From positions 1 to 52,537 of the forward strand of contig RFHH01000180.1 in NCBI GenBank assembly GCA_003696075.1: a stretch of 52,537 nt of DNA, written 5' to 3'. The position numbers and the translations under genes were made by a program. Of the stretch, positions 1 to 52,537 are shown piece by piece; the first letter of the stretch is position 1, and each line of letters opens with the position of its first letter. The notes under the pieces were generated by a model, which ran no database searches, was not told where the DNA came from, and saw only the letters and a program-made list of their open reading frames with translations. The stretch is from Acidobacteriota bacterium (lineage in GTDB: Bacteria > Acidobacteriota > Polarisedimenticolia > J045).

Positions 1-1284
1 CGAGATCGCGAGCAGATAGTGGTTGTGCGTCGCGATCAGGTTGGCGACGGCGGCGTGCTCCTCCATGCCGGGGTAGAAGCGCCCGAGGGCGGTGTTGAAG
101 AAGGTCAGGTAGGTGGGCGCGTTGTCGAGGAACGAGGAGAGCGTCCCGGTGATCCAGTAGTAGTGCCACGGATCGCGGCAGGTCCGGATGAGGCCGGCGA
201 GCGCCCCCGCCTCGCCCGCCTTGAGGATCTCGAGCGCCGGCACGATCGTCATGAAGATGCCGGCGAACAGGTAGGCCACCTCGCGGATCGGGCCCCAGGT
301 GAAATCGTTCTCGCGGCGCAGCTCCTTGCTCGTGGTCAGCAGCGAGATCAGCCCGCAGAGCACGATGATGACGTCACGGGCCAGATCCTGGAAGGCGAGG
401 TCGACGCCGAGAATGTGCACGCTGCCGGCGTGCCACAGCCCGCTCATGAGCACCGCCCCGACGATTCCGCCGAGGAGGATGAAATTCCGCGCGCCGGCGA
501 TCTCGAGAGGCCGTTTCGGACCCTCTGCCGGGTGCGGGCCGTCCTGACGAAGTTCCCGCTGAACCAGCATCCTGTCGAGCACGTAGAAGAAGGCCAGCAG
601 GATGCCGGCCACCATCAGCAACGGTCCCGGCATGTGAAGCAGCGTCCAGAAGAAGGGAACGGAGTGCAGGAACCCGAGGAACAGGGGCGGGTCGCCCAGG
701 GGAGTGAGCGAGCCGCCGATGTTCGCCACCAGGAAGATGAAGAAGACCACGATGTGGGTCCGCGATCGCCGGTGGGCGTTCGCGCGGAGGATCGGCCGGA
801 TGAGGAGCATCGCCGCCCCCGTGGTGCCGACCAGCGAAGCGAGCACCGTCCCGATGGCAAGGAGGACCGTGTTGACCGCCGGGGTTCCCCGGGGGGTGCC
901 CCGCACCACGATGCCCCCGGCGACGGTGAACAGACCCCACAAGAGGATGATGAACGGCACGTAATCGACGAGGTAGATGTGCACGATCGCGTGCACCGCC
1001 TCCATCCGGTAGCTCAGGAGGAACGGCACCGCCAGAAGGAGGGCCCACATGGCCGCCACCTTCGGGTAGTGGTCGTGCCAGAAGCGGGTCGCGGCGACCG
1101 GAAGCACGGCGATCGACAGGAGGATTCCCGCGAACGGTATGACCGACCAGAGAGGAAGCCTCGATCCCAGGTGCGTGGCGGCCTCGGCGGCCGCCGCGCC
1201 CTCGCCGGCCAAGGCGGGCGCCCCGCCACAGAGCAGGAGCGCGGCGAGCGGGCCCAGGATCGTGGACGGGCGTCTCGCGGGCAT
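1..1284 (-). CDS. Na+/H+ antiporter-like membrane transporter (CitMHS/NhaD type), 3' end cut
   Basis: Polytopic inner-membrane carrier of the ion transporter (CitMHS/NhaD/ArsB) superfamily, most likely exchanging sodium for protons; the true substrate cannot be read from sequence. The ATG is preceded by a clear AAAGGAGG ribosome site. After a hydrophobic, signal-like N-terminus (residues 1-27) come many hydrophobic segments. The diagnostic loop GGSLTPLGDPPLFLGFL lies at residues 190-206, and a second conserved re-entrant stretch, SSFLDNAPTYLTFF, lies near the visible C-terminus. 428 codons are visible and no stop is reached, so the gene runs off the window edge. It is divergent from the ABC ATPase genes. 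Similar proteins are often annotated as putative citrate transporters, which remains an alternative. Confidence 0.85.
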   Translation of the reverse strand, partial: MPARRPSTILGPLAALLLCGGAPALAGEGAAAAEAATHLGSRLPLWSVIPFAGILLSIAVLPVAATRFWHDHYPKVAAMWALLLAVPFLLSYRMEAVHAIVHIYLVDYVPFIILLWGLFTVAGGIVVRGTPRGTPAVNTVLLAIGTVLASLVGTTGAAMLLIRPILRANAHRRSRTHIVVFFIFLVANIGGSLTPLGDPPLFLGFLHSVPFFWTLLHMPGPLLMVAGILLAFFYVLDRMLVQRELRQDGPHPAEGPKRPLEIAGARNFILLGGIVGAVLMSGLWHAGSVHILGVDLAFQDLARDVIIVLCGLISLLTTSKELRRENDFTWGPIREVAYLFAGIFMTIVPALEILKAGEAGALAGLIRTCRDPWHYYWITGTLSSFLDNAPTYLTFFNTALGRFYPGMEEHAAVANLIATHNHYLLAIS

Positions 1285-1511
1285 CGGAGGCGGCCTCCTT
1301 TCGGACCGTCACGCCTTCCCGGGGGCCGGGTCGACGCGGCGGAAAGAGCGCATTGTATAGACTGGTTCGCGCCGCGATGCGAGGCCGCGCCCGGCGCCCT
1401 CCGTTCGCGGCGCGGTCGGAACCGCCGGCGCCCGCCACGCGGGTGCGCCGGAGCGGGGCGGTGTTAGCCTTGCCTGACCGCCGGCAGGCCCGGCGGACGG
1501 GGACGGACGCC
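1285..1511. promoter_or_regulatory. Divergent intergenic region, antiporter / ABC operon
   Basis: Non-coding spacer between divergent genes. It carries an A/T-rich patch (ATTGTATAGA, 1352-1361) in otherwise GC-rich DNA. On the minus strand this reads TATACAAT, a plausible -10 for the antiporter; on the plus strand TATAGA could serve the ABC genes. No convincing -35 is seen on either strand, so the promoter call is tentative. Confidence 0.35.
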
Positions 1512-2507
1512 TTGGGAGCGGAGCCGTTGTTGGCCGTCGAGGGTCTGCGCGTGGAGTTCCCGCGCGCGGGCCGGATCGTCCGCGCCGCCGATGCGGTCTC
1601 CTTCACCGTCGGCCGCGGCGAGGTCGTCGGCCTCGTCGGCGAGTCCGGCTGCGGCAAGACCGCCACCGCGCTGGGGCTCGTGAGGCTCGTTCCTCCTCCC
1701 GGCCGGGTCGTCGACGGAGCGGTCCGGCTCGAGGGGACGGAGATCCTCTCGCTGTCGGAGCGCGAAATCCGTCGCTACCGCGGCGCCGGGATCGCCTACG
1801 TGCCGCAGGAGCCGGGAGCCGCGCTGAACCCCGTACTGAAGGTGGGCACGCAGATCGTCGACGTCATCCGCGCGCACCGGCACGTCCCCCGGAGCGAGGC
1901 CTGGGCGGAGGCCGTCGAGGCGCTGCGACGGGTGGGCATCCCCGACCCGGAGCGCAGGGCCCGCGAGTACCCGCACCAGTTCTCCGGCGGGATGAAGCAG
2001 CGGGCCCTGATCGCGCTGGCCCTCGCGGCGCGCCCGAAGGTCCTCGTCGCCGACGAGCCGACCACCGCGTTGGACGTCACCCTCCAGGCGGGGATTCTCG
2101 ACCTCATCCGCTCGCTGGTCGAGGAGGGCCGGCTCCTCGGAGTGCTCCTCGTGACGCACGATCTCGGCGTCGTGGCGGCCCTGTGCGACCGGGTGCTGGT
2201 GATGTACGCGGGCCGGATCGTGGAGCGCGCCGGCGTGCGCGACCTCTTTACCGACCCGAGGCACCCGTACACGCGGGCGCTCCTGGCGAGCGTGCCGCGG
2301 CCGGAGGGGCGCCGCGGCCGCCTGGCGGCGATCCCCGGTCAGGTGCCGGACCTGGCCGATCTTCCGCCGGGGTGCGCCTTCCACCCGCGGTGCCCGCTGG
2401 CCCAGGAGAGGTGCCGCGAGCGGGTCCCGGACCTCGAACCCGCCGGCGGCGAGCGCGCCGTGGCCTGCCTGCTGGCCGAGCCGGTCGGGGCAGGGGAGGG
2501 CCGGTGA
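1512..2507 (+). CDS. oppD: Oligopeptide/dipeptide-type ABC transporter ATPase (OppD/DppD family)
   Basis: Cytoplasmic ATPase of the peptide/nickel ABC importer class. It has Walker A (GESGCGKT), Q-loop, signature FSGGMKQR, Walker B (VLVADEPTTALD) and the C-terminal oligopeptide-transporter tail with a Cys pair (PGCAFHPRCPLAQERC). The start is uncertain: the frame is open upstream to 1353, but the ABC fold begins immediately after the TTG chosen here. That start gives 331 residues, the usual family size; in-frame GTG and TTG codons about 50 and 40 bases upstream are alternatives. The gene overlaps the next ATPase by 4 nt (GTGA), so the two are translationally coupled. No permease or binding-protein gene is next to it. 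Confidence 0.88.
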   Translation: MGAEPLLAVEGLRVEFPRAGRIVRAADAVSFTVGRGEVVGLVGESGCGKTATALGLVRLVPPPGRVVDGAVRLEGTEILSLSEREIRRYRGAGIAYVPQEPGAALNPVLKVGTQIVDVIRAHRHVPRSEAWAEAVEALRRVGIPDPERRAREYPHQFSGGMKQRALIALALAARPKVLVADEPTTALDVTLQAGILDLIRSLVEEGRLLGVLLVTHDLGVVAALCDRVLVMYAGRIVERAGVRDLFTDPRHPYTRALLASVPRPEGRRGRLAAIPGQVPDLADLPPGCAFHPRCPLAQERCRERVPDLEPAGGERAVACLLAEPVGAGEGR

Positions 2508-3556
2508 CGGCGCCCCTGCTCGAGGTGCGCGGGCTCGTCAAGCACTTTCCCGTGCAGGGAGGGTGGTGGGGACCGCGCGCCCTCGTGCGCGCGGTCGATG
2601 GGGTCGATCTCGACGTCGGCCGGGGGGAGATTGTCGGGCTGGTCGGGGAGTCGGGGTCGGGAAAGACGACCCTCGGCAGGGCGGTGCTGCGGCTGCTCGA
2701 GCCGACGGCGGGTTCCGTGCGTTTCGACGGGATCGACCTGCTCGCGCTCCGGCCCCGGGAGCTGCGGCGCCTCCGGAGGCGGCTGCAGATCGTTTTCCAG
2801 GACGCCTCCACCGCGCTCAATCCTCGGATGCGCGTCAGGAGCCTGGTCGGGGAGCCCCTCGTGATCCACGGAATGGCGCGGGGGCGCGAACTCACCGAGC
2901 GCGTGGTGGCGCTCCTGGAGGAGGTCGGGCTGGACGCCGGCGCGCTGGACCGTTACCCGCACGAGTTTTCGGGCGGCCAGCGGCAGCGGATCGGGATCGC
3001 CCGGGCCCTTGCCGTGCGTCCCGAATTCGTCGTCCTCGACGAGCCGGTCTCCGCGCTCGACGTCTCGGTCCAGGCCCAGATCGTCAACCTCCTCCTCGAG
3101 CTGCAGGAAAAGCACCGGATGGCCTACCTGTTCATCAGCCACGACCTGGCGCTGATCGGGCATCTCTGCGACCGGATCGCCGTGATGTACCTCGGCCGGA
3201 TCGTCGAGGAGGCGCGGGCGGCGGCGCTGCTCCGGGCGCCGCGCCACCCCTACACGAGAGCGCTGTTCGCGGCGGTGCCGCCCCCCGATCCCGAAAGGGC
3301 CCGGCGGCTCCGGGCGCCTCTCCCCGGGGAAATGCCGTCCCCGGTGGACCTGCCGCCGGGATGCCGGTTCCACCCGCGGTGTCCCCACGCCGAAGCGGCC
3401 TGCCGCGACCGGGACCCGGAGCTGAGGGAGATCGGCGCGGGCCACCGGGTGGCCTGCCACCTCGCCGAGACCCTGCCGGAGACGCCGCCCGTGGCGCGCC
3501 CGGCGACGAGCGGGCCGTCCGCCGAGCGGACGGCGCAGGAGGGCGAAGTCCAATGA
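2504..3556 (+). CDS. oppF: Oligopeptide/dipeptide-type ABC transporter ATPase (OppF/DppF family)
   Basis: Partner ATPase of the preceding gene; OppD/OppF-type proteins form the nucleotide-binding heterodimer of peptide ABC importers. It shows Walker A GESGSGKT, signature FSGGQRQRIGIARAL, Walker B FVVLDEPVSALD, the switch His (ISHDLAL) and the C-terminal Cys-containing tail (PGCRFHPRCPHAEAAC). It has 350 residues. The GTG start overlaps the upstream stop by 4 nt, and its own stop overlaps the next gene's ATG (ATGA). Direct coupling to a TolC-family gene rather than to permeases is odd: either the permeases are encoded elsewhere or this ATPase pair serves an export function. Confidence 0.9.
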   Translation: MTAPLLEVRGLVKHFPVQGGWWGPRALVRAVDGVDLDVGRGEIVGLVGESGSGKTTLGRAVLRLLEPTAGSVRFDGIDLLALRPRELRRLRRRLQIVFQDASTALNPRMRVRSLVGEPLVIHGMARGRELTERVVALLEEVGLDAGALDRYPHEFSGGQRQRIGIARALAVRPEFVVLDEPVSALDVSVQAQIVNLLLELQEKHRMAYLFISHDLALIGHLCDRIAVMYLGRIVEEARAAALLRAPRHPYTRALFAAVPPPDPERARRLRAPLPGEMPSPVDLPPGCRFHPRCPHAEAACRDRDPELREIGAGHRVACHLAETLPETPPVARPATSGPSAERTAQEGEVQ

Positions 3557-5118
3557 AGCGATGGCATCGGACGATGGCCGCGGCGCTCGCCGCCGCGTGG
3601 ACTCTGGCCGGCGGCGCGGGAGCGCAGGCGGAGGTCGGCACCGAGGGTCCGTGGCGTCTCTCGCTCGCCGACGCGGTGCAAATGGCGCTCGAGAACAACC
3701 TCGATCTGGCGGTGGGCCGGATCGAGCCGGAGCGGGCCCGCGAGTCGGTCGTGATCGCGCAGTCCGCCTTCGATCCCTCGTTCTCGGCCGGCGTCACGTG
3801 GAACGAACAGCAGCAGGAGCCGCGCAGCAGCGTCTCGCCCGAGTCGCAGACGGTGAAGGCGGTGACGCTCACCTACACCGATCCGCTCAGCACCGGCGGC
3901 CAGTGGTCCGCGCAGCTCAGCCACGGGGAGTTCTCCCAGACGTTCCCGGTGATCGGGAACGTGCAGATCCCGGCGGTCCCGAGCAGCTTCTCGACCTCGC
4001 TCACCCTGTCGATGCAGCATTCCCTGCTGCGGAACCTCGGGCTGTCGGTCAACAAGACCTCGATCGAACAGGCGCGGAACAGTCTGAAAATCTCGGAGGA
4101 GCAGTTCCGGGATCTCGTGATCCGCACCGTACAGCAGGTGGAAAACGCCTACTGGGACCTGGTCGGGACCCGCAAGCAGCTCGAGGTGGCGCAATCGTCG
4201 CTCGATCTCGCGAAAGATTTCCTCGAGCAGACCAAGATCCGCGTCGAGGTGGGGACGCTGCCGCCGATCGATATCACTCAGGCCAAAGCCGAGGTGGCGA
4301 GCCGGGTTCAGGACGTGATCGCCGCCGAGAACCGGGTGCGGGACGCCGAGGACGTGCTGCGCGCTCTCCTCCGCGTTCCGGAGGACTCGGAGAACTGGCA
4401 GCGGGAGATCCTGCCCACGGACGAGCCGGGCTTCTCGCCGGCGCCGGTCGACGCGGAGGCGGCGATCCGCACCGCCCTGGACCGGCGGTTCGAGGTCATC
4501 CAGGCCCGGCTGGCGCTCCGGAACGAGGAGCTCGGAGAGCGCTTCTACCGCAACCAGTTGAAGCCGGACCTGCGGATCAACGGCGACTACACCGTGACCG
4601 GGAACAACTTCGAGTTCGTCCCGCGAATCATCGACGGGAACGTCGTGGTGGTCACGGAGGTCGGCGGCCGCAGCGACTCCTTCTCGGAACTCCAGGACTT
4701 CGACAACACCAACTGGACCGTCAGCCTGAATTTCGTCCTCCCGGTCGGCAACCGGCGGGCCCGCGCCGACCATGCCCGCGCGCGGATGGCGGTGGAGCAG
4801 GCCCGGCTCAGGCTCGAGGCGGCGCGCCAGCAGATCCGGGTCGAGGTGCGCCAGGCGGTCAGGAGCGTCGAGACGGCGGCGCGCCAGGTCCAGGCGGCGC
4901 GGGCCAACCTGGAGTTGCAGCGCGAGAAGCTGGAAGCGGAGCAGAAGCGCTACGAGAACGGGCTGTCCACCGCCTACCAGGTGCTCCAGTTCCAGAACGA
5001 CCTCCGGGTCGCCGAGAGCCAGGAGATCGCCGCGATCATCGACTACAACAAGGCGCTGACCGATCTCGAGCGGGCGCAGGCCACCCTCCTCGAGGCGCGT
5101 GGGATCGAACTTCCCTGA
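3553..5118 (+). CDS. TolC-family outer-membrane efflux protein
   Basis: Outer-membrane channel component of tripartite efflux or type I secretion systems. It has 521 residues with an N-terminal signal peptide (about residues 1-26, ending GGAGAQA). It contains two outer-membrane-efflux repeats: the first starts at LSLADAVQMALENN, the second (after about residue 310) includes AIRTALDRRFEVIQARL and long amphipathic helices rich in Ala, Arg and Gln (RLRLEAARQQIRVEVRQAV). The repeats are linked by a short Asp/Asn-rich beta region. The ATG lies within the stop of the upstream ATPase gene, so it is part of the same transcript. No membrane-fusion (HlyD/AcrA) gene is in the window. Confidence 0.9.
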   Translation: MKRWHRTMAAALAAAWTLAGGAGAQAEVGTEGPWRLSLADAVQMALENNLDLAVGRIEPERARESVVIAQSAFDPSFSAGVTWNEQQQEPRSSVSPESQTVKAVTLTYTDPLSTGGQWSAQLSHGEFSQTFPVIGNVQIPAVPSSFSTSLTLSMQHSLLRNLGLSVNKTSIEQARNSLKISEEQFRDLVIRTVQQVENAYWDLVGTRKQLEVAQSSLDLAKDFLEQTKIRVEVGTLPPIDITQAKAEVASRVQDVIAAENRVRDAEDVLRALLRVPEDSENWQREILPTDEPGFSPAPVDAEAAIRTALDRRFEVIQARLALRNEELGERFYRNQLKPDLRINGDYTVTGNNFEFVPRIIDGNVVVVTEVGGRSDSFSELQDFDNTNWTVSLNFVLPVGNRRARADHARARMAVEQARLRLEAARQQIRVEVRQAVRSVETAARQVQAARANLELQREKLEAEQKRYENGLSTAYQVLQFQNDLRVAESQEIAAIIDYNKALTDLERAQATLLEARGIELP

Positions 5119-5480
5119 TACGCACCCCGGAAGCTCCGGCCGGCCCGCGGCCGCTCGCCCGCCGCCTGCCACGGTCTTCGCGGGCTGCGCCCCTCCGGGC
5201 GCCGCGACGTTCAGCCCGCGCGTCGAGCCGCGGCGGAGCCCCCGGGGACACCGCCCCGGCGTTCCCCGACGCTCTGTCCGGAGCGGCGACCCGTGCGGCG
5301 CCCCCCGCCGCCCACCTCCGTTTTTCCGCGTGGCGGCGCCCCTCCGCACGTCGGTCCTCTTCCACCGCGCTTTTCGGGTGCAGCGGCGCCCCTCGGGGCG
5401 CCGCCGCGGCGGTCCGGGGAGGGCACGGCGGAGGTGCGGTGAAGGACCCGCTGGGCGTGGGGATGGCGCCCGTCGCTGGC
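5119..5480. other. Non-coding GC-rich intergenic stretch
   Basis: No credible gene is seen; long open frames here lack ribosome sites and are Arg/Pro/Ala-rich artefacts of high GC. The main structure is a 10-bp perfect inverted repeat (GCGGCGCCCC, 2-nt spacer, mirror arm) at 5383-5404. It could act as a hairpin terminator for the ABC-TolC transcript but has no following T-tract. Confidence 0.5.
5383..5404 (+). terminator. Perfect 10-bp hairpin downstream of the TolC gene
   Basis: Arms GCGGCGCCCC and GGGGCGCCGC are separated by two bases. It is about 265 nt downstream of the TolC stop and 77 nt upstream of the next promoter. There is no U-tract, so it is only a possible terminator or insulator. 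Confidence 0.35.
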
Positions 5481-5509
5481 TTGACAGCCCTCAGGGCCGC
5501 CCGTATTCT
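5481..5509 (+). promoter_or_regulatory. Sigma70-type promoter for exbB-exbD-exbD-tonB
   Basis: The -35 element is a perfect TTGACA (5481-5486), then exactly 17 nt, then TATTCT (5504-5509, 5 of 6 matches to consensus). It stands out in very GC-rich DNA. Transcription would start near 5516, giving a leader of about 230 nt before the exbB start. Confidence 0.75.
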
Positions 5510-5580
5510 CGCGGCGCTCGTGTAAAGAGGTGCGCGTTGCGGCCTGCCGGAAGGCCCGCGCGCGCCGCACCCGCGCGGCG

Positions 5581-5693
5581 GCCCGCCCAGGATCGGCGGG
5601 CAGCGCGGAGCGGACCCAGATTCTCGGGACTCTCTGATGGCCCCGCGGATCGCGATGCGGGCGCCGGCTCTTCCGGCGGGCCGGAGCGCCCGC
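5581..5693 (+). other. Hairpin-rich 5' leader of the exbB operon
   Basis: Within the predicted leader there is a GCCCGCC / GGCGGGC hairpin (5581-5601, 7-nt loop). A larger hairpin has outer arms GCGGGCGC (5657-5664) and GCGCCCGC (5686-5693), enclosing an inner GCCGG-CTCTT-CCGGC stem. It does not resemble a cobalamin or other riboswitch that I can recognise. It may be regulatory or simply GC-driven structure. Confidence 0.35.
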
Positions 5694-5747
5694 GGGATGC
5701 GGACGGGGCTGCCCGGCGCAGGCGGCGGGCCCTTTCGAGGAGGCAAC

Positions 5748-6380
5748 GTGGGCGGTTTCGGCGGAACGCTCGTCTATTACTTCAACCAGGGCGGCATCGT
5801 GATGTGGCCGCTCCTGGGCCTGTCGATTCTGGGGCTTGTCGTGGTCCTCGAGCGCGGCTACACGCTGTACGTGAGGGCCAAGACGCGAACGGCGGAGCTG
5901 GTGGGCAAGGTGCGCCGGCTCGTGCAGGCCGGCGACATCGATCAGGCGATCAAGGCCTGCGACGTCTACAAGGGTCCTTCGGCGGCGATCATCAAGACGG
6001 CGCTTCTCCGCTGGGACGCCAATCGCGACGAGATGGAGAAGCTGCTGGAGACCGCGGCGCTGCACGAGATCGCCCGCCTCGAGCGCGGCGTGTGGATTCT
6101 CGCACTGATCTCCAACATCGCGCCCATTCTCGGCTTCCTCGGCACCGTCGTCGGCATGATCATGTCGTTCGACGTGATCGCGGCGGAGGGGCTGAACAAC
6201 CCCGGCAAGGTCGCCAAGGGCATCTCGGTCGCGCTGATCACCACGGCGGGCGGCCTGATCGTCGCCGTGATGATGCTGCCGTTCTACAACTTCTACATGA
6301 CGAAGATCGCCGGCTACATCCGGGAGATGGAGACGACGGCCAACATCTTGCTCGAGGTTCACGAGCAGAACCGGAAGTGA
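5748..6380 (+). CDS. exbB: ExbB/TolQ/MotA-family proton channel protein
   Basis: Inner-membrane proton-channel subunit that, with ExbD, powers TonB-dependent outer-membrane transport. The GTG start is chosen because GAGGAGG lies 5 nt upstream; an in-frame ATG 111 nt earlier lacks a ribosome site and would add a low-complexity extension. The 210 residues contain an N-terminal membrane helix (GIVMWPLLGLSILGLVVVLE), a cytoplasmic domain, and the two family helices (SNIAPILGFLGTVVGMIMSF and ISVALITTAGGLIVAVMML). The GLLGTVxGM-type motif is typical of ExbB/TolQ. First gene of a transcript with two exbD genes and tonB. Confidence 0.9.
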   Translation: MGGFGGTLVYYFNQGGIVMWPLLGLSILGLVVVLERGYTLYVRAKTRTAELVGKVRRLVQAGDIDQAIKACDVYKGPSAAIIKTALLRWDANRDEMEKLLETAALHEIARLERGVWILALISNIAPILGFLGTVVGMIMSFDVIAAEGLNNPGKVAKGISVALITTAGGLIVAVMMLPFYNFYMTKIAGYIREMETTANILLEVHEQNRK

Positions 6381-6393
6381 CGCGGCGGGCGAG

Positions 6394-6846
6394 ATGGCTT
6401 TCAAGCACAAGGCGAAGAAGATCGAGGCGTTCATCCCGACCGCCTCGATGGCCGATATCGCCTTCCTCCTGATCATCTTCTTCATGGTGACGACGCAGTT
6501 TCACGTGGACCGGAGCCGCGTCGAGCTGCCGAAGTCGTCGTTCCGCGAGGAGGTGCCGAAAGGATCGGCCTACGTCGTCATCGACGAGGAGCCGAAGGGC
6601 AGCCAGCAGTACCTCTACAAGTTCTCCGACGGGAAGAGCACTTCGCACCCCGTTGCCGACCTGTCGGAGATGGAGATCGAGGTCAACAGCGTCGCCGGCG
6701 TCGACCCCACGCGCCCCTTCGTGATCAAGGCGGAAGGCGACACGCCCTATCAGATGATCGACGACGTGATCGACATGTTGCGCCGGGCGGGTGTCGAGGA
6801 AATCATCCTCCTCACCAACCAGCGCACCGTCGAGGACGTCTCCTGA
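6394..6846 (+). CDS. exbD: ExbD/TolR-family protein (first copy)
   Basis: Single-pass inner-membrane partner of ExbB. In its 150 residues a short basic N-terminus is followed by one helix with the essential membrane Asp ([17 protein letters not shown], residues about 21-37) and then a periplasmic domain. It begins 13 nt after exbB. The paired exbD copies in this operon suggest a heteromeric ExbD assembly, which is common in Bacteroidota- and Acidobacteriota-like TonB systems. Confidence 0.9.
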   Translation: MAFKHKAKKIEAFIPTASMADIAFLLIIFFMVTTQFHVDRSRVELPKSSFREEVPKGSAYVVIDEEPKGSQQYLYKFSDGKSTSHPVADLSEMEIEVNSVAGVDPTRPFVIKAEGDTPYQMIDDVIDMLRRAGVEEIILLTNQRTVEDVS

Positions 6847-6908
6847 GCCGACGAGGCCGGCCGGTCGTGGCGGCATGAACGGCCCCACTGAGGCCGCGGA
6901 GCAGGACG

Positions 6909-7403
6909 GTGGAGATACGGGACAAGGTGAAAAGGCCGGAGGCGGAGATCTCGTCGGCGTCGATGGCCGACATCGCCTTCCTCCTGATCATCTTCTTCAT
7001 GGTGACGGCCGTCTTCTCGGCCACGAAGGGGCTCGATTTCAAGCTCCCGAAGGAGGAGCAGCAGAATCGGGCGGTCGAGGAGGAGGAGGCGATCTTCTTC
7101 AAGGTCCTGGAGGACGGCAGCTTCCTGATGGATTGCCGGCCGGCGACCCTGGACGAGGTTCTTCCCTACATCGCTCCGAAGCTCGAGCGCTGGCCCGACA
7201 AGCCGATCATCATCTACACTAGACCCGACGCGCCCTACAAGGCGATGGTCAACGTCTACGACGTCCTGATGCAGTCGACGCAACCGGTGGAGAAAGGAGG
7301 TCTCGGGCTGAAGAAGGTCCCGAACATCTCCATCCCGACCCAGACGGAGGTCCGGGAGTACGAGCGCTTGTTCGGGGTCAACCCGTTCGAGCAGCAGTGC
7401 TGA
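6909..7403 (+). CDS. exbD: ExbD/TolR-family protein (second copy)
   Basis: Second ExbD homologue, 164 residues, with the same helix and conserved Asp ([17 protein letters not shown]) but a divergent periplasmic domain (ends GVNPFEQQC). The GTG start is preceded by GGAGCAGGA. The membrane helix is nearly identical to that of the first copy while the rest is not, consistent with duplication and specialisation rather than a recent copy. It lies between exbD and tonB in the same operon. Confidence 0.88.
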
Positions 7404-7426
7404 GCGGGAGGGGGACGGAGAGCGCC

Positions 7427-8179
7427 ATGACGGACCGGACACCCCCTCAGGGCCAGGCACCCAGGCCGGCGCCGGCGGCCGCCGGCGGGGCAGGCTCGGG
7501 CGAGCTCGTCAGCGAGATCTTCCTGCACGAGGAGTTCGCCGACGTCGGTTTCAAGAACAACTGGCCCTTCTGGCTGATCGCCGGGCTGATCCACCTGGTG
7601 ATCTTCATGATCACCTTCCCCGAGATCAAGTTCCAGCCGCCGGCGGTCTCCGCCAATCGCAAGGTTCTCACCGTCCGGAAGTACACGCCGCCCCCTCCGA
7701 AGCAGCAGCCGAAGAAGAAGATCGAGAAGAAGCTCACGAAGAAGGTGCCGATCCCCGATCCCACGCCGGAGGAGCCCGAGCCGATCATCGAGCCGGAGCC
7801 GCCGCCGGAGCCGGAGCCGCTTCCGGACGACGTGGAGATCGTCCTGGGGGACCCGGAGCCGCCGCCGATGACAGGGCCGCTGATGCCCGGCATCGGAGGG
7901 GTGACGTCGCCCGAGCTGATCCCGGAGACCAAAGTCGAGCCGGAGTACCCGGAGTTGGCCCGGAAGGCGAGGATCGAGGGGAAGGTGATTCTCCGGGCGG
8001 TGATCCGGAAGGACGGTACGGTGGGCGACATCGAGGTTCTGCGCGCCCCGATGCCGGACCTCGGTTTCACCGAGGCGGCGATCGCCGCTGTGCGGCAGTG
8101 GCGCTACCGCCCCGGCGTGCAGAACGGCCGTCCCGTGGACGTCTACCTGACGGTCACCGTGAACTTCACGCTCCAGTGA
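7427..8179 (+). CDS. tonB: TonB-family energy transducer
   Basis: Links the ExbB-ExbD motor to TonB-dependent outer-membrane receptors. It has 250 residues: an unusually long cytoplasmic N-terminus of about 46 residues, one membrane helix with a His (WPFWLIAGLIHLVIFMI, about 46-63), a Pro/Lys then Pro/Glu periplasmic spacer (about 84-145), and a C-terminal TonB domain (YPELARKARIEGKVILRAVI, then the AAIAAVRQWRYRPG signature). ATG with GGGAGG upstream. Last gene before a hairpin, so it probably ends the operon. Confidence 0.92.
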   Translation: MTDRTPPQGQAPRPAPAAAGGAGSGELVSEIFLHEEFADVGFKNNWPFWLIAGLIHLVIFMITFPEIKFQPPAVSANRKVLTVRKYTPPPPKQQPKKKIEKKLTKKVPIPDPTPEEPEPIIEPEPPPEPEPLPDDVEIVLGDPEPPPMTGPLMPGIGGVTSPELIPETKVEPEYPELARKARIEGKVILRAVIRKDGTVGDIEVLRAPMPDLGFTEAAIAAVRQWRYRPGVQNGRPVDVYLTVTVNFTLQ

Positions 8180-8217
8180 GGCCGAGGGCGAAGGCTTACG
8201 AATCGGTAATGTTTCGT

Positions 8218-8263
8218 TTGACAAATCGCTGCCGCGGTGCGACAAAAGAAATGCCGCACCGCG
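8218..8263 (+). promoter_or_regulatory. TTGACA box and 9-bp inverted repeat between tonB and the TPR gene
   Basis: A perfect -35-like TTGACA (8218-8223) is followed by CGCGGTGCG (8233-8241), a 13-nt A-rich loop and CGCACCGCG (8255-8263). No good -10 lies at the right distance. The hairpin could be the tonB terminator (no T-tract), or an operator or leader stem of the downstream gene. Confidence 0.4.
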
Positions 8264-8357
8264 TCGTAAGGCCGCCCGCGCCCGACCGGTCCGGCGCGGA
8301 GACGGAGCCGGGCCCCCGCCATGGGATCGGGGCCGGCGCCGAGCCCAGGAGGCAGCC

Positions 8358-9620
8358 GTGAAAGACGCCAGAAACGGACTTCCCGTCGTGGTCGGAGCCC
8401 TCGTCGCGCTCCTCTGCGTCTCGCTCGCCGTTCCGCCGGCGCTGGCGGACTACGAGCAGGCGATGTCGTACTTCCGGCAAAAGAAGTACGTGGAGGCGGC
8501 GGCCGAGTTCGAGGCCCTCCTGAGCAACGCTCCCGACTGGGACTACGGCTATTTCATGCTCGGGACCTGCTACCTCCAGCTTCGCAAGTACCGGGACGCG
8601 GAGCAGCAGTACCGGAAAGCCATCGAGCTCAACAACAGCAAGTTCCCCTACCACCTGAACCTCGCCCAAGCGCTGCTCCAGCTCAAGAAGTACGACGACG
8701 TCGTCGTGACCCTGGACCGGGCCGAGGACCTCGCCGCCACGGACCGCGAGAAGCGGCTTCTGAGGAAGTTCCGCGGCCTGGCCCTGGCACGGGTGAAGGA
8801 CTACGCCCGGGCGATCGAGGACTTGAATGCGGTGAACGACGGCAAGGACTACGCCGTCGCCGCCGAGCTCGGCCGGGTGTGCTACACCGTGGGCAAGTAC
8901 GCGTGCGCGGTCAAGGCCCTGGAGCAGGCCATCGCCTTGAAGAAGGACGACGCGCGGTCCCTCAAGCTGCTGTCCCAGGCCCACCTCGAATCGGCCCGGA
9001 AGAGCACCGCCAAGGCGCAGAAGGCCGCCGAATACCGGAAGGCGGCCGAGGCGGCGCGGCGCCTGCTCGCCCTCGAGCCGGATTCGACGGAGGGGCACGA
9101 ACTGCTCGGGGCCGCGCTGCTCGGCGCGGACGACTTCGCCGGGGCCATCGCCGAGTTCGAGGCGGTCCTGGCGCGGGAGCCGAAGAACTGCACGGCGATG
9201 CTCAACATCGCCCAGGCCTACCCCAAGCTGGAGAAATGGGACAAGGTGCTCGAGTGGGGAAAGAAGGCCGCGGAGTGCGACCCGAAGAGCTATCTCGCCT
9301 ACAACCAGATCGCCTTCGCCTACAACAAGATGCACCGCTGGGACGACGCGGAGGCGGCTGCGTCGAAAGCCCTGTCGCTGAAGGACAACCCCAGCTCGCG
9401 CCAGCAGCTCGAGATCGCCCGGAAGGGCCGGGAGGCGGAGGAGACGAACCGCCGGGCGGAAGCGGAGCGGATCGCCTACGAGAAGGCCCTCGAGGAGCAG
9501 CGCCGGCGGGAGGAGGAGGAACGCCGGCGGATCGAGGAGTACAAGATCCGTACCGGCCAGGCCGGGACATCCAAGCCGGACGCGAAGAGCGGCGGGGAGG
9601 GGGGCGGCGGCGCCCCCTGA
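8358..9620 (+). CDS. Exported TPR-repeat protein
   Basis: Probable periplasmic protein of 420 residues. The GTG start has AGGAGG five to six bases upstream, followed by a signal peptide (MKDARNGLPVVVGALVALLC... to ALA, about 30 residues). Several tetratricopeptide repeats follow (YFRQKKYVEAAAEFEALLSN; YRDAEQQYRKAIELN; FAGAIAEFEAVLAREPKN; WDDAEAAASKALSL). The C-terminus is a charged coiled coil (RREEEERRRIEEYK) with a Gly-rich end. TPR proteins commonly follow exbB-exbD-tonB clusters in gram-negatives and may scaffold the system; the exact role is unknown. Confidence 0.85.
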   Translation: MKDARNGLPVVVGALVALLCVSLAVPPALADYEQAMSYFRQKKYVEAAAEFEALLSNAPDWDYGYFMLGTCYLQLRKYRDAEQQYRKAIELNNSKFPYHLNLAQALLQLKKYDDVVVTLDRAEDLAATDREKRLLRKFRGLALARVKDYARAIEDLNAVNDGKDYAVAAELGRVCYTVGKYACAVKALEQAIALKKDDARSLKLLSQAHLESARKSTAKAQKAAEYRKAAEAARRLLALEPDSTEGHELLGAALLGADDFAGAIAEFEAVLAREPKNCTAMLNIAQAYPKLEKWDKVLEWGKKAAECDPKSYLAYNQIAFAYNKMHRWDDAEAAASKALSLKDNPSSRQQLEIARKGREAEETNRRAEAERIAYEKALEEQRRREEEERRRIEEYKIRTGQAGTSKPDAKSGGEGGGGAP

Positions 9621-9640
9621 GGCCCGCGGATCCCCCGTCC

Positions 9641-9671
9641 GCGCCCCCCGAGCCGGTTGGCCGGGGGGCGC
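9641..9671 (+). terminator. Strong hairpin terminator after the TPR gene
   Basis: Perfect 10-bp arms GCGCCCCCCG (9641-9650) and CGGGGGGCGC (9662-9671) with an 11-nt loop lie 20 nt past the TPR stop. There is no clear U-tract, but position and stability fit a terminator separating this transcript from the complex I operon. Confidence 0.65.
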
Positions 9672-9705
9672 CTTCGTGTATAACCTCTCCCCTCTCTCGG
9701 ATTCG

Positions 9706-9735
9706 TTGACAGCCGGACGGGCGGATTGCTAGCAT
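9706..9735 (+). promoter_or_regulatory. Sigma70-type promoter of the nuo operon
   Basis: TTGACA (9706-9711), an 18-nt spacer, and TAGCAT (9730-9735). It is immediately downstream of the terminator and about 75 nt upstream of nuoA. It is the best promoter match in the gap; TATAAC at 9678-9683 is a weaker alternative -10. Confidence 0.65.
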
Positions 9736-9811
9736 CCCGGACCCTGTCCGAGCCGGCGGCGCGCGGAGGGTGGGTGCGGCCGGCCCCTTCAGGCCGCGGA
9801 GGCGTTCCCGC

Positions 9812-10189
9812 ATGAGCGACAGCGCCTGGGGTCTGCTCTTCCTCGCCGTTCTCGCGGTGGCGATGCCGGCGGGGATGATCGTCGTGTCGTGGGTGGCCGG
9901 ACGGCCGCGCACGGGCAGTCTGACGGACGTCACCCCCTACGAGTGCGGCAAGAAGCCGTTCACCTCGGCGAGGCGCCGCTACTCGGTCGGCTTCTATCTC
10001 ATCGCGATGCTCTTCATCGTCTTCGACATCGAGGCGGCTTTCCTCTATCCGTGGGCGCTGCAGCTCGGCGACGCCGCCGCCGAAGTCGGTCGCGGCTTCG
10101 TCCTCGCGGAGATGCTGGTCTTCCTGACGATCGTGATCGCCGGGTTCGTCTACGTGTGGGCGCGTGGCGCCCTGGATTGGGAGAGCTGA
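9812..10189 (+). CDS. nuoA: NADH-quinone oxidoreductase subunit A
   Basis: Small membrane subunit of complex I, near the quinone site. It has 125 residues and three helices, with the hallmark loop TPYECGKKPF (Cys) and FDIEAAFLYPWA (acidic helix 2). The ATG is preceded by GGAGG eight bases upstream; an upstream in-frame ATG has no support. First gene of the operon. The next gene is nuoC, two bases downstream; the expected nuoB is not there. Confidence 0.95.
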   Translation: MSDSAWGLLFLAVLAVAMPAGMIVVSWVAGRPRTGSLTDVTPYECGKKPFTSARRRYSVGFYLIAMLFIVFDIEAAFLYPWALQLGDAAAEVGRGFVLAEMLVFLTIVIAGFVYVWARGALDWES

Positions 10190-10191
10190 GG

Positions 10192-10686
10192 GTGTCCGGA
10201 GCGTTCGACAGCTATCCCGGAAAGGGTGAGTTCTGGGACATCGGCCCGACCGCGGACAGACTCCGCCAGGAATTCCCGGATGCCGTGCTCGAGGTCCGCG
10301 ATTTCCGCGGGGAACGGACCGTGGTGGTCGCCCGGGAAAAGCTGTTCGAAGTGCTCGCCTTTCTTCGCGACGATCCGGAGACCGACTTCGACTTCCTCAC
10401 CGACGTGACGGCTGTCCACTGGCCGGCCCGCGAAGAGCCGTTCGACATCGTCTACCACCTCTATTCGATGTCCCGGAATCGGCGACTCCGGGTGAAGTGC
10501 CGGGTGCCCGATCCACCCACCGTCCCGAGCGTCGTCGCCCTGTGGCCCACGGCGAACTGGCTCGAGCGCGAGTGCTACGACATGTTCGGCGTCACCTTCG
10601 AGGGGCATCCCGATCTGCGGCGCATCCTGATGCCCGAGGATTACGAGGGCTGGCCGCTGCGCAAGGAGTTCCCGCTCAAATGCTGA
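10192..10686 (+). CDS. nuoC: NADH-quinone oxidoreductase subunit C
   Basis: Peripheral-arm (30-kDa-type) subunit of complex I, 164 residues. The family signature ERECYDMFGVTFEGHPDL followed by RILMPEDYEGWPLRKEFPL is intact at the C-terminus. The GTG start lies two bases after the nuoA stop with GAGG immediately upstream. It is a separate gene, not fused to nuoB or nuoD. NuoC packs against NuoD and NuoB, so a NuoB must come from elsewhere if this complex is functional. Confidence 0.95.
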   Translation: MSGAFDSYPGKGEFWDIGPTADRLRQEFPDAVLEVRDFRGERTVVVAREKLFEVLAFLRDDPETDFDFLTDVTAVHWPAREEPFDIVYHLYSMSRNRRLRVKCRVPDPPTVPSVVALWPTANWLERECYDMFGVTFEGHPDLRRILMPEDYEGWPLRKEFPLKC

Positions 10687-10720
10687 GGGCCGGCGCGGTT
10701 CAGGCTGCGGGAGGTGAACG

Positions 10721-11929
10721 GTGAGCGATTCGCTACTCCGCGACGGGTCGGCGGCCGGCGACCGCGAGGGCACCATCACCATCAACATGGGGCCCTCGCA
10801 CCCCTCGACGCACGGCGTGCTCCGCCTCGTGCTCGAACTCGAGGGCGAGGAAGTCCGAAGCTGCAAGGCCGATATCGGCTACCTGCACCGTGGCTTCGAG
10901 AAGATCGCCGAGAACAAGACGTGGCAGCAGTTCATCACCTGGACCGACCGTATGGACTACCTTGCGCCGGCGTCGAACAACGTCGCGTACGTCCTGGCGG
11001 TCGAGAAGCTGCTGGGCCTGGACGTGCCTCCCCGGTGCAAGGCCCTCCGGGTGGTTCTCTGCGAGATGTCGCGGATCTCGGCGCACCTCTTGTGGCTGGG
11101 AACCCACGCCCTCGATCTCGGGGCCGCCACGGTCTTTTTCTACACCTTCCAGCAGCGCGAGATCCTCTACGACCTGTACGAGAAGCTGACCGGCGCCAGG
11201 CTCACCACCTCGGCACAGCGGATCGGCGGCATGTCTCGCGACACGCCCGAGGGGTGGCTCGACGAGGTGCGCGAGTTCACGCGACAGGTCGTCCCGGTGA
11301 TCGATGAGTGCGAACGCCTGCTGACGCGCAATCGCATCTGGGTCGAGCGGACCCGCGACATCGGGGTTCTGAGCGCCGAAGATGCGATCGCCTTCGGCTG
11401 CACCGGTCCGGTGTTGCGCGGATCGGGCGTGGAGTGGGATCTCCGCAAGGCACAGCCCTACCTCGGCTACGAGCAGTACGACTTCGAGATTCCCGTCGGC
11501 ACGGTCGGTGACGTCTACGATCGCTATCTCGTCCGCATGGAAGAGATGCGGCAGTCGGTCAGGATCATCGAGCAGGCCCTGGACAACATGCCGGAGGGCC
11601 CGATCAACGCCGACGCCCCGAAGGTCGTGCTCCCTCCGAAGGAAAAGGTCCTGACATCGATGGAGGACCTCATTCACCACTTCATCATCCTGACAGAGGG
11701 AATCAAGCCCCCGGTCGGCGAGGTTTACCATGCGATCGAGGCGCCTAAGGGGGAACTCGGTTTCTACATCGTCAGCGACGGGGCGAACTCGGCTTACCGG
11801 TGCCGTATCCGGCCGGCCGCATTCGTGAACCTGCAGGTGATCGAGAAGATCGCGGTGGGACAAATGGTGCCGGACGTCGTCGGAATCATCGGCAGCCTCG
11901 ACCCGGTGATGGGAGAGGTCGACCGCTGA
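10721..11929 (+). CDS. nuoD: NADH-quinone oxidoreductase subunit D
   Basis: The 49-kDa-type subunit forming the quinone cavity with NuoB. The 402 residues open with the conserved INMGPSHPSTHGVLRL (quinone-site His residues), then DIGYLHRGFEKIAE, and end with the usual DPVMGEVDR. GTG start with GGGAGG upstream. The length and termini are complete. It keeps the NuoB-facing conserved segments, which argues for an intact partner outside the window rather than decay. Confidence 0.96.
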   Translation: MSDSLLRDGSAAGDREGTITINMGPSHPSTHGVLRLVLELEGEEVRSCKADIGYLHRGFEKIAENKTWQQFITWTDRMDYLAPASNNVAYVLAVEKLLGLDVPPRCKALRVVLCEMSRISAHLLWLGTHALDLGAATVFFYTFQQREILYDLYEKLTGARLTTSAQRIGGMSRDTPEGWLDEVREFTRQVVPVIDECERLLTRNRIWVERTRDIGVLSAEDAIAFGCTGPVLRGSGVEWDLRKAQPYLGYEQYDFEIPVGTVGDVYDRYLVRMEEMRQSVRIIEQALDNMPEGPINADAPKVVLPPKEKVLTSMEDLIHHFIILTEGIKPPVGEVYHAIEAPKGELGFYIVSDGANSAYRCRIRPAAFVNLQVIEKIAVGQMVPDVVGIIGSLDPVMGEVDR

Positions 11930-11951
11930 GGCGGACGGCAGGGAGCGGGAC

Positions 11952-12476
11952 GTGTACGGGCAGGAATTCGAGCGCCGGGCCGAAGAGATCGTCGCGCGCT
12001 ACCCACAGCCGCGCGGCGCGGTGATGCCGCTTCTCCATCTCGTCCAGGAGCAGAAGGGATTCATCCCCCCGGACGCCGAGGAGTGGATCGCCCGGCGTCT
12101 CGGGCTGACGCCCTCGTTCGTGCACGGTGTGACGACCTTCTACACCATGTACAGGACGGCGCCGTGCGGCGAGTACCTCATCCAGCTGTGCACGACGGTC
12201 TCGTGCATGTTGAGGGGCTGCGATCACGTCCTCGAGCACATCAAGAACAGGCTCGGGATCGAGGTGGGCGAGACGACACCCGACGGCAAGTTCACGCTCG
12301 TCACGGTCGAGTGTCTGGGCTCGTGCGGCACGGCGCCGATGATGCAGGTGAACGACGACTACTACGAGGACATGGACATCGAGCGCGTCGATGCCCTGTT
12401 GGACGCGCTCGCGGCCGGGCGGGAACCGCCGTTCCCGCCGGGTCCAGGACCGAAGCGCGTCCTCGTCGGGGACTAG
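11952..12476 (+). CDS. nuoE: NADH-quinone oxidoreductase subunit E
   Basis: Thioredoxin-like 24-kDa subunit of the NADH-oxidising module, holding the [2Fe-2S] cluster N1a. In 174 residues the four ligands are C80 and C85 (CTTVSC) and C121 and C125 (CLGSC). A helical N-terminus (LLHLVQEQKGFIP) is typical. GTG start with GGGAG upstream. Its presence with nuoF and nuoG shows a full NADH dehydrogenase (N) module, unlike F420- or ferredoxin-dependent minimal complexes. Confidence 0.95.
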   Translation: MYGQEFERRAEEIVARYPQPRGAVMPLLHLVQEQKGFIPPDAEEWIARRLGLTPSFVHGVTTFYTMYRTAPCGEYLIQLCTTVSCMLRGCDHVLEHIKNRLGIEVGETTPDGKFTLVTVECLGSCGTAPMMQVNDDYYEDMDIERVDALLDALAAGREPPFPPGPGPKRVLVGD

Positions 12477-12527
12477 CCGGGGACGCGCGGGCTTCCGGCG
12501 GCACCGCCGGGCCGAGGACGGGAGGAG

Positions 12528-13808
12528 ATGGAGAAGGTTCTGACGCGGAACGTCGGCATCGCCGACTCGCACCGGCTGGAAACCTACCGCGCCCGCGGCG
12601 GTTACCGGGCGCTGGAGAAGGCGTGCCGGATGGAGCCGGACGAGATCGTCGGCGCCGTGAAGACCTCCGGTCTGCGGGGCCGCGGGGGTGCCGGTTTCCC
12701 GACAGGCGTGAAGTGGTCGTTCATGCCGAAGGAGCCGCATCCCGATCGGCCCCACTACCTCGTGTGCAATGCGGACGAATCGGAGCCCGGCACGTTCAAG
12801 GACCGCCTCCTGATCGAAAACGACCCGCACCTTCTCCTGGAGGGCTGCCTCATCGCAGCCAGGGCCGTGCGGTCGAGCAAGGTCTTCATCTATATCCGCG
12901 GAGAGTACGTCCTCGGCGCCCGGCGTCTCGAGCAGGCGGCGGCGGAGGCGCGGGAAGCCGGGATCATCGGACAGGACATCTTCGGATCGGGATGGTCCTG
13001 CGACATCGTCGTCCATCGCGGCGCCGGTGCCTACATCTGCGGCGAGGAGACCGCGCTGCTCGACTCCCTGCAGGGCGGCCGCGGCAACCCCCGGCTCAAG
13101 CCGCCGTTCCCCGCCCAATACGGCATCTACGGCATGCCCACGACGGTCAACAACGTCGAGACTCTCTGCTGCGTGCCGCTGATCATCGAGCGGGGAGCCG
13201 ACTGGTTCAAGTCGATCGGCCCGGACGAGCGCAACACCGGCCCCAAGCTCTACTGCCTGTCGGGGCACGTCAAGCGCCCTGGCGTGTACGAGGCGCCGAT
13301 GGGGATCGAGCTTCTCGAGCTGATCGAGGAGTTCGGCGGCGGGATGCTCCGGGAGGGGCGGAAGCTCAAGGCGGTGATCCCCGGGGGATCGTCCGTGCCG
13401 GTGCTGCGGGCCGAGGAGTGCCAGGGGCTGAGAATGGATTTCGATTCCCTGGCCAAGGCGGGCACGATGCTCGGCTCGGCCGGCACCATGGTCATGGACG
13501 AGACCACCGACATGGTCGCGGTCATGGAGCGGATCGCCCACTTCTACGCCCACGAAAGCTGCGGGCAGTGCACGCCTTGCCGCGAGGGGACCGGCTGGCT
13601 GCTGAAGATCCTGCACCGGATCCGGAGCGGGAGAGGCCGTCCCGAGGATCTGGACCTGCTCGACTCGGTCGCCGGACACATGATGGGCACCACCATTTGC
13701 CCGCTCGCGGATGCAGCGGCGATGCCCTGCCGGTCCTTCGTGAGCAAGTTCCGCGAGGAGTTCGAACACTACATCCGGCACGGTCGAAGCATGACCGCTA
13801 CGGCATGA
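12528..13808 (+). CDS. nuoF: NADH-quinone oxidoreductase subunit F
   Basis: 51-kDa subunit that binds NADH, FMN and [4Fe-4S] cluster N3. In 426 residues it has GRGGAGFPTGVKW (FMN/NADH glycine-rich loop), GAGAYICGEETALLDSLQG, and the N3 ligands in SCGQCTPCREG plus the later Cys in TTICPLADA. The length is normal. ATG start. An 88-nt gap to nuoG holds only a 20-codon open frame with weak coding evidence. Confidence 0.96.
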   Translation: MEKVLTRNVGIADSHRLETYRARGGYRALEKACRMEPDEIVGAVKTSGLRGRGGAGFPTGVKWSFMPKEPHPDRPHYLVCNADESEPGTFKDRLLIENDPHLLLEGCLIAARAVRSSKVFIYIRGEYVLGARRLEQAAAEAREAGIIGQDIFGSGWSCDIVVHRGAGAYICGEETALLDSLQGGRGNPRLKPPFPAQYGIYGMPTTVNNVETLCCVPLIIERGADWFKSIGPDERNTGPKLYCLSGHVKRPGVYEAPMGIELLELIEEFGGGMLREGRKLKAVIPGGSSVPVLRAEECQGLRMDFDSLAKAGTMLGSAGTMVMDETTDMVAVMERIAHFYAHESCGQCTPCREGTGWLLKILHRIRSGRGRPEDLDLLDSVAGHMMGTTICPLADAAAMPCRSFVSKFREEFEHYIRHGRSMTATA

Positions 13809-13896
13809 GGGGCTTGCCATGACCGCTGCGACCGCGACGAGGTGGCCCACCGATCGCCGGCCGGAAGAGCCGCGCTGAGCCGCTGCGAGGCTGCCG

Positions 13897-15591
13897 ATGC
13901 CAAAGTTCACGATCGACGGCCGTGAGCTCGAGGTCCCGGAGGGGACGACGATCATGCAGGCGGCGCATGCTGCCGGCATCCCTATCCCGCACTACTGCTA
14001 CCACCCGGGATTGTCGATCGCCGGTAACTGCCGGATCTGCCTCGTCGAGGTGGAGAAGTTCCCGAAGCCGGCGATCGCCTGCAACACGGTCGTGACCGAC
14101 GGAATGGTCGTGCGGACACAGGCCTCGTCGGAGAAGGTCAAGGAGTGGCAGGAATCCGTGATGGAGTTCCTGCTCATCAACCATCCGCTCGACTGCCCCA
14201 TCTGCGACCAGGCCGGCGAGTGCAAACTGCAGGACTACTCGTTCAAGCTGGGCCGCCCCACCACCCGGTTCGTCGAGGAAAAGGAACACGGGCCGAAGCG
14301 CAGGATCCTCGGCCCCCATGTGGTCTTCGACTGGGAGCGCTGCATCAAGTGCACTCGCTGCATCCGGTTCTGCCGGGAAGTCACGGGGACCGGTGAGCTC
14401 GGCATGTTCCTCAGGGGAGTCAAGGAGGAGATCGGCGTTTTCCCGGGGCGTCCGCTGGAGAACCCCTACTCGGGCAACGTCGCCGATGTCTGCCCGGTCG
14501 GCGCTCTGACGATCAAGGACACCCGCTTCATGCCGCGGGTCTACTTCGTCAGCGACGTTCCCTCGGTCTGCCCCGGATGTGCCCGCGGCTGCTCCGTCCA
14601 CCTGGGGGTTTTCCGGAACCAGATCGTCCGGATCACCCCGCGGGAAAACCAGGCGATCAATCGCTGGTGGATCTGCGACGAGGGCCGGCTATGGGGCCGC
14701 AGGCTGGAGCGAGCCGCGGCGAACCGGCTGTCGGGGGTCCGCGGACCGGCCGCGGAAGCAGCCGATCCGTGGGCGGAGGCCGTCCGAGCCGGGGCCGAGA
14801 TCCTGCGCGGCTCCGCGGGGCGGGTCGCGGTCGTCGCATCGCCGCGGGCGGGTTTGGAGGAGACCTTCCTGCTGGCGCGGCTCGCGTCCGGACCCCTCGG
14901 CGGCGCTCCCGTGTATCTCCCGCGGCACGAGCGGGGGGAGGATGACGACCTGCTCATCCGAGCGGACAAGAGCCCGAACCGGCGTGGCGTCGAGCTCCTC
15001 CTCGAGGCGCTCTGCGGCGGAGCCAGGCCGATCGACGAGCTGAGAGGAGCTCTCGGCGACGGGCGCTTCGAGACCGTCCTCGCCCTCGGACCGGGGCTCG
15101 TGGGCCCCGTGGACGGCGAGCCGGAGGTGCTCCCGGAGGAGGCGCTCCGGCGCGCGCCGAACCGGATCGTGATCGACGCCCACCGCTCCGGTTTCAGCGA
15201 GGCAGCCACGCTTCTGCTCCCGTCGGCCGCTTTCGCCGAGTACGATGCGACCTACGTCAACTTCGCCGGCCGCGTGCAGGCGGCGCCCAAAGGGCTCACC
15301 CCGCACGCCGACTGCCGGCCACCGTACATGCTGCTGGCCGATCTGTACGAGCACCTCACCGGGGATCCGGCTCCCGCGCACGACAGCGTTCACACGTTGA
15401 TCTCGGAGACCGTGCCGGCGTTCGCGGGGATCGTCTGGGACGATCTCCCGGGCTCGACGGGGGCCGATCTGGCCGGCGCCGACGCGGCCGCACACGCCTG
15501 CCGCGTCACCGGCGCCGCCGCCGACATGCTGGCCCGCGGCTGGCGGGAGCTGCCCGCCAGCCCCAGGGGGAAGCCGCCGTGGGTGTGGTGA
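13897..15591 (+). CDS. nuoG: NADH-quinone oxidoreductase subunit G (short form)
   Basis: Iron-sulfur subunit of the NADH module. The 564 residues carry [2Fe-2S] ligands C34, C45, C48 and C62; the HxxxC type cluster H96, C100, C103 and C109; a [4Fe-4S] set C149, C152, C155 and C199; and an extra CX2CX3CX27C set (C225, C228, C232, C260) matching the spacing of cluster N7 found in only some NuoG proteins. The molybdopterin-like C-terminal domain is shortened compared with the 700-900 residues usual in proteobacteria. Its stop overlaps the nuoH start by 13 nt. Confidence 0.93.
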   Translation: MPKFTIDGRELEVPEGTTIMQAAHAAGIPIPHYCYHPGLSIAGNCRICLVEVEKFPKPAIACNTVVTDGMVVRTQASSEKVKEWQESVMEFLLINHPLDCPICDQAGECKLQDYSFKLGRPTTRFVEEKEHGPKRRILGPHVVFDWERCIKCTRCIRFCREVTGTGELGMFLRGVKEEIGVFPGRPLENPYSGNVADVCPVGALTIKDTRFMPRVYFVSDVPSVCPGCARGCSVHLGVFRNQIVRITPRENQAINRWWICDEGRLWGRRLERAAANRLSGVRGPAAEAADPWAEAVRAGAEILRGSAGRVAVVASPRAGLEETFLLARLASGPLGGAPVYLPRHERGEDDDLLIRADKSPNRRGVELLLEALCGGARPIDELRGALGDGRFETVLALGPGLVGPVDGEPEVLPEEALRRAPNRIVIDAHRSGFSEAATLLLPSAAFAEYDATYVNFAGRVQAAPKGLTPHADCRPPYMLLADLYEHLTGDPAPAHDSVHTLISETVPAFAGIVWDDLPGSTGADLAGADAAAHACRVTGAAADMLARGWRELPASPRGKPPWVW

Positions 15592-16607
15592 TCGCGAGCT
15601 TCGTGAAGGTCTTCGTCGTCGTCAACCTGCTGATGGTGGCGGTGATGGCGATGACCTGGGTCGAGCGGCGCGGCTCGGCGTTCATTCAGCGGCGCCTGGG
15701 GCCGAACCGCGTCGGGCCGTTCGGCCTCCTCCAGCCCGTGGCCGACGGGATCAAGTTCCTCTTCAAGGAAGACATCGTCTCGCCGATGACCCATCGGCCC
15801 ACCTACATCGCCGCCCCCGCGATCGCGCTCGCGGCGGCCCTGTGCGGTTTCGCGGTCATCCCGTTCGGGAGCGCTCTGCAGGTGGGCGGCCTCCGCGTTC
15901 CGCTCGTCATCGCCGACATCGAGGTGGGCGTGCTCTTCCTGCTCGCGGCCTCGAGCCTGGGCGTCTACGGGATCATCGTGGGCGGCTGGGCGTCGAACAA
16001 CAAGTACTCGCAGCTCGGCGGGCTGCGCTCCTCGTCCCAGATGATCTCCTACGAGCTGGCGCTGGGTCTGGCCGTGATCGCGGTCGTCATCGTGAGCCGG
16101 TCCCTGCGCCCCGTCGAGATCGTCCGCCTCCAGGCCGAGGGGTGGTGGAACCTCGTCTACATGCCCCTGGGCTTCCTGGTGCTCGTCGTGGCCGGCTTCG
16201 CGGAGACGAACCGCCTGCCGTTCGACCTGCCGGAGGCCGAATCCGAGCTCGTCGCCGGCTACCACACCGAGTACTCGTCGATGAAGTTCTCGATGTTCTT
16301 CATGGCGGAGTACATCGCGATGGTCACGATCTCGGGGCTGATCACGACCCTGTATCTGGGCGGCTATTCGGTCCCGGCGTTCGTCCGCGTTCCCCTCGGC
16401 CTGCAGGGGAACCTGCTCGCGGTCGCGGAGATGCTCGTTTTCCTCGTCAAGGTGGCCGTCCTTCTCTGGCTCTTCGTCTGGGTTCGGTGGACGTTGCCGC
16501 GGTTCCGGTTCGACCAGCTGCTGCGGCTGGGTTGGAAGATGCTCATCCCGCTCGGGTTCGTCAACGTGATCTGGGCGGCGTTTCTCGTTTACATGGAGTG
16601 GGTCTGA
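15579..16607 (+). CDS. nuoH: NADH-quinone oxidoreductase subunit H
   Basis: Membrane subunit linking the quinone cavity to the proton path. It has 342 residues and about eight helices, with signatures RRGSAFIQRRLGPNRVGPFG and AETNRLPFDLPEAESELVAG (acidic quinone-proximal loop). The GTG start is chosen because AGGGGG lies about eight bases upstream; a second GTG nine bases later is possible. It is followed with a 1-nt overlap by nuoJ, so nuoI, normally between them, is missing. Confidence 0.95.
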   Translation: MGVVIASFVKVFVVVNLLMVAVMAMTWVERRGSAFIQRRLGPNRVGPFGLLQPVADGIKFLFKEDIVSPMTHRPTYIAAPAIALAAALCGFAVIPFGSALQVGGLRVPLVIADIEVGVLFLLAASSLGVYGIIVGGWASNNKYSQLGGLRSSSQMISYELALGLAVIAVVIVSRSLRPVEIVRLQAEGWWNLVYMPLGFLVLVVAGFAETNRLPFDLPEAESELVAGYHTEYSSMKFSMFFMAEYIAMVTISGLITTLYLGGYSVPAFVRVPLGLQGNLLAVAEMLVFLVKVAVLLWLFVWVRWTLPRFRFDQLLRLGWKMLIPLGFVNVIWAAFLVYMEWV

Positions 16608-17155
16608 TGCTGGCGCTGGCGCACGCGTTGCCTCTCGCAGCGGCTTCGGCCGCGGGCGTTCCGTTCGTGTTGCTGGCCCTCGTGGCGGTGGCGACGGCGC
16701 TCGCCGTGGTGCTCCACCGGAATCCGGTCATCGAGGCGCTTTTCCTCGTGCTGCACCTGATGTCGATCGCGGGCCTGTTCGCGCTGCTCCACGCGCCGTT
16801 CCTCGCGATCCTGCAGGTTCTCCTCTATGCCGGGGCGGTGGTCGTCCTGATCGTCTTCGTCATCATGCTGCTGCGCCTCGAACCGGAGAGTCGGGGAGGC
16901 CCGGGGCTGCTCCCGCGCCTGGTGGCGTTCGCGCTGATTCTGATCTTCGTGGGGCTGATCGCACGGGCGGTGACCGGCTTCCCGCCGACCGATATCGGAC
17001 CGTCCGGTGCCGCAGCGGACGGATTCGGTTCGGCGCGCCAGGTGGGGGAGGCTCTGTTCAATCGTTACTTCTATCCGTTCGAGGTGATCTCGCTGGCGCT
17101 GGTCGCGGCAATGGCCGGCGCCGTGCTGCTCGCCAAGCGGCGGCTGGAGGGCTGA
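16607..17155 (+). CDS. nuoJ: NADH-quinone oxidoreductase subunit J
   Basis: Membrane subunit with five helices, 182 residues. The conserved segment HAPFLAILQVLLYAGAVVVLIVFVIML, containing the pi-bulge helix region, is intact. The ATG overlaps the nuoH stop (TGATG), giving no room for an intervening gene. Membership rests on position plus this motif; NuoJ is otherwise poorly conserved. Confidence 0.93.
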   Translation: MLALAHALPLAAASAAGVPFVLLALVAVATALAVVLHRNPVIEALFLVLHLMSIAGLFALLHAPFLAILQVLLYAGAVVVLIVFVIMLLRLEPESRGGPGLLPRLVAFALILIFVGLIARAVTGFPPTDIGPSGAAADGFGSARQVGEALFNRYFYPFEVISLALVAAMAGAVLLAKRRLEG

Positions 17156-17158
17156 GCG

Positions 17159-17482
17159 ATGATCGAACCGGCGGCCGGCTCCTTGTTGCTATCGGCTCTC
17201 CTCCTGGGAATCGGCGCCGTCGGGGTCCTGACGCGCCGCAACGCGATCGTGATCCTGATGAGCATCGAACTGATGCTGAACGCCGGGAACCTCGCCCTCG
17301 TGGCGATTTCTCGGATGCTGCCGGGCGACGGCGGGGCCGGAGTCGTCGACGGGCAGGTCTTCGCGATGTTCGTTCTGGCGATCGCCGCCGCTGAGGCCGC
17401 CGTCGGGTTGGCGATCGTGATCGCGCTGTTCCGGCTGCGGGGCTCGATCGATATCGACCTGGCGCGACTCCTCCGCTGGTAG
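17159..17482 (+). CDS. nuoK: NADH-quinone oxidoreductase subunit K
   Basis: Small three-helix membrane subunit, 107 residues, homologous to MrpC. The two membrane Glu residues needed for proton transfer are present in [14 protein letters not shown] (E37) and [17 protein letters not shown]. Four bases after nuoJ. Confidence 0.95.
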
Positions 17483-17512
17483 CGGGGCGGGCCGACGCCG
17501 CGGGGACGAGAG

Positions 17513-19648
17513 ATGCTGCTGCCTTACCTGCTGCTGATTCCGCTGGCGCCCCTTGCCGGTTTCGCCATCGTGGGCGTCCTCGGCGCGGCGGGACGGCTCC
17601 CCGACCGCTGGGCGCACCGGATAGCGGTGGCGGCCTCGGCGGCGTCCTTCGTGCTGTCCGCCGGAGTGGTGTGGGAGTTCTCGGGCGGTCTCGACCGTGT
17701 CGCATCCTTGGGCGCCGAGCAGCCGGAGCGGTATGCGGTCCAGCCGGCGGGGGAGGGGATGCCCGCGCGGTTCACGGTGACCTACGCGGAATGGCTCCCC
17801 TTCGGGGAGACGCTCCTCAGGGGCTGGGCACCCGGCGGCGCCCGCGCGGCCGACGTCTCGATCGGATGGACGTTCTCGCTCGATGCTCTCTCCGCGGTGA
17901 TGCTGCTCGTCGTGACGTTCGTGGGAACGTTGATCCACATCTACTCGATCGGCTACATGGCGGGGGAGAAGGGCTACTTCCGGTTCTTCGCCTACCTCAA
18001 CCTGTTCATGGCCATGATGCTCACGCTGGTGCTGGGTGGAAACCTCCTGGTCATGTTCATCGGTTGGGAGGGCGTCGGACTCTGCTCTTTCCTGCTCATC
18101 TCGTTCTACTACGACCGGATGTTCGACCCGGAAACCGCCATGACATGCGCCGACGCGGGGCGGAAGGCATTCATCACCAATCGCGTCGGCGATTTCGCCT
18201 TCGTGCTCGGCGGGCTGCTGCTGCTGGTGACCTTCGGCACCCTCGATTTCGGCGCGATCAGCAGCGCCATCGACTCGAACTCCGACTACTGGTACGCGTC
18301 GGCGTTGCTGACGGGAATCGGGGTTCTTCTGTTCATCGGAGCGACCGGGAAGAGCGCGCAGATCCCGCTCTACGTGTGGTTGCCCGACGCGATGGCCGGA
18401 CCGACCCCTGTCTCCGCCCTCATCCATGCGGCGACGATGGTGACCGCGGGCGTGTACATGCTGGCGCGGATGTCTTCGCTCTACTGGCACGCGCCGGGGG
18501 CGATGTTCGTGGTCGCGGTCGTGGGCTGCCTCACCGCGCTTTTCGCGGCCACCATCGGGACCGCACAGTACGACATCAAGAAGGTGCTCGCCTACAGCAC
18601 CGTTTCCCAGCTCGGGTACATGTTCCTCGGCGCGGGCGTGGGCGCGTTCACGGCGGCGATCTTCCACCTGGTCACGCACGCCTTCTTCAAGGCCTGCCTC
18701 TTCCTCGCGGCGGGATCGGTCATCGTGAAGTGCGGACACACGAACGACATGCGCCTGTACGGCGGCCTCAGGCGGTTCATGCCCGTCACCTATGCCGCCT
18801 TCCTGGTGTCGACGCTCGCGATCACCGGCTTCCCGCTCCTCTCCGGCTTCATGTCCAAGGACGAGATCCTGGCGAGGACGCTGACATCAACCCGAGGGTC
18901 GCTGGCCCTTTGGCTGGTGGGTACGGCGGCTGCCGTTCTGACGTCCTTCTACATGTTCCGCGCCCTGCTGATGACGTTCCACGGCGAGAACCGCTCGCCG
19001 GATTGGGTGCGGCGCCAGCTCGGGGAGTCGCCGCGGGTGATGACGGCGGTTCTCGTGGTGCTGGCGGTCGGGGCCGCGCTCGTCGGCTTCCTCGGCATCC
19101 CCGAGGGCGTGTCGAGGCTCGTCGGGGTGCACGACGTCAACTGGTTCGACCACGTTCTGCACCCGGTGGTCGCGGCGCGGGGAATCGTCGCGGAGGCGGG
19201 GGAGGCGGCGCACGAGGGGGCGGGACCGGCGGAGGTGCTCCGTGAGGGCGCGGCATGGCACCCGAGCGTCGCCGGGGAGTGGGGCCTGTTCGGGCTCGGC
19301 ATCGGCGTGTTCGCGCTCGGCCTCGCGCTGGCGGCCTGGGCCTACGGCGACGGGATGAGGCGCGCCGAGGAGCTTGCCGGGCGGTTGCAGTATCTCCGCC
19401 GGCTTCTCCACCGGAAGTGGTTCGTGGACGAGCTCTATGACCGCCTGGTCATCCAGCCGTTCAACGCGCTGTCCCGCGCGATGAGCGCGATGGACCGGAA
19501 CGTCGTGGACGGTGCGGTGAATCTGTCCGGCGCGGTGGCCGAGTTCTCGGGTCAGGTGATCAAGCTCTTCCAGACAGGCGTGGTGAGGCACTACGCCCTC
19601 TGGTTCCTCGCTGGAGCGGTGATGCTGCTCTGGGTGGTGATCGGCTGA
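17513..19648 (+). CDS. nuoL: NADH-quinone oxidoreductase subunit L
   Basis: Distal antiporter-like proton-pumping subunit, 711 residues. Core signatures include FIGWEGVGLCSFLLISF (helix 5 Glu), GKSAQIPLYVWLPDAMAGPTPVSALIHAATMV (helix 7 Lys and surrounding) and HAFFKACLFLAAGSVI (helix 8). The long lateral helix region is at the C-terminus (RKWFVDELYDRLVIQPFNAL), which distinguishes it from NuoM. Its stop overlaps the nuoN start by 1 nt; nuoM, normally between them, is absent. Confidence 0.96.
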   Translation: MLLPYLLLIPLAPLAGFAIVGVLGAAGRLPDRWAHRIAVAASAASFVLSAGVVWEFSGGLDRVASLGAEQPERYAVQPAGEGMPARFTVTYAEWLPFGETLLRGWAPGGARAADVSIGWTFSLDALSAVMLLVVTFVGTLIHIYSIGYMAGEKGYFRFFAYLNLFMAMMLTLVLGGNLLVMFIGWEGVGLCSFLLISFYYDRMFDPETAMTCADAGRKAFITNRVGDFAFVLGGLLLLVTFGTLDFGAISSAIDSNSDYWYASALLTGIGVLLFIGATGKSAQIPLYVWLPDAMAGPTPVSALIHAATMVTAGVYMLARMSSLYWHAPGAMFVVAVVGCLTALFAATIGTAQYDIKKVLAYSTVSQLGYMFLGAGVGAFTAAIFHLVTHAFFKACLFLAAGSVIVKCGHTNDMRLYGGLRRFMPVTYAAFLVSTLAITGFPLLSGFMSKDEILARTLTSTRGSLALWLVGTAAAVLTSFYMFRALLMTFHGENRSPDWVRRQLGESPRVMTAVLVVLAVGAALVGFLGIPEGVSRLVGVHDVNWFDHVLHPVVAARGIVAEAGEAAHEGAGPAEVLREGAAWHPSVAGEWGLFGLGIGVFALGLALAAWAYGDGMRRAEELAGRLQYLRRLLHRKWFVDELYDRLVIQPFNALSRAMSAMDRNVVDGAVNLSGAVAEFSGQVIKLFQTGVVRHYALWFLAGAVMLLWVVIG

Positions 19649-21156
19649 TGGAAAACCAGCTTTTCGAAGCGTGGACAGCGATGCCGACCCTCTGGACGGC
19701 GGCCTACGGCCTGCTGCTCCTCCTGTTCGCCCCTGCACTCCGGCAGGACCGTCAGTGGCTGTGGGGCTTCTCCGTCGCCGGGATGTCGCTCGCCCTGCTC
19801 ATCCCGTCTTTCATGCTCTGGCACATCGGCGACTACGGGGACGTGCGGGAGACCGCCGGCCTGCCGGGGATGGCGATGGTCCGTGCCGACAGGCTCTCCC
19901 TCTCGCTCGACATCCTTTTCGCTTTGGCGGGTCTCTTGGCGTTGCTCGTCCTTCCGAACTACCTGGAGAAGGTCAAGTCGCACCGTCCGGAGATCTACCC
20001 GCTCATGTTCTTCGCCGTCTCCGGCATGACGGTGATGGTGGGCACCGACAACCTGCTCATGGTGTTTCTCGGCCTCGAGATCCTCTCGATCTCGCTGTAC
20101 GTGATGACCGGGGTGGCCCGGCACACCGCGCTCGGGACCGAGGCCGCGCTGAAGTACTTCCTGCTGGGCGCCTTCGCCACGGGATTCTTGGTGTACGGTA
20201 CCGCGCTGCTCTACGGGGCCACCGGGTCTCTGGACATGAGCGAGATGGCGTCAGCGATCGCCGACGGGCGGCTGAACTTCGGCTCGTTCGGAAACGGAAT
20301 GTTGTTGGCGGGCGCCGCGCTGGTTCTCGTGGCGTTTGCCTTCAAGATCGGGGCCGTGCCGTTTCACTTCTGGACGCCGGACGTCTACCAGGGCGCCCCG
20401 ACCCCGATCACCGCCTTCATGGCGGCGGGAACGAAGGCGGCCGCTTTCGGGGTGCTGCTGAGGCTGCTGCACGAGGGATTGCAGGGATCGGCGGACCTGG
20501 CGGACCGCTGGACGGCGGCTCTTTCGGTTCTGGCGGTGGCCACGATGATCGTCGGCAACCTCATGGCGCTCGTCCAGGACCGCGTGAAGCGGCTCCTGGC
20601 CTACTCCAGCGTGGCGCACGCCGGGTACCTCCTGCTGGGAGTGATGGCGCCGATCGATGTCGGTGTGGCCAACACGGTCTTCTACCTCGCCGCCTACACC
20701 TTCATGACGGTCGGTGCTTTCGCGGTCGTGTCGCTCTTCCAGACGGAGGGCGAAGATGCCGATCACCTGATGAACTTCTCCGGACTGGGCCGGAGCCATC
20801 CCGTCCTCGCCCTCGTGATGACCGTCTTCATGCTGTCGCTGATCGGGATCCCGCCGATGGGCGGGTTCACCGGGAAATACGTCATCTTTCTCGCCGCACT
20901 GAGATCGGGCCACCCTTGGCTCGCGGGGATCATGGCCCTCACGGCAGTGATTGGCGCGGCGTACTACCTCAAGGTGATCGTCGCGATGTACTTCCGGGAT
21001 CCGGCCGCCGGGTCGACCGTCGACGTCCGCGTGCCTCTGCCCGCCGGCGTCGCGCTCTCGGTCGCCGCAGCGGGGACGGTCCTGCTGGGCGTCTACCCGG
21101 CCCTCGTGCTGGAGCCGCTGACGAGGATCCCGGACAGCCTGGTGTTCTTGCCATGA
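19648..21156 (+). CDS. nuoN: NADH-quinone oxidoreductase subunit N
   Basis: Third antiporter-like subunit, 502 residues. It is NuoN rather than NuoM because of the GTEAALKYFLLGAFATGFLV motif, the FKIGAVPFHFWTPDVYQGAPTPITAFMA motif and the absence of a NuoM-type N-terminus. The helix 5 Glu (FLGLEILSISLYVM) and helix 7 Lys (AFKIGAVPFH) are present. Last gene of the complex I operon; a hairpin follows 17 nt after its stop. Confidence 0.94.
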   Translation: MENQLFEAWTAMPTLWTAAYGLLLLLFAPALRQDRQWLWGFSVAGMSLALLIPSFMLWHIGDYGDVRETAGLPGMAMVRADRLSLSLDILFALAGLLALLVLPNYLEKVKSHRPEIYPLMFFAVSGMTVMVGTDNLLMVFLGLEILSISLYVMTGVARHTALGTEAALKYFLLGAFATGFLVYGTALLYGATGSLDMSEMASAIADGRLNFGSFGNGMLLAGAALVLVAFAFKIGAVPFHFWTPDVYQGAPTPITAFMAAGTKAAAFGVLLRLLHEGLQGSADLADRWTAALSVLAVATMIVGNLMALVQDRVKRLLAYSSVAHAGYLLLGVMAPIDVGVANTVFYLAAYTFMTVGAFAVVSLFQTEGEDADHLMNFSGLGRSHPVLALVMTVFMLSLIGIPPMGGFTGKYVIFLAALRSGHPWLAGIMALTAVIGAAYYLKVIVAMYFRDPAAGSTVDVRVPLPAGVALSVAAAGTVLLGVYPALVLEPLTRIPDSLVFLP

Positions 21157-21173
21157 CCTCCGCCCTGGCAGCA

Positions 21174-21194
21174 CCGGCCGTGCCGCACGGCCGG
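21174..21194 (+). terminator. Hairpin after nuoN
   Basis: Perfect 9-bp arms CCGGCCGTG and CACGGCCGG with a 3-nt loop. It sits between nuoN and the dehydrogenase gene and has no T-tract. It may partly terminate the nuo transcript or set differential expression of the next gene, which has no obvious promoter of its own. Confidence 0.5.
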
Positions 21195-21244
21195 CGGGGC
21201 GGTGCCGGCGGGGGCGCCGCCGAGCGCCGCCCGAGGAGAAACCG

Positions 21245-22495
21245 ATGTCAGACCTGAATCCGTTCCACATCGCGCAAAGGCAGTTCGACGAGGCTGCGGA
21301 CCGCCTGGGTCTCGACGACGCGACTCGCGCGTTGCTGCGCGTTCCGCAGCGGGAATACCACTTCACCCTCCCCGTCCGGATGGACGACGGCACGACCCGC
21401 GTCTTCCAGGGCTTCCGCGTCGAGTACAACATGGCTCGGGGTCCGGCGAAGGGCGGCATCCGCTGGCATCCGGACGAGACGATCGACACGGTCCGCGCTC
21501 TCGCGGCGTGGATGACGTGGAAGACCGCCGTCGTCGACATTCCGCTCGGAGGGGGCAAGGGCGGCGTGATCTGCAACCCGAAGGAGATGAGCGAGCGCGA
21601 GAAGGAGGACCTGGCGCGCGCGTACGTGCGGGCCCTCGGCCCGATCCTCGGGGTCCACAAGGACGTTCCCGCCCCCGACGTCTACACGAACCCGCAGATC
21701 ATGGCCTGGATGATGGACGAGTACGAGACGATCGTGCGGGAGTCCCATCCGGGCGTGATCACCGGAAAGCCGATCGCCCTGGGCGGCTCCCAGGGTCGCG
21801 GGGATGCCACGGCACGCGGCGGCCTGTACGTCGTGCGCGAGGCTGCGAAGAAGATCGGCCTCGATCCGGCGACGGCGACGTACGCGATCCAGGGATTCGG
21901 CAATGCCGGCCAGTTCGCCGCCCTGCTCCACGAGGAGGTGCTCGGCGGTGGGAAGCTCGTGGCGGCGAGCGATTCGCGGTGCGCCCGCTACAAGCCCGAC
22001 GGGTTCGACGCGAAGAAGCTCGTCGATCACAAGCTGCGCCACGGGACCCTGGCCGATTATCCGGAAGGCGAGGAGATCACCAACGAGGAGCTTCTCGAGC
22101 TCGACGTGGACATCCTGTATCCGGCGGCGCTCGAGAACCAGATCACCGAGAAGAATGCCGACCGGATCAAGGCTCGCCTGATCTGCGAGCTGGCGAACGG
22201 CCCGACGACTCCGGAGGCCGACCAGATCCTCTACCGCAACGGGAAGCTGGTCCTCCCCGATTTCCTGGCCAACGCCGGCGGGGTGACCGTTTCCTACTTC
22301 GAGCAGGTCCAGAACACGTACAACTACTACTGGACCCTCGAGGACGTGCACAAGCGTCTCGACGCGCGGATGACGACGGCTTTCCACGCCGTGTACGAGA
22401 CGATGAAGCGGGACGAGGTCCATCCCCGGCTGGCCGCCTACATGGTGGCGGTCCGCCGCGTCGCGGAGGCCTGCAAGCTCCGCGGTTGGGTCTGA
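21245..22495 (+). CDS. gdhA: Glutamate dehydrogenase (Glu/Leu/Phe/Val dehydrogenase family)
   Basis: NAD(P)-dependent reversible deamination of glutamate to 2-oxoglutarate, cytoplasmic. In 416 residues the family Lys residues appear in MARGPAKGGIRWHP (K69), TWKTAVVDIPLGGGKGGV (K93 and catalytic-type K105). The Rossmann motif is GFGNAGQFAA and the conserved C-terminal loop is LPDFLANAGGVTVSYFEQVQ. ATG with GAGGAG upstream. Leucine dehydrogenase is less likely because length and motifs fit the GDH branch. It sits between the nuo operon and a strong terminator and faces the signalling operon. Confidence 0.9.
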   Translation: MSDLNPFHIAQRQFDEAADRLGLDDATRALLRVPQREYHFTLPVRMDDGTTRVFQGFRVEYNMARGPAKGGIRWHPDETIDTVRALAAWMTWKTAVVDIPLGGGKGGVICNPKEMSEREKEDLARAYVRALGPILGVHKDVPAPDVYTNPQIMAWMMDEYETIVRESHPGVITGKPIALGGSQGRGDATARGGLYVVREAAKKIGLDPATATYAIQGFGNAGQFAALLHEEVLGGGKLVAASDSRCARYKPDGFDAKKLVDHKLRHGTLADYPEGEEITNEELLELDVDILYPAALENQITEKNADRIKARLICELANGPTTPEADQILYRNGKLVLPDFLANAGGVTVSYFEQVQNTYNYYWTLEDVHKRLDARMTTAFHAVYETMKRDEVHPRLAAYMVAVRRVAEACKLRGWV

Positions 22496-22504
22496 GTGTC
22501 GGAC

Positions 22505-22549
22505 GGGGCGGCGCGGCGCACCGGACGCGCCGCCCCGCCGCTTTCTCTT
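22505..22549 (+). terminator. Intrinsic terminator after gdhA
   Basis: Perfect 11-bp arms GGGGCGGCGCG (22505-22515) and CGCGCCGCCCC (22526-22536), then a pyrimidine stretch (CTTTCTCTT). Ten bases after the stop codon. The rest of the gap to the convergent kinase gene contains no supported gene. Confidence 0.8.
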
Positions 22550-22769
22550 GCGGAACGAAGTCCCTCCGGGCGCGCGGCCCGCGCGAGGTCGGCGCACGCA
22601 GGCGGAGAGTCGCCGCGCGGCGAGGACCGACCGGCGCGCCGCCGCGGCTCGACCTTGCGGCGCCGCCCCACCCTTTACGGCCTTCGCGGACCGGCGGCCG
22701 GCTCCGGAGCGATCCGGTGGCGGAGTCGCTCCGGGCAGCTCTCCTTCGCGGGAGCGAGCGGGGCCCGCG

Positions 22770-25322
22770 TCACGACTCCGCGGCCACGGCCGGGCGGGCG
22801 GCGAGCGCTTCGGCGAGCGCATCGACCCCGATCGGTTTGAGCAGGACGCCGTCCATGCCGGCGGCCAGGCAGGCCTGGCGGGCCTCGTCGAGTGCGTGCG
22901 CGGTGAGGGCGTAGATCCGCGGGCGCAGGCCGAGGGCACGGATGCGCCGCGCTGCCTCCAGGCCGTCCATATTCGGCATCTGCAGGTCCATCAGAACGAC
23001 GTCGTAGCGCTCGCGGCGCGCGGCCTCGACGGCGGCGGCTCCGTCGCACACGGTGTCGGCCCGGTGGCCCAGTTGCTCGAGCAGCTTGACCGCCACCTTC
23101 CGGTTGACGGGGTTGTCCTCGGCCACGAGAACCTTCAGCCGGCGCGAATCGCTGCCCCCGGAGACCGGTAACAAGCGCCGTCGGGGGGGAGCGGAGCCGC
23201 CGACGCGGGCCGCGAGCAGGGCCGCGAGCGGTGCGAAGCGAACCGGCTTCGCCACGAGGGTGAAACCCGCCAGCTCCGGATCCCTCAGGCGGGTTCTCGG
23301 GGTCATGACGATCAAGCTCTCGGCCGAGGGGAGCCGCGAGGCGAGCGTCCGGAGAGCACCGCCGTCACCGCGGGGCGGGGCGGCCGCGAGGACCAGCGGG
23401 TAGATGCCTCCTTTCGCCAGCCGATCGTGCGCCTCGTTCAGGCCGGCCACGGCTTCCACGGCCATCCCCCACCGCAGAAGCTCCTGCTGGAGAACGCTGC
23501 GGCTCCGGGAGTGCGGTTCGACCAGGAGGAGGGCGAGCCCCTTGAGGGCGCTGGGGGCCACTGGATGCGAGGGCTGATCCGGAGCCGGTTCGAGCGGGAT
23601 CGTGAAGCGGAAGGTCGAGCCCCGGCCCGGCGCGCTCTCGACGCCGATCGTCCCGCCCAACAGGTCCACCAGCCGGCGGCAGATGGCGAGGCCCAGCCCG
23701 GTGCCGCCGAACCGGTGGGCGATCGAGCCGTCCGCCTGCCGAAAGCTCTCGAAGATCGCCTCCTGGTGCTCCCTCGCGATCCCCAGCCCCGTGTCCTGGA
23801 CGGCGAACTCCAGATAGGCACGGTCTCGCTGCAAGAGCCCGATGCGGACCGCGATCTCCCCCTCGAGCGTGAATTTCGCCGCGTTGCCGACGAGATTGAA
23901 CAGAATCTGCCGGAGCCGGAGCCGGTCGCACGACACGATGCGAGGGACCTCGCCGGCGATCTCCACCGGCACCACCTCGACCCCGTTCTCTTGCGCCCTG
24001 GCAGCGAGCATCGCCAGCACCTCCTCGACGCACTCGACGATGTCGCAGGGCTCCTTGTTCACCGGCATCCGGCCGGCCTCGATCTTGGACAGGTCCAGGA
24101 TGTCGTTGATGATCGCGAGAAGCGTCTCGCCGTTGCTTCGGATCAGCTCCAGCGACTCCTCCTGTTCCCGGTCGAGTTTCGTCCGCAGGAGCAGGTCGGT
24201 CAGGCCGATCACCGCGTTCAGCGGCGTCCGGATCTCGTGGCTCATGTTGGCCAGGAAAGCGGCCTTCGCGCGCGCCGCGGCTTCCGCCTCCTCGCGCGCC
24301 CGCTCGAGCTGCTCCCGCTTCCGCCTCTCCTCCGTCACGTCCTGCTTGATGGCGATGAAGCGCGCCGGACGGCCTTCGTCGTCGAGAACGGGCGTGATCG
24401 TCATCTGCTCGGTGTAGAGCGTCCCGTCTTTCCTCCTGTTGACGATCTCGCCCCGCCACACGCGGCCCGAGAGAATAGTTGTCCACAGATCCTCGTAGAA
24501 AGCGGGATCGTGACGGCCGGAGCGCAGGATCGCCGGGGTCCTGCCCACCGCCTCCTCCCGGCTGTATCCGGTGAGCTCGGTGAAGGCGCGGTTGACCCAT
24601 TCGATCGTGCCGTCGGCGTTCGCGATCAGCACCGCGTTCGCCGAGGCCTCGAGAGCCGCTGCGCGGACGCGGAGTTCCCATTCGAGCTTCTTGGTCCCCG
24701 ACAGGTTCCGCACCACCGCGAGCAGGGTGGGCCGTTCCGCCAGCGGGGCGTGGGCCAAGGAAACCTCGACGGGCACGCCGGCGAGGGTCCCGTCGCCGGG
24801 GCGCGCCTCACCGGTCCACGTCAGGCCGGCCCGGGCGCAGGGCGGCAGCCCGGGAAGCAGGCGGCGGACGGGGATCCCCTCGATCCTGCCGCCGCGGCCG
24901 CCGAAGAGGCGCCGCGCGCACCGGTTCCCGCCGCTGACCCGCCCGTCCGGATCGACCATGAGCACGGCGTCGGGCAGGGCGTCCAGCAGGCCCGCCAGCC
25001 GCCGGTGGGCGTCTCGGAGTCTCGCCTCCGCGCGCGCGATCGGCCGGAGGACGAAAATCCACAGGGGGGCCGCCAGCAGCGCCGCCAGCAGGCCGGCGTC
25101 CACCAGCGGGAGCAGCGGCCCGAACCGTGCGGGGAGCGGAAAGCGCGCCAGGGCCACCATGACCGCCGACTCGACCAGGAACCCCAGACCGAGCACGGCG
25201 CCGAGGTAGGCGGCGTAGCGCCACACCGTCCCGCTCAGGCGCGGCGCTCTCCCCCCCGGAGCGGCGGCCGCGGATCGGCCGGCCGACTCGCGATCCCCGG
25301 CTCCCGGTGCCGTCGCGCTCAC
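22770..25322 (-). CDS. Membrane-bound hybrid histidine kinase (PAS-PAS-HisKA-HATPase-REC-REC)
   Basis: 850 residues from a GTG start; the open frame extends further upstream only as an overlap of the PilZ and GGDEF genes. Order: two membrane helices (about 34-60 and 69-93); PAS-like domain (114-208); PAS-PAC (221-330); HisKA with H362 in SHEIRTPLN; HATPase with N480 in VGNAAK, DTGLGI and GTGLGL; a first receiver (about 593-706) that is degenerate; and a second receiver (728-842) with the acidic pair E735/D736, phospho-acceptor D779, T807 and K829. The first receiver has VEP and AAAPP where acidic pocket and Asp belong, so it is unlikely to be phosphorylated. Third gene of the GGDEF-PilZ operon. 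Confidence 0.9.
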   Translation of the reverse strand: MSATAPGAGDRESAGRSAAAAPGGRAPRLSGTVWRYAAYLGAVLGLGFLVESAVMVALARFPLPARFGPLLPLVDAGLLAALLAAPLWIFVLRPIARAEARLRDAHRRLAGLLDALPDAVLMVDPDGRVSGGNRCARRLFGGRGGRIEGIPVRRLLPGLPPCARAGLTWTGEARPGDGTLAGVPVEVSLAHAPLAERPTLLAVVRNLSGTKKLEWELRVRAAALEASANAVLIANADGTIEWVNRAFTELTGYSREEAVGRTPAILRSGRHDPAFYEDLWTTILSGRVWRGEIVNRRKDGTLYTEQMTITPVLDDEGRPARFIAIKQDVTEERRKREQLERAREEAEAAARAKAAFLANMSHEIRTPLNAVIGLTDLLLRTKLDREQEESLELIRSNGETLLAIINDILDLSKIEAGRMPVNKEPCDIVECVEEVLAMLAARAQENGVEVVPVEIAGEVPRIVSCDRLRLRQILFNLVGNAAKFTLEGEIAVRIGLLQRDRAYLEFAVQDTGLGIAREHQEAIFESFRQADGSIAHRFGGTGLGLAICRRLVDLLGGTIGVESAPGRGSTFRFTIPLEPAPDQPSHPVAPSALKGLALLLVEPHSRSRSVLQQELLRWGMAVEAVAGLNEAHDRLAKGGIYPLVLAAAPPRGDGGALRTLASRLPSAESLIVMTPRTRLRDPELAGFTLVAKPVRFAPLAALLAARVGGSAPPRRRLLPVSGGSDSRRLKVLVAEDNPVNRKVAVKLLEQLGHRADTVCDGAAAVEAARRERYDVVLMDLQMPNMDGLEAARRIRALGLRPRIYALTAHALDEARQACLAAGMDGVLLKPIGVDALAEALAARPAVAAES

Positions 25323-25336
25323 GGTGCGATGCCCGC

Positions 25337-25918
25337 TCAGGCCCGCTCGCGGAGCTTGGCCCGCTGGAGCTTGAAGGTGTAGCGGACGATCGCCTCCCGG
25401 TCGGCGTCGTTGATCCCCTCGAACCCCGCGCCGAGATGGTAGCGGCCGACCGGCAGGGCCTCGCCGTCGGGGTGGACCACGGAGACGATCCGCGCCACCG
25501 CCCGGACCGTCGCCGTCGTCTCCCCCACCAGCGTCAGCTCGATCTCGACGGGGGTTCCCTGCGGGAGCTTGCACGGAACCACCAGCCCGACTCCCGAACC
25601 GGACAGGGCGGAGGTGACGCCGGAGATCCAGTTCTCGCCGTCGCCCAGGTCGACACTCAATGCCGCGGCGATGCGTTGGATGGTCTGCTCGAGCCGCTCG
25701 AGCTTCTCGATCACCGACGAAAGGGCGGCCCTTTCCCAGGAGACCTCCGTCCCCGGATGGCCGGCGGCGTCGGCCCGGACACGCTCCGTGTAGGTGGGGG
25801 TGCAGGAGAGCCGCTTGGCGAGTTCCTCGGCCTCCGTTTCGTCGAGCGGCCGGAGGCGCACGGGGAGGGGATGTTCCACCCGGGCGAAGCGGCGCGACTG
25901 GACGGTGGGGGTGGTCAT
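25337..25918 (-). CDS. PilZ-domain-like protein with helical insert
   Basis: 193-residue soluble protein. The N-terminus has a PilZ RxxxR signature (R9 to R13 in RRFAR); a helical coiled insert (about 26-90, including SSVIEKLERLEQTIQRIAAAL) follows; then a beta-rich part containing SALSGSGVGLVVPC. The usual second motif (D/N)xSxxG is altered: A104-L-S106-G-S-G109 lacks the Asp/Asn, so c-di-GMP affinity may be reduced. The insert resembles the tetrameric tPilZ class, but that is tentative. Its ATG overlaps the GGDEF gene stop (ATGA), so the two are co-translated; the kinase starts 14 nt after its stop. Confidence 0.78.
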   Translation of the reverse strand: MTTPTVQSRRFARVEHPLPVRLRPLDETEAEELAKRLSCTPTYTERVRADAAGHPGTEVSWERAALSSVIEKLERLEQTIQRIAAALSVDLGDGENWISGVTSALSGSGVGLVVPCKLPQGTPVEIELTLVGETTATVRAVARIVSVVHPDGEALPVGRYHLGAGFEGINDADREAIVRYTFKLQRAKLRERA

Positions 25919-26892
25919 CGGGAGTCCTCCGGGAGGTGCGGCGGGGGGAGGGGCCCCGCGGGCGGAGGTCCGCCCGCCACCCGCCGGCCCCCGGCACGCT
26001 TCGCTTCGAACATCGCGAGATCGGCCAGCTCGAGCAAGCGGGAGGCGCGGCCGCCCGCCTGCTCGAGATCGGCCGCCCCCAGGCTCGCCCCCACCACGAG
26101 GCGCGCCGGGCGGGGCTCCGCCAGCTCCAGCGGCTCCTCCTCGAGCGCCGACAGGAGGCGCCCGCCGAGCTGCACGGCGTTTCGCGCGGTGGTCCACGGG
26201 AGCAGGATCGCGAACTCGTCGCCGCCGAGCCTGGCCGCGACGTCGGCCCGCCGGATCGTCTTCTCCACCGCCCGGGCGCAGCAGCGCAGCGCCTCGTCGC
26301 CGGCTGCATGGCCGAGGCGGTCGTTGATCTCCTTGAAGCGGTCGAGGTCGACCATCAGCACGGCCAGGGGGCGCCGGTAGCGGCGGGCGGCGTGGACCTC
26401 ACGGTCCAGAAACGCCTCGAAGGCCCGGCGGTTGAACAGGCCGGTCAGGGGATCCCGCAGGGCCAGCTCCATCGTTGCAGCGTGGCGGCGGGCGTTGCGC
26501 GCCGGGATGCCGGCGGCCTCCGCCACCTCGCGGAGAGCCGCCAGCGCCGCATCCCGCCGGTCTCCGAGCGCCTCGTCGTCGGCGTAGCCGACCCAGCCGA
26601 GCATCTCCCCCCGGTCCATCACCGGGACCGCGACGAGCGGCGGCACCGGTGCACCCGCCGGGAAGCGGTGGACCCCCCGGTCGCTGGCGATCCGGGAGGG
26701 GCGAGGCGTCCTGCCCTGGAGCGAGACCAGGGCCGTGGCCCCGGGGAGCCGCTCGAGAAGCGCCTCCAGCAGCGACTTTTCGAGATCGGCCGGCTCGAGG
26801 CAGCGGACGAGGTCCAGCAGCAGCCCCGGCGCGCCCCGGGTGGGCGGTTTCCGCACGCCGGGCGGGGCTGGGTGTGTCTCTTCCATGGGCAT
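25915..26892 (-). CDS. Diguanylate cyclase with N-terminal GAF-like domain
   Basis: Makes the second messenger c-di-GMP from two GTP. It has 325 residues: a GAF-like sensor region (about 35-130), then a GGDEF domain with DPLTGLFNRRAFEAFL, VDLDRFKEINDRLGH and an intact active site GGDEF at 223-227. An RxxD product-inhibition site is present at R214-D217, five residues upstream. The C-terminus is Pro-rich. ATG start (an in-frame ATG two codons later is equally possible). No membrane helix, so it is cytoplasmic. First gene of the operon and divergent from the first flagellin gene, suggesting a role in the motility decision. Confidence 0.9.
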   Translation of the reverse strand: MPMEETHPAPPGVRKPPTRGAPGLLLDLVRCLEPADLEKSLLEALLERLPGATALVSLQGRTPRPSRIASDRGVHRFPAGAPVPPLVAVPVMDRGEMLGWVGYADDEALGDRRDAALAALREVAEAAGIPARNARRHAATMELALRDPLTGLFNRRAFEAFLDREVHAARRYRRPLAVLMVDLDRFKEINDRLGHAAGDEALRCCARAVEKTIRRADVAARLGGDEFAILLPWTTARNAVQLGGRLLSALEEEPLELAEPRPARLVVGASLGAADLEQAGGRASRLLELADLAMFEAKRAGGRRVAGGPPPAGPLPPPHLPEDSR

Positions 26893-26986
26893 GTCCAGTT
26901 CCCGGCTCCCGGGACCGTTTCAGGTCTTCACACGATGAAAGATGGACATGCTCGAACCGGAGGGCAAGAAATCCGACCGGAAGTCC

Positions 26987-27013
26987 TAAAGACCGGCCCC
27001 GGGCGGCCGAGAA
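26987..27013 (+). promoter_or_regulatory. Sigma28 (FliA) promoter of the first flagellin gene
   Basis: TAAA (26987-26990), exactly 15 nt, then GCCGAGAA (27006-27013). The enterobacterial sigma28 consensus is TAAA-N15-GCCGATAA, so only one base differs. A start near 27020 gives a leader of about 70 nt. Confidence 0.85.
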
Positions 27014-27091
27014 GGTCGGCGAAACCCGGCGGGCAGCGCCGGCATCCCCAGGACGCCCGGTGCTCGGCCCTGCCGGAACGGAGGTTTCGGT

Positions 27092-27928
27092 ATGGCTGCC
27101 TTCTCGGTCGTGACCAATATCGGGGCACTCAACGCCCAGAACAGCCTCATCAAGACGGAGCGGGGGCTGCAGACGACGCTGAGCCGCATGTCGTCCGGGC
27201 TGCGCATCAACGGCGCGAAGGACGATGCCGCCGGCCTTGCGATCGCGGAGAACCTGCGCGCCGACATCCAGGGCCTCAATCAGGCCATCCGGAACGCCAA
27301 CGACGGGATCAGCATCATCAATGTCGCCGACTCGGCGCTGGAGGAGATCTCGAACCTGCTCCAGCGGGCGATGACGCTGGCGGAGCAGGCCTCCTCGGAC
27401 ACGTCGGGAGCCGATTCCAGCTCGTCGAAGTCGGCGATCAACGACGAATACAACCAGATCCTTTCGGAGATCGACCGGATCGCCGCGACGGTGGAGTTCA
27501 ACGGGCTCAAGCTGCTCAGCGGCTCGGGCACGACGATCGACGTCCAGATCGGCGTCGGCTCCAGCACCGACGACCGCCTCACGATCGTGACCTCCGCGAT
27601 CACCGCGGCCGGCCTCGGGCTGACTTCCGACGCCCTCCTGACGAAGTCGGACGCCCGCCTGGAGCTGGTGGAGATCCAGTCGGCGATCGACACGGTCTCC
27701 TCCGATCGCGGGGATCTCGGTGCCGCCTTCAACCGGCTCGAGCACACGATCTCGGTGATCACCGTGCAGGCCGAGAACCTGTCCGCGGCCGAGAGCCAGA
27801 TCCGGGACGCGAACGTCGCGGCCGAGGTCGTCAACATGGCGAAGTTCCAGGTGTTGACGCAGACGGGTCTCGCGGCACTGGCCCAGGCGAACTCGAGCGC
27901 CCAGAGCGTCCTGGCGCTTCTCCGGTAG
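27092..27928 (+). CDS. fliC: Flagellin (first copy)
   Basis: Filament subunit, exported by the flagellar type III apparatus. 278 residues, a short flagellin consisting almost only of conserved D0/D1 domains: N-terminal NIGALNAQNSL, LSRMSSGLRINGAKDDAAGL, NANDGISIINVADSAL; C-terminal AAESQIRDANVAAEVVNM and AQANSSAQSVLALL. The variable D2/D3 region is minimal. ATG follows a GGAGG ribosome site. Same length as the second copy and clearly paralogous, but with many substitutions. Confidence 0.97.
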   Translation: MAAFSVVTNIGALNAQNSLIKTERGLQTTLSRMSSGLRINGAKDDAAGLAIAENLRADIQGLNQAIRNANDGISIINVADSALEEISNLLQRAMTLAEQASSDTSGADSSSSKSAINDEYNQILSEIDRIAATVEFNGLKLLSGSGTTIDVQIGVGSSTDDRLTIVTSAITAAGLGLTSDALLTKSDARLELVEIQSAIDTVSSDRGDLGAAFNRLEHTISVITVQAENLSAAESQIRDANVAAEVVNMAKFQVLTQTGLAALAQANSSAQSVLALLR

Positions 27929-27973
27929 CGCCCGTTCGCCGCGGTCCGCGGCCTACCGAGGACCTCCAGAGGC

Positions 27974-28005
27974 CGTTCCCCCGGGGCCCCCGCCCCGGGG
28001 GGACG
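27974..28005 (+). terminator. Hairpin terminator after the first flagellin gene
   Basis: Core arms CCCCCGGGG and CCCCGGGGG with a 6-nt loop, extended by further pairs (one G-T) to about 13 bp. It begins 46 nt after the stop and precedes the second sigma28 promoter, so the two flagellins are separate transcripts. Confidence 0.65.
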
Positions 28006-28041
28006 GCGTCCCGATCCCGCGATCCGGCTCCTCCCGGGAGC

Positions 28042-28068
28042 TAAAGCGGGCCGCCCGCCTGCCGAAAC
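28042..28068 (+). promoter_or_regulatory. Sigma28 (FliA) promoter of the second flagellin gene
   Basis: TAAA (28042-28045), exactly 15 nt, then GCCGAAAC (28061-28068), matching TAAA-N15-GCCGATAA at all but two positions. Predicted start near 28075, leaving a leader of about 165 nt. Confidence 0.85.
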
Positions 28069-28085
28069 GTCCCTTCGGATAGGCG

Positions 28086-28216
28086 GCGGCGCTCCGTGCC
28101 GTCCGGCACGGGCCGCAGCGCCTGGGGAAGGGTGGCCGGCTCTCCAGCGATCCGACCACCGACGAACAACCGAACGCCGGCGGGGGCGCCCCGCCACCTC
28201 GCGGCACGGATGCCGC
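28086..28216 (+). other. Structured 5' leader of the second flagellin gene
   Basis: Three stem-loops lie between promoter and start: CCGTGCC-GTCC-GGCACGG with an outer GCGGC/GCCGC extension (28086-28116); GGCGGGG-GCG-CCCCGCC (28179-28195); GCGGCA-CGGA-TGCCGC (28201-28216), ending 12 nt before the ribosome site AGGGAGG. The first flagellin has a much shorter leader without comparable stems. A regulatory role is inference. Confidence 0.45.
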
Positions 28217-28242
28217 GGCACGCTTCAGGGAGGAACGACAGC

Positions 28243-29079
28243 ATGGCCACTTTCTCGGTCGTCCACAACATTCAGTCGCTCGTCGCGCAGAACCATCTCA
28301 CCCGGACGCAGCGCGGCCTCAGCCAGACGCTGGACCGCCTCTCTTCCGGCCTGCGCATCAACGGCGCGAAGGATGACGCGGCAGGCCTCGCGATCGCCGA
28401 GACTCTGCGCGCCGACGTCGCGGCGTTGAACCAGGGCGTGCGCAACGCGAACGATGGCATCGGCGTGATCAACGTCGCCGACGCCGCCCTCCAGGAGATC
28501 GGCAACCTGGTCCAGCGGGCGGTGACCCTCGCCCAGCAGGCAGCCTCCGAGACCTCCGGGCAGGACAGCTCCACTTCCAAGGCGGCCTTGAACGACGAGT
28601 ACAACCAGATCCTGTCCGAGATCGACCGGATCGCCGCTACCGTCGAGTTCAACGGCCTGAAGCTCATCGACGGCTCGGGAACCTCGATCGACATCCAGAT
28701 CGGCACCGGTTCCAGCGCCAACGACCGCCTGACGGTGACGATCAGCGGGATCAGCGCGAGCACCCTCGGCCTGACCTCCGACTCGCTGCTGACCGCCTCC
28801 GACGCGCGGCTCGAGCTGGTGAACCTCCAGTCGGCCGTCGACACGATCTCGTCCGACCGCGGCACCCTCGGCGCCGCCCAGAACCGTCTCGAGGCGACGA
28901 TCAGCGTGATCACGACCCAGGCGGAGAACCTGCAGGCGGCCGAGAGCCAGATCCGGGATGCCAACATCGCGGCGGAAGTGGTCAACCTGACCAAGTTCCA
29001 GGTGCTCAACCAGACCGGCCTCGCGGCGCTGGCTCAGGCCAACGCGAGCGCCCAGAGCGTCCTGGCGCTGCTCGGCTGA
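28243..29079 (+). CDS. fliC: Flagellin (second copy)
   Basis: Second filament subunit, also 278 residues. It has the same conserved ends (LDRLSSGLRINGAKDDAAGL near the N-terminus; AAESQIRDANIAAEVVNL and AQANASAQSVLALLG at the C-terminus). The ATG is chosen by AGGGAGG upstream and homology with the first copy; the frame is open further upstream without a ribosome site. Differences from copy one are spread along the protein, concentrated in the middle (residues about 150-185), suggesting an old duplication and possible distinct positions in the filament. Confidence 0.97.
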   Translation: MATFSVVHNIQSLVAQNHLTRTQRGLSQTLDRLSSGLRINGAKDDAAGLAIAETLRADVAALNQGVRNANDGIGVINVADAALQEIGNLVQRAVTLAQQAASETSGQDSSTSKAALNDEYNQILSEIDRIAATVEFNGLKLIDGSGTSIDIQIGTGSSANDRLTVTISGISASTLGLTSDSLLTASDARLELVNLQSAVDTISSDRGTLGAAQNRLEATISVITTQAENLQAAESQIRDANIAAEVVNLTKFQVLNQTGLAALAQANASAQSVLALLG

Positions 29080-29086
29080 CGGGGTG

Positions 29087-29119
29087 GAGGCGGGCCGGCC
29101 TGCTGGCGCGGCCCGCCTC
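29087..29119 (+). terminator. Hairpin terminator after the second flagellin gene
   Basis: Perfect 11-bp arms GAGGCGGGCCG and CGGCCCGCCTC with an 11-nt loop, seven bases after the stop. No long T-tract; partial read-through into flaG-fliD is possible because no separate promoter is evident there. Confidence 0.6.
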
Positions 29120-29201
29120 ACGCTCCCTTCCGGGCCCTTAAGCCGGCGGCGGCCCCGGGGCGGCCCGCAGCCCCGGCGAGGCGCCGGCGGAGGGAGCAGC
29201 G

Positions 29202-29591
29202 ATGACGGCGGACAGCCTCACGTTCGAGGGAAGGATCGCGGCCGGTACGCCGGTCCCCGGATCCGGTCCGTCGCCGCCGGCGGTGCGCCCCGAACCTCCG
29301 GCAGCACCGCCCCCGCGAGCCGCGGAGACGGCAGGCGACCGGCCGCCGGTGCCGGCGGACGCCCCGCAGTTCCTCGAGGACCTCAAGCGGCAGCTGGCGG
29401 AGATCCAGGCCCGGGGCAGCCTCAGGCAGCTCCGCCTGGACTACGAGATCCGGGACGGGAACGTCGTGGTGGTCAAGATCCTCGACGCGGAGACCGATAA
29501 GGTCATCCGGACGGTCCCCCCCGAGGAACAACTCGAGCTGGCGCGCCGGCTCGAGGAATACCTCGGCCTGGTCCTGGACGAGACCGCCTGA
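29202..29591 (+). CDS. flaG: FlaG-family flagellar protein
   Basis: 129 residues: a Pro/Ala-rich disordered N-terminus (about 1-55) and a conserved FlaG domain (RLDYEIRDGNVVVVKILDAE, then VIRTVPPEEQLELARRL, with the family I(R)xVPPEE motif). FlaG proteins affect filament length or assembly and usually sit between flagellin and fliD, as here. ATG with GGAGGGAG upstream. Confidence 0.9.
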   Translation: MTADSLTFEGRIAAGTPVPGSGPSPPAVRPEPPAAPPPRAAETAGDRPPVPADAPQFLEDLKRQLAEIQARGSLRQLRLDYEIRDGNVVVVKILDAETDKVIRTVPPEEQLELARRLEEYLGLVLDETA

Positions 29592-29636
29592 GCGGCCGGC
29601 GGCGGTCCCGGGCCGGAGGGGGCTGGAGGACACCGC

Positions 29637-31550
29637 ATGCCGCTCGGAAGCATCGCCTTCGGTCAGGGGCTGGTCTCGGGCCTCGACTTCCGCTCGATCA
29701 TCGACGCGCTGCTCGAGGCGGAGCGGGCCCCGATCAAGACGCTCCAGAAGCGCATCGACACTTTCAACCGCGCGAAGAGCTCGGCGGAGGAACTCTCGGG
29801 CCTGCTCGAAACCTTCAAGAGCAAGCTCGAGGAGCTCAGCTCGGACACGGGGGTCGGTGGCAAGACGGCGTCCCTGGACGACGAGACCGCGCTCACGGCG
29901 AGCGCCCGGCCCGGAGCGCTGGCGGGAACCTACCAGATCGAGGTGACCCGGATCGCCCAGGCTCACCGTGTCCGCTCGGACGGGTTCGCCGACAGGTACT
30001 CGCCTCTCGTTTCCGACGGCACGATCACGATCCAGTCGGGATCGAACGACACGATCACGATCGACGTCAGCGCCGCGAACGGCAACAACTCCTTGCGCGC
30101 TATCGCCGACGAGATCAACAACGCCGACGCCGGTGTCATCGCGTCGATCGTCAATGACGGCAGCAGCGACATCCTCATCGTCCGCGCCGAGGAAACCGGC
30201 ACCGAGAATGCGTTGACGATCACCGACACCACGAACCTCAATCTCGACGACGCCGGGAACGAGCTCCAGCCGGCTCAGGACGCCGAGCTCATCATCGACG
30301 GGATCACGGTGACCTCCTCCTCCAACACCGTCACCGGCGCGATCCAGGGCGTCACGCTCGAACTGACCGCCGAGACGACCTCCCCGGTCACGCTCACCGT
30401 GGCCGACGACGTCGAGGGAGCCAAGCAGGCGCTCCGGGATTTCGTGGAGGCGTACAACGAGGTCAACGACTACTTCGACAAGAACTTCGGGTCCGCGGAG
30501 CTGGAGTCGGCCTCCGCCGTCGCCGGTGACGCCTTGATCCGCGGCATCCAGCGGCAGCTGCAGCAGCTCCTCACCGGTTCGGTGACCGGGATCCCGGATG
30601 GAAAACTCGACTCGCTCTCCGAGCTGGGAATTCTGGTCGCCGACGGGACCGGCCGCCTCGAGTTCAAGGAGTCGACCTTCGACGACATCGTCGAGCAGGG
30701 ACGGTTCGACGAGGTCCGTGCCGTCATTCAGTCCACCGGGACCGCGACCGACGGCTCGGTGGTCTTCCTCAGCGCCGGTTCGAACGCCGTACCCGGAACC
30801 TACGCCGTGCACATCACGCAGGCCGCGGAGAAGGCCGAGGTCCGCGGCGGGACCGCCATCCGCTCGCAGGGCATTTCCAAGAACGAGACCCTGACGATCA
30901 CGCTGAACGGGACCTCCACGGACGTCGCCCTGGCGAAGAACGACACGATTTCCGTGATCGTCGACAAGATCAACGCCGCCCTCGACGCCGCGGGAATTGA
31001 GGCGACGGCGCTGGACGACAACGGCGTGCTGGTCATCCAGGCCAACGACTACGGCTCCCAGTACGACCTGACGGTCGTGAGCGACCGCCAGGCGAAGGGC
31101 GACGGGAAGAGCACGGAGATCGGGACCACGCCGCAGAACAGCGTCGGCGTGGATGTCGCCGGCACCATCGGCGGCGAGACGGGCGTGGGCACCGGCCAGG
31201 TGCTCGTCGGCCCGGACGGCACCGACGTGGACGGGATCAGGATCCGCGTCTACGCGACGGCGGACTCGGTGGCGGCGAAGGGCGGCGACTTCGGGACCGT
31301 CGGCTACAGCCTGGGCGTCGCGGACCGCTTCATCAACGCCATCGACGACATCACGGACCCCTTCGAGGGAACGATCCACGCGCTGACGGAGGGGCTTCAG
31401 GACTCGATCGACACGATCCAGGAGCGGATCGACGCGATCAACGCCCGGCTGGTGCGGCGCGAGGAACTGCTCGTGCGCCAGTTCTCGGCCGCGGAGCAGG
31501 CGATCGCGCAGTTGCAACAAATGCAGGCCTCCCTGCAGCAGAGGGCCTGA
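29637..31550 (+). CDS. fliD: Flagellar filament cap protein FliD
   Basis: Caps the growing filament and helps flagellin fold. 637 residues, longer than the roughly 470 of E. coli. N-terminal coiled D0 (GLVSGLDFRSIIDALLEAER), a first surface domain (AGTYQIEVTRIAQAHRVRSD to DILIVRAEETG), FliD_C with a coiled end (IDTIQERIDAINARLVRREE). A second, inserted surface domain (residues about 365-490; PGTYAVHITQAAEKAEVRGG to GVLVIQANDYGSQYDLTV) repeats the layout of the first, pointing to internal duplication. Followed by fliS 18 nt later. Confidence 0.95.
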   Translation: MPLGSIAFGQGLVSGLDFRSIIDALLEAERAPIKTLQKRIDTFNRAKSSAEELSGLLETFKSKLEELSSDTGVGGKTASLDDETALTASARPGALAGTYQIEVTRIAQAHRVRSDGFADRYSPLVSDGTITIQSGSNDTITIDVSAANGNNSLRAIADEINNADAGVIASIVNDGSSDILIVRAEETGTENALTITDTTNLNLDDAGNELQPAQDAELIIDGITVTSSSNTVTGAIQGVTLELTAETTSPVTLTVADDVEGAKQALRDFVEAYNEVNDYFDKNFGSAELESASAVAGDALIRGIQRQLQQLLTGSVTGIPDGKLDSLSELGILVADGTGRLEFKESTFDDIVEQGRFDEVRAVIQSTGTATDGSVVFLSAGSNAVPGTYAVHITQAAEKAEVRGGTAIRSQGISKNETLTITLNGTSTDVALAKNDTISVIVDKINAALDAAGIEATALDDNGVLVIQANDYGSQYDLTVVSDRQAKGDGKSTEIGTTPQNSVGVDVAGTIGGETGVGTGQVLVGPDGTDVDGIRIRVYATADSVAAKGGDFGTVGYSLGVADRFINAIDDITDPFEGTIHALTEGLQDSIDTIQERIDAINARLVRREELLVRQFSAAEQAIAQLQQMQASLQQRA

Positions 31551-31568
31551 GGAAGGAGCGGCACGCGA

Positions 31569-31973
31569 ATGAGCTATGCGCTGAGCGCAGAGCGGGCCAG
31601 GGCGGCTTACCAGGCGAACACGGTGCGGGACGACGACCCGCTGGGCCTCGTGGTGAAGCTGTACGACGGGATGCTCGGTTTCCTCCGGCGCGGCAGCGAG
31701 CTGCTGGAGGAGAGCCGGTACCGGGAGGCGGCCGAACCGATTCGCCGCGCCACCGACATCGTCGGCGAGCTGCAGGCCGTGCTCGATCTCGACCGGGGCG
31801 GCGAGGTGGCCGCCAACCTGGACCGGCTGTACACGTACGCCCGCCGTCGCATCGTGGAGGCCCATCTCGGGTCCGATCCCGCGGGGCTGCGGGAGGTGGC
31901 GGATCTTCTGCAGCCGCTGCGCGACGCGTGGGCGGAGGCGCGCGAGAAGACGCTCGCCGCCGGCGTGCGTTGA
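31569..31973 (+). CDS. fliS: Flagellin export chaperone FliS
   Basis: Cytoplasmic chaperone that binds flagellin C-termini before export. 134 residues, all-helical, with the typical N-terminal YQANTV segment, then LVVKLYDGMLGFLRRGSELL and LDRLYTYARRRIVEAHL. Normal length. ATG preceded by GGAAGGAG. Order fliD-fliS-fliT-like is the common one. Confidence 0.95.
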   Translation: MSYALSAERARAAYQANTVRDDDPLGLVVKLYDGMLGFLRRGSELLEESRYREAAEPIRRATDIVGELQAVLDLDRGGEVAANLDRLYTYARRRIVEAHLGSDPAGLREVADLLQPLRDAWAEAREKTLAAGVR

Positions 31974-31983
31974 GGGCGGTTCG

Positions 31984-32310
31984 ATGACGCAGAACGAAGC
32001 CGCCCGCGCTGCGGAGGTCGCCGGCCGACTGGAGCGGCTGATGGCGGCGGAACGGGATCTCGTCGCGAGCGGGCGGATTGCCGAGCTGGAGGGCATCGTC
32101 GAGGAACGGCGGCGGGCGATCGAGGAGTTGAACGCGCTTCTGCCGGCCGGCCCGGTCGAGGACGGCGATTTGAAGGAACGGGTCGACCGGCTCGCCGGGC
32201 AGGTGCGCCGGAACCTCGCGCTCCTGCTGAGCCTCCGAGACGAACTCTCGAAAGCGCTGTCCCGGTCGCATCGCCTCCGGCGGGCGGTGGAGAACTACGC
32301 TCGCAGCTGA
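31984..32310 (+). CDS. FliT-like flagellar chaperone (tentative)
   Basis: 108-residue, all-helical, charged protein (LERLMAAERDLVASGRIAEL; VEERRRAIEELNALL; LRDELSKALSRSHRLRRAVE). Sequence is too degenerate to separate FliT from FlgN, but size, helicity and position right after fliS favour FliT, the FliD chaperone. Ten bases after fliS, last gene before a strong terminator. Confidence 0.6.
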   Translation: MTQNEAARAAEVAGRLERLMAAERDLVASGRIAELEGIVEERRRAIEELNALLPAGPVEDGDLKERVDRLAGQVRRNLALLLSLRDELSKALSRSHRLRRAVENYARS

Positions 32311-32335
32311 AGGGGGAAGGGAGGAGCATGCTCCG

Positions 32336-32366
32336 GGCCGGCGCCCCTGGGGCGCCGGCCTTTTTT
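32336..32366 (+). terminator. Intrinsic terminator of the flaG-fliD-fliS-fliT transcript
   Basis: Arms GGCCGGCGCCCC and GGGGCGCCGGCC around a single central T (functional loop a few bases), followed directly by TTTTTT. It is the clearest Rho-independent terminator in the window. Confidence 0.92.
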
Positions 32367-32467
32367 CCGCCGCGCGGTGGCGCCCGGCTGCCCGCCCGCC
32401 ATAATGGTCCGGCGGGGCGGGAGCGGATCGATCGGTGTCGTTCCTGCCCGCTGAGGAGGCTCGTCCG

Positions 32468-32866
32468 ATGCTGGAAAGAGACTACGCCTACACGAGGCAG
32501 GTCGAAGGCATGGATGTGGCGGCGGCTGCAGGGAAAGTGCGGGAGCTGCTCGCCGAAGAGGGATTCGGTGTCCTGACCGAGATCGACGTGCAGAAGGCGA
32601 TGAAGGAGAAACTCGACATCGACCGGCCGCCGTATCTCATCCTCGGCGCGTGCAATCCCCAGCTCGCCCATCAGGCCCTGGAGAAGGAGCCGCCGATCGG
32701 CGTGCTGCTGCCTTGCAACGTCACCGTCTTCCAGGACGACAGCGGCCGGACGGTCGTGCAGGCGATCAATCCGATCACGATGTTCGGCGTGATCGGCCGC
32801 CCGGAACTCCAGCCGATCGCGGAGGAAGTCGCCGCGCGGCTGCAGCGGGTCCTCGAGCGACTCTGA
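32468..32866 (+). CDS. DUF302-family protein
   Basis: 133-residue soluble protein of the DUF302 family (function unknown). Family features: GKVRELLAEEGFGVLTEID, PPYLILGACNPQLAHQALEKEP with the conserved CNP, IGVLLPCNVTVFQD, and NPITMFGVIG. The ATG is chosen for the GAGGAGG site nine bases upstream; a GTG 33 nt earlier is possible. A CATAAT -10-like box lies at 32400-32405 without a clear -35. It stands alone after a terminator and is convergent with the next gene, 22 nt away. Confidence 0.88.
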   Translation: MLERDYAYTRQVEGMDVAAAAGKVRELLAEEGFGVLTEIDVQKAMKEKLDIDRPPYLILGACNPQLAHQALEKEPPIGVLLPCNVTVFQDDSGRTVVQAINPITMFGVIGRPELQPIAEEVAARLQRVLERL

Positions 32867-32888
32867 CCGGTCGGCGCGGGCGTCGTCG

Positions 32889-33800
32889 CTACGGCGCGGC
32901 GGCGGCCGCGGTGGCGCGCGCGATGGCGAGGCCCTCGCGGCGGAGCAGCTGCGGGATACCGCGGGGCCCCGCGAGATGGCCGGCCCCGACGGCGAAGAAG
33001 AAGGACGTGCGGGGCTCCGCCGCGATTCTCTTCGCGATGCGCCGGGCCATCCGCTCGTTCCGTTCGTCGATCAGGCGCCGCTCCAGCCTGGCCGCCAGGG
33101 CTCCGTCCCGCGGCAGCCCCCGGCGGACCTCCGCCAGGAGCCCCTCCGTGTCTCCGGCGAGGTACAGCTCGATCAGGCGTTCGGTGCCGCCGGAGCCCGC
33201 CTCCGGACCGAGCCGGTCCAGCGCCGCCTCCACCAGCCGCCACTGCTCCTCCGGCCGCAGCGATTCGAAGATCTCCAGCTGTTCCTCCGGTGTCTCCAAA
33301 CCGTCCGTCCGCTTCCCCTCCCGCCGCGCCCTCTCCGCGAGGACGAGATCCAGAGGTCTGGCGGGGATTCCCCGCGCGATGTAGTCCACCAGCTCCAGCC
33401 GGGCGGCGAAGGCCCAGGGGGTGAGCCGCGAGAAGGGTGCCATCGACAGCCCCCTCTCGCGAAGGGCGCCGGCGGCCCGTTCGTAGAGCGCGTGCGGGAG
33501 CACGTCCGCGAGCGTCTTCCCCTCCGGAAGGAGCAGGCGGGAGGCGATCCTCTGCCGGCTCGCCTCGTCGAGCGCGATCTCGGTGACGACCACGTCGGCT
33601 GCCGCGAGCGCCGCCTCGACGGCGGGCGCCAGATCGAGGACGCGTTCGTCCGGAACGTGGATCGTTCCGAAGACGAACGACGGAACCGCCCCGTCGATCC
33701 GCCACAACAGCGGCCGAGCGCTCCCGCGACCGGGGGAGCGAGACGGCGCGGGGAGGATCGCCAGGGCGACCGCCAGCGCCGAGACGGCGATCCGCCTCAC
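32889..33800 (-). CDS. TraB/GumN-family exported protein
   Basis: 303 residues with a signal peptide (VRRIAVSALAVALAILPAPS). TraB/GumN (Tiki-like) fold markers: the first GxxH motif SFVFGTIHVPDE, the acidic VVVTEIALDE, and the second GxxH motif FAVGAGHLAGPRGIPQLL near the C-terminus. Some members are metal-dependent proteases using these His and Glu residues; activity here is inferred. The GTG start overlaps the upstream VPS10-protein stop by 4 nt, so the two exported proteins are translationally coupled. Confidence 0.87.
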   Translation of the reverse strand: MRRIAVSALAVALAILPAPSRSPGRGSARPLLWRIDGAVPSFVFGTIHVPDERVLDLAPAVEAALAAADVVVTEIALDEASRQRIASRLLLPEGKTLADVLPHALYERAAGALRERGLSMAPFSRLTPWAFAARLELVDYIARGIPARPLDLVLAERARREGKRTDGLETPEEQLEIFESLRPEEQWRLVEAALDRLGPEAGSGGTERLIELYLAGDTEGLLAEVRRGLPRDGALAARLERRLIDERNERMARRIAKRIAAEPRTSFFFAVGAGHLAGPRGIPQLLRREGLAIARATAAAAAP

Positions 33801-36800
33801 CGGTCCGCATCCACGCCGCCAGGGGCCGTCCCCCCGGCGGGAAGGAGCGTGAGCAGGCCATGCTCCTGCGCGAGCGCGCGGAAAGCGGCGACCTCGCCCT
33901 CCATCAGGCGCCGGTGCGCCGCCAGGGACTCCTCGAGGGTGCGGCGCGCGCGTTCCAGATAGCCGAGCGCCGCGGGGGTCGGGCGTGACCACGTCGACGA
34001 GAGCATCCACTGGGCGGTTTCGATCCGCGACAGAGCGTCCTTTTCCGCGTGGATCCCCTTGAGGTCCGGCGGCTGCCACAGGAGCCGCTCGACCTCGTCG
34101 AGGCGCCGGCGGAGCTTGCGGGCGGCCTCCTCGAGCTCGCGGTAGGCGGCAGGGAGCGTCTCGCCCCGGGCCCGGCGCCGCTCCACATCCCACTTCCGCC
34201 GTGCCTTTCCCAGCACGGCCTCGACGTCCTCGCGCACGCCGAGGAGCGACTCGATGGCAGCGACGGCACGCTCCTGGAGACGGCCCGCCTCCATCTGGGC
34301 TTCCCAGTTCTCGCGGCGCTCGGCGGCCGTGACGCCGAGACGCGGGTCGGGCAGCACGTCGACCTCGGTCGAGGCCTCGGCGTCCCCGTACGCCACCTTC
34401 ACCTCGTAGCGCCCCGGGGGCACCTCGGGGCCCCGCGCCTCCCGCCACGGGCTCGGCTCCCGGGGAGGCTCCCGGAAGGGATCCCGCCGGAGATCCCAGA
34501 CGACCCGGTTGAGACCGCGGACGACCTCGCGGCGGAAAGCCCGGATCAGGGCGCCCTCGCTGTCGTACACGCGGATGGTCGCCTTGGGGGTTTCTTTCTC
34601 CTCCTCCGTTCCCGGTTCACCCGTCCCGGTCGGGCTCTCCGCCTCACGGGACGGCGCGGCCCCGGCTAACCGCCGCTCCATGCGGCGCCGGCGCTCCTCG
34701 TCGCGCCGGCGCTTTTCGTCGGGGTGCGGAAGCTCGGGATCGCCCAACCAGAAGCTGATCAGCGCGCCATAGGGCCGGTTCTCCCCGCGGAACTCCCCGT
34801 TCCCGGGGAAGCGCGAGGCCCCCGTCTGCTTGACGACGTACTGCTGTGCCGGCGGCGGCCGGAACAGGTGGATCCTCTTTTCCAGGATCTCGGGGGAGAT
34901 CTCCCGCAGCGGCGTCAGGTCATCGATGACGTAGGCTCCCCGCCCGTGAGTCCCGACGACGAGATCGCCGTCGCGGGGATGGACCACGAGGTCGCGGACC
35001 GGAACCGTCGGAAAACCGTGCTTCCAGCGGAACCAGTGATCTCCGCCGTCCACCGTGACGAACAGGCCGAACTCCGTGCCAAGGAAGAGGAGGTCGGGAT
35101 CGACCGGGTCCTCCGCGATCGCCAGCGCGTATCCGGAAACACCCTCGACGGGAAGCCGTTTCCAGTGGCGCCCCAGGTCCCGCGTGCGGAGGACGTAGGT
35201 TTCCCAGTTGGAGCGCCGGTGATCGTCGAAGACGACGTAGGCCGTCTCGGCATCGTGATGGCTCGGCTCGATGTGGGCGACCCAGGTGTTCTCCGGAACA
35301 CCATCGAGATTCCGCTCGACGCTCGTCCAGCTCTCCCCTCCGTCGCTGGTGACGTGAAGGCGCCCGTCGTCGGTGCCAGCCCAGATGAGGCCGCGCCGCA
35401 CTGGGCTCGGAGCGATGGCCACGATGGTGGTGTAGTTCTCCGCGCCCGTGACATCTCGGGTCAACCCTCCGCTCTCGTCCTGGTGTTGCCACTCGGGGTT
35501 GTCGGTCGTCAGGTCAGGGCTGATGATCTCCCAGCTCATCCCCCTGTCGCGGCTACGGTGAACGAACTGGCTCCCGAAGTAGATGGTCGCGGGATCGAAA
35601 GGGTCGATGGCCAGTGCGGCGTTCCAGTTGAACCGCAGCTCCACGCCGGGAGGTCCGGCGGGACGGATCATCCGCCGTTCCCCCGTCCTCAGGTTCCAGC
35701 GGAAGAGGTAGCCCTCCTGGCTCATCGCGTACCCGGTGAGGGAGTCTTCCGGGTCCGGAATCGTGTCGAAGCCGTCCCCGAAGCCGACCTCTTCCCAGTG
35801 GTGGTTCCTGATGCCGCCGTTCTCCCAGACGCTGCTCGGTCCCCGCCACGAGCCGTTGTCCTGCATGCCCCCGTAGATGTGGTAGGGCAGATCCATGTCG
35901 ACGCGGATGTGGTAGAACTGGGCCAGCGGCAGGTTGGAGACGAACCGCCACGTGGCGCCGCGGTCCCGGCTGACGTAGACGCCCCCGTCGTTCCCGGCGA
36001 CGAGGTGACGGGGGTCGCCGGGGTCGATCCAGAGGGCGTGGTGGTCGGGGTGCACGGCGCTGAAGTCCGCGATCACGCGCCAGGTGCGCCCCCCGTCGTC
36101 CGATGCGCTCAGCGCCGACCACAGGCTGTAGACGCGGTTCGGATCCTTGGGATCGACACGGATGTCGGCATAGTAGAACGGCCGGTTGCCGAAACGTTTC
36201 TTGGCCCCCGTGTCCTGCCACGTCCGTCCCCCGTCCTCGGATCTGAGAAAGACGTTGCGCTCGGCCGCTTCGACGAAGGCGTACACGATGTCCGGGTTCG
36301 ACGCCGCGAACGCGATGCCGATGCGACCGAGGTCGCCCCGGGGCAGCCCGTCGCGGGGCGTGATCTCCACCCAGGTCTCCCCGCCGTCGTAGGTGGCGAA
36401 CAGCCCCGAGCCCGGCCCGCCCGAACGGAAGAACCAAGGCCATCGCCGGTAGTCCCACATCGCGGCAATGAGGTGAAGCGGATTCCGGGGGTCCATGGCG
36501 AGGTCGGCGGCGCCCGTCCGGGCGTCGATGTAAAGGACCTTCTCCCACGTCCGGCCTCCGTTGAGGGTGCGGAACACGCCGCGCTCCTCGTTCTCCCCCC
36601 AGGCCCGGCCCAGAGCGGCCACATAGGCGATGTCGGGATTCTCCGGATGCAAGACGATGCGATGGATCCGTTCCGTCCCGTCGAGGCCGACGTGGCGCCA
36701 GGTCCGTCCCCCGTCGAGCGAGCGGTAGACGCCATTGCCCACACTGGCGCTGTTCCGGGGATTCCCCTCGCCGGTCCCCACCCAGACGATGTCCGGATTG

Positions 36801-37099
36801 GACTGGAAGACGGCCACCGCTCCGATGGCGGCCACCGGCTGGTCGTCCCAAACGGACTCGAAAGTGACTCCGCCGTTCTCCGACCGGAAGACGCCGCCCG
36901 TTGCGGCGCCGACGTAAAGAACTTCGGGATCGGCGGCGATCCCTTCGATCGCGGCCACGCGGCCGCTCATTCCGGCCGGCCCTATGGCGCGCGCCTTCAT
37001 ACCGGAAAGAAGCTCCGGTTGGAGCTTCATCGCGGCTCCGGCGGGAAGGGCGAGGGCCAGGAGGAGACCGGCGGGAAGGGCGTGAAGGGCACGGGACAT
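33797..37099 (-). CDS. Secreted VPS10/BNR-repeat (sialidase-like propeller) protein
   Basis: 1,100 residues with a signal peptide (MSRALHALPAGLLLALALPA). About ten Asp-box repeats (RSENGGVTFE, RSLDGGRTWR, RTLNGGRTWE, ATYDGGETWV, RSEDGGRTWQ, ASDDGGRTWR, VSRDRGATWR, RSRDRGMSWE) mark two linked beta-propellers of the VPS10/sortilin-like class. A C-terminal region has a beta domain (VRGLNRVVWDLRRD; PPGRYEVKVAYG) and a long helical tail. Homologues are often labelled glycosyl hydrolase, but no catalytic residues are evident and a binding or peptidase-associated role is equally possible. The ATG 87 nt inside the open frame is chosen for the signal peptide. Confidence 0.87.
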   Translation of the reverse strand: MSRALHALPAGLLLALALPAGAAMKLQPELLSGMKARAIGPAGMSGRVAAIEGIAADPEVLYVGAATGGVFRSENGGVTFESVWDDQPVAAIGAVAVFQSNPDIVWVGTGEGNPRNSASVGNGVYRSLDGGRTWRHVGLDGTERIHRIVLHPENPDIAYVAALGRAWGENEERGVFRTLNGGRTWEKVLYIDARTGAADLAMDPRNPLHLIAAMWDYRRWPWFFRSGGPGSGLFATYDGGETWVEITPRDGLPRGDLGRIGIAFAASNPDIVYAFVEAAERNVFLRSEDGGRTWQDTGAKKRFGNRPFYYADIRVDPKDPNRVYSLWSALSASDDGGRTWRVIADFSAVHPDHHALWIDPGDPRHLVAGNDGGVYVSRDRGATWRFVSNLPLAQFYHIRVDMDLPYHIYGGMQDNGSWRGPSSVWENGGIRNHHWEEVGFGDGFDTIPDPEDSLTGYAMSQEGYLFRWNLRTGERRMIRPAGPPGVELRFNWNAALAIDPFDPATIYFGSQFVHRSRDRGMSWEIISPDLTTDNPEWQHQDESGGLTRDVTGAENYTTIVAIAPSPVRRGLIWAGTDDGRLHVTSDGGESWTSVERNLDGVPENTWVAHIEPSHHDAETAYVVFDDHRRSNWETYVLRTRDLGRHWKRLPVEGVSGYALAIAEDPVDPDLLFLGTEFGLFVTVDGGDHWFRWKHGFPTVPVRDLVVHPRDGDLVVGTHGRGAYVIDDLTPLREISPEILEKRIHLFRPPPAQQYVVKQTGASRFPGNGEFRGENRPYGALISFWLGDPELPHPDEKRRRDEERRRRMERRLAGAAPSREAESPTGTGEPGTEEEKETPKATIRVYDSEGALIRAFRREVVRGLNRVVWDLRRDPFREPPREPSPWREARGPEVPPGRYEVKVAYGDAEASTEVDVLPDPRLGVTAAERRENWEAQMEAGRLQERAVAAIESLLGVREDVEAVLGKARRKWDVERRRARGETLPAAYRELEEAARKLRRRLDEVERLLWQPPDLKGIHAEKDALSRIETAQWMLSSTWSRPTPAALGYLERARRTLEESLAAHRRLMEGEVAAFRALAQEHGLLTLLPAGGTAPGGVDADR

Positions 37100-37267
37100 G
37101 GCAACAGATCCTGTCAGGGGGCGGCCCGCTGTCGCGCCCGTGCGTGGGAGAGCGGGGCGGGAGCGCGGACCGCAATCGGGGCGCACGGGTCCGAACGGGC
37201 CGCAGCCGGAGGCGGGAGCCCGCGAACGCCCGCCGGAGCCGCGCCTCGCCGGCGGATCCGCACGGCG

Positions 37268-37879
37268 TCAGTTCCCGGGCACCTGGTCGCGCGGAATCTC
37301 GCGCACCGAGAGGATCACGATCGGCTCGACGGGAACGTCCTGGCGCCCCGCTCGCGACGTCGTGGGCACCGACTTGATCTTGTCCACGACATCCATTCCC
37401 GACACCACGCGCCCGAACACGGCGTACCCGGCCCCGTCGCGCGGGATGTCCAGGGCCTCGTTGTCGCGGACATTGATGAAGAACTGTGACGTGGCCGAAT
37501 CCGGCTGCCGCCCGAGCCGTGCCATGGCGATCGTGCCGCGCCGGTTCTTCAATCCGTTGCGCCACTCGTTCTTGATCGGCTCATGGGTCGGCTTCTTCTT
37601 CATGTTCTTGTCGAGGCCGCCCCCCTGGATCATGAAGTTGTCGATCACCCGGTGGAAGATCGTCCCGTCGTAGAAGCCCTCGCGGGCGTACCGAAGGAAG
37701 TTCTCCACCGTGATGGGAGCTTTCTCCCTGTCCAGCTCGAGGTAGATGTCCCCCATGGTGGTGGCCATCTTCACATAGACCTTGCCCGCTTCGGGCTCCG
37801 CGGCCCCAGCGCCGAAGGCGAGGGGAGCGGACAGCAGGAGCGAGGTGACGCCGACGAAAAGCGTGCGCACAGGGGTCAT
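37268..37879 (-). CDS. Exported cyclophilin-type peptidyl-prolyl isomerase
   Basis: Catalyses Xaa-Pro isomerisation in the periplasm. 203 residues: signal peptide (TLFVGVTSLLLSAPLAFGA), then cyclophilin core with GDIYLELDREKAPITVENFL, active-site GTIFHRVIDNFMIQGGG (Arg, Phe, Gln), SATSQFFINVRDNEAL and YAVFGRVVSGMDVVDKI. The bacterial PpiA/PpiB-type length is normal. The ATG is chosen for GGAGGG eight bases upstream and the signal peptide; the frame is open slightly further. Own promoter, see next feature. Confidence 0.92.
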   Translation of the reverse strand: MTPVRTLFVGVTSLLLSAPLAFGAGAAEPEAGKVYVKMATTMGDIYLELDREKAPITVENFLRYAREGFYDGTIFHRVIDNFMIQGGGLDKNMKKKPTHEPIKNEWRNGLKNRRGTIAMARLGRQPDSATSQFFINVRDNEALDIPRDGAGYAVFGRVVSGMDVVDKIKSVPTTSRAGRQDVPVEPIVILSVREIPRDQVPGN

Positions 37880-37916
37880 CGATCGTACCCTCCGGGGAGA
37901 CTGCAGTGCCCGGAGG

Positions 37917-37945
37917 ATTATAGAGGTCCGGCCCCCGCGCTCCAA
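37917..37945 (-). promoter_or_regulatory. Sigma70-type promoter of the cyclophilin gene
   Basis: On the minus strand TTGGAG (37945-37940), a 17-nt spacer and a perfect TATAAT (37922-37917). Transcription would start about 30 nt before the ATG. It lies in the short gap after the NtrC-family gene. Confidence 0.75.
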
Positions 37946-37961
37946 CGGGCCGGGTGCCGCG

Positions 37962-39389
37962 TCACGCTGTCGGCTGGCCGCGCTGGATCCGCTTCAGCTT
38001 CTCGACGAACGTGGTCCGCTTGAGGTCCAACAGCGCGGCGGCCCGGGCCTTGTTGCCCCCCGCGATCTCGAGCGACTGGAGGATCAGGTTCCGTTCCAGC
38101 TCCGAGACGACGCTCTTGAAGTCGAGGCCCTCCTCCGTCACCTGCAGCGGCAGGGAGAAGCCGGAAGATTCCCGCTGGATCTCGAACGGCAGGTCGCCGG
38201 GCTCGATCGTCGAGCGGCCTCCCGACATCACCGTGGCGAACTCGATGGCGTTCTCCAGCTCGCGGACGTTCCCCGGCCAGTCGTGGCGCATCAAGATCCG
38301 CATCGCCTCCTGGGAGATCTCCTTCTTGGGGAGGTTGTTGCGGTGGGCGTACTTGGCGGCGAAATGGGCGGCGAGAAGCGGGATATCGGACCGGCGCTCG
38401 CGAAGCGGCGGGACGTACAGCGGGATGACGTTCAAGCGGTAGTAGAGATCCTCGCGGAACTCCCCCCGGTCCACCTTGGCCTTCAGGTCTTCGTTGGAGG
38501 CGGCGATGACCCGCACGTCGACGGGGATCGGGCGCGTTCCCCCCACCCGGTGGATCTGCCGGCTCTGCAGCACGCGGAGCAGCTTCACCTGGAGATCGGG
38601 CTTCATCGTCCCGATCTCGTCGAGGAAAAGGGTGCCACCCTGCGCCAGTTCGAACCGGCCCGGCTTGTCCCGGTCGGCCCCGGTGAACGAGCCGCGAGCG
38701 TGGCCGAACAGCTCGGACTCGATCAGGTTCTCGGGGATAGCGCCGCAATGCACGGCCACGAGCCGGTGCCGCCGGCGCAACGGGTGCCCGTAGTGGAGGG
38801 CCTGGACGATCAGCTCCTTCCCGACCCCTGACTCGCCGGTGATCAGCACGGTGCTGTCCACCTGGCTCACCTTCTCGAGAAGCTGGAAGAGCCGCTGCAT
38901 CGGCCGGCTCTTGCCGATGATCTTGTCGAAACTCTCGCGTTCCATCAGTTGGGAGCGCAACCGTTCGTTCTCCTCGCGCAGTCGGCGCGTTTCGAGAGCG
39001 CGGTTCAGGGCGATCTCCAGCTGGCTCATCGCGAAGGGCTTGGGCAGGTAGTCGGAGGCGCCGCATCGCATGGCATCGACCGCCGACCGCACGGAGGCGA
39101 ATCCGGTCATCACGAGGACGATCAGCCCGGGGTAGAGTTCCCGGGCGCGCCGGAGGAGGTCGAGCCCGTCCGTCTTCGGGTCCGGCAGTTTGAGATCGGT
39201 GATGAGCACGTCCGCCGGCTCCTGGAGCAGGAGCTCCCACGCGGCGGCGGCCGAGGTCGCGGTCCTGACCTCATGGCCGATCTTGCGGAGATACTCGCTG
39301 ATCGTGCGGAGCAGCCCCTCGTCGTCCTCGACGACGATGACGTGGCATCGTTCACGGTTCGGCGCGTTGGTCTGGTGGGTCGTCTTCAT
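37962..39389 (-). CDS. NtrC-family sigma54-dependent response regulator
   Basis: 475 residues: receiver (D65 in VLITDLKLPD; K117 in YLPKPF), AAA+ domain with Walker A GESGVGKE (185-192), sigma54-contact loop GSFTGA (233-238, canonical GAFTGA), Walker B GGTLFLDEIG and the arginine-finger region, and a Fis-type helix-turn-helix (LEIAGGNKARAAALLDLKRTTFVEKLKRI). Activates sigma54 promoters when phosphorylated. No cognate kinase is adjacent. It is divergent from the sigma54-driven flagellar operon, so it may act on that promoter (FlrA/FleQ-like position), but an intact receiver is unlike FleQ. No good ribosome site precedes the ATG. Confidence 0.9.
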   Translation of the reverse strand: MKTTHQTNAPNRERCHVIVVEDDEGLLRTISEYLRKIGHEVRTATSAAAAWELLLQEPADVLITDLKLPDPKTDGLDLLRRARELYPGLIVLVMTGFASVRSAVDAMRCGASDYLPKPFAMSQLEIALNRALETRRLREENERLRSQLMERESFDKIIGKSRPMQRLFQLLEKVSQVDSTVLITGESGVGKELIVQALHYGHPLRRRHRLVAVHCGAIPENLIESELFGHARGSFTGADRDKPGRFELAQGGTLFLDEIGTMKPDLQVKLLRVLQSRQIHRVGGTRPIPVDVRVIAASNEDLKAKVDRGEFREDLYYRLNVIPLYVPPLRERRSDIPLLAAHFAAKYAHRNNLPKKEISQEAMRILMRHDWPGNVRELENAIEFATVMSGGRSTIEPGDLPFEIQRESSGFSLPLQVTEEGLDFKSVVSELERNLILQSLEIAGGNKARAAALLDLKRTTFVEKLKRIQRGQPTA

Positions 39390-39454
39390 CGCGGTTCGTC
39401 ACCCGGATTCGGTGCTCGCTCGGGGCGAACGCCGGTGGCGGCGTACGCGGAGAA

Positions 39455-39482
39455 TACATAGGCCGGAGGCCGGGAGTGTCAA
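39455..39482 (-). promoter_or_regulatory. Promoter of the NtrC-family regulator gene
   Basis: On the minus strand a perfect TTGACA (39482-39477), 16 nt, then TATGTA (39460-39455); a TATTCT lies four bases further on. The leader would be about 60 nt. The -35 overlaps by two bases the inverted repeat described next. Confidence 0.6.
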
Positions 39483-39510
39483 GAGATCGACCATCGACCG
39501 GCGATCTCTT
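39481..39510. promoter_or_regulatory. 9-bp perfect inverted repeat, candidate activator or repressor site
   Basis: AAGAGATCG (39481-39489), 12 nt, CGATCTCTT (39502-39510). It overlaps the -35 of the regulator gene and lies about 115 nt upstream of the sigma54 -24 element, a typical enhancer distance. Either of the two NtrC-type regulators encoded nearby could bind it; this is inference. Confidence 0.55.
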
Positions 39511-39534
39511 CCGCCCGACCGACGTTCCGCCGGC

Positions 39535-39561
39535 GCTGCGCGCCGCCCGGCGGCGCGCAGC
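39535..39561. repeat. 11-bp perfect inverted repeat in the divergent region
   Basis: GCTGCGCGCCG, 5-nt loop, CGGCGCGCAGC. It sits between the 9-bp repeat and the sigma54 promoter. It could be a hairpin or a second protein-binding site. Confidence 0.45.
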
Positions 39562-39611
39562 CCGGCCCCCTAAGCAGCACCTTGCCAATATCTTACGGGG
39601 AAATGCCTCCC

Positions 39612-39639
39612 CGTGCCGCAGTTCGGCACGCCCCTTGCT
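39612..39639 (+). promoter_or_regulatory. Sigma54 promoter of the flagellar basal-body operon
   Basis: CGGCACG then CCCC then TTGCT gives GG at 39625-39626 and GC at 39637-39638 with exactly 10 nt between, matching the sigma54 -24/-12 pattern (TGGCACG-N4-TTGC) with one change. A perfect inverted repeat CGTGCCG-CAGTT-CGGCACG (39612-39630) overlaps the -24 box. A start near 39650 fits the gene start at 39691. Confidence 0.8.
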
Positions 39640-39690
39640 GGCGTCACCACGCGGCGGGTGCGCCGCGCAACGCCGCCGGAGGTGTCGCCT

Positions 39691-41466
39691 GTGCGCGCGT
39701 GTCTTTCGATCGTGATCGCATTGTGCGCCGTCCCGGCGGCGATGGCGGGACCGGCGGCCGGCGATCCCGACGGCCTCCGGCAAGAGCTCGAGCGGCAGAA
39801 GACCCGGGAGGACTGGGACCGCACGGCGCGGCGCCTGCTGGCTTCGCTCGATGCGTCGGGCCAAGGGGGCACCGCGGAAGCGGCGTGGCTGGTGGCGAAG
39901 CTCCTCGAGACGCACCCGGACGATCCCCTGCTGCTGTGGCGGCGGGGGGAGATCCGGCGGCGCGGCGGCGATGTGGAGGGAGCGATCGCCGATTTCGAGC
40001 AGCTCGCGCGCCGGCACCCCGGCCACCCGGCCGGAATCCGGGCGCGCCGGGCGCTGCCGGCGCTGTACCTGAGGGCGGGTCTGACCGCCAAGGCCGCCCG
40101 GGCCGACGAATCGCTTCTCGAGGACGGTCTCGCCGATCCCATCCCCGTGCTGTCCCGTCTGGCCCGCACCTATGCGCGGTTGGGGCGGCCGGCCGAGGTC
40201 AAGAGAACGCTCGCGCGCCTGGCCGCGCTCGCTCCCGGGAGGGCCTCGTACGATCCCGGTCTCGCCTGGCTCGCGGCCGAGGCTTCCGCCGCGCTCGACG
40301 ATCCCCTGGTCGCGGCGGCCGGAATGCTCCGCTTCGCCAACCTCTTTCCGGCCGATCCTCACCGCTACGAGGCGCTGATGCGCGCCGCCGAGGCATTCGC
40401 TCGTCACGGGCGCCACGCGCTGGCCGCGACCCTCGCCGAAGAGGTCGCGGAGAGCAGCGCCGACGCCGAGCTCGCCGCGAGAGCCTGGCTGCTGCGCGGC
40501 GAAGCGTTCGAGAGGGCCGGGGACCTCGAAAAGGCGCGTGACGCGTACCGCCGCGGGCTCGACGGCGCCACGAATCCTCGGCTCGCCGCCACGGCCTTGC
40601 GGCACTTGATCGATCTGACGATCCGGGAGCACGGCAGCGAAACGGCTTTGTTGATGCTGGCTTCCGACCTGCGCCGCGGCGACCGCTTCCGCCGCAAGCT
40701 CGCCGAGGCCCACTTCCCGCGCCTCCTCGAGGCGATGGCCTCCAAGCTGTCGCGCGATCCGGCGAAGGCCTACTTCTTCGAGCGGCTGCTCGAGGAGCTG
40801 GACCTGACCGAGCAAACGCCGCCCGCGATCGCCCTCGGCGCCGCGGAACTGCTCGAGAGCATCGGCGAGGAGGAGGCCGCGGGACGCCTCTACTCGCGGC
40901 TGGCCGCCGGAGGGGGGCCTGCGGCCGGTCGCGCCCGCGCCGGGCTCGCCCGGTGTGCCCCGCCGAAGGCGCCCGGTGTCGGGCCTGCCGAGGCTATCGC
41001 CGCGCTCGCGCGGAAGGGACGTTGGGACGAGGTGCTCGTTCGGAGCGCGGAGCTCGGGCCGCAGCCGCCCGCCCGCGCCGCCGCCCTCGCCGCGCGTGCG
41101 GCGATGAGAGCAGGACGCCTGGCCGAGGCCCGGCCCCTCCTGGAGGCGGCGGTGGAGCCGCCGGAAGGCGCGCCGCCCGCCCTCCTCGTCGAGAGGGCCG
41201 ATCTGCTCGCCCTCGGCGGGCGGTGGGACGAGGCGTGCGCTCTGTATCGGAAGGCCGCCGGCCGGCCGGAGCACCTTCTGCCCGCGGAGCGCTCGTGGCT
41301 CGACCTGCGGGGGGCGGCGTGCGCCTTCCGGGAGGGGCGCGCGGGCGAGGCCGCGCGGCGGGTCCGAACGCTGCTGGCGCGTTCGCCGGGAGAGCCGATC
41401 CGCTTCGCCGCCGAGAACCTCCTCGAGAGGATCGAGGAGGCGGCGCCGGGAGAGAGCCGGTCATGA
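39691..41466 (+). CDS. Exported TPR-repeat protein, first gene of the sigma54 flagellar operon
   Basis: 591 residues. GTG start with GGAGG eight bases upstream; signal peptide VRACLSIVIALCAVPAAMAG. The rest is Ala/Leu/Arg-rich helical repeats typical of TPR or Sel1-like solenoids (AAWLVAKLLETHPDDPLLLW; GDVEGAIADFEQLARRHPGH; AGDLEKARDAYRRGLDGA; GRWDEACALYRKAAGRPE). No enzymatic motif. Its stop overlaps the kinase ATG (ATGA). A periplasmic TPR protein in front of a flagellar two-component pair is not standard; it might assist rod or motor assembly or sense it. Confidence 0.82.
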   Translation: MRACLSIVIALCAVPAAMAGPAAGDPDGLRQELERQKTREDWDRTARRLLASLDASGQGGTAEAAWLVAKLLETHPDDPLLLWRRGEIRRRGGDVEGAIADFEQLARRHPGHPAGIRARRALPALYLRAGLTAKAARADESLLEDGLADPIPVLSRLARTYARLGRPAEVKRTLARLAALAPGRASYDPGLAWLAAEASAALDDPLVAAAGMLRFANLFPADPHRYEALMRAAEAFARHGRHALAATLAEEVAESSADAELAARAWLLRGEAFERAGDLEKARDAYRRGLDGATNPRLAATALRHLIDLTIREHGSETALLMLASDLRRGDRFRRKLAEAHFPRLLEAMASKLSRDPAKAYFFERLLEELDLTEQTPPAIALGAAELLESIGEEEAAGRLYSRLAAGGGPAAGRARAGLARCAPPKAPGVGPAEAIAALARKGRWDEVLVRSAELGPQPPARAAALAARAAMRAGRLAEARPLLEAAVEPPEGAPPALLVERADLLALGGRWDEACALYRKAAGRPEHLLPAERSWLDLRGAACAFREGRAGEAARRVRTLLARSPGEPIRFAAENLLERIEEAAPGESRS

Positions 41467-42602
41467 CGAGGGCCGCCGCGCGAACCGCTCCGATGCCCGG
41501 ACCCGCCTCACTGCAGGCGCAGGTGATCGAACTCGCCGACAAGCTGGCGGGCGCGACGGGGCGGCTGCGCCGGCTCGCCGAGGCGAAATCCCGGCTGAGC
41601 CGGCTGCTGGACCAGGTTCTCGAGGGGATCGACGCTGGGATCGTTCTCAGGGCCGAGGGGAGGATCGTCGCGGCCAACCGGGCGGCACGAGAGATGGGAG
41701 CCGTGAGCCGCGTGGGGACCGCGGAAACCTGCCACCGCTCCATCGCAGGCGCCGAGGAGGGAACGGTCCGGCCCTCGGGTGCCGGCGGGCCCACATGGCT
41801 CGTGAGGCGCCGCGCCGTGCCGCTGGAGGACGGCCGGACGGGAGAACTCATCGTCGTCCACGACGTGTCGCGCCTCGTCGAGCTGGAGTGCGAAGCGCGC
41901 CGGAAGAGCCGCCTGGAACTCCTCGGACGCATGGCCGCCGAGGTGGCACACGAGGTCCGCAATCCGCTCGGCAGCCTCGAGCTGCTCGCCTCGATCCTGG
42001 CAGAGGAACTCGAGGACGATCCCGACAACCGGGAACTTGCGGTGCAGATCCAGGTCGGTGTGCGCCAGCTCTCCGCGACCGTGACGCGGCTGCTGGCGAC
42101 GGCTCGGGGGACCCGCGTGCGGCCCCGGCCCGTCGACGCGGTGGCCGTGGCGCGGGAGGCGGGAGCGTTCTTCGAGCCGCTCGCCCGGAGCCGAGGTCTG
42201 CGCCTCGCGCTCCGCTTCCCGCGCGAGTCGCTCGCCGCGGTGATCGACCCCGAAGCGGTCCAGCAGGCGCTGCTCAACCTTCTCGGGAACGCGCTCGAGG
42301 CGTCGCCGCCCGGAGGCGAGATCACGCTCGGGGTCCGCATCGAGGAAGACCTCCTCGTCTTCGAGGTCGGCGACGAGGGGCCGGGGGTCCCCGAGGCTCT
42401 CAGGGAGCGCATCTTCGAGCCCTTCTACACGACGCGGGATCAGGGCACCGGCCTCGGCCTGGCGCTGGTGGAGCGCGTCGCGATGGCCCACGGAGGCCGG
42501 GTGACCGTGGGGGAAGCGCCGGCCGGCGGTGCCCTGTTCCGCCTGCATCTCCCTGCGCGCGGTCCGAAAGGCTGCGGCGCTCCGGAGGAGTCGGAACGGT
42601 GA
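41463..42602 (+). CDS. Soluble sensor histidine kinase of the flagellar operon (FlrB/FlgS-like)
   Basis: 379 residues with no membrane helices. N-terminal coiled coil (17-55), PAS-like domain (about 50-135), HisKA with H163 in AHEVRNPLGSLELLASIL, and HATPase with LLNLLGNALEAS (N box), VGDEGPGVPEALRERIFEPFYTT and QGTGLGLALVERVA. The AHEVRNPL motif is typical of NtrB/FlrB/FleS/FlgS kinases. Its stop overlaps the regulator's GTG. It probably phosphorylates the next gene's product in response to an assembly signal. Confidence 0.88.
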   Translation: MTRAAARTAPMPGPASLQAQVIELADKLAGATGRLRRLAEAKSRLSRLLDQVLEGIDAGIVLRAEGRIVAANRAAREMGAVSRVGTAETCHRSIAGAEEGTVRPSGAGGPTWLVRRRAVPLEDGRTGELIVVHDVSRLVELECEARRKSRLELLGRMAAEVAHEVRNPLGSLELLASILAEELEDDPDNRELAVQIQVGVRQLSATVTRLLATARGTRVRPRPVDAVAVAREAGAFFEPLARSRGLRLALRFPRESLAAVIDPEAVQQALLNLLGNALEASPPGGEITLGVRIEEDLLVFEVGDEGPGVPEALRERIFEPFYTTRDQGTGLGLALVERVAMAHGGRVTVGEAPAGGALFRLHLPARGPKGCGAPEESER

Positions 42603-43951
42603 AACCGAAAGCTTCCGTCCTCGTGGTGGACGACGACGCGGGTATGCGCCTGGCGATGGCGCGGGCGATCCGGCGGGCCGGTTACGAAACGGCACGCTGC
42701 GAGAACGGAGCCGCCGCGCTCGAGGCGCTGCGCGCCCGCCCGTGGGATGCCATGGTGACCGACGTCCGGATGCCGGGACTCGATGGCCGGCGTCTGCTCA
42801 CCCAGGCCCTTGCCCTGCGTCCCAGGCTCCGCGTGATCGTGGTGACGGCGTTCGGGACGGTCGAGGACGCGGTCTCGGCCATCCGGCGGGGGGCCGCCGA
42901 CTACCTTCTCAAGCCGTTCTCTCCGGAGGCGCTCCTGTCGGCGCTCGAGCGCGCCCTCGGCGGTCGCGGCGGAGGGGAGGCCGACGAGGAGCGCCTCGTC
43001 GGCGACGATCCGGCGTTCCGCGAGCTGCTGGATCAGGCGGAGCGTGCCGCGAAGACGGATGCCACGGTGCTGATCACCGGGGAAAGCGGAACCGGCAAGG
43101 AGGTCGTCGCCCGCTACATCCACCGCCGCAGCCCGCGCGCTGCCGGTCCGTTCGTGGCGGTCAACTGCGCCGCCCTGCCGGCGGAACTCCTCGAGGCGGA
43201 GCTGTTCGGTGTCCGGCGCGGCGCCTACACGGGCGCCGACCGGGATCGCGACGGGCACCTCAAGCGGGCGGCGGGCGGAACCCTGCTCCTGGACGAGATC
43301 GGCGACTGCCCGCTGGCGATCCAGGCCAAGCTCCTGCGCGCCCTGGAGGAGAAGGTCATCGTTCCGCTGGGGGCCGGGGCGGCCGAGCCCGTGGACCTGC
43401 GGATCATCGCTGCCACCCACCAGGACCTCGTCGCCGCCGTCGCGGAAGGCCGCTTCCGCAAGGACCTGTACTTCCGGCTGCGGGTGCTGCCGCTCGCGGT
43501 CCCGCCTCTGCGGGAACGCCGCGGCGACATTCCAGCGCTCGCGCGGCACATCGCGGAACAGGTGGCGGCGAAGCTGGGACGGCGGGCGCCGGCCATCGAC
43601 CGCGCGGCGATGAACCGGCTCGTCCGGCATCCGTGGCCCGGTAACGTGCGCGAGCTCAGGAACGTGATCGAGCGGGCGGTGATCCTCGACCAGGACGGCC
43701 GGATCGGGCCGGAGGATCTGTTCCTCGACTCCTGGGACCAGCCGCAGGACGGCGACCGGATCGCACCGGGGATGACGATCGCCGAGGCCGAGCGGCGGTT
43801 GATCGAAAGGACTCTCGACGCAGCGGGAGGGAACCGGACCAGGGCGTCCGAGATGCTCGGCATCTCGGTCCGGACACTCCGCAACAAGCTCAAGGCGTTC
43901 CGGGAGCGCGACGCGGCTTTCGCCGCCGCCTGCCGGGGAGGTGCACCATGA
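42599..43951 (+). CDS. Sigma54-dependent response regulator of flagellar genes (FlrC/FleR/FlgR-like)
   Basis: 450 residues: receiver (acidic DDD at 11-13, phospho-acceptor D55, K105), AAA+ ATPase with Walker A GESGTGKE (161-168), sigma54 loop GAYTGA (208-213, canonical GAFTGA, Phe to Tyr), Walker B GGTLLLDEIGD, and a Fis-like DNA-binding end (LDAAGGNRTRASEMLGISVRTLRNKL). The gene is inside an operon that starts at a sigma54 promoter, so positive autoregulation is likely. It overlaps kinase and flgB by 4 nt each. Confidence 0.9.
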   Translation: MKPKASVLVVDDDAGMRLAMARAIRRAGYETARCENGAAALEALRARPWDAMVTDVRMPGLDGRRLLTQALALRPRLRVIVVTAFGTVEDAVSAIRRGAADYLLKPFSPEALLSALERALGGRGGGEADEERLVGDDPAFRELLDQAERAAKTDATVLITGESGTGKEVVARYIHRRSPRAAGPFVAVNCAALPAELLEAELFGVRRGAYTGADRDRDGHLKRAAGGTLLLDEIGDCPLAIQAKLLRALEEKVIVPLGAGAAEPVDLRIIAATHQDLVAAVAEGRFRKDLYFRLRVLPLAVPPLRERRGDIPALARHIAEQVAAKLGRRAPAIDRAAMNRLVRHPWPGNVRELRNVIERAVILDQDGRIGPEDLFLDSWDQPQDGDRIAPGMTIAEAERRLIERTLDAAGGNRTRASEMLGISVRTLRNKLKAFRERDAAFAAACRGGAP

Positions 43952-44364
43952 CCTGGGGCCTGCCATCGTTCGATCCGTTTCTGAGACGGATGGAGCGGGC
44001 GCTCGACGTGATGTCGCGCCGCCAGCAGCTCACCGCGGCCAACATCGCCAACATCGACACGCCCGGTTACCACACGGTCGACATCGATTTCGACCGCGCG
44101 CTCCAGCGTGCGGTGGAGGAGGCCGGCGGCGGCGTCGAGCCGGCCCGCACGCGGCCGGGGCACCTCGCCCCGGCTTCCTCTCCTTCCGAGCGTCCCCGCG
44201 AGGTTGAGGGGTTGATGGAGCGGATCGACGGCAACAACGTGAACCTGGACCGCGAGATGCTGGCGCTCGCGCAGGTCCGCCTTCGCTACGACGCGGCGAC
44301 GGCGCTCCTCCGCATCAAGCTGCGCCAGCTCCGATCGGTGATCTCCGAAGGGAGGATCGGCTGA
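43948..44364 (+). CDS. flgB: Flagellar proximal-rod protein FlgB
   Basis: 138 residues. N-terminal rod-protein motif RRQQLTAANIANIDTPGYHTVDIDF is intact and the C-terminal helix (NNVNLDREMLALAQVRLRYD) is typical. ATG overlaps the regulator stop. Exported by the flagellar type III system to build the proximal rod with FlgC and FliE. Confidence 0.96.
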   Translation: MTWGLPSFDPFLRRMERALDVMSRRQQLTAANIANIDTPGYHTVDIDFDRALQRAVEEAGGGVEPARTRPGHLAPASSPSERPREVEGLMERIDGNNVNLDREMLALAQVRLRYDAATALLRIKLRQLRSVISEGRIG

Positions 44365-44795
44365 TGAGCCTGCTTCGCGCAATGCGTGTGGCCGCCAGCG
44401 GCCTGGAGATGCAGCGAGCCCGGATGGAGATCGTGGCCTCGAACCTGGCCAACGCCAACACGACGCGGACCGCCGAGGGGGGGCCGTACGTCCGCCGGCT
44501 CCCGGTGGTGGAAGCGGCCCCCGTCGACGGCCCCGGCGGGTTCGCCGGAGCCCTCGACCGCGCTGTGCGCGGCGTGCGCATCACCGGCGTCACGAAGGAC
44601 CCGCGGCCGCCTCTCTTGAGGTACGAGCCCGGGCATCCGGATGCGGACGCCAATGGTTACGTCGCGTATCCCAACGTCGATCCTGCCGAGGAGATGGTGG
44701 ATCTTCTCTCGGCGCTGCGTTCCTACGAGGCCAACGTGAACGTGATCAAGGCCGCCGGGCGGATGCACGAGAGCGCGCTCGGCATGGTGCGGTGA
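44364..44795 (+). CDS. flgC: Flagellar proximal-rod protein FlgC
   Basis: 143 residues. Conserved N-terminus (AMRVAASGLEMQRARMEIVASNLANANTT) and C-terminus (VDPAEEMVDLLSALRSYEANVNVIKA), with YVAYPNV before it. ATG overlaps the flgB stop by 1 nt. Confidence 0.96.
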   Translation: MSLLRAMRVAASGLEMQRARMEIVASNLANANTTRTAEGGPYVRRLPVVEAAPVDGPGGFAGALDRAVRGVRITGVTKDPRPPLLRYEPGHPDADANGYVAYPNVDPAEEMVDLLSALRSYEANVNVIKAAGRMHESALGMVR

Positions 44796-44821
44796 GTGTC
44801 GCCGCCGCGGGGTGAGTCGGC

Positions 44822-45124
44822 ATGAATGTGGGCCAGATCGGACGGATCGAGATCGAGAAACCGCGGGGCCCTGAGGCCGGCCGTTCCGGGAACCGGCCGG
44901 ACGGCCCGAGCTTCGGCGAGGCGATGGAGGAGGCGCTCCGCGAAGTGGAGACCGAGCTCGGCCGCGCGGACGCGGCGGCTGTCGGGCACATCGCCGGCGA
45001 CGGCAGCGATCTCCACAACGTCCTCCTCGAGATGGAGCGAGCCGACCTGTCGCTGCGGACTCTCATGCAGGTGCGCAACAAGCTCCTGGATGCCTACCGC
45101 GAGATCATGCGAATGCAGGTGTGA
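44822..45124 (+). CDS. fliE: Flagellar hook-basal body protein FliE
   Basis: 100 residues: variable N-terminus, then the FliE core (SFGEAMEEALREVETELGRA; DLHNVLLEMERADLSLRTLMQVRNKLLDAYREIMRMQV). It links the MS ring to the rod. A 64-nt gap follows before fliF, with no promoter seen. Confidence 0.95.
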   Translation: MNVGQIGRIEIEKPRGPEAGRSGNRPDGPSFGEAMEEALREVETELGRADAAAVGHIAGDGSDLHNVLLEMERADLSLRTLMQVRNKLLDAYREIMRMQV

Positions 45125-45188
45125 CGCCGGCTGAGCGGCTGCGCGGCGCTTCACGCCCGCGCGCGCGACCCGGTCGAGGAGAGGCGCG

Positions 45189-46760
45189 ATGCAGGAGATG
45201 ATCCGCCAGCTCAAGGCCGCATGGCTGTCGCTCTCGCTCAAGCAGCGCATCAGCCTCGGCGCGTCGGCCCTCATGACGGCCGCGGCCGTGATCGCTCTCG
45301 TCTGGTGGGCGAAGCAGCCGACGTGGTCGATTCTCTACACCGGCCTCGATCCGAAAGAGGCGCAGCAGATCGTCCAGACGCTCCAGGCGCGCAAGGTTCC
45401 CCTGCGGCTGAGCGAGGGCGGCCAAACGATCGAGGTGCCTGCCGAGAGAGTCGACCGGCTGCGCATCGAGCTCGCCGCGCAGAACCTTCCGACCAGCGGC
45501 CGGTTCGGCTTCATGAGCATGTTCGAGCAGGAAACGCTGGCCCAGTCCAACGAGATGCAGCGGATCCGCTACCAGAAAGCCCTCGAGGACGAGCTGGCGC
45601 AGACGATCGAGGCGCTGGACGAGGTCCGCTCGGCCCGCGTGCACCTCGTCCTGCCGGGAGACCGCGTTTTCATCGACGACAAGGACATCGCCAAGGCTTC
45701 GGTGACGCTGGCGCTGGCCGGGGGAACCGCTCCCTCGGCCCAACAGGTCCAGGCGATCGCGCACATCGTCGCGGGAGCGGTGCCCGAGCTGTCGCCGGAG
45801 AACGTGGCGGTGGTGGACACCTCGGGCCGCGTTCTGTGGGACGGAGGCGGCGATGGCGGAGGTCTCGTGGCCGCACGGCAGATCGAGATGCAGAGCGCGG
45901 TCGAGCGCGATATCAACGCGAAGGTCGCCCGGGTTCTCGAGCCGATTCTGGGGCCGGACGGCTTCGTCGTCCGGACCACCGCCATCCTCGACTTCCAGCG
46001 GATCAAGCGGCACGAGCGGCAGTACGATCCGGACAGCGGCGTCCTGGTCTCCGAGCAGAAACGCAAGGAGAAGACCCGCCGCGGCGCCGCGGGGGCGCGA
46101 GGCGTACCGGGGACCGGGTCGAACCTTCCGGGGGGCGCCGGCGGAGCCGCCGCCGGGGAAAGCGAACAGAGCGATTCCGTCGACCAGACGAGCAACTTCG
46201 AGTACTCGGTCGTCGAGAAGACGGTCGAGGAGCCGCAGGGGAGAATCCGCCGCCTTTCCGTGGCTGTGCTCGTGAACGAGAAACCGTCGTCCGACGGGGA
46301 CGGCGCGACGACCGAGCCGAGAAGCGAAGAGGAGCTGGCCCGGATCGAGGAGCTCGTGAAGGCAGCGATCAGCTTCGACGAGGAGCGCGGAGACCAGGTG
46401 ACCGTGGAGCAGGCGCCGTTCGTGCCGAAGCCGAAGGTGGAGCCCTCCCGGCGGTTCGCGCCGCGGAAATGGCTGCCGTTGGTGAAGTACCCGGCCCTGG
46501 TCGTGGCGCTTCTGCTCGTTTTCCTGCTCTTCTACCGCCCGATGGTGGCCACGGTGCGAGAGGCGCTTCGCGAGGCGGCGCGGGCCGCTGCGCCGGCCCC
46601 CGCTGAGGGTTCGGCGTCGCTCGAGGCGCCGCTCCAGATCGGTCCGCCGTCCCGGGTCGAGATTCTCCGCCAGAGCTTCCACAAGGCGGCGCTCGAGGAG
46701 CCCGAGGGCATGGCGCAGACGCTGAGGGTGTGGTTGCACGAGTCGAAGGGGCAAGACTGA
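45189..46760 (+). CDS. fliF: Flagellar MS-ring protein FliF
   Basis: 523 residues. Two membrane helices (about 20-40 and 435-455) flank a periplasmic ring-building part with PTWSILYTGLDPKEAQQIV, QRIRYQKALEDELAQTIEAL and VRSARVHLVLP. A Gly-rich loop (GAAGARGVPGTGSNLPGGAG) precedes YSVVEKTVEEPQGRIRRLSV. The C-terminal cytoplasmic tail (GMAQTLRVWLHESKGQD) is the FliG-binding helix. ATG with GAGGAGAGG upstream. Confidence 0.96.
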   Translation: MQEMIRQLKAAWLSLSLKQRISLGASALMTAAAVIALVWWAKQPTWSILYTGLDPKEAQQIVQTLQARKVPLRLSEGGQTIEVPAERVDRLRIELAAQNLPTSGRFGFMSMFEQETLAQSNEMQRIRYQKALEDELAQTIEALDEVRSARVHLVLPGDRVFIDDKDIAKASVTLALAGGTAPSAQQVQAIAHIVAGAVPELSPENVAVVDTSGRVLWDGGGDGGGLVAARQIEMQSAVERDINAKVARVLEPILGPDGFVVRTTAILDFQRIKRHERQYDPDSGVLVSEQKRKEKTRRGAAGARGVPGTGSNLPGGAGGAAAGESEQSDSVDQTSNFEYSVVEKTVEEPQGRIRRLSVAVLVNEKPSSDGDGATTEPRSEEELARIEELVKAAISFDEERGDQVTVEQAPFVPKPKVEPSRRFAPRKWLPLVKYPALVVALLLVFLLFYRPMVATVREALREAARAAAPAPAEGSASLEAPLQIGPPSRVEILRQSFHKAALEEPEGMAQTLRVWLHESKGQD

Positions 46761-47788
46761 TGCCGGAAGAACTGTCGGGCGCCACGAAGGCCGCGATCGT
46801 GTTGTCGCTGATCGGGGAGGAAGCGGCCGCCAAGGTGCTGGAGCACCTCGACAAGAAGGAAGTCCGCCGCGTGACGATGGAGATCGCGGGCATCGAGATG
46901 ATCGACGCCACCCGATATGAAAGCGTCCTCGAGGAGTTTCGTCAGATGCTCGAGCAGTCGCGGGGGCTCGAGCTGGCGGGACCGCCGCTGGCGCGCCGGT
47001 TGCTCGCGAAGGCGTGCCCGGACGACGCCGATCGGATCATGGGGGAGATCGCGCCCCGCCGGCGCGTCGACGACGAGGACGGGCCTCCTCCACCTCCCCC
47101 CGAGCTGCCCGAGGTGGTGGTCCGCGCTCCGGTGAGGCGCCTGGCGATGCTCCTCGCCGACGAGCCGCCGCAGACCGTCGCTCTGGTTCTGGCGCTGCTC
47201 CCTCCGCGGAAGGCCGCGCGCCTTCTGGCGATGATGAATCGCGAGCAGCGCATCGAGGTCACGCGCCGCATGGCGTCGATGAACGAGGTTCGGAGCGAGG
47301 TGGTGGCTCGGGTCGGCGAGGTCCTGTCCCAGCGTCTCGACGAGCTCTGCGACGAGCCGCTCGTGCCCCTCGACGGCATTCAGACGGCAGCGGATCGGCT
47401 GACCAATCTCGGCCGCGCCAACGGCCAGGAGATCGTCGAGGCCCTCAGCGAGGGTTTCCCCGAGCTGGCGACCCAGCTCCGCGACATCCTGTTCACCTTC
47501 GACATGCTGCGGGGCCTCGGAGACCGCGATGCGCAGGAGGTGCTCAAACAGGTGGATCGGAGCACCCTCGCTCTGGCCCTGAAAGGGGCGGATCCCGAGC
47601 TGCACGCGATCTTCTTCCGAAACATGTCGGAGCGAGCCGGCCAGATGCTCAAGGAGGAGATGGAATTCCTCGGTGCGCCGAAGCTCGCGGACATCGAGAA
47701 GGCCCAGAGGACGATCATCGACCTCGTCCTGAAGCTGGAGAAGGAGGGGACGATCTCCCTCGAGGAGCAGGCCGTTGTCGCCGGGTAG
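46760..47788 (+). CDS. fliG: Flagellar motor switch protein FliG
   Basis: 342 residues. N-terminal FliF-binding domain (SGATKAAIVLSLIGEEAAAKV); an acidic/Pro-rich linker (RRRVDDEDGPPPPPPELPE, about 109-127); middle domain where the usual EHPQ motif reads DEPPQTVALVLALLP; C-terminal torque domain FDMLRGLGDRDAQEVLKQVD and ALKGADPELHAIFFRNMSERAGQMLKEEME with the charged helix. The ATG is the one overlapping the fliF stop; an earlier in-frame GTG would overlap further. Confidence 0.95.
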   Translation: MPEELSGATKAAIVLSLIGEEAAAKVLEHLDKKEVRRVTMEIAGIEMIDATRYESVLEEFRQMLEQSRGLELAGPPLARRLLAKACPDDADRIMGEIAPRRRVDDEDGPPPPPPELPEVVVRAPVRRLAMLLADEPPQTVALVLALLPPRKAARLLAMMNREQRIEVTRRMASMNEVRSEVVARVGEVLSQRLDELCDEPLVPLDGIQTAADRLTNLGRANGQEIVEALSEGFPELATQLRDILFTFDMLRGLGDRDAQEVLKQVDRSTLALALKGADPELHAIFFRNMSERAGQMLKEEMEFLGAPKLADIEKAQRTIIDLVLKLEKEGTISLEEQAVVAG

Positions 47789-48347
47789 GGTGATCGACAA
47801 CGCGGAGGTTCGGCCGTACAGACCGCCCCGCGCCGACGCCGGCGAGGCGCCGGCGCGCGACGATGCGGCCGAGCTGGAGCGCCTCCGCGAGGAGCTGGCC
47901 CGCGAGGCGCGGGAGGCGGCGGCACGCGAGCTGGAGGCGGAACGGGAACGACTCCGCGCCCGGCTGTCCGAGAGCGTGGCGAAGCTCGAGGCGCTCGCGC
48001 GAGACCTGAGCGAAGAGCTGCGCCGCGAGGTGCCGCGCCTCGCTCTGGAGATCGCGGGGAGAATCGTCCGGGCGCGGATCGAGGAGGGGGATCCCGTCGC
48101 GGAACGTGTCGTTCGCGAACTGCTGGACCGCCCGCTTCCCGGCGGGGTGCGACGCGTTCGGCTGCACCCCGACGACATGGCGGTGGCGGACGGGGCGGCG
48201 TCGGGGAGCCCGTCCGCGGTGGAATTCGTGGCCGACCCCTCGGTGGGGCGCGGCGGGGTGATCGTCGAAACGGAGGAGGAAGAGGTCGACGCCCGGATCG
48301 AGACGGGATTCCGCGCCTTCTGGGCCGCGTTGATGGAGGACCGGTGA
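47775..48347 (+). CDS. fliH: Flagellar assembly protein FliH
   Basis: 190 residues. Negative regulator and scaffold of the FliI ATPase. Long charged coiled coil (ELERLREELAREAREAAARE; ALARDLSEELRREVPRLALE) and a C-terminal FliH/YscL-type domain (VADPSVGRGGVIVETEEEEV). The start is uncertain: the TTG used overlaps fliG by 14 nt with GGAGCAGG upstream, while a GTG 15 nt later begins one base after the fliG stop. Confidence 0.88.
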   Translation: MSPGRVIDNAEVRPYRPPRADAGEAPARDDAAELERLREELAREAREAAARELEAERERLRARLSESVAKLEALARDLSEELRREVPRLALEIAGRIVRARIEEGDPVAERVVRELLDRPLPGGVRRVRLHPDDMAVADGAASGSPSAVEFVADPSVGRGGVIVETEEEEVDARIETGFRAFWAALMEDR

Positions 48348-49687
48348 CGGGGGATCGGGGCACCGTGACGGAGCTGGTTCGGCGGCTGCGGCGTCGCGTC
48401 GGTGAGGTGGATCCGGTGGCGCACGCCGGCCGGGTCGTTCGGGCCGTGGGTCTCGCGGTGGAATCCCGGGGTCCGCGGGTGGCGGTGGGAGAGGAGTGCC
48501 GTCTCGAGAGCGCCGGCGGCGAGCTTCTCTCCCTGGCCGAGGTCGTGGGTTTCGAGGGAAACACGATCTACACCATGCCCGTCGACCCCGTTCGGGGACT
48601 CCGGCGCGGCGACCGCGTCGTCGCCACGGGAAGCCACCCCCGGGTGCCGGTGGGCGACGCGCTTCTCGGGCGCGTGCTTGATGCGGACGGCCGCCCGATC
48701 GACGGAGGGCCGCCGCCGCCCGTCACCGAGCGGGCGGTGATCCACCGCGATCCGATCCCCGCGCTCGCGCGCCCGCTGATCGACGAACCGCTCGTCACCG
48801 GGGTGCGCGCCATCGATGGGCTGGTCACCATCGGCCGGGGGCAGCGGATCGGCATCTTCGCCGGCTCCGGAGTGGGGAAGAGCCGCCTCCTCGGTGCGCT
48901 GGCGCGTCACGCCCGGGACGACGTGATCGTGATCGCCCTGGTGGGGGAGCGGAACCGGGAGGTCCGGGAGTTCGTGGAGAGGGAGCTCGCGGGCGGCGGC
49001 CGGGATCGCTCGGTCACGTTCGTGGCCACCTCCGACGAGTCGCCCCTGCGGCGGGTGCGCTGCGCGCTCGCCGCGACCACCGTGGCCGAAGAGTTTCGCG
49101 CCCACGGGCGGAACGTGACGCTTCTGATGGACTCGGTGACGCGCGTCGCCATGGCCCTCCGCGAGATCGGCCTGGCCACCGGTGAACCGCCGTCGTCGAA
49201 GGGATATCCCCCATCCGTGTTCGCCTTCCTGCCGCGGCTGCTCGAGCGCGCCGGGCGCATGTCGGGAGGCGGATCGGTCACCGGCATCTACACCGTCTTC
49301 GTCGAAGGGGACGATCTGACCGATCCGGTCGCCGACGCGTCGCGCGCGATTCTGGACGGACACATCGTTCTCTCCAGGGAACTCGCGGAGCGCGCCCACT
49401 ATCCCGCGATCGACGTGCTCGCGAGCACCTCGAGGGTCATGCTCCAGGTGATCGACGATCGCCACCGGCGGGCCGCGGAGCGCGTTCGCCGCCTGCTCGC
49501 CGTCCACCGCGAAAACCGCGATCTGGTGGCGATCGGCGCCTACAAACCGGGCGCGGATCCCGAGCTGGATGCGGCGGTCTCCGCGCACCGCGAGATCGAG
49601 GCCTTCCTGCGCCAGGACCTCTCCGAGCCGAGCCCGTGGGAGGAAACCCGGCAGCGTCTGGAAGCCATCGCGGAGCCGACGCCGTGA
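48344..49687 (+). CDS. fliI: Flagellum-specific ATP synthase FliI
   Basis: ATPase of the flagellar export apparatus, 447 residues. Walker A GSGVGKS in RIGIFAGSGVGKSRLLGALA, the type III ATPase signature VIALVGERNREVREFVE, Walker B VTLLMDSVTRVAMALREIGL, and PPSVFAFLPRLLERAGR. N- and C-terminal domains are complete. GTG start overlaps the fliH stop (GTGA). Confidence 0.96.
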   Translation: MTGDRGTVTELVRRLRRRVGEVDPVAHAGRVVRAVGLAVESRGPRVAVGEECRLESAGGELLSLAEVVGFEGNTIYTMPVDPVRGLRRGDRVVATGSHPRVPVGDALLGRVLDADGRPIDGGPPPPVTERAVIHRDPIPALARPLIDEPLVTGVRAIDGLVTIGRGQRIGIFAGSGVGKSRLLGALARHARDDVIVIALVGERNREVREFVERELAGGGRDRSVTFVATSDESPLRRVRCALAATTVAEEFRAHGRNVTLLMDSVTRVAMALREIGLATGEPPSSKGYPPSVFAFLPRLLERAGRMSGGGSVTGIYTVFVEGDDLTDPVADASRAILDGHIVLSRELAERAHYPAIDVLASTSRVMLQVIDDRHRRAAERVRRLLAVHRENRDLVAIGAYKPGADPELDAAVSAHREIEAFLRQDLSEPSPWEETRQRLEAIAEPTP

Positions 49688-50148
49688 GCCGCTTCCGATT
49701 CCGCCTGGCCGCTCCGTTGCGTCTGGCTCGCCTTCGGCGGGAGGAGTTGCGCCGCCGGCTGGCGGAGGAGATCCGCCGGGAGATCGAGCTCGAAGAGCAG
49801 ATCCGGCGCCTCAGGGAGGCGGGCCGGGGCGCCGCCGCGGACGTCCTCGCGCGCGCGCCGGGAGGCATCGGAGGGGACGAGTTCCGGCAGACCGCGCAGG
49901 TGATCGAAGCGGCGCGCGCCCGGGCGGAGATTCTCGCGAGGGAGCAGCGTTCGGTCCGGCAGAGGCTCGAGTCGGCGAGGTCGGAGCTGGCCGGTATCGG
50001 CCGCCGGGTCCAGGTCCTCGAGAGGCTGGAACGGGAGGCGCACCGGGCCCATCGCCTGGCGCTTCTCAAGCGCGAGCAGGCCGAGATCGACGATCTCACA
50101 CTGGTGCGCCGCGGGGGCTCGGCCCGCGGCGGGAGGCGGGAGCGATGA
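49684..50148 (+). CDS. fliJ: Flagellar export protein FliJ
   Basis: 154-residue coiled-coil stalk protein that links FliI to the export gate. Charged helical repeats throughout (RFRLAAPLRLARLRREELRR; LEREAHRAHRLALLKREQAE). Identification rests on position after fliI, size and coiled-coil pattern, since FliJ sequences are poorly conserved. GTG start overlaps the fliI stop. Confidence 0.85.
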   Translation: MSRFRFRLAAPLRLARLRREELRRRLAEEIRREIELEEQIRRLREAGRGAAADVLARAPGGIGGDEFRQTAQVIEAARARAEILAREQRSVRQRLESARSELAGIGRRVQVLERLEREAHRAHRLALLKREQAEIDDLTLVRRGGSARGGRRER

Positions 50149-50759
50149 TTCGACGCGTCGGACGCCGCAGGATCCTGGCCGGACTCGCGGCGGCGAACCT
50201 CGTGAACGCCGTCGCCGCAGCCGCCATCCTCGCGGTCGTGTCGCTGGCGGGTAGGGAAAGCCGGGCCCAGCAGACCGTCCCGGAGGCGCTCGATCCGCTG
50301 GCCGACCCGGTGAAGGCGGAAGCTCTCGAGCGCGAGCGGACGTTCCGGGAGCTCGTGGAGGAGCTTCGCGCGAAAAAGGCGGAGATCGAGCGGCGCGAGG
50401 CGGACATCTCCGAACGCGAGCGGCAGGTCGTGATCCTGCGGGAGGAGCTGGCCGCCGAGCTCGAGGCGGTGAAGGAGGCCCGCGCGGCGCTGGCCAGGGA
50501 GCGGAAGGCTTTCGAGGAGCTCCGAGCCCCTTCGTTCGAGCGCCTGCTCAAGGCCTACGAGGGGATGGAACCGGACAATGCGGCCAAGGCCCTGGCCGAA
50601 CTGTTCCGGCGCGACCAGATGGTCGTCGTCGATCTCCTGCTGGGGCTGAAGCCCCGCCAAGCGGCCGCGGCCCTCGACGCGCTGGCGGCAGCCCAGCCCG
50701 AGGTCGCCGCTCAGGTCTCCTACGAGATCTGGAAGCGCAACCCCAAGCGCCTGAGGTGA
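50145..50759 (+). CDS. MotE-like protein (coiled coil plus MgtE_N-like domain)
   Basis: 204 residues: one N-terminal membrane anchor or signal helix (ILAGLAAANLVNAVAAAAILAVVSLAG), a long coiled coil (about 60-130; VEELRAKKAEIERREADISE), and a C-terminal MgtE-N/FliG-like helical domain (YEGMEPDNAAKALAELFRRD; VVDLLLGLKPRQAAAALDAL). This layout is that of MotE, a periplasmic chaperone for flagellar motor proteins in rhizobia, and similar genes often follow fliJ. The exact role here is inferred. ATG overlaps the fliJ stop; last gene of the operon in the window. Confidence 0.82.
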   Translation: MIRRVGRRRILAGLAAANLVNAVAAAAILAVVSLAGRESRAQQTVPEALDPLADPVKAEALERERTFRELVEELRAKKAEIERREADISERERQVVILREELAAELEAVKEARAALARERKAFEELRAPSFERLLKAYEGMEPDNAAKALAELFRRDQMVVVDLLLGLKPRQAAAALDALAAAQPEVAAQVSYEIWKRNPKRLR

Positions 50760-50841
50760 CGGCAGCGGCTCCTTCGGATAAGCTGCCCCGCACGAGACCC
50801 CGCCCGGCGCGTCGCCGGTGGCGGGCCGACGGAGCGCGACG

Positions 50842-52251
50842 ATGAGCGACCTCGATCCCCAGCCCGAAGGGCCGGAGGAGCAGCCGCCCGGCGCGATCGG
50901 CCGGCCGGAGGAGCGGCTCAGCGGCGGTCCGGAGCCGGATCGGGGGACCGGGACGCCGGAGACGGATTCGGCCCCGTCCGCGGTCCCGCCCGCACCGACC
51001 CCACCGATTTCCACCCCGTGGGGGTTCATCGACGAGGAGGGCGCGGTTCACATCCGCGGGGGCCGCCGCCTCGGCGAGCGCGTCATCGGGAAAATCGGCC
51101 GGCGGACGCCGGAGGCCGTGCTCGCCTTCTACGCCGAGCGGTTCGCTCAGCTCGAGAGACGGGCGAACCGCCTCGAGACGGAGATCCGCTCGGCGAAGAA
51201 CAAGGCACGCTATCTGCGCCGCGTCTCGGAACTCATCGAGGAGGTCACCCACGCGGACGCGCTGGGCGATTTCGATGCGCTCCTCGACCGGCTGGAGCGC
51301 CTGCAGGACGAAGTGCGGGCGTTCGAGAAGACCCAGCGCGCGCGGAAGGAAGAGCTGTGTGCGCTGGCCGAGAGCCTGGCCGACTCCACCGACTGGCGCG
51401 GGACCACGGAGAAGCTCAAAGCGCTGCAGAGCGAGTGGAAGTCGCTGGGGGCCCTCCCGCGCGAACAGGAGCAGGAGCTGTGGAAGCGGTTCCGCGCCGC
51501 GCTCGACACGTTCTTCCGGAGGCGTGACGAGGATCGCGCACGGCGGAAGGAACAGCAGGAACGCGCCCGCGCCACCAAGATCGACCTCTGCGAGCAAGCC
51601 GAGGCTCTCGCGGAGTCCACCGATTGGGCCGCAGCCGCCGGCCAGCACGCGGCGCTGATGGCGGCCTGGAAGGCGGCCGGCTGGGCCGGGCGCGGCGAAG
51701 ACGAGAGGCTGTGGCAGCGGTTCCGGGCCGCTCGGCAGAGGTTCTTCGAGCGCCGGAAGGAGGATCGCGAGCGCCGCCGGCGGGAGCTACAGGAAAACAA
51801 GCGCCTCAAGGACGAGCTGTGCGAGCAGGCCGAGGCGCTGGAGGGCGCCGACGACCTGGATGCCGCCTGCGAGCGCGTCAAGGAGCTGCAGGCGCGCTGG
51901 AAGGAGATCGGTCCTGTCCCGCGGAAGGAGTCGGAAGCCCAGTGGAAGCGCTTCCGGGCCGCCTGCAACCGCGTGTTCGAAAAGGCCAGGCGCCAGCGGC
52001 CGAGGCGCCGCCGGACCGAGGACAGCCAGGCGCCGGTGGCGCCGGGTTCGCGCGAGAACATCGAGAGGCTGCGCGAGTCGATCGTGAGAGACCAGGGCCA
52101 CCTGGACCGGTGGCGCCGCGCCGTCGGCGAGCGCGAAGACGGCACCGCCGAGGCCCTCCGGGCCAAGATCGCCGAGATGGAGCGGCAGCTCGCGGCGAAG
52201 CGGGAAGAGCTGGAGCGTCTGGAGCGTGAACTGCGCTCCGCTCGCGACTGA
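50842..52251 (+). CDS. DUF349 repeat protein
   Basis: 469 residues, soluble. A Pro-rich disordered N-terminus (1-55), then three DUF349 helical repeats (LADSTDWRGTTEKLKALQSE; LAESTDWAAAAGQHAALMAA; LEGADDLDAACERVKELQAR), each with a W-K/R-xxG(P/A) and LWxRFRAAxxxFFxxR pattern, and a charged C-terminal coiled coil. Function unknown; some members have been linked to cell wall or DNA-damage phenotypes. The ATG is chosen over an upstream GTG because of GGAG before it. Separated from the flagellar operon by 82 nt. Confidence 0.85.
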   Translation: MSDLDPQPEGPEEQPPGAIGRPEERLSGGPEPDRGTGTPETDSAPSAVPPAPTPPISTPWGFIDEEGAVHIRGGRRLGERVIGKIGRRTPEAVLAFYAERFAQLERRANRLETEIRSAKNKARYLRRVSELIEEVTHADALGDFDALLDRLERLQDEVRAFEKTQRARKEELCALAESLADSTDWRGTTEKLKALQSEWKSLGALPREQEQELWKRFRAALDTFFRRRDEDRARRKEQQERARATKIDLCEQAEALAESTDWAAAAGQHAALMAAWKAAGWAGRGEDERLWQRFRAARQRFFERRKEDRERRRRELQENKRLKDELCEQAEALEGADDLDAACERVKELQARWKEIGPVPRKESEAQWKRFRAACNRVFEKARRQRPRRRRTEDSQAPVAPGSRENIERLRESIVRDQGHLDRWRRAVGEREDGTAEALRAKIAEMERQLAAKREELERLERELRSARD

Positions 52252-52472
52252 CCCCCAGCCCTTCTGAGGTGCTTCCTTCGCGGTGCGTTTTCGGCGCCGG
52301 ACCTCCGTTGGCACGGTTCCTGACCGGACCGCCGCGGCGGGGCGGGAGCGTTCGGGCCCGTTTTTTCTGACGTTCTCGAAGGACCGAAAGGGCGCCGCAG
52401 AGAGGACGACCGTCGCGATCGCGCTCGGCCGAGGGGCGAGGCTTCGTCTTCCGGGAGTTTCCGACTTCCCGC
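52252..52472. other. Intergenic region with a T-tract
   Basis: No gene seen. A run TTTTTT at 52361-52366 follows a GC-rich stretch (GGGC ... GCCC, weak stem), which could end the DUF349 transcript. Confidence 0.4.
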
Positions 52473-52537
52473 TCACGCCGCGGGGAGCTTCTCCTTCGGC
52501 CGGGCCCGCAGCTTCCGCTCGTACGCCTTCCGGTAGC
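52473..52537 (-). CDS. 3' end of an unidentified minus-strand gene
   Basis: The last 20 codons of an open frame that enters from the right edge: YRKAYERKLRARPKEKLPAA then TGA. Too short to identify. The Lys/Arg-rich end and the convergent layout fit a real gene tail, but it could be chance. Confidence 0.35.
   Translation of the reverse strand, partial: YRKAYERKLRARPKEKLPAA

Follow-up and report, generated by a model that had tools for sequence, protein, structure and literature searches.

A complex I operon lacking nuoB, nuoI, and nuoM

The window, i.e., the whole analyzed stretch of 52,537 nucleotides of Acidobacteriota DNA, carries on its forward strand a complex I operon with the gene order nuoA-C-D-E-F-G-H-J-K-L-N, from which nuoB, nuoI, and nuoM are absent and in which the junctions are clean. 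The gene nuoA (positions 9812 to 10189) is followed after only 2 nt (10190 to 10191), at the usual site of nuoB, by nuoC (10192 to 10686), which opens with a GTG start at 10192. Downstream lie nuoD (10721 to 11929), nuoE (11952 to 12476), nuoF (12528 to 13808), nuoG in a short form of 564 amino acids (13897 to 15591), and nuoH (15579 to 16607). The last nucleotide of nuoH, 16607, is also the first of nuoJ (16607 to 17155), within a TGATG sequence (16605 to 16609) at the usual nuoI site. After nuoK (17159 to 17482) and nuoL (17513 to 19648), a second TGATG (19646 to 19650), at the usual nuoM site, joins the end of nuoL to the start of nuoN (19648 to 21156), again with a 1-nt overlap. The preliminary description of this DNA had reported the same order, the three missing genes, the 2-nt gap, and the two overlaps, and the sequence agrees with it on each point.

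All 10 subunits that were scanned matched Nuo models of NCBIfam. The cut-off was reached by NuoC (TIGR01961), NuoE (TIGR01958), NuoF (TIGR01959), NuoH (NF004741), NuoK (NF004320), NuoL (TIGR01974), and NuoN (TIGR01770), and the open reading frames of NuoA and NuoJ stayed below it, as did NuoG (TIGR01973, 413 bits at a cut-off of 470). NuoD exceeded the cut-off of TIGR01962 with 570.7 bits.

The missing genes at three other loci

Searching the genome with NuoB, NuoI, and NuoM profiles placed the missing genes at three separate loci, in line with the earlier proposal that they are encoded elsewhere. Single-copy nuoB lies on contig C157, adjoining a gene for a MidA/NDUFAF7-family methyltransferase; single-copy nuoI lies on contig C198, adjoining an AAA/CoaE-like kinase gene; and single-copy nuoM lies on contig C61, immediately upstream of atpI-atpB. 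At the thresholds used, B, I, M, and D each occur once in the genome. We took the NuoB census from TIGR01957 because PF01058 was too noisy owing to hydrogenase subunits; in the NuoD, NuoB, NuoI, NuoM, and PF01058 searches, the per-genome counts are complete and locations were read among the matches listed.

The displaced genes encode proteins with the expected residues. Four Cys of NuoB (59, 60, 125, and 154), which we take to be the ligands of cluster N2, align with Cys of Thermus NuoB; NuoI carries two CxxCxxCxxxC motifs; and NuoM keeps E152, K240, K271, and E413, presumably the conserved Glu/Lys/Lys/Glu of the pump. This NuoM is ordinary along most of its sequence (594 bits with TIGR01972; matches to 8qby_M and others), and the L and N queries also match it, as a homologue. 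All 14 core subunits are encoded in the window's genome, with A, G, and J below the model cut-off, so that it carries the genes for one complete 14-subunit complex I at four loci.

It had further been suggested that the three genes are perhaps shared with a second respiratory complex. We found none: PF00346, which covers NuoD and the large subunits of group 4 hydrogenases, has one match in the genome, the window's nuoD, and PF00361 has three, namely L, M, and N. A second complex I or a group 4 hydrogenase was rejected on these counts, and around nuoM no significant match to other second-complex genes was detected beyond nuoM itself.

A second complex I in relatives

Many relatives carry, beside the NADH-type complex (hereafter the first complex), a second complex I without NuoE, NuoF, and NuoG, whose locus is flanked by the same upstream genes on one side and by the atp genes on the other. 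This second operon, nuoA-B-C-D-H-I-J-K-L-M-N (seen at loci such as L172, L178, L187, and L190), contains the sole nuoM and runs on into the atp genes. At that spot in the window's genome, only nuoM is left of it. The flanking synteny makes this apparent: In relative G009, a HEAT gene, a secreted-protein gene, DUF192, and up2 are followed by the second operon and then atpI-atpB; G002 and G008 share this upstream side, G002 also with L-M-N-atpI-atpB; and G000, G004, G006, G010, and G011 have a lone nuoM between these upstream genes and atpI-atpB. In G014 and G033, nuoM was either separated from atp by other genes or showed no atp gene in its vicinity. The NuoM of the window's genome thus seems to be all that survives of a second complex I still present in relatives.

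A single NuoM match at E 1e-60 was found in 12 of the 13 two-complex genomes with a completeness of at least 90%, the exception being G024, where NuoM occurs as two gene pieces. Each of these 12 also shows nuoL and nuoN of the first complex joined with no nuoM between them. This state, spread over eight families of the class, looks long-lived and suggests that two different complex I versions once had NuoM in common. The two-complex genomes examined have the displaced B and I besides the second operon's own B and I, i.e., nuoB and nuoI are not shared between the complexes in these relatives. The earlier sharing idea would accordingly hold for nuoM, in the past and judging by two-complex relatives with one nuoM, and it fails for nuoB and nuoI.

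Junctions in relatives and the assembly of nuoL

The preliminary description had named collapsed or misjoined junctions as what would overturn it, and had proposed comparing the operon in related genomes. We counted junctions lying within single contigs across the window's family and class, window included, entering duplicate records once (L016, L017, L018, and L019 are the same records as G003, G010, G009, and G007, and L072 is evidently G001). There was no room for nuoB between A and C in 28/28 cases (the window and all 27 counted relatives; largest hit-to-hit gap, 155 nt), none for nuoI between H and J in 24/24 (23 relatives; 200 nt), and none for nuoM between L and N in 20/20 (19 relatives; 311 nt). 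Excluded from these counts were G012, a divergent class member with B and I still in place at A-C and H-J, respectively, and two contigs, L137 (G015) and L150 (G029), where B and I are likewise missing from A-C and H-J but M, N, and atp genes come after L.

In the G015 and G029 assemblies, L-M-N and the atp genes sit behind the first-complex nuoK, on one contig that joins both operons. Exact contig-end overlaps at nuoL, of 127 bases and of 197 and 229 bases, occur in these genomes, and we favor the reading that the assembler joined the operons through the nuoL repeat; a real operon merger could also give this arrangement. Among 14 genomes with at least two loci, 6 (G015, G018, G021, G028, G029, and G030) showed contig-end overlaps between the two operon types at nuoL. 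None was seen in G036 and G039, though expected, and the overlap in G013 falls inside its second operon. Such meeting of nuoL at contig ends in several two-complex relatives, as if collapsed by assemblers, is what speaks for an assembly error in the window as well, with B, I, and M really in place. That explanation is nevertheless extremely improbable: The identical junctions recur across the relatives counted above, B and I each sit in their own conserved neighborhood, as does M, and the window's genome has only one nuoL. Misassembly was rejected on the conservation of the junctions.

Phylogeny and selection

Operon types were fixed by gene content before trees were built, and the NuoM groups to be tested were chosen after the tree had been seen. 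In the NuoM tree, calculated without two M hits (the second of L192, and L214), 11/11 lone NuoM fell inside the second-complex clade (support 100/99), separate from the NuoM of operons that keep M between L and N. The AU test rejected a grouping of the window genome's NuoM with that L-N-embedded NuoM (p 0.0017), and likewise all lone NuoM as a single clade (p 5e-8). Within the window's own family, the second complex may have been lost once or more often (support 68).

NuoL behaved differently from NuoN. First-complex NuoL as a single clade was rejected (p 1e-8; rows of at least 550 amino acids, G015 and G029 left out), and the window's NuoL groups with the NuoL of both complexes of its family. 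In contrast, the NuoN of the two complexes separates at 100/100, with the window's NuoN in the first-complex lineage (for both trees, rows under 300 amino acids or below a bit-score limit and third-type and orphan loci were dropped). The identity between the two copies within a genome had a median of 67% for L versus 40 to 54% for A, C, D, H, J, K, and N, excluding pairs with fewer than 80 aligned residues; for nuoL, both copies lay in the pieces examined for 4 of 10 genome pairs. Judged from these sequences, NuoL, and not NuoN, is homogenized between the two complexes, the sole such case among the subunits compared.

A quick NuoB tree, which has several weak branches and includes some very long rows that are spurious matches, joined the six displaced NuoB of the window's family in one group (99) without second-complex NuoB. 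An origin of nuoB from the second complex is therefore unsupported. Displaced NuoB as a whole do not form one clade, and one of the two G018 NuoB (L122) groups with the second complex.

Lone NuoM evolves under purifying selection, with dN/dS of 0.06 to 0.28. For the pair G006-G011, the value was 0.23 for lone NuoM versus 0.14 for NuoD, i.e., NuoM is less tightly kept.

Proposed history and alternatives

We consider it likely that the window's genome encodes a scattered complex I from four loci whose NuoM stems from a lost second complex and formerly served both. Judging from relatives, nuoI and nuoB would have left the operon yet stayed with the first complex, and the loss of nuoM from the operon would date to a time when the cell possessed the E-, F-, and G-less second complex as well, upstream of the atp genes. 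The second complex's NuoM may then have served both complexes, and NuoL, its neighbor in the membrane arm, may have been kept alike in both by repeated gene conversion, possibly because NuoM was shared. Later, the second complex would have been deleted in several lineages, including that of the window (at least twice), with nuoM spared, and this NuoM would now sit in the remaining NADH-type complex, flanked by NuoN and NuoL, and pump as usual. With somewhat less confidence, we lean toward a broader view, in which the NADH-driven and the E-, F-, and G-less complexes use one distal pump module in the same cell, made up of a single NuoM and a NuoL whose copies gene conversion keeps similar. Given such a common module, the whole second complex could be lost but its nuoM could not, leaving a chimeric complex I with its NuoM supplied from beside the ATP synthase genes.

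Ordinary operon decay could instead have scattered B, I, and M, the other copy taking over from the first-complex nuoM after a short spell of redundancy and without lasting sharing. In favor of such decay, a study in E. coli reportedly found that gene order is not essential for complex I assembly, and published work describes complex I gene clusters as often split. We nonetheless regard it as unlikely, given the one-NuoM, two-complex state in 12 genomes of eight families and the homogenization of NuoL alone among the compared subunits. Still less probable, in our estimate, is that the remaining complex I runs without NuoM on two antiporter-like subunits, the atp-linked NuoM acting elsewhere, e.g., as an antiporter tied to the ATP synthase. 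The position of nuoM with the atp genes rather than nuo genes fits this, as does G001, where first-complex genes are present and the lone nuoM is cut short (residues 12 to 297 of 553 are matched), with no other NuoM piece in the genome and no atp gene after nuoM in the stretch examined. The G001 assembly is, however, 74% complete and its operon also breaks after nuoF, so that either the gene or the assembly is broken. Against a NuoM-free complex stand the ordinary character of the protein, the dN/dS of the lone NuoM pairs, and the presence of NuoM in 22/22 genomes of the family and class with at least 90% completeness and a first-complex NuoD; first-complex NuoD without a true NuoM match was seen in G003 (84% complete), G017 (85%), and G040 (63%).

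Comparison with known systems

Like the canonical 14-subunit complex I (NuoA-N), the complex described here has all core subunits encoded, and its B, I, and M retain the cluster ligands and pump residues; it differs in that three genes reside at three other loci and that NuoM comes from another complex I lineage than NuoD and NuoN. Complex I is regarded as modular, NuoL and NuoM forming its outer pump unit, and the natural genomes compared here seem to let two enzymes draw on this pair in common. In cyanobacterial NDH-1 variants, one core takes several NdhD/NdhF pairs. The likeness lies in distal pump subunits acting as an exchangeable module, whereas here two cores would take one NuoM. The repeated loss of all but nuoM amounts to a natural deletion experiment, suggesting that nuoM is needed, and provides a way to ask which contacts NuoM has to keep with its neighbors NuoN and NuoL. 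Surveys that rely on operons may count complex I in such genomes as incomplete.

In a literature search that lay mostly outside subscription journals, we found no paper joining NuoM, NuoL, and “gene conversion,” and none that describes NuoM as orphan, shared, single, lacking, or missing. A parallel for a common subunit is Chloroflexus aurantiacus with its two complex I clusters, where the authors hold that NuoG is possibly shared between both (PMC3150298). That case concerns a peripheral-arm subunit in one genome, whereas ours concerns a pump subunit of the membrane arm, for which phylogeny and repeated loss provide the evidence. A departure of NuoM number from one gene per complex is also seen in the 2M complex I, reportedly described by Chadwick et al. 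in 2018 and treated in two further publications (PMC6606698 and PMC11636273). A 2M complex has two NuoM. The window's genome, in contrast, has one NuoM, and in two-complex relatives one nuoM gene stands for two complexes.

One complex I with three displaced genes

The operon order nuoA-C-D-E-F-G-H-J-K-L-N in the window was confirmed, with a gap of 2 nt between nuoA and nuoC and a TGATG overlap at both the H-J and L-N junctions. The preliminary description had proposed that nuoB, nuoI, and nuoM are encoded elsewhere, perhaps shared with a second respiratory complex. A profile search of the whole genome (3.29 Mb, 231 contigs, 98.6% complete; the window is contig C180) bore out their presence elsewhere, each with a single match at the thresholds applied: NuoB on contig C157, NuoI on C198, and NuoM on C61. 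The second complex did not materialize: The genome contains only one NuoD-like gene and, as PF00361 members, just NuoL, NuoM, and NuoN, and hence one complex I and no second of that kind. A second PF01058 match (83 bits) on contig C122 was absent from the NuoB-model matches at E 1e-30; this NuoB-like protein (C122, ~11243-13636; L002, L012) lies beside multi-ferredoxin reading frames and is perhaps a component of a hydrogenase or related oxidoreductase.

Misassembly of the junctions is contradicted by the recurrence of the same gene-free junctions across the family and class. The nearest named relatives are Acidobacteria assemblies (loci L016-L019 and L072, the latter, on CP070706.1, evidently being G001). 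All eight first-complex (NADH-type) operons fetched from other family members lack nuoB between nuoA and nuoC, and the four that extend to nuoN also lack nuoI and nuoM. Across family and class, with the window counted, junctions visible in one contig leave no room for a missing gene at A-C (28 of 28), H-J (24 of 24), and L-N (20 of 20). This count leaves out G012, which keeps nuoB and nuoI, and L137 (G015) and L150 (G029), where first-operon genes A to K are followed by L-M-N and atp genes. In the single-contig genome G001, the operon ends after nuoF, nuoL and nuoN lie ~0.33 Mb away, spaced as an L-N pair, and nuoM breaks off after residue 297 (L126 4000-7988; L166 4846-5703); a search of that genome for the remainder of nuoM did not find it.

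The lone nuoM as a probable remnant of a second complex

Some members of the class carry a second complex I without NuoE, F, and G, whose operon nuoA-B-C-D-H-I-J-K-L-M-N runs into the atp genes (e.g., in G009, G016, G027, and G031; loci L172, L178, L187, and L190). In the window's genome (G000), nuoM stands alone between genes for HEAT, a secreted protein, DUF192, and up2 on one side and atpI-atpB on the other, with the same upstream genes as the relatives' second operon. HEAT, DUF192, and up2 precede second-operon nuoA in G009, G008, and G002, and the lone nuoM in G000, G001, G004, G006, G010, and G011; the G007 contig ends at nuoM. DUF192 and the secreted-protein gene also precede the lone nuoM in G023, G025, G014, and G033, with HEAT in three of these four and up2 in none. 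The atp genes directly follow it in G000, G004, G006, G007, G010, G011, G023, and G025; other genes intervene in G014, and no atp gene was found nearby within the stretch fetched from G033 or G001. In G014 and G033, the lone nuoM has two to three oppositely oriented antiporter-type genes beside it (L177 4735-7181; L192 1420-5491).

A tree of 40 NuoM rows placed every one of the 11 lone NuoM within the second-complex clade (support 100/99), together with the NuoM sequences from L137 and L150, and NuoM of operons that keep M between L and N lay apart from it. AU tests rejected both a placement of the NuoM from the window's genome among those of the first complex (p 0.0017) and a single clade of all lone NuoM (p 5e-8). 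Together, the tree and the tests indicate that the second complex was lost at least two times, three on the best tree, with nuoM spared; several losses may have occurred inside the window's family.

The window genome's NuoM is full length and similar to solved NuoM/ND4, with E152, K240, K271, and E413 kept. Between G004 and G010, dN/dS of the lone NuoM was 0.06, with D, F, B, and I at 0.04-0.07; between G006 and G011, it was 0.23 versus 0.14 for D. Three wider pairs, strongly diverged at silent sites, gave 0.25-0.28, against 0.20-0.55 for L and N in the two pairs where these were compared. We infer from these sequence data that the lone NuoM is probably the working NuoM of the window genome's complex I.

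A probably shared NuoM and a homogenized NuoL in two-complex genomes

A NuoM match at E 1e-60 was present in all 22 family and class genomes that are at least 90% complete and have first-complex NuoD. Both complexes occur in 13 of these, and 12 of the 13, spread over eight families, hold exactly one NuoM match (G009, G013, G015, G016, G018, G021, G022, G026, G027, G028, G029, and G030). This single NuoM always lies in a run through nuoN towards atp genes, joined in G015 and G029 to a first-complex front, and a first-complex L-N junction without nuoM is visible in all 12. In the remaining genome, G024, the two NuoM matches appear to be fragments of a single broken gene. The seven family genomes that lack the second complex (G000, G001, G004, G006, G007, G010, and G011) each encode exactly three PF00361 proteins. 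Apart from the 13 genomes above, a second NuoM match also occurs in G033, and G023 and G025 each carry an additional NuoM, encoded in a complex I operon of a third type, seen in f11 genomes (L183 and L185, respectively), with divergent subunits and a NuoM ~38% identical. A true NuoM match was not found in three less complete genomes with first-complex NuoD (G003, G017, and G040), and the NuoB, NuoD, NuoI, and NuoM models were unmatched at the thresholds used in G020 (same class, single contig, 6.0 Mb, 99% complete).

In two-complex genomes, the pair of nuoL genes is unusually similar, with identities of 83% across 2030 bases (G009), 86% across 2101 (G026), and 84% across 1007 (G016); the pair in G022 is less similar (73% across 894 bases). 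Within genomes, the L proteins of the two complexes have a median identity of 67% (nine pairs, 57-91%, some partial genes). The medians of the other subunits compared are lower: 40% (A), 46% (C), 54% (D), 49% (H), 41% (J), 54% (K), and 43% (N), from six to ten pairs per subunit. The L tree intermixes the two types, a single clade of the class's first-complex L being rejected (p 1e-8); the N tree splits them (support 100/100), and the D tree groups the second type (support 85). Of 14 genomes tested, six have contigs of the two operon types whose ends overlap exactly, by 99-229 bases, within or adjacent to nuoL, as expected from nearly identical nuoL copies, to which we also attribute the joins in the G015 and G029 contigs. 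Because NuoL and NuoM are neighbors at the tip of the membrane arm, a shared NuoM and a homogenized NuoL would amount to a common distal module.

Split complex I clusters are already known, as are genomes with two complexes I (PMC6606698, PMC11636273, PMC3150298), and subunit sharing has been raised as possible for NuoG in Chloroflexus (PMC3150298). The literature searched yielded no description of a NuoM that is shared or a relic, nor of gene conversion at nuoL.

Displaced nuoB and nuoI and their MidA neighbor

Outside the class, G119 has A-B-C, H-J, and L-M-N, with only nuoI gone, and G061 and G085 have A-C, H-J, and L-M-N, with nuoB and nuoI gone and nuoM kept; the simplest order of loss is nuoI, then nuoB, then nuoM.

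In all six family genomes fetched for this comparison, the window's included, a MidA gene follows the displaced nuoB, a sigma-70-family gene lies upstream of nuoB (~3.5 kb away in G009), and a kinase gene lies upstream of nuoI. Elsewhere in the class, all eight loci examined from families f6, f8, and f10 have nuoI, nuoB, and midA in one cluster. The MidA/NDUFAF7-family methyltransferase gene, a PF02636 member, was located after nuoB or nuoI-nuoB at L011 491-3391 and at L099, L101, L102, L106, L108, L111, L117, and L122. NDUFS2 is the counterpart of NuoD, and the LHRG sequence of the NDUFS2 methylation site was found in the window's NuoD. Human NDUFAF7, termed the MidA orthologue, is reported to methylate NDUFS2 at Arg-85 (PMC3829151). 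Judged from gene order and sequence, this neighborhood would link bacterial complex I to the MidA/NDUFAF7 assembly-factor family and may offer a lead on bacterial complex I maturation. In G018, nuoI is flanked by two nuoB (L122 371-2984), the first of which groups with second-complex NuoB.
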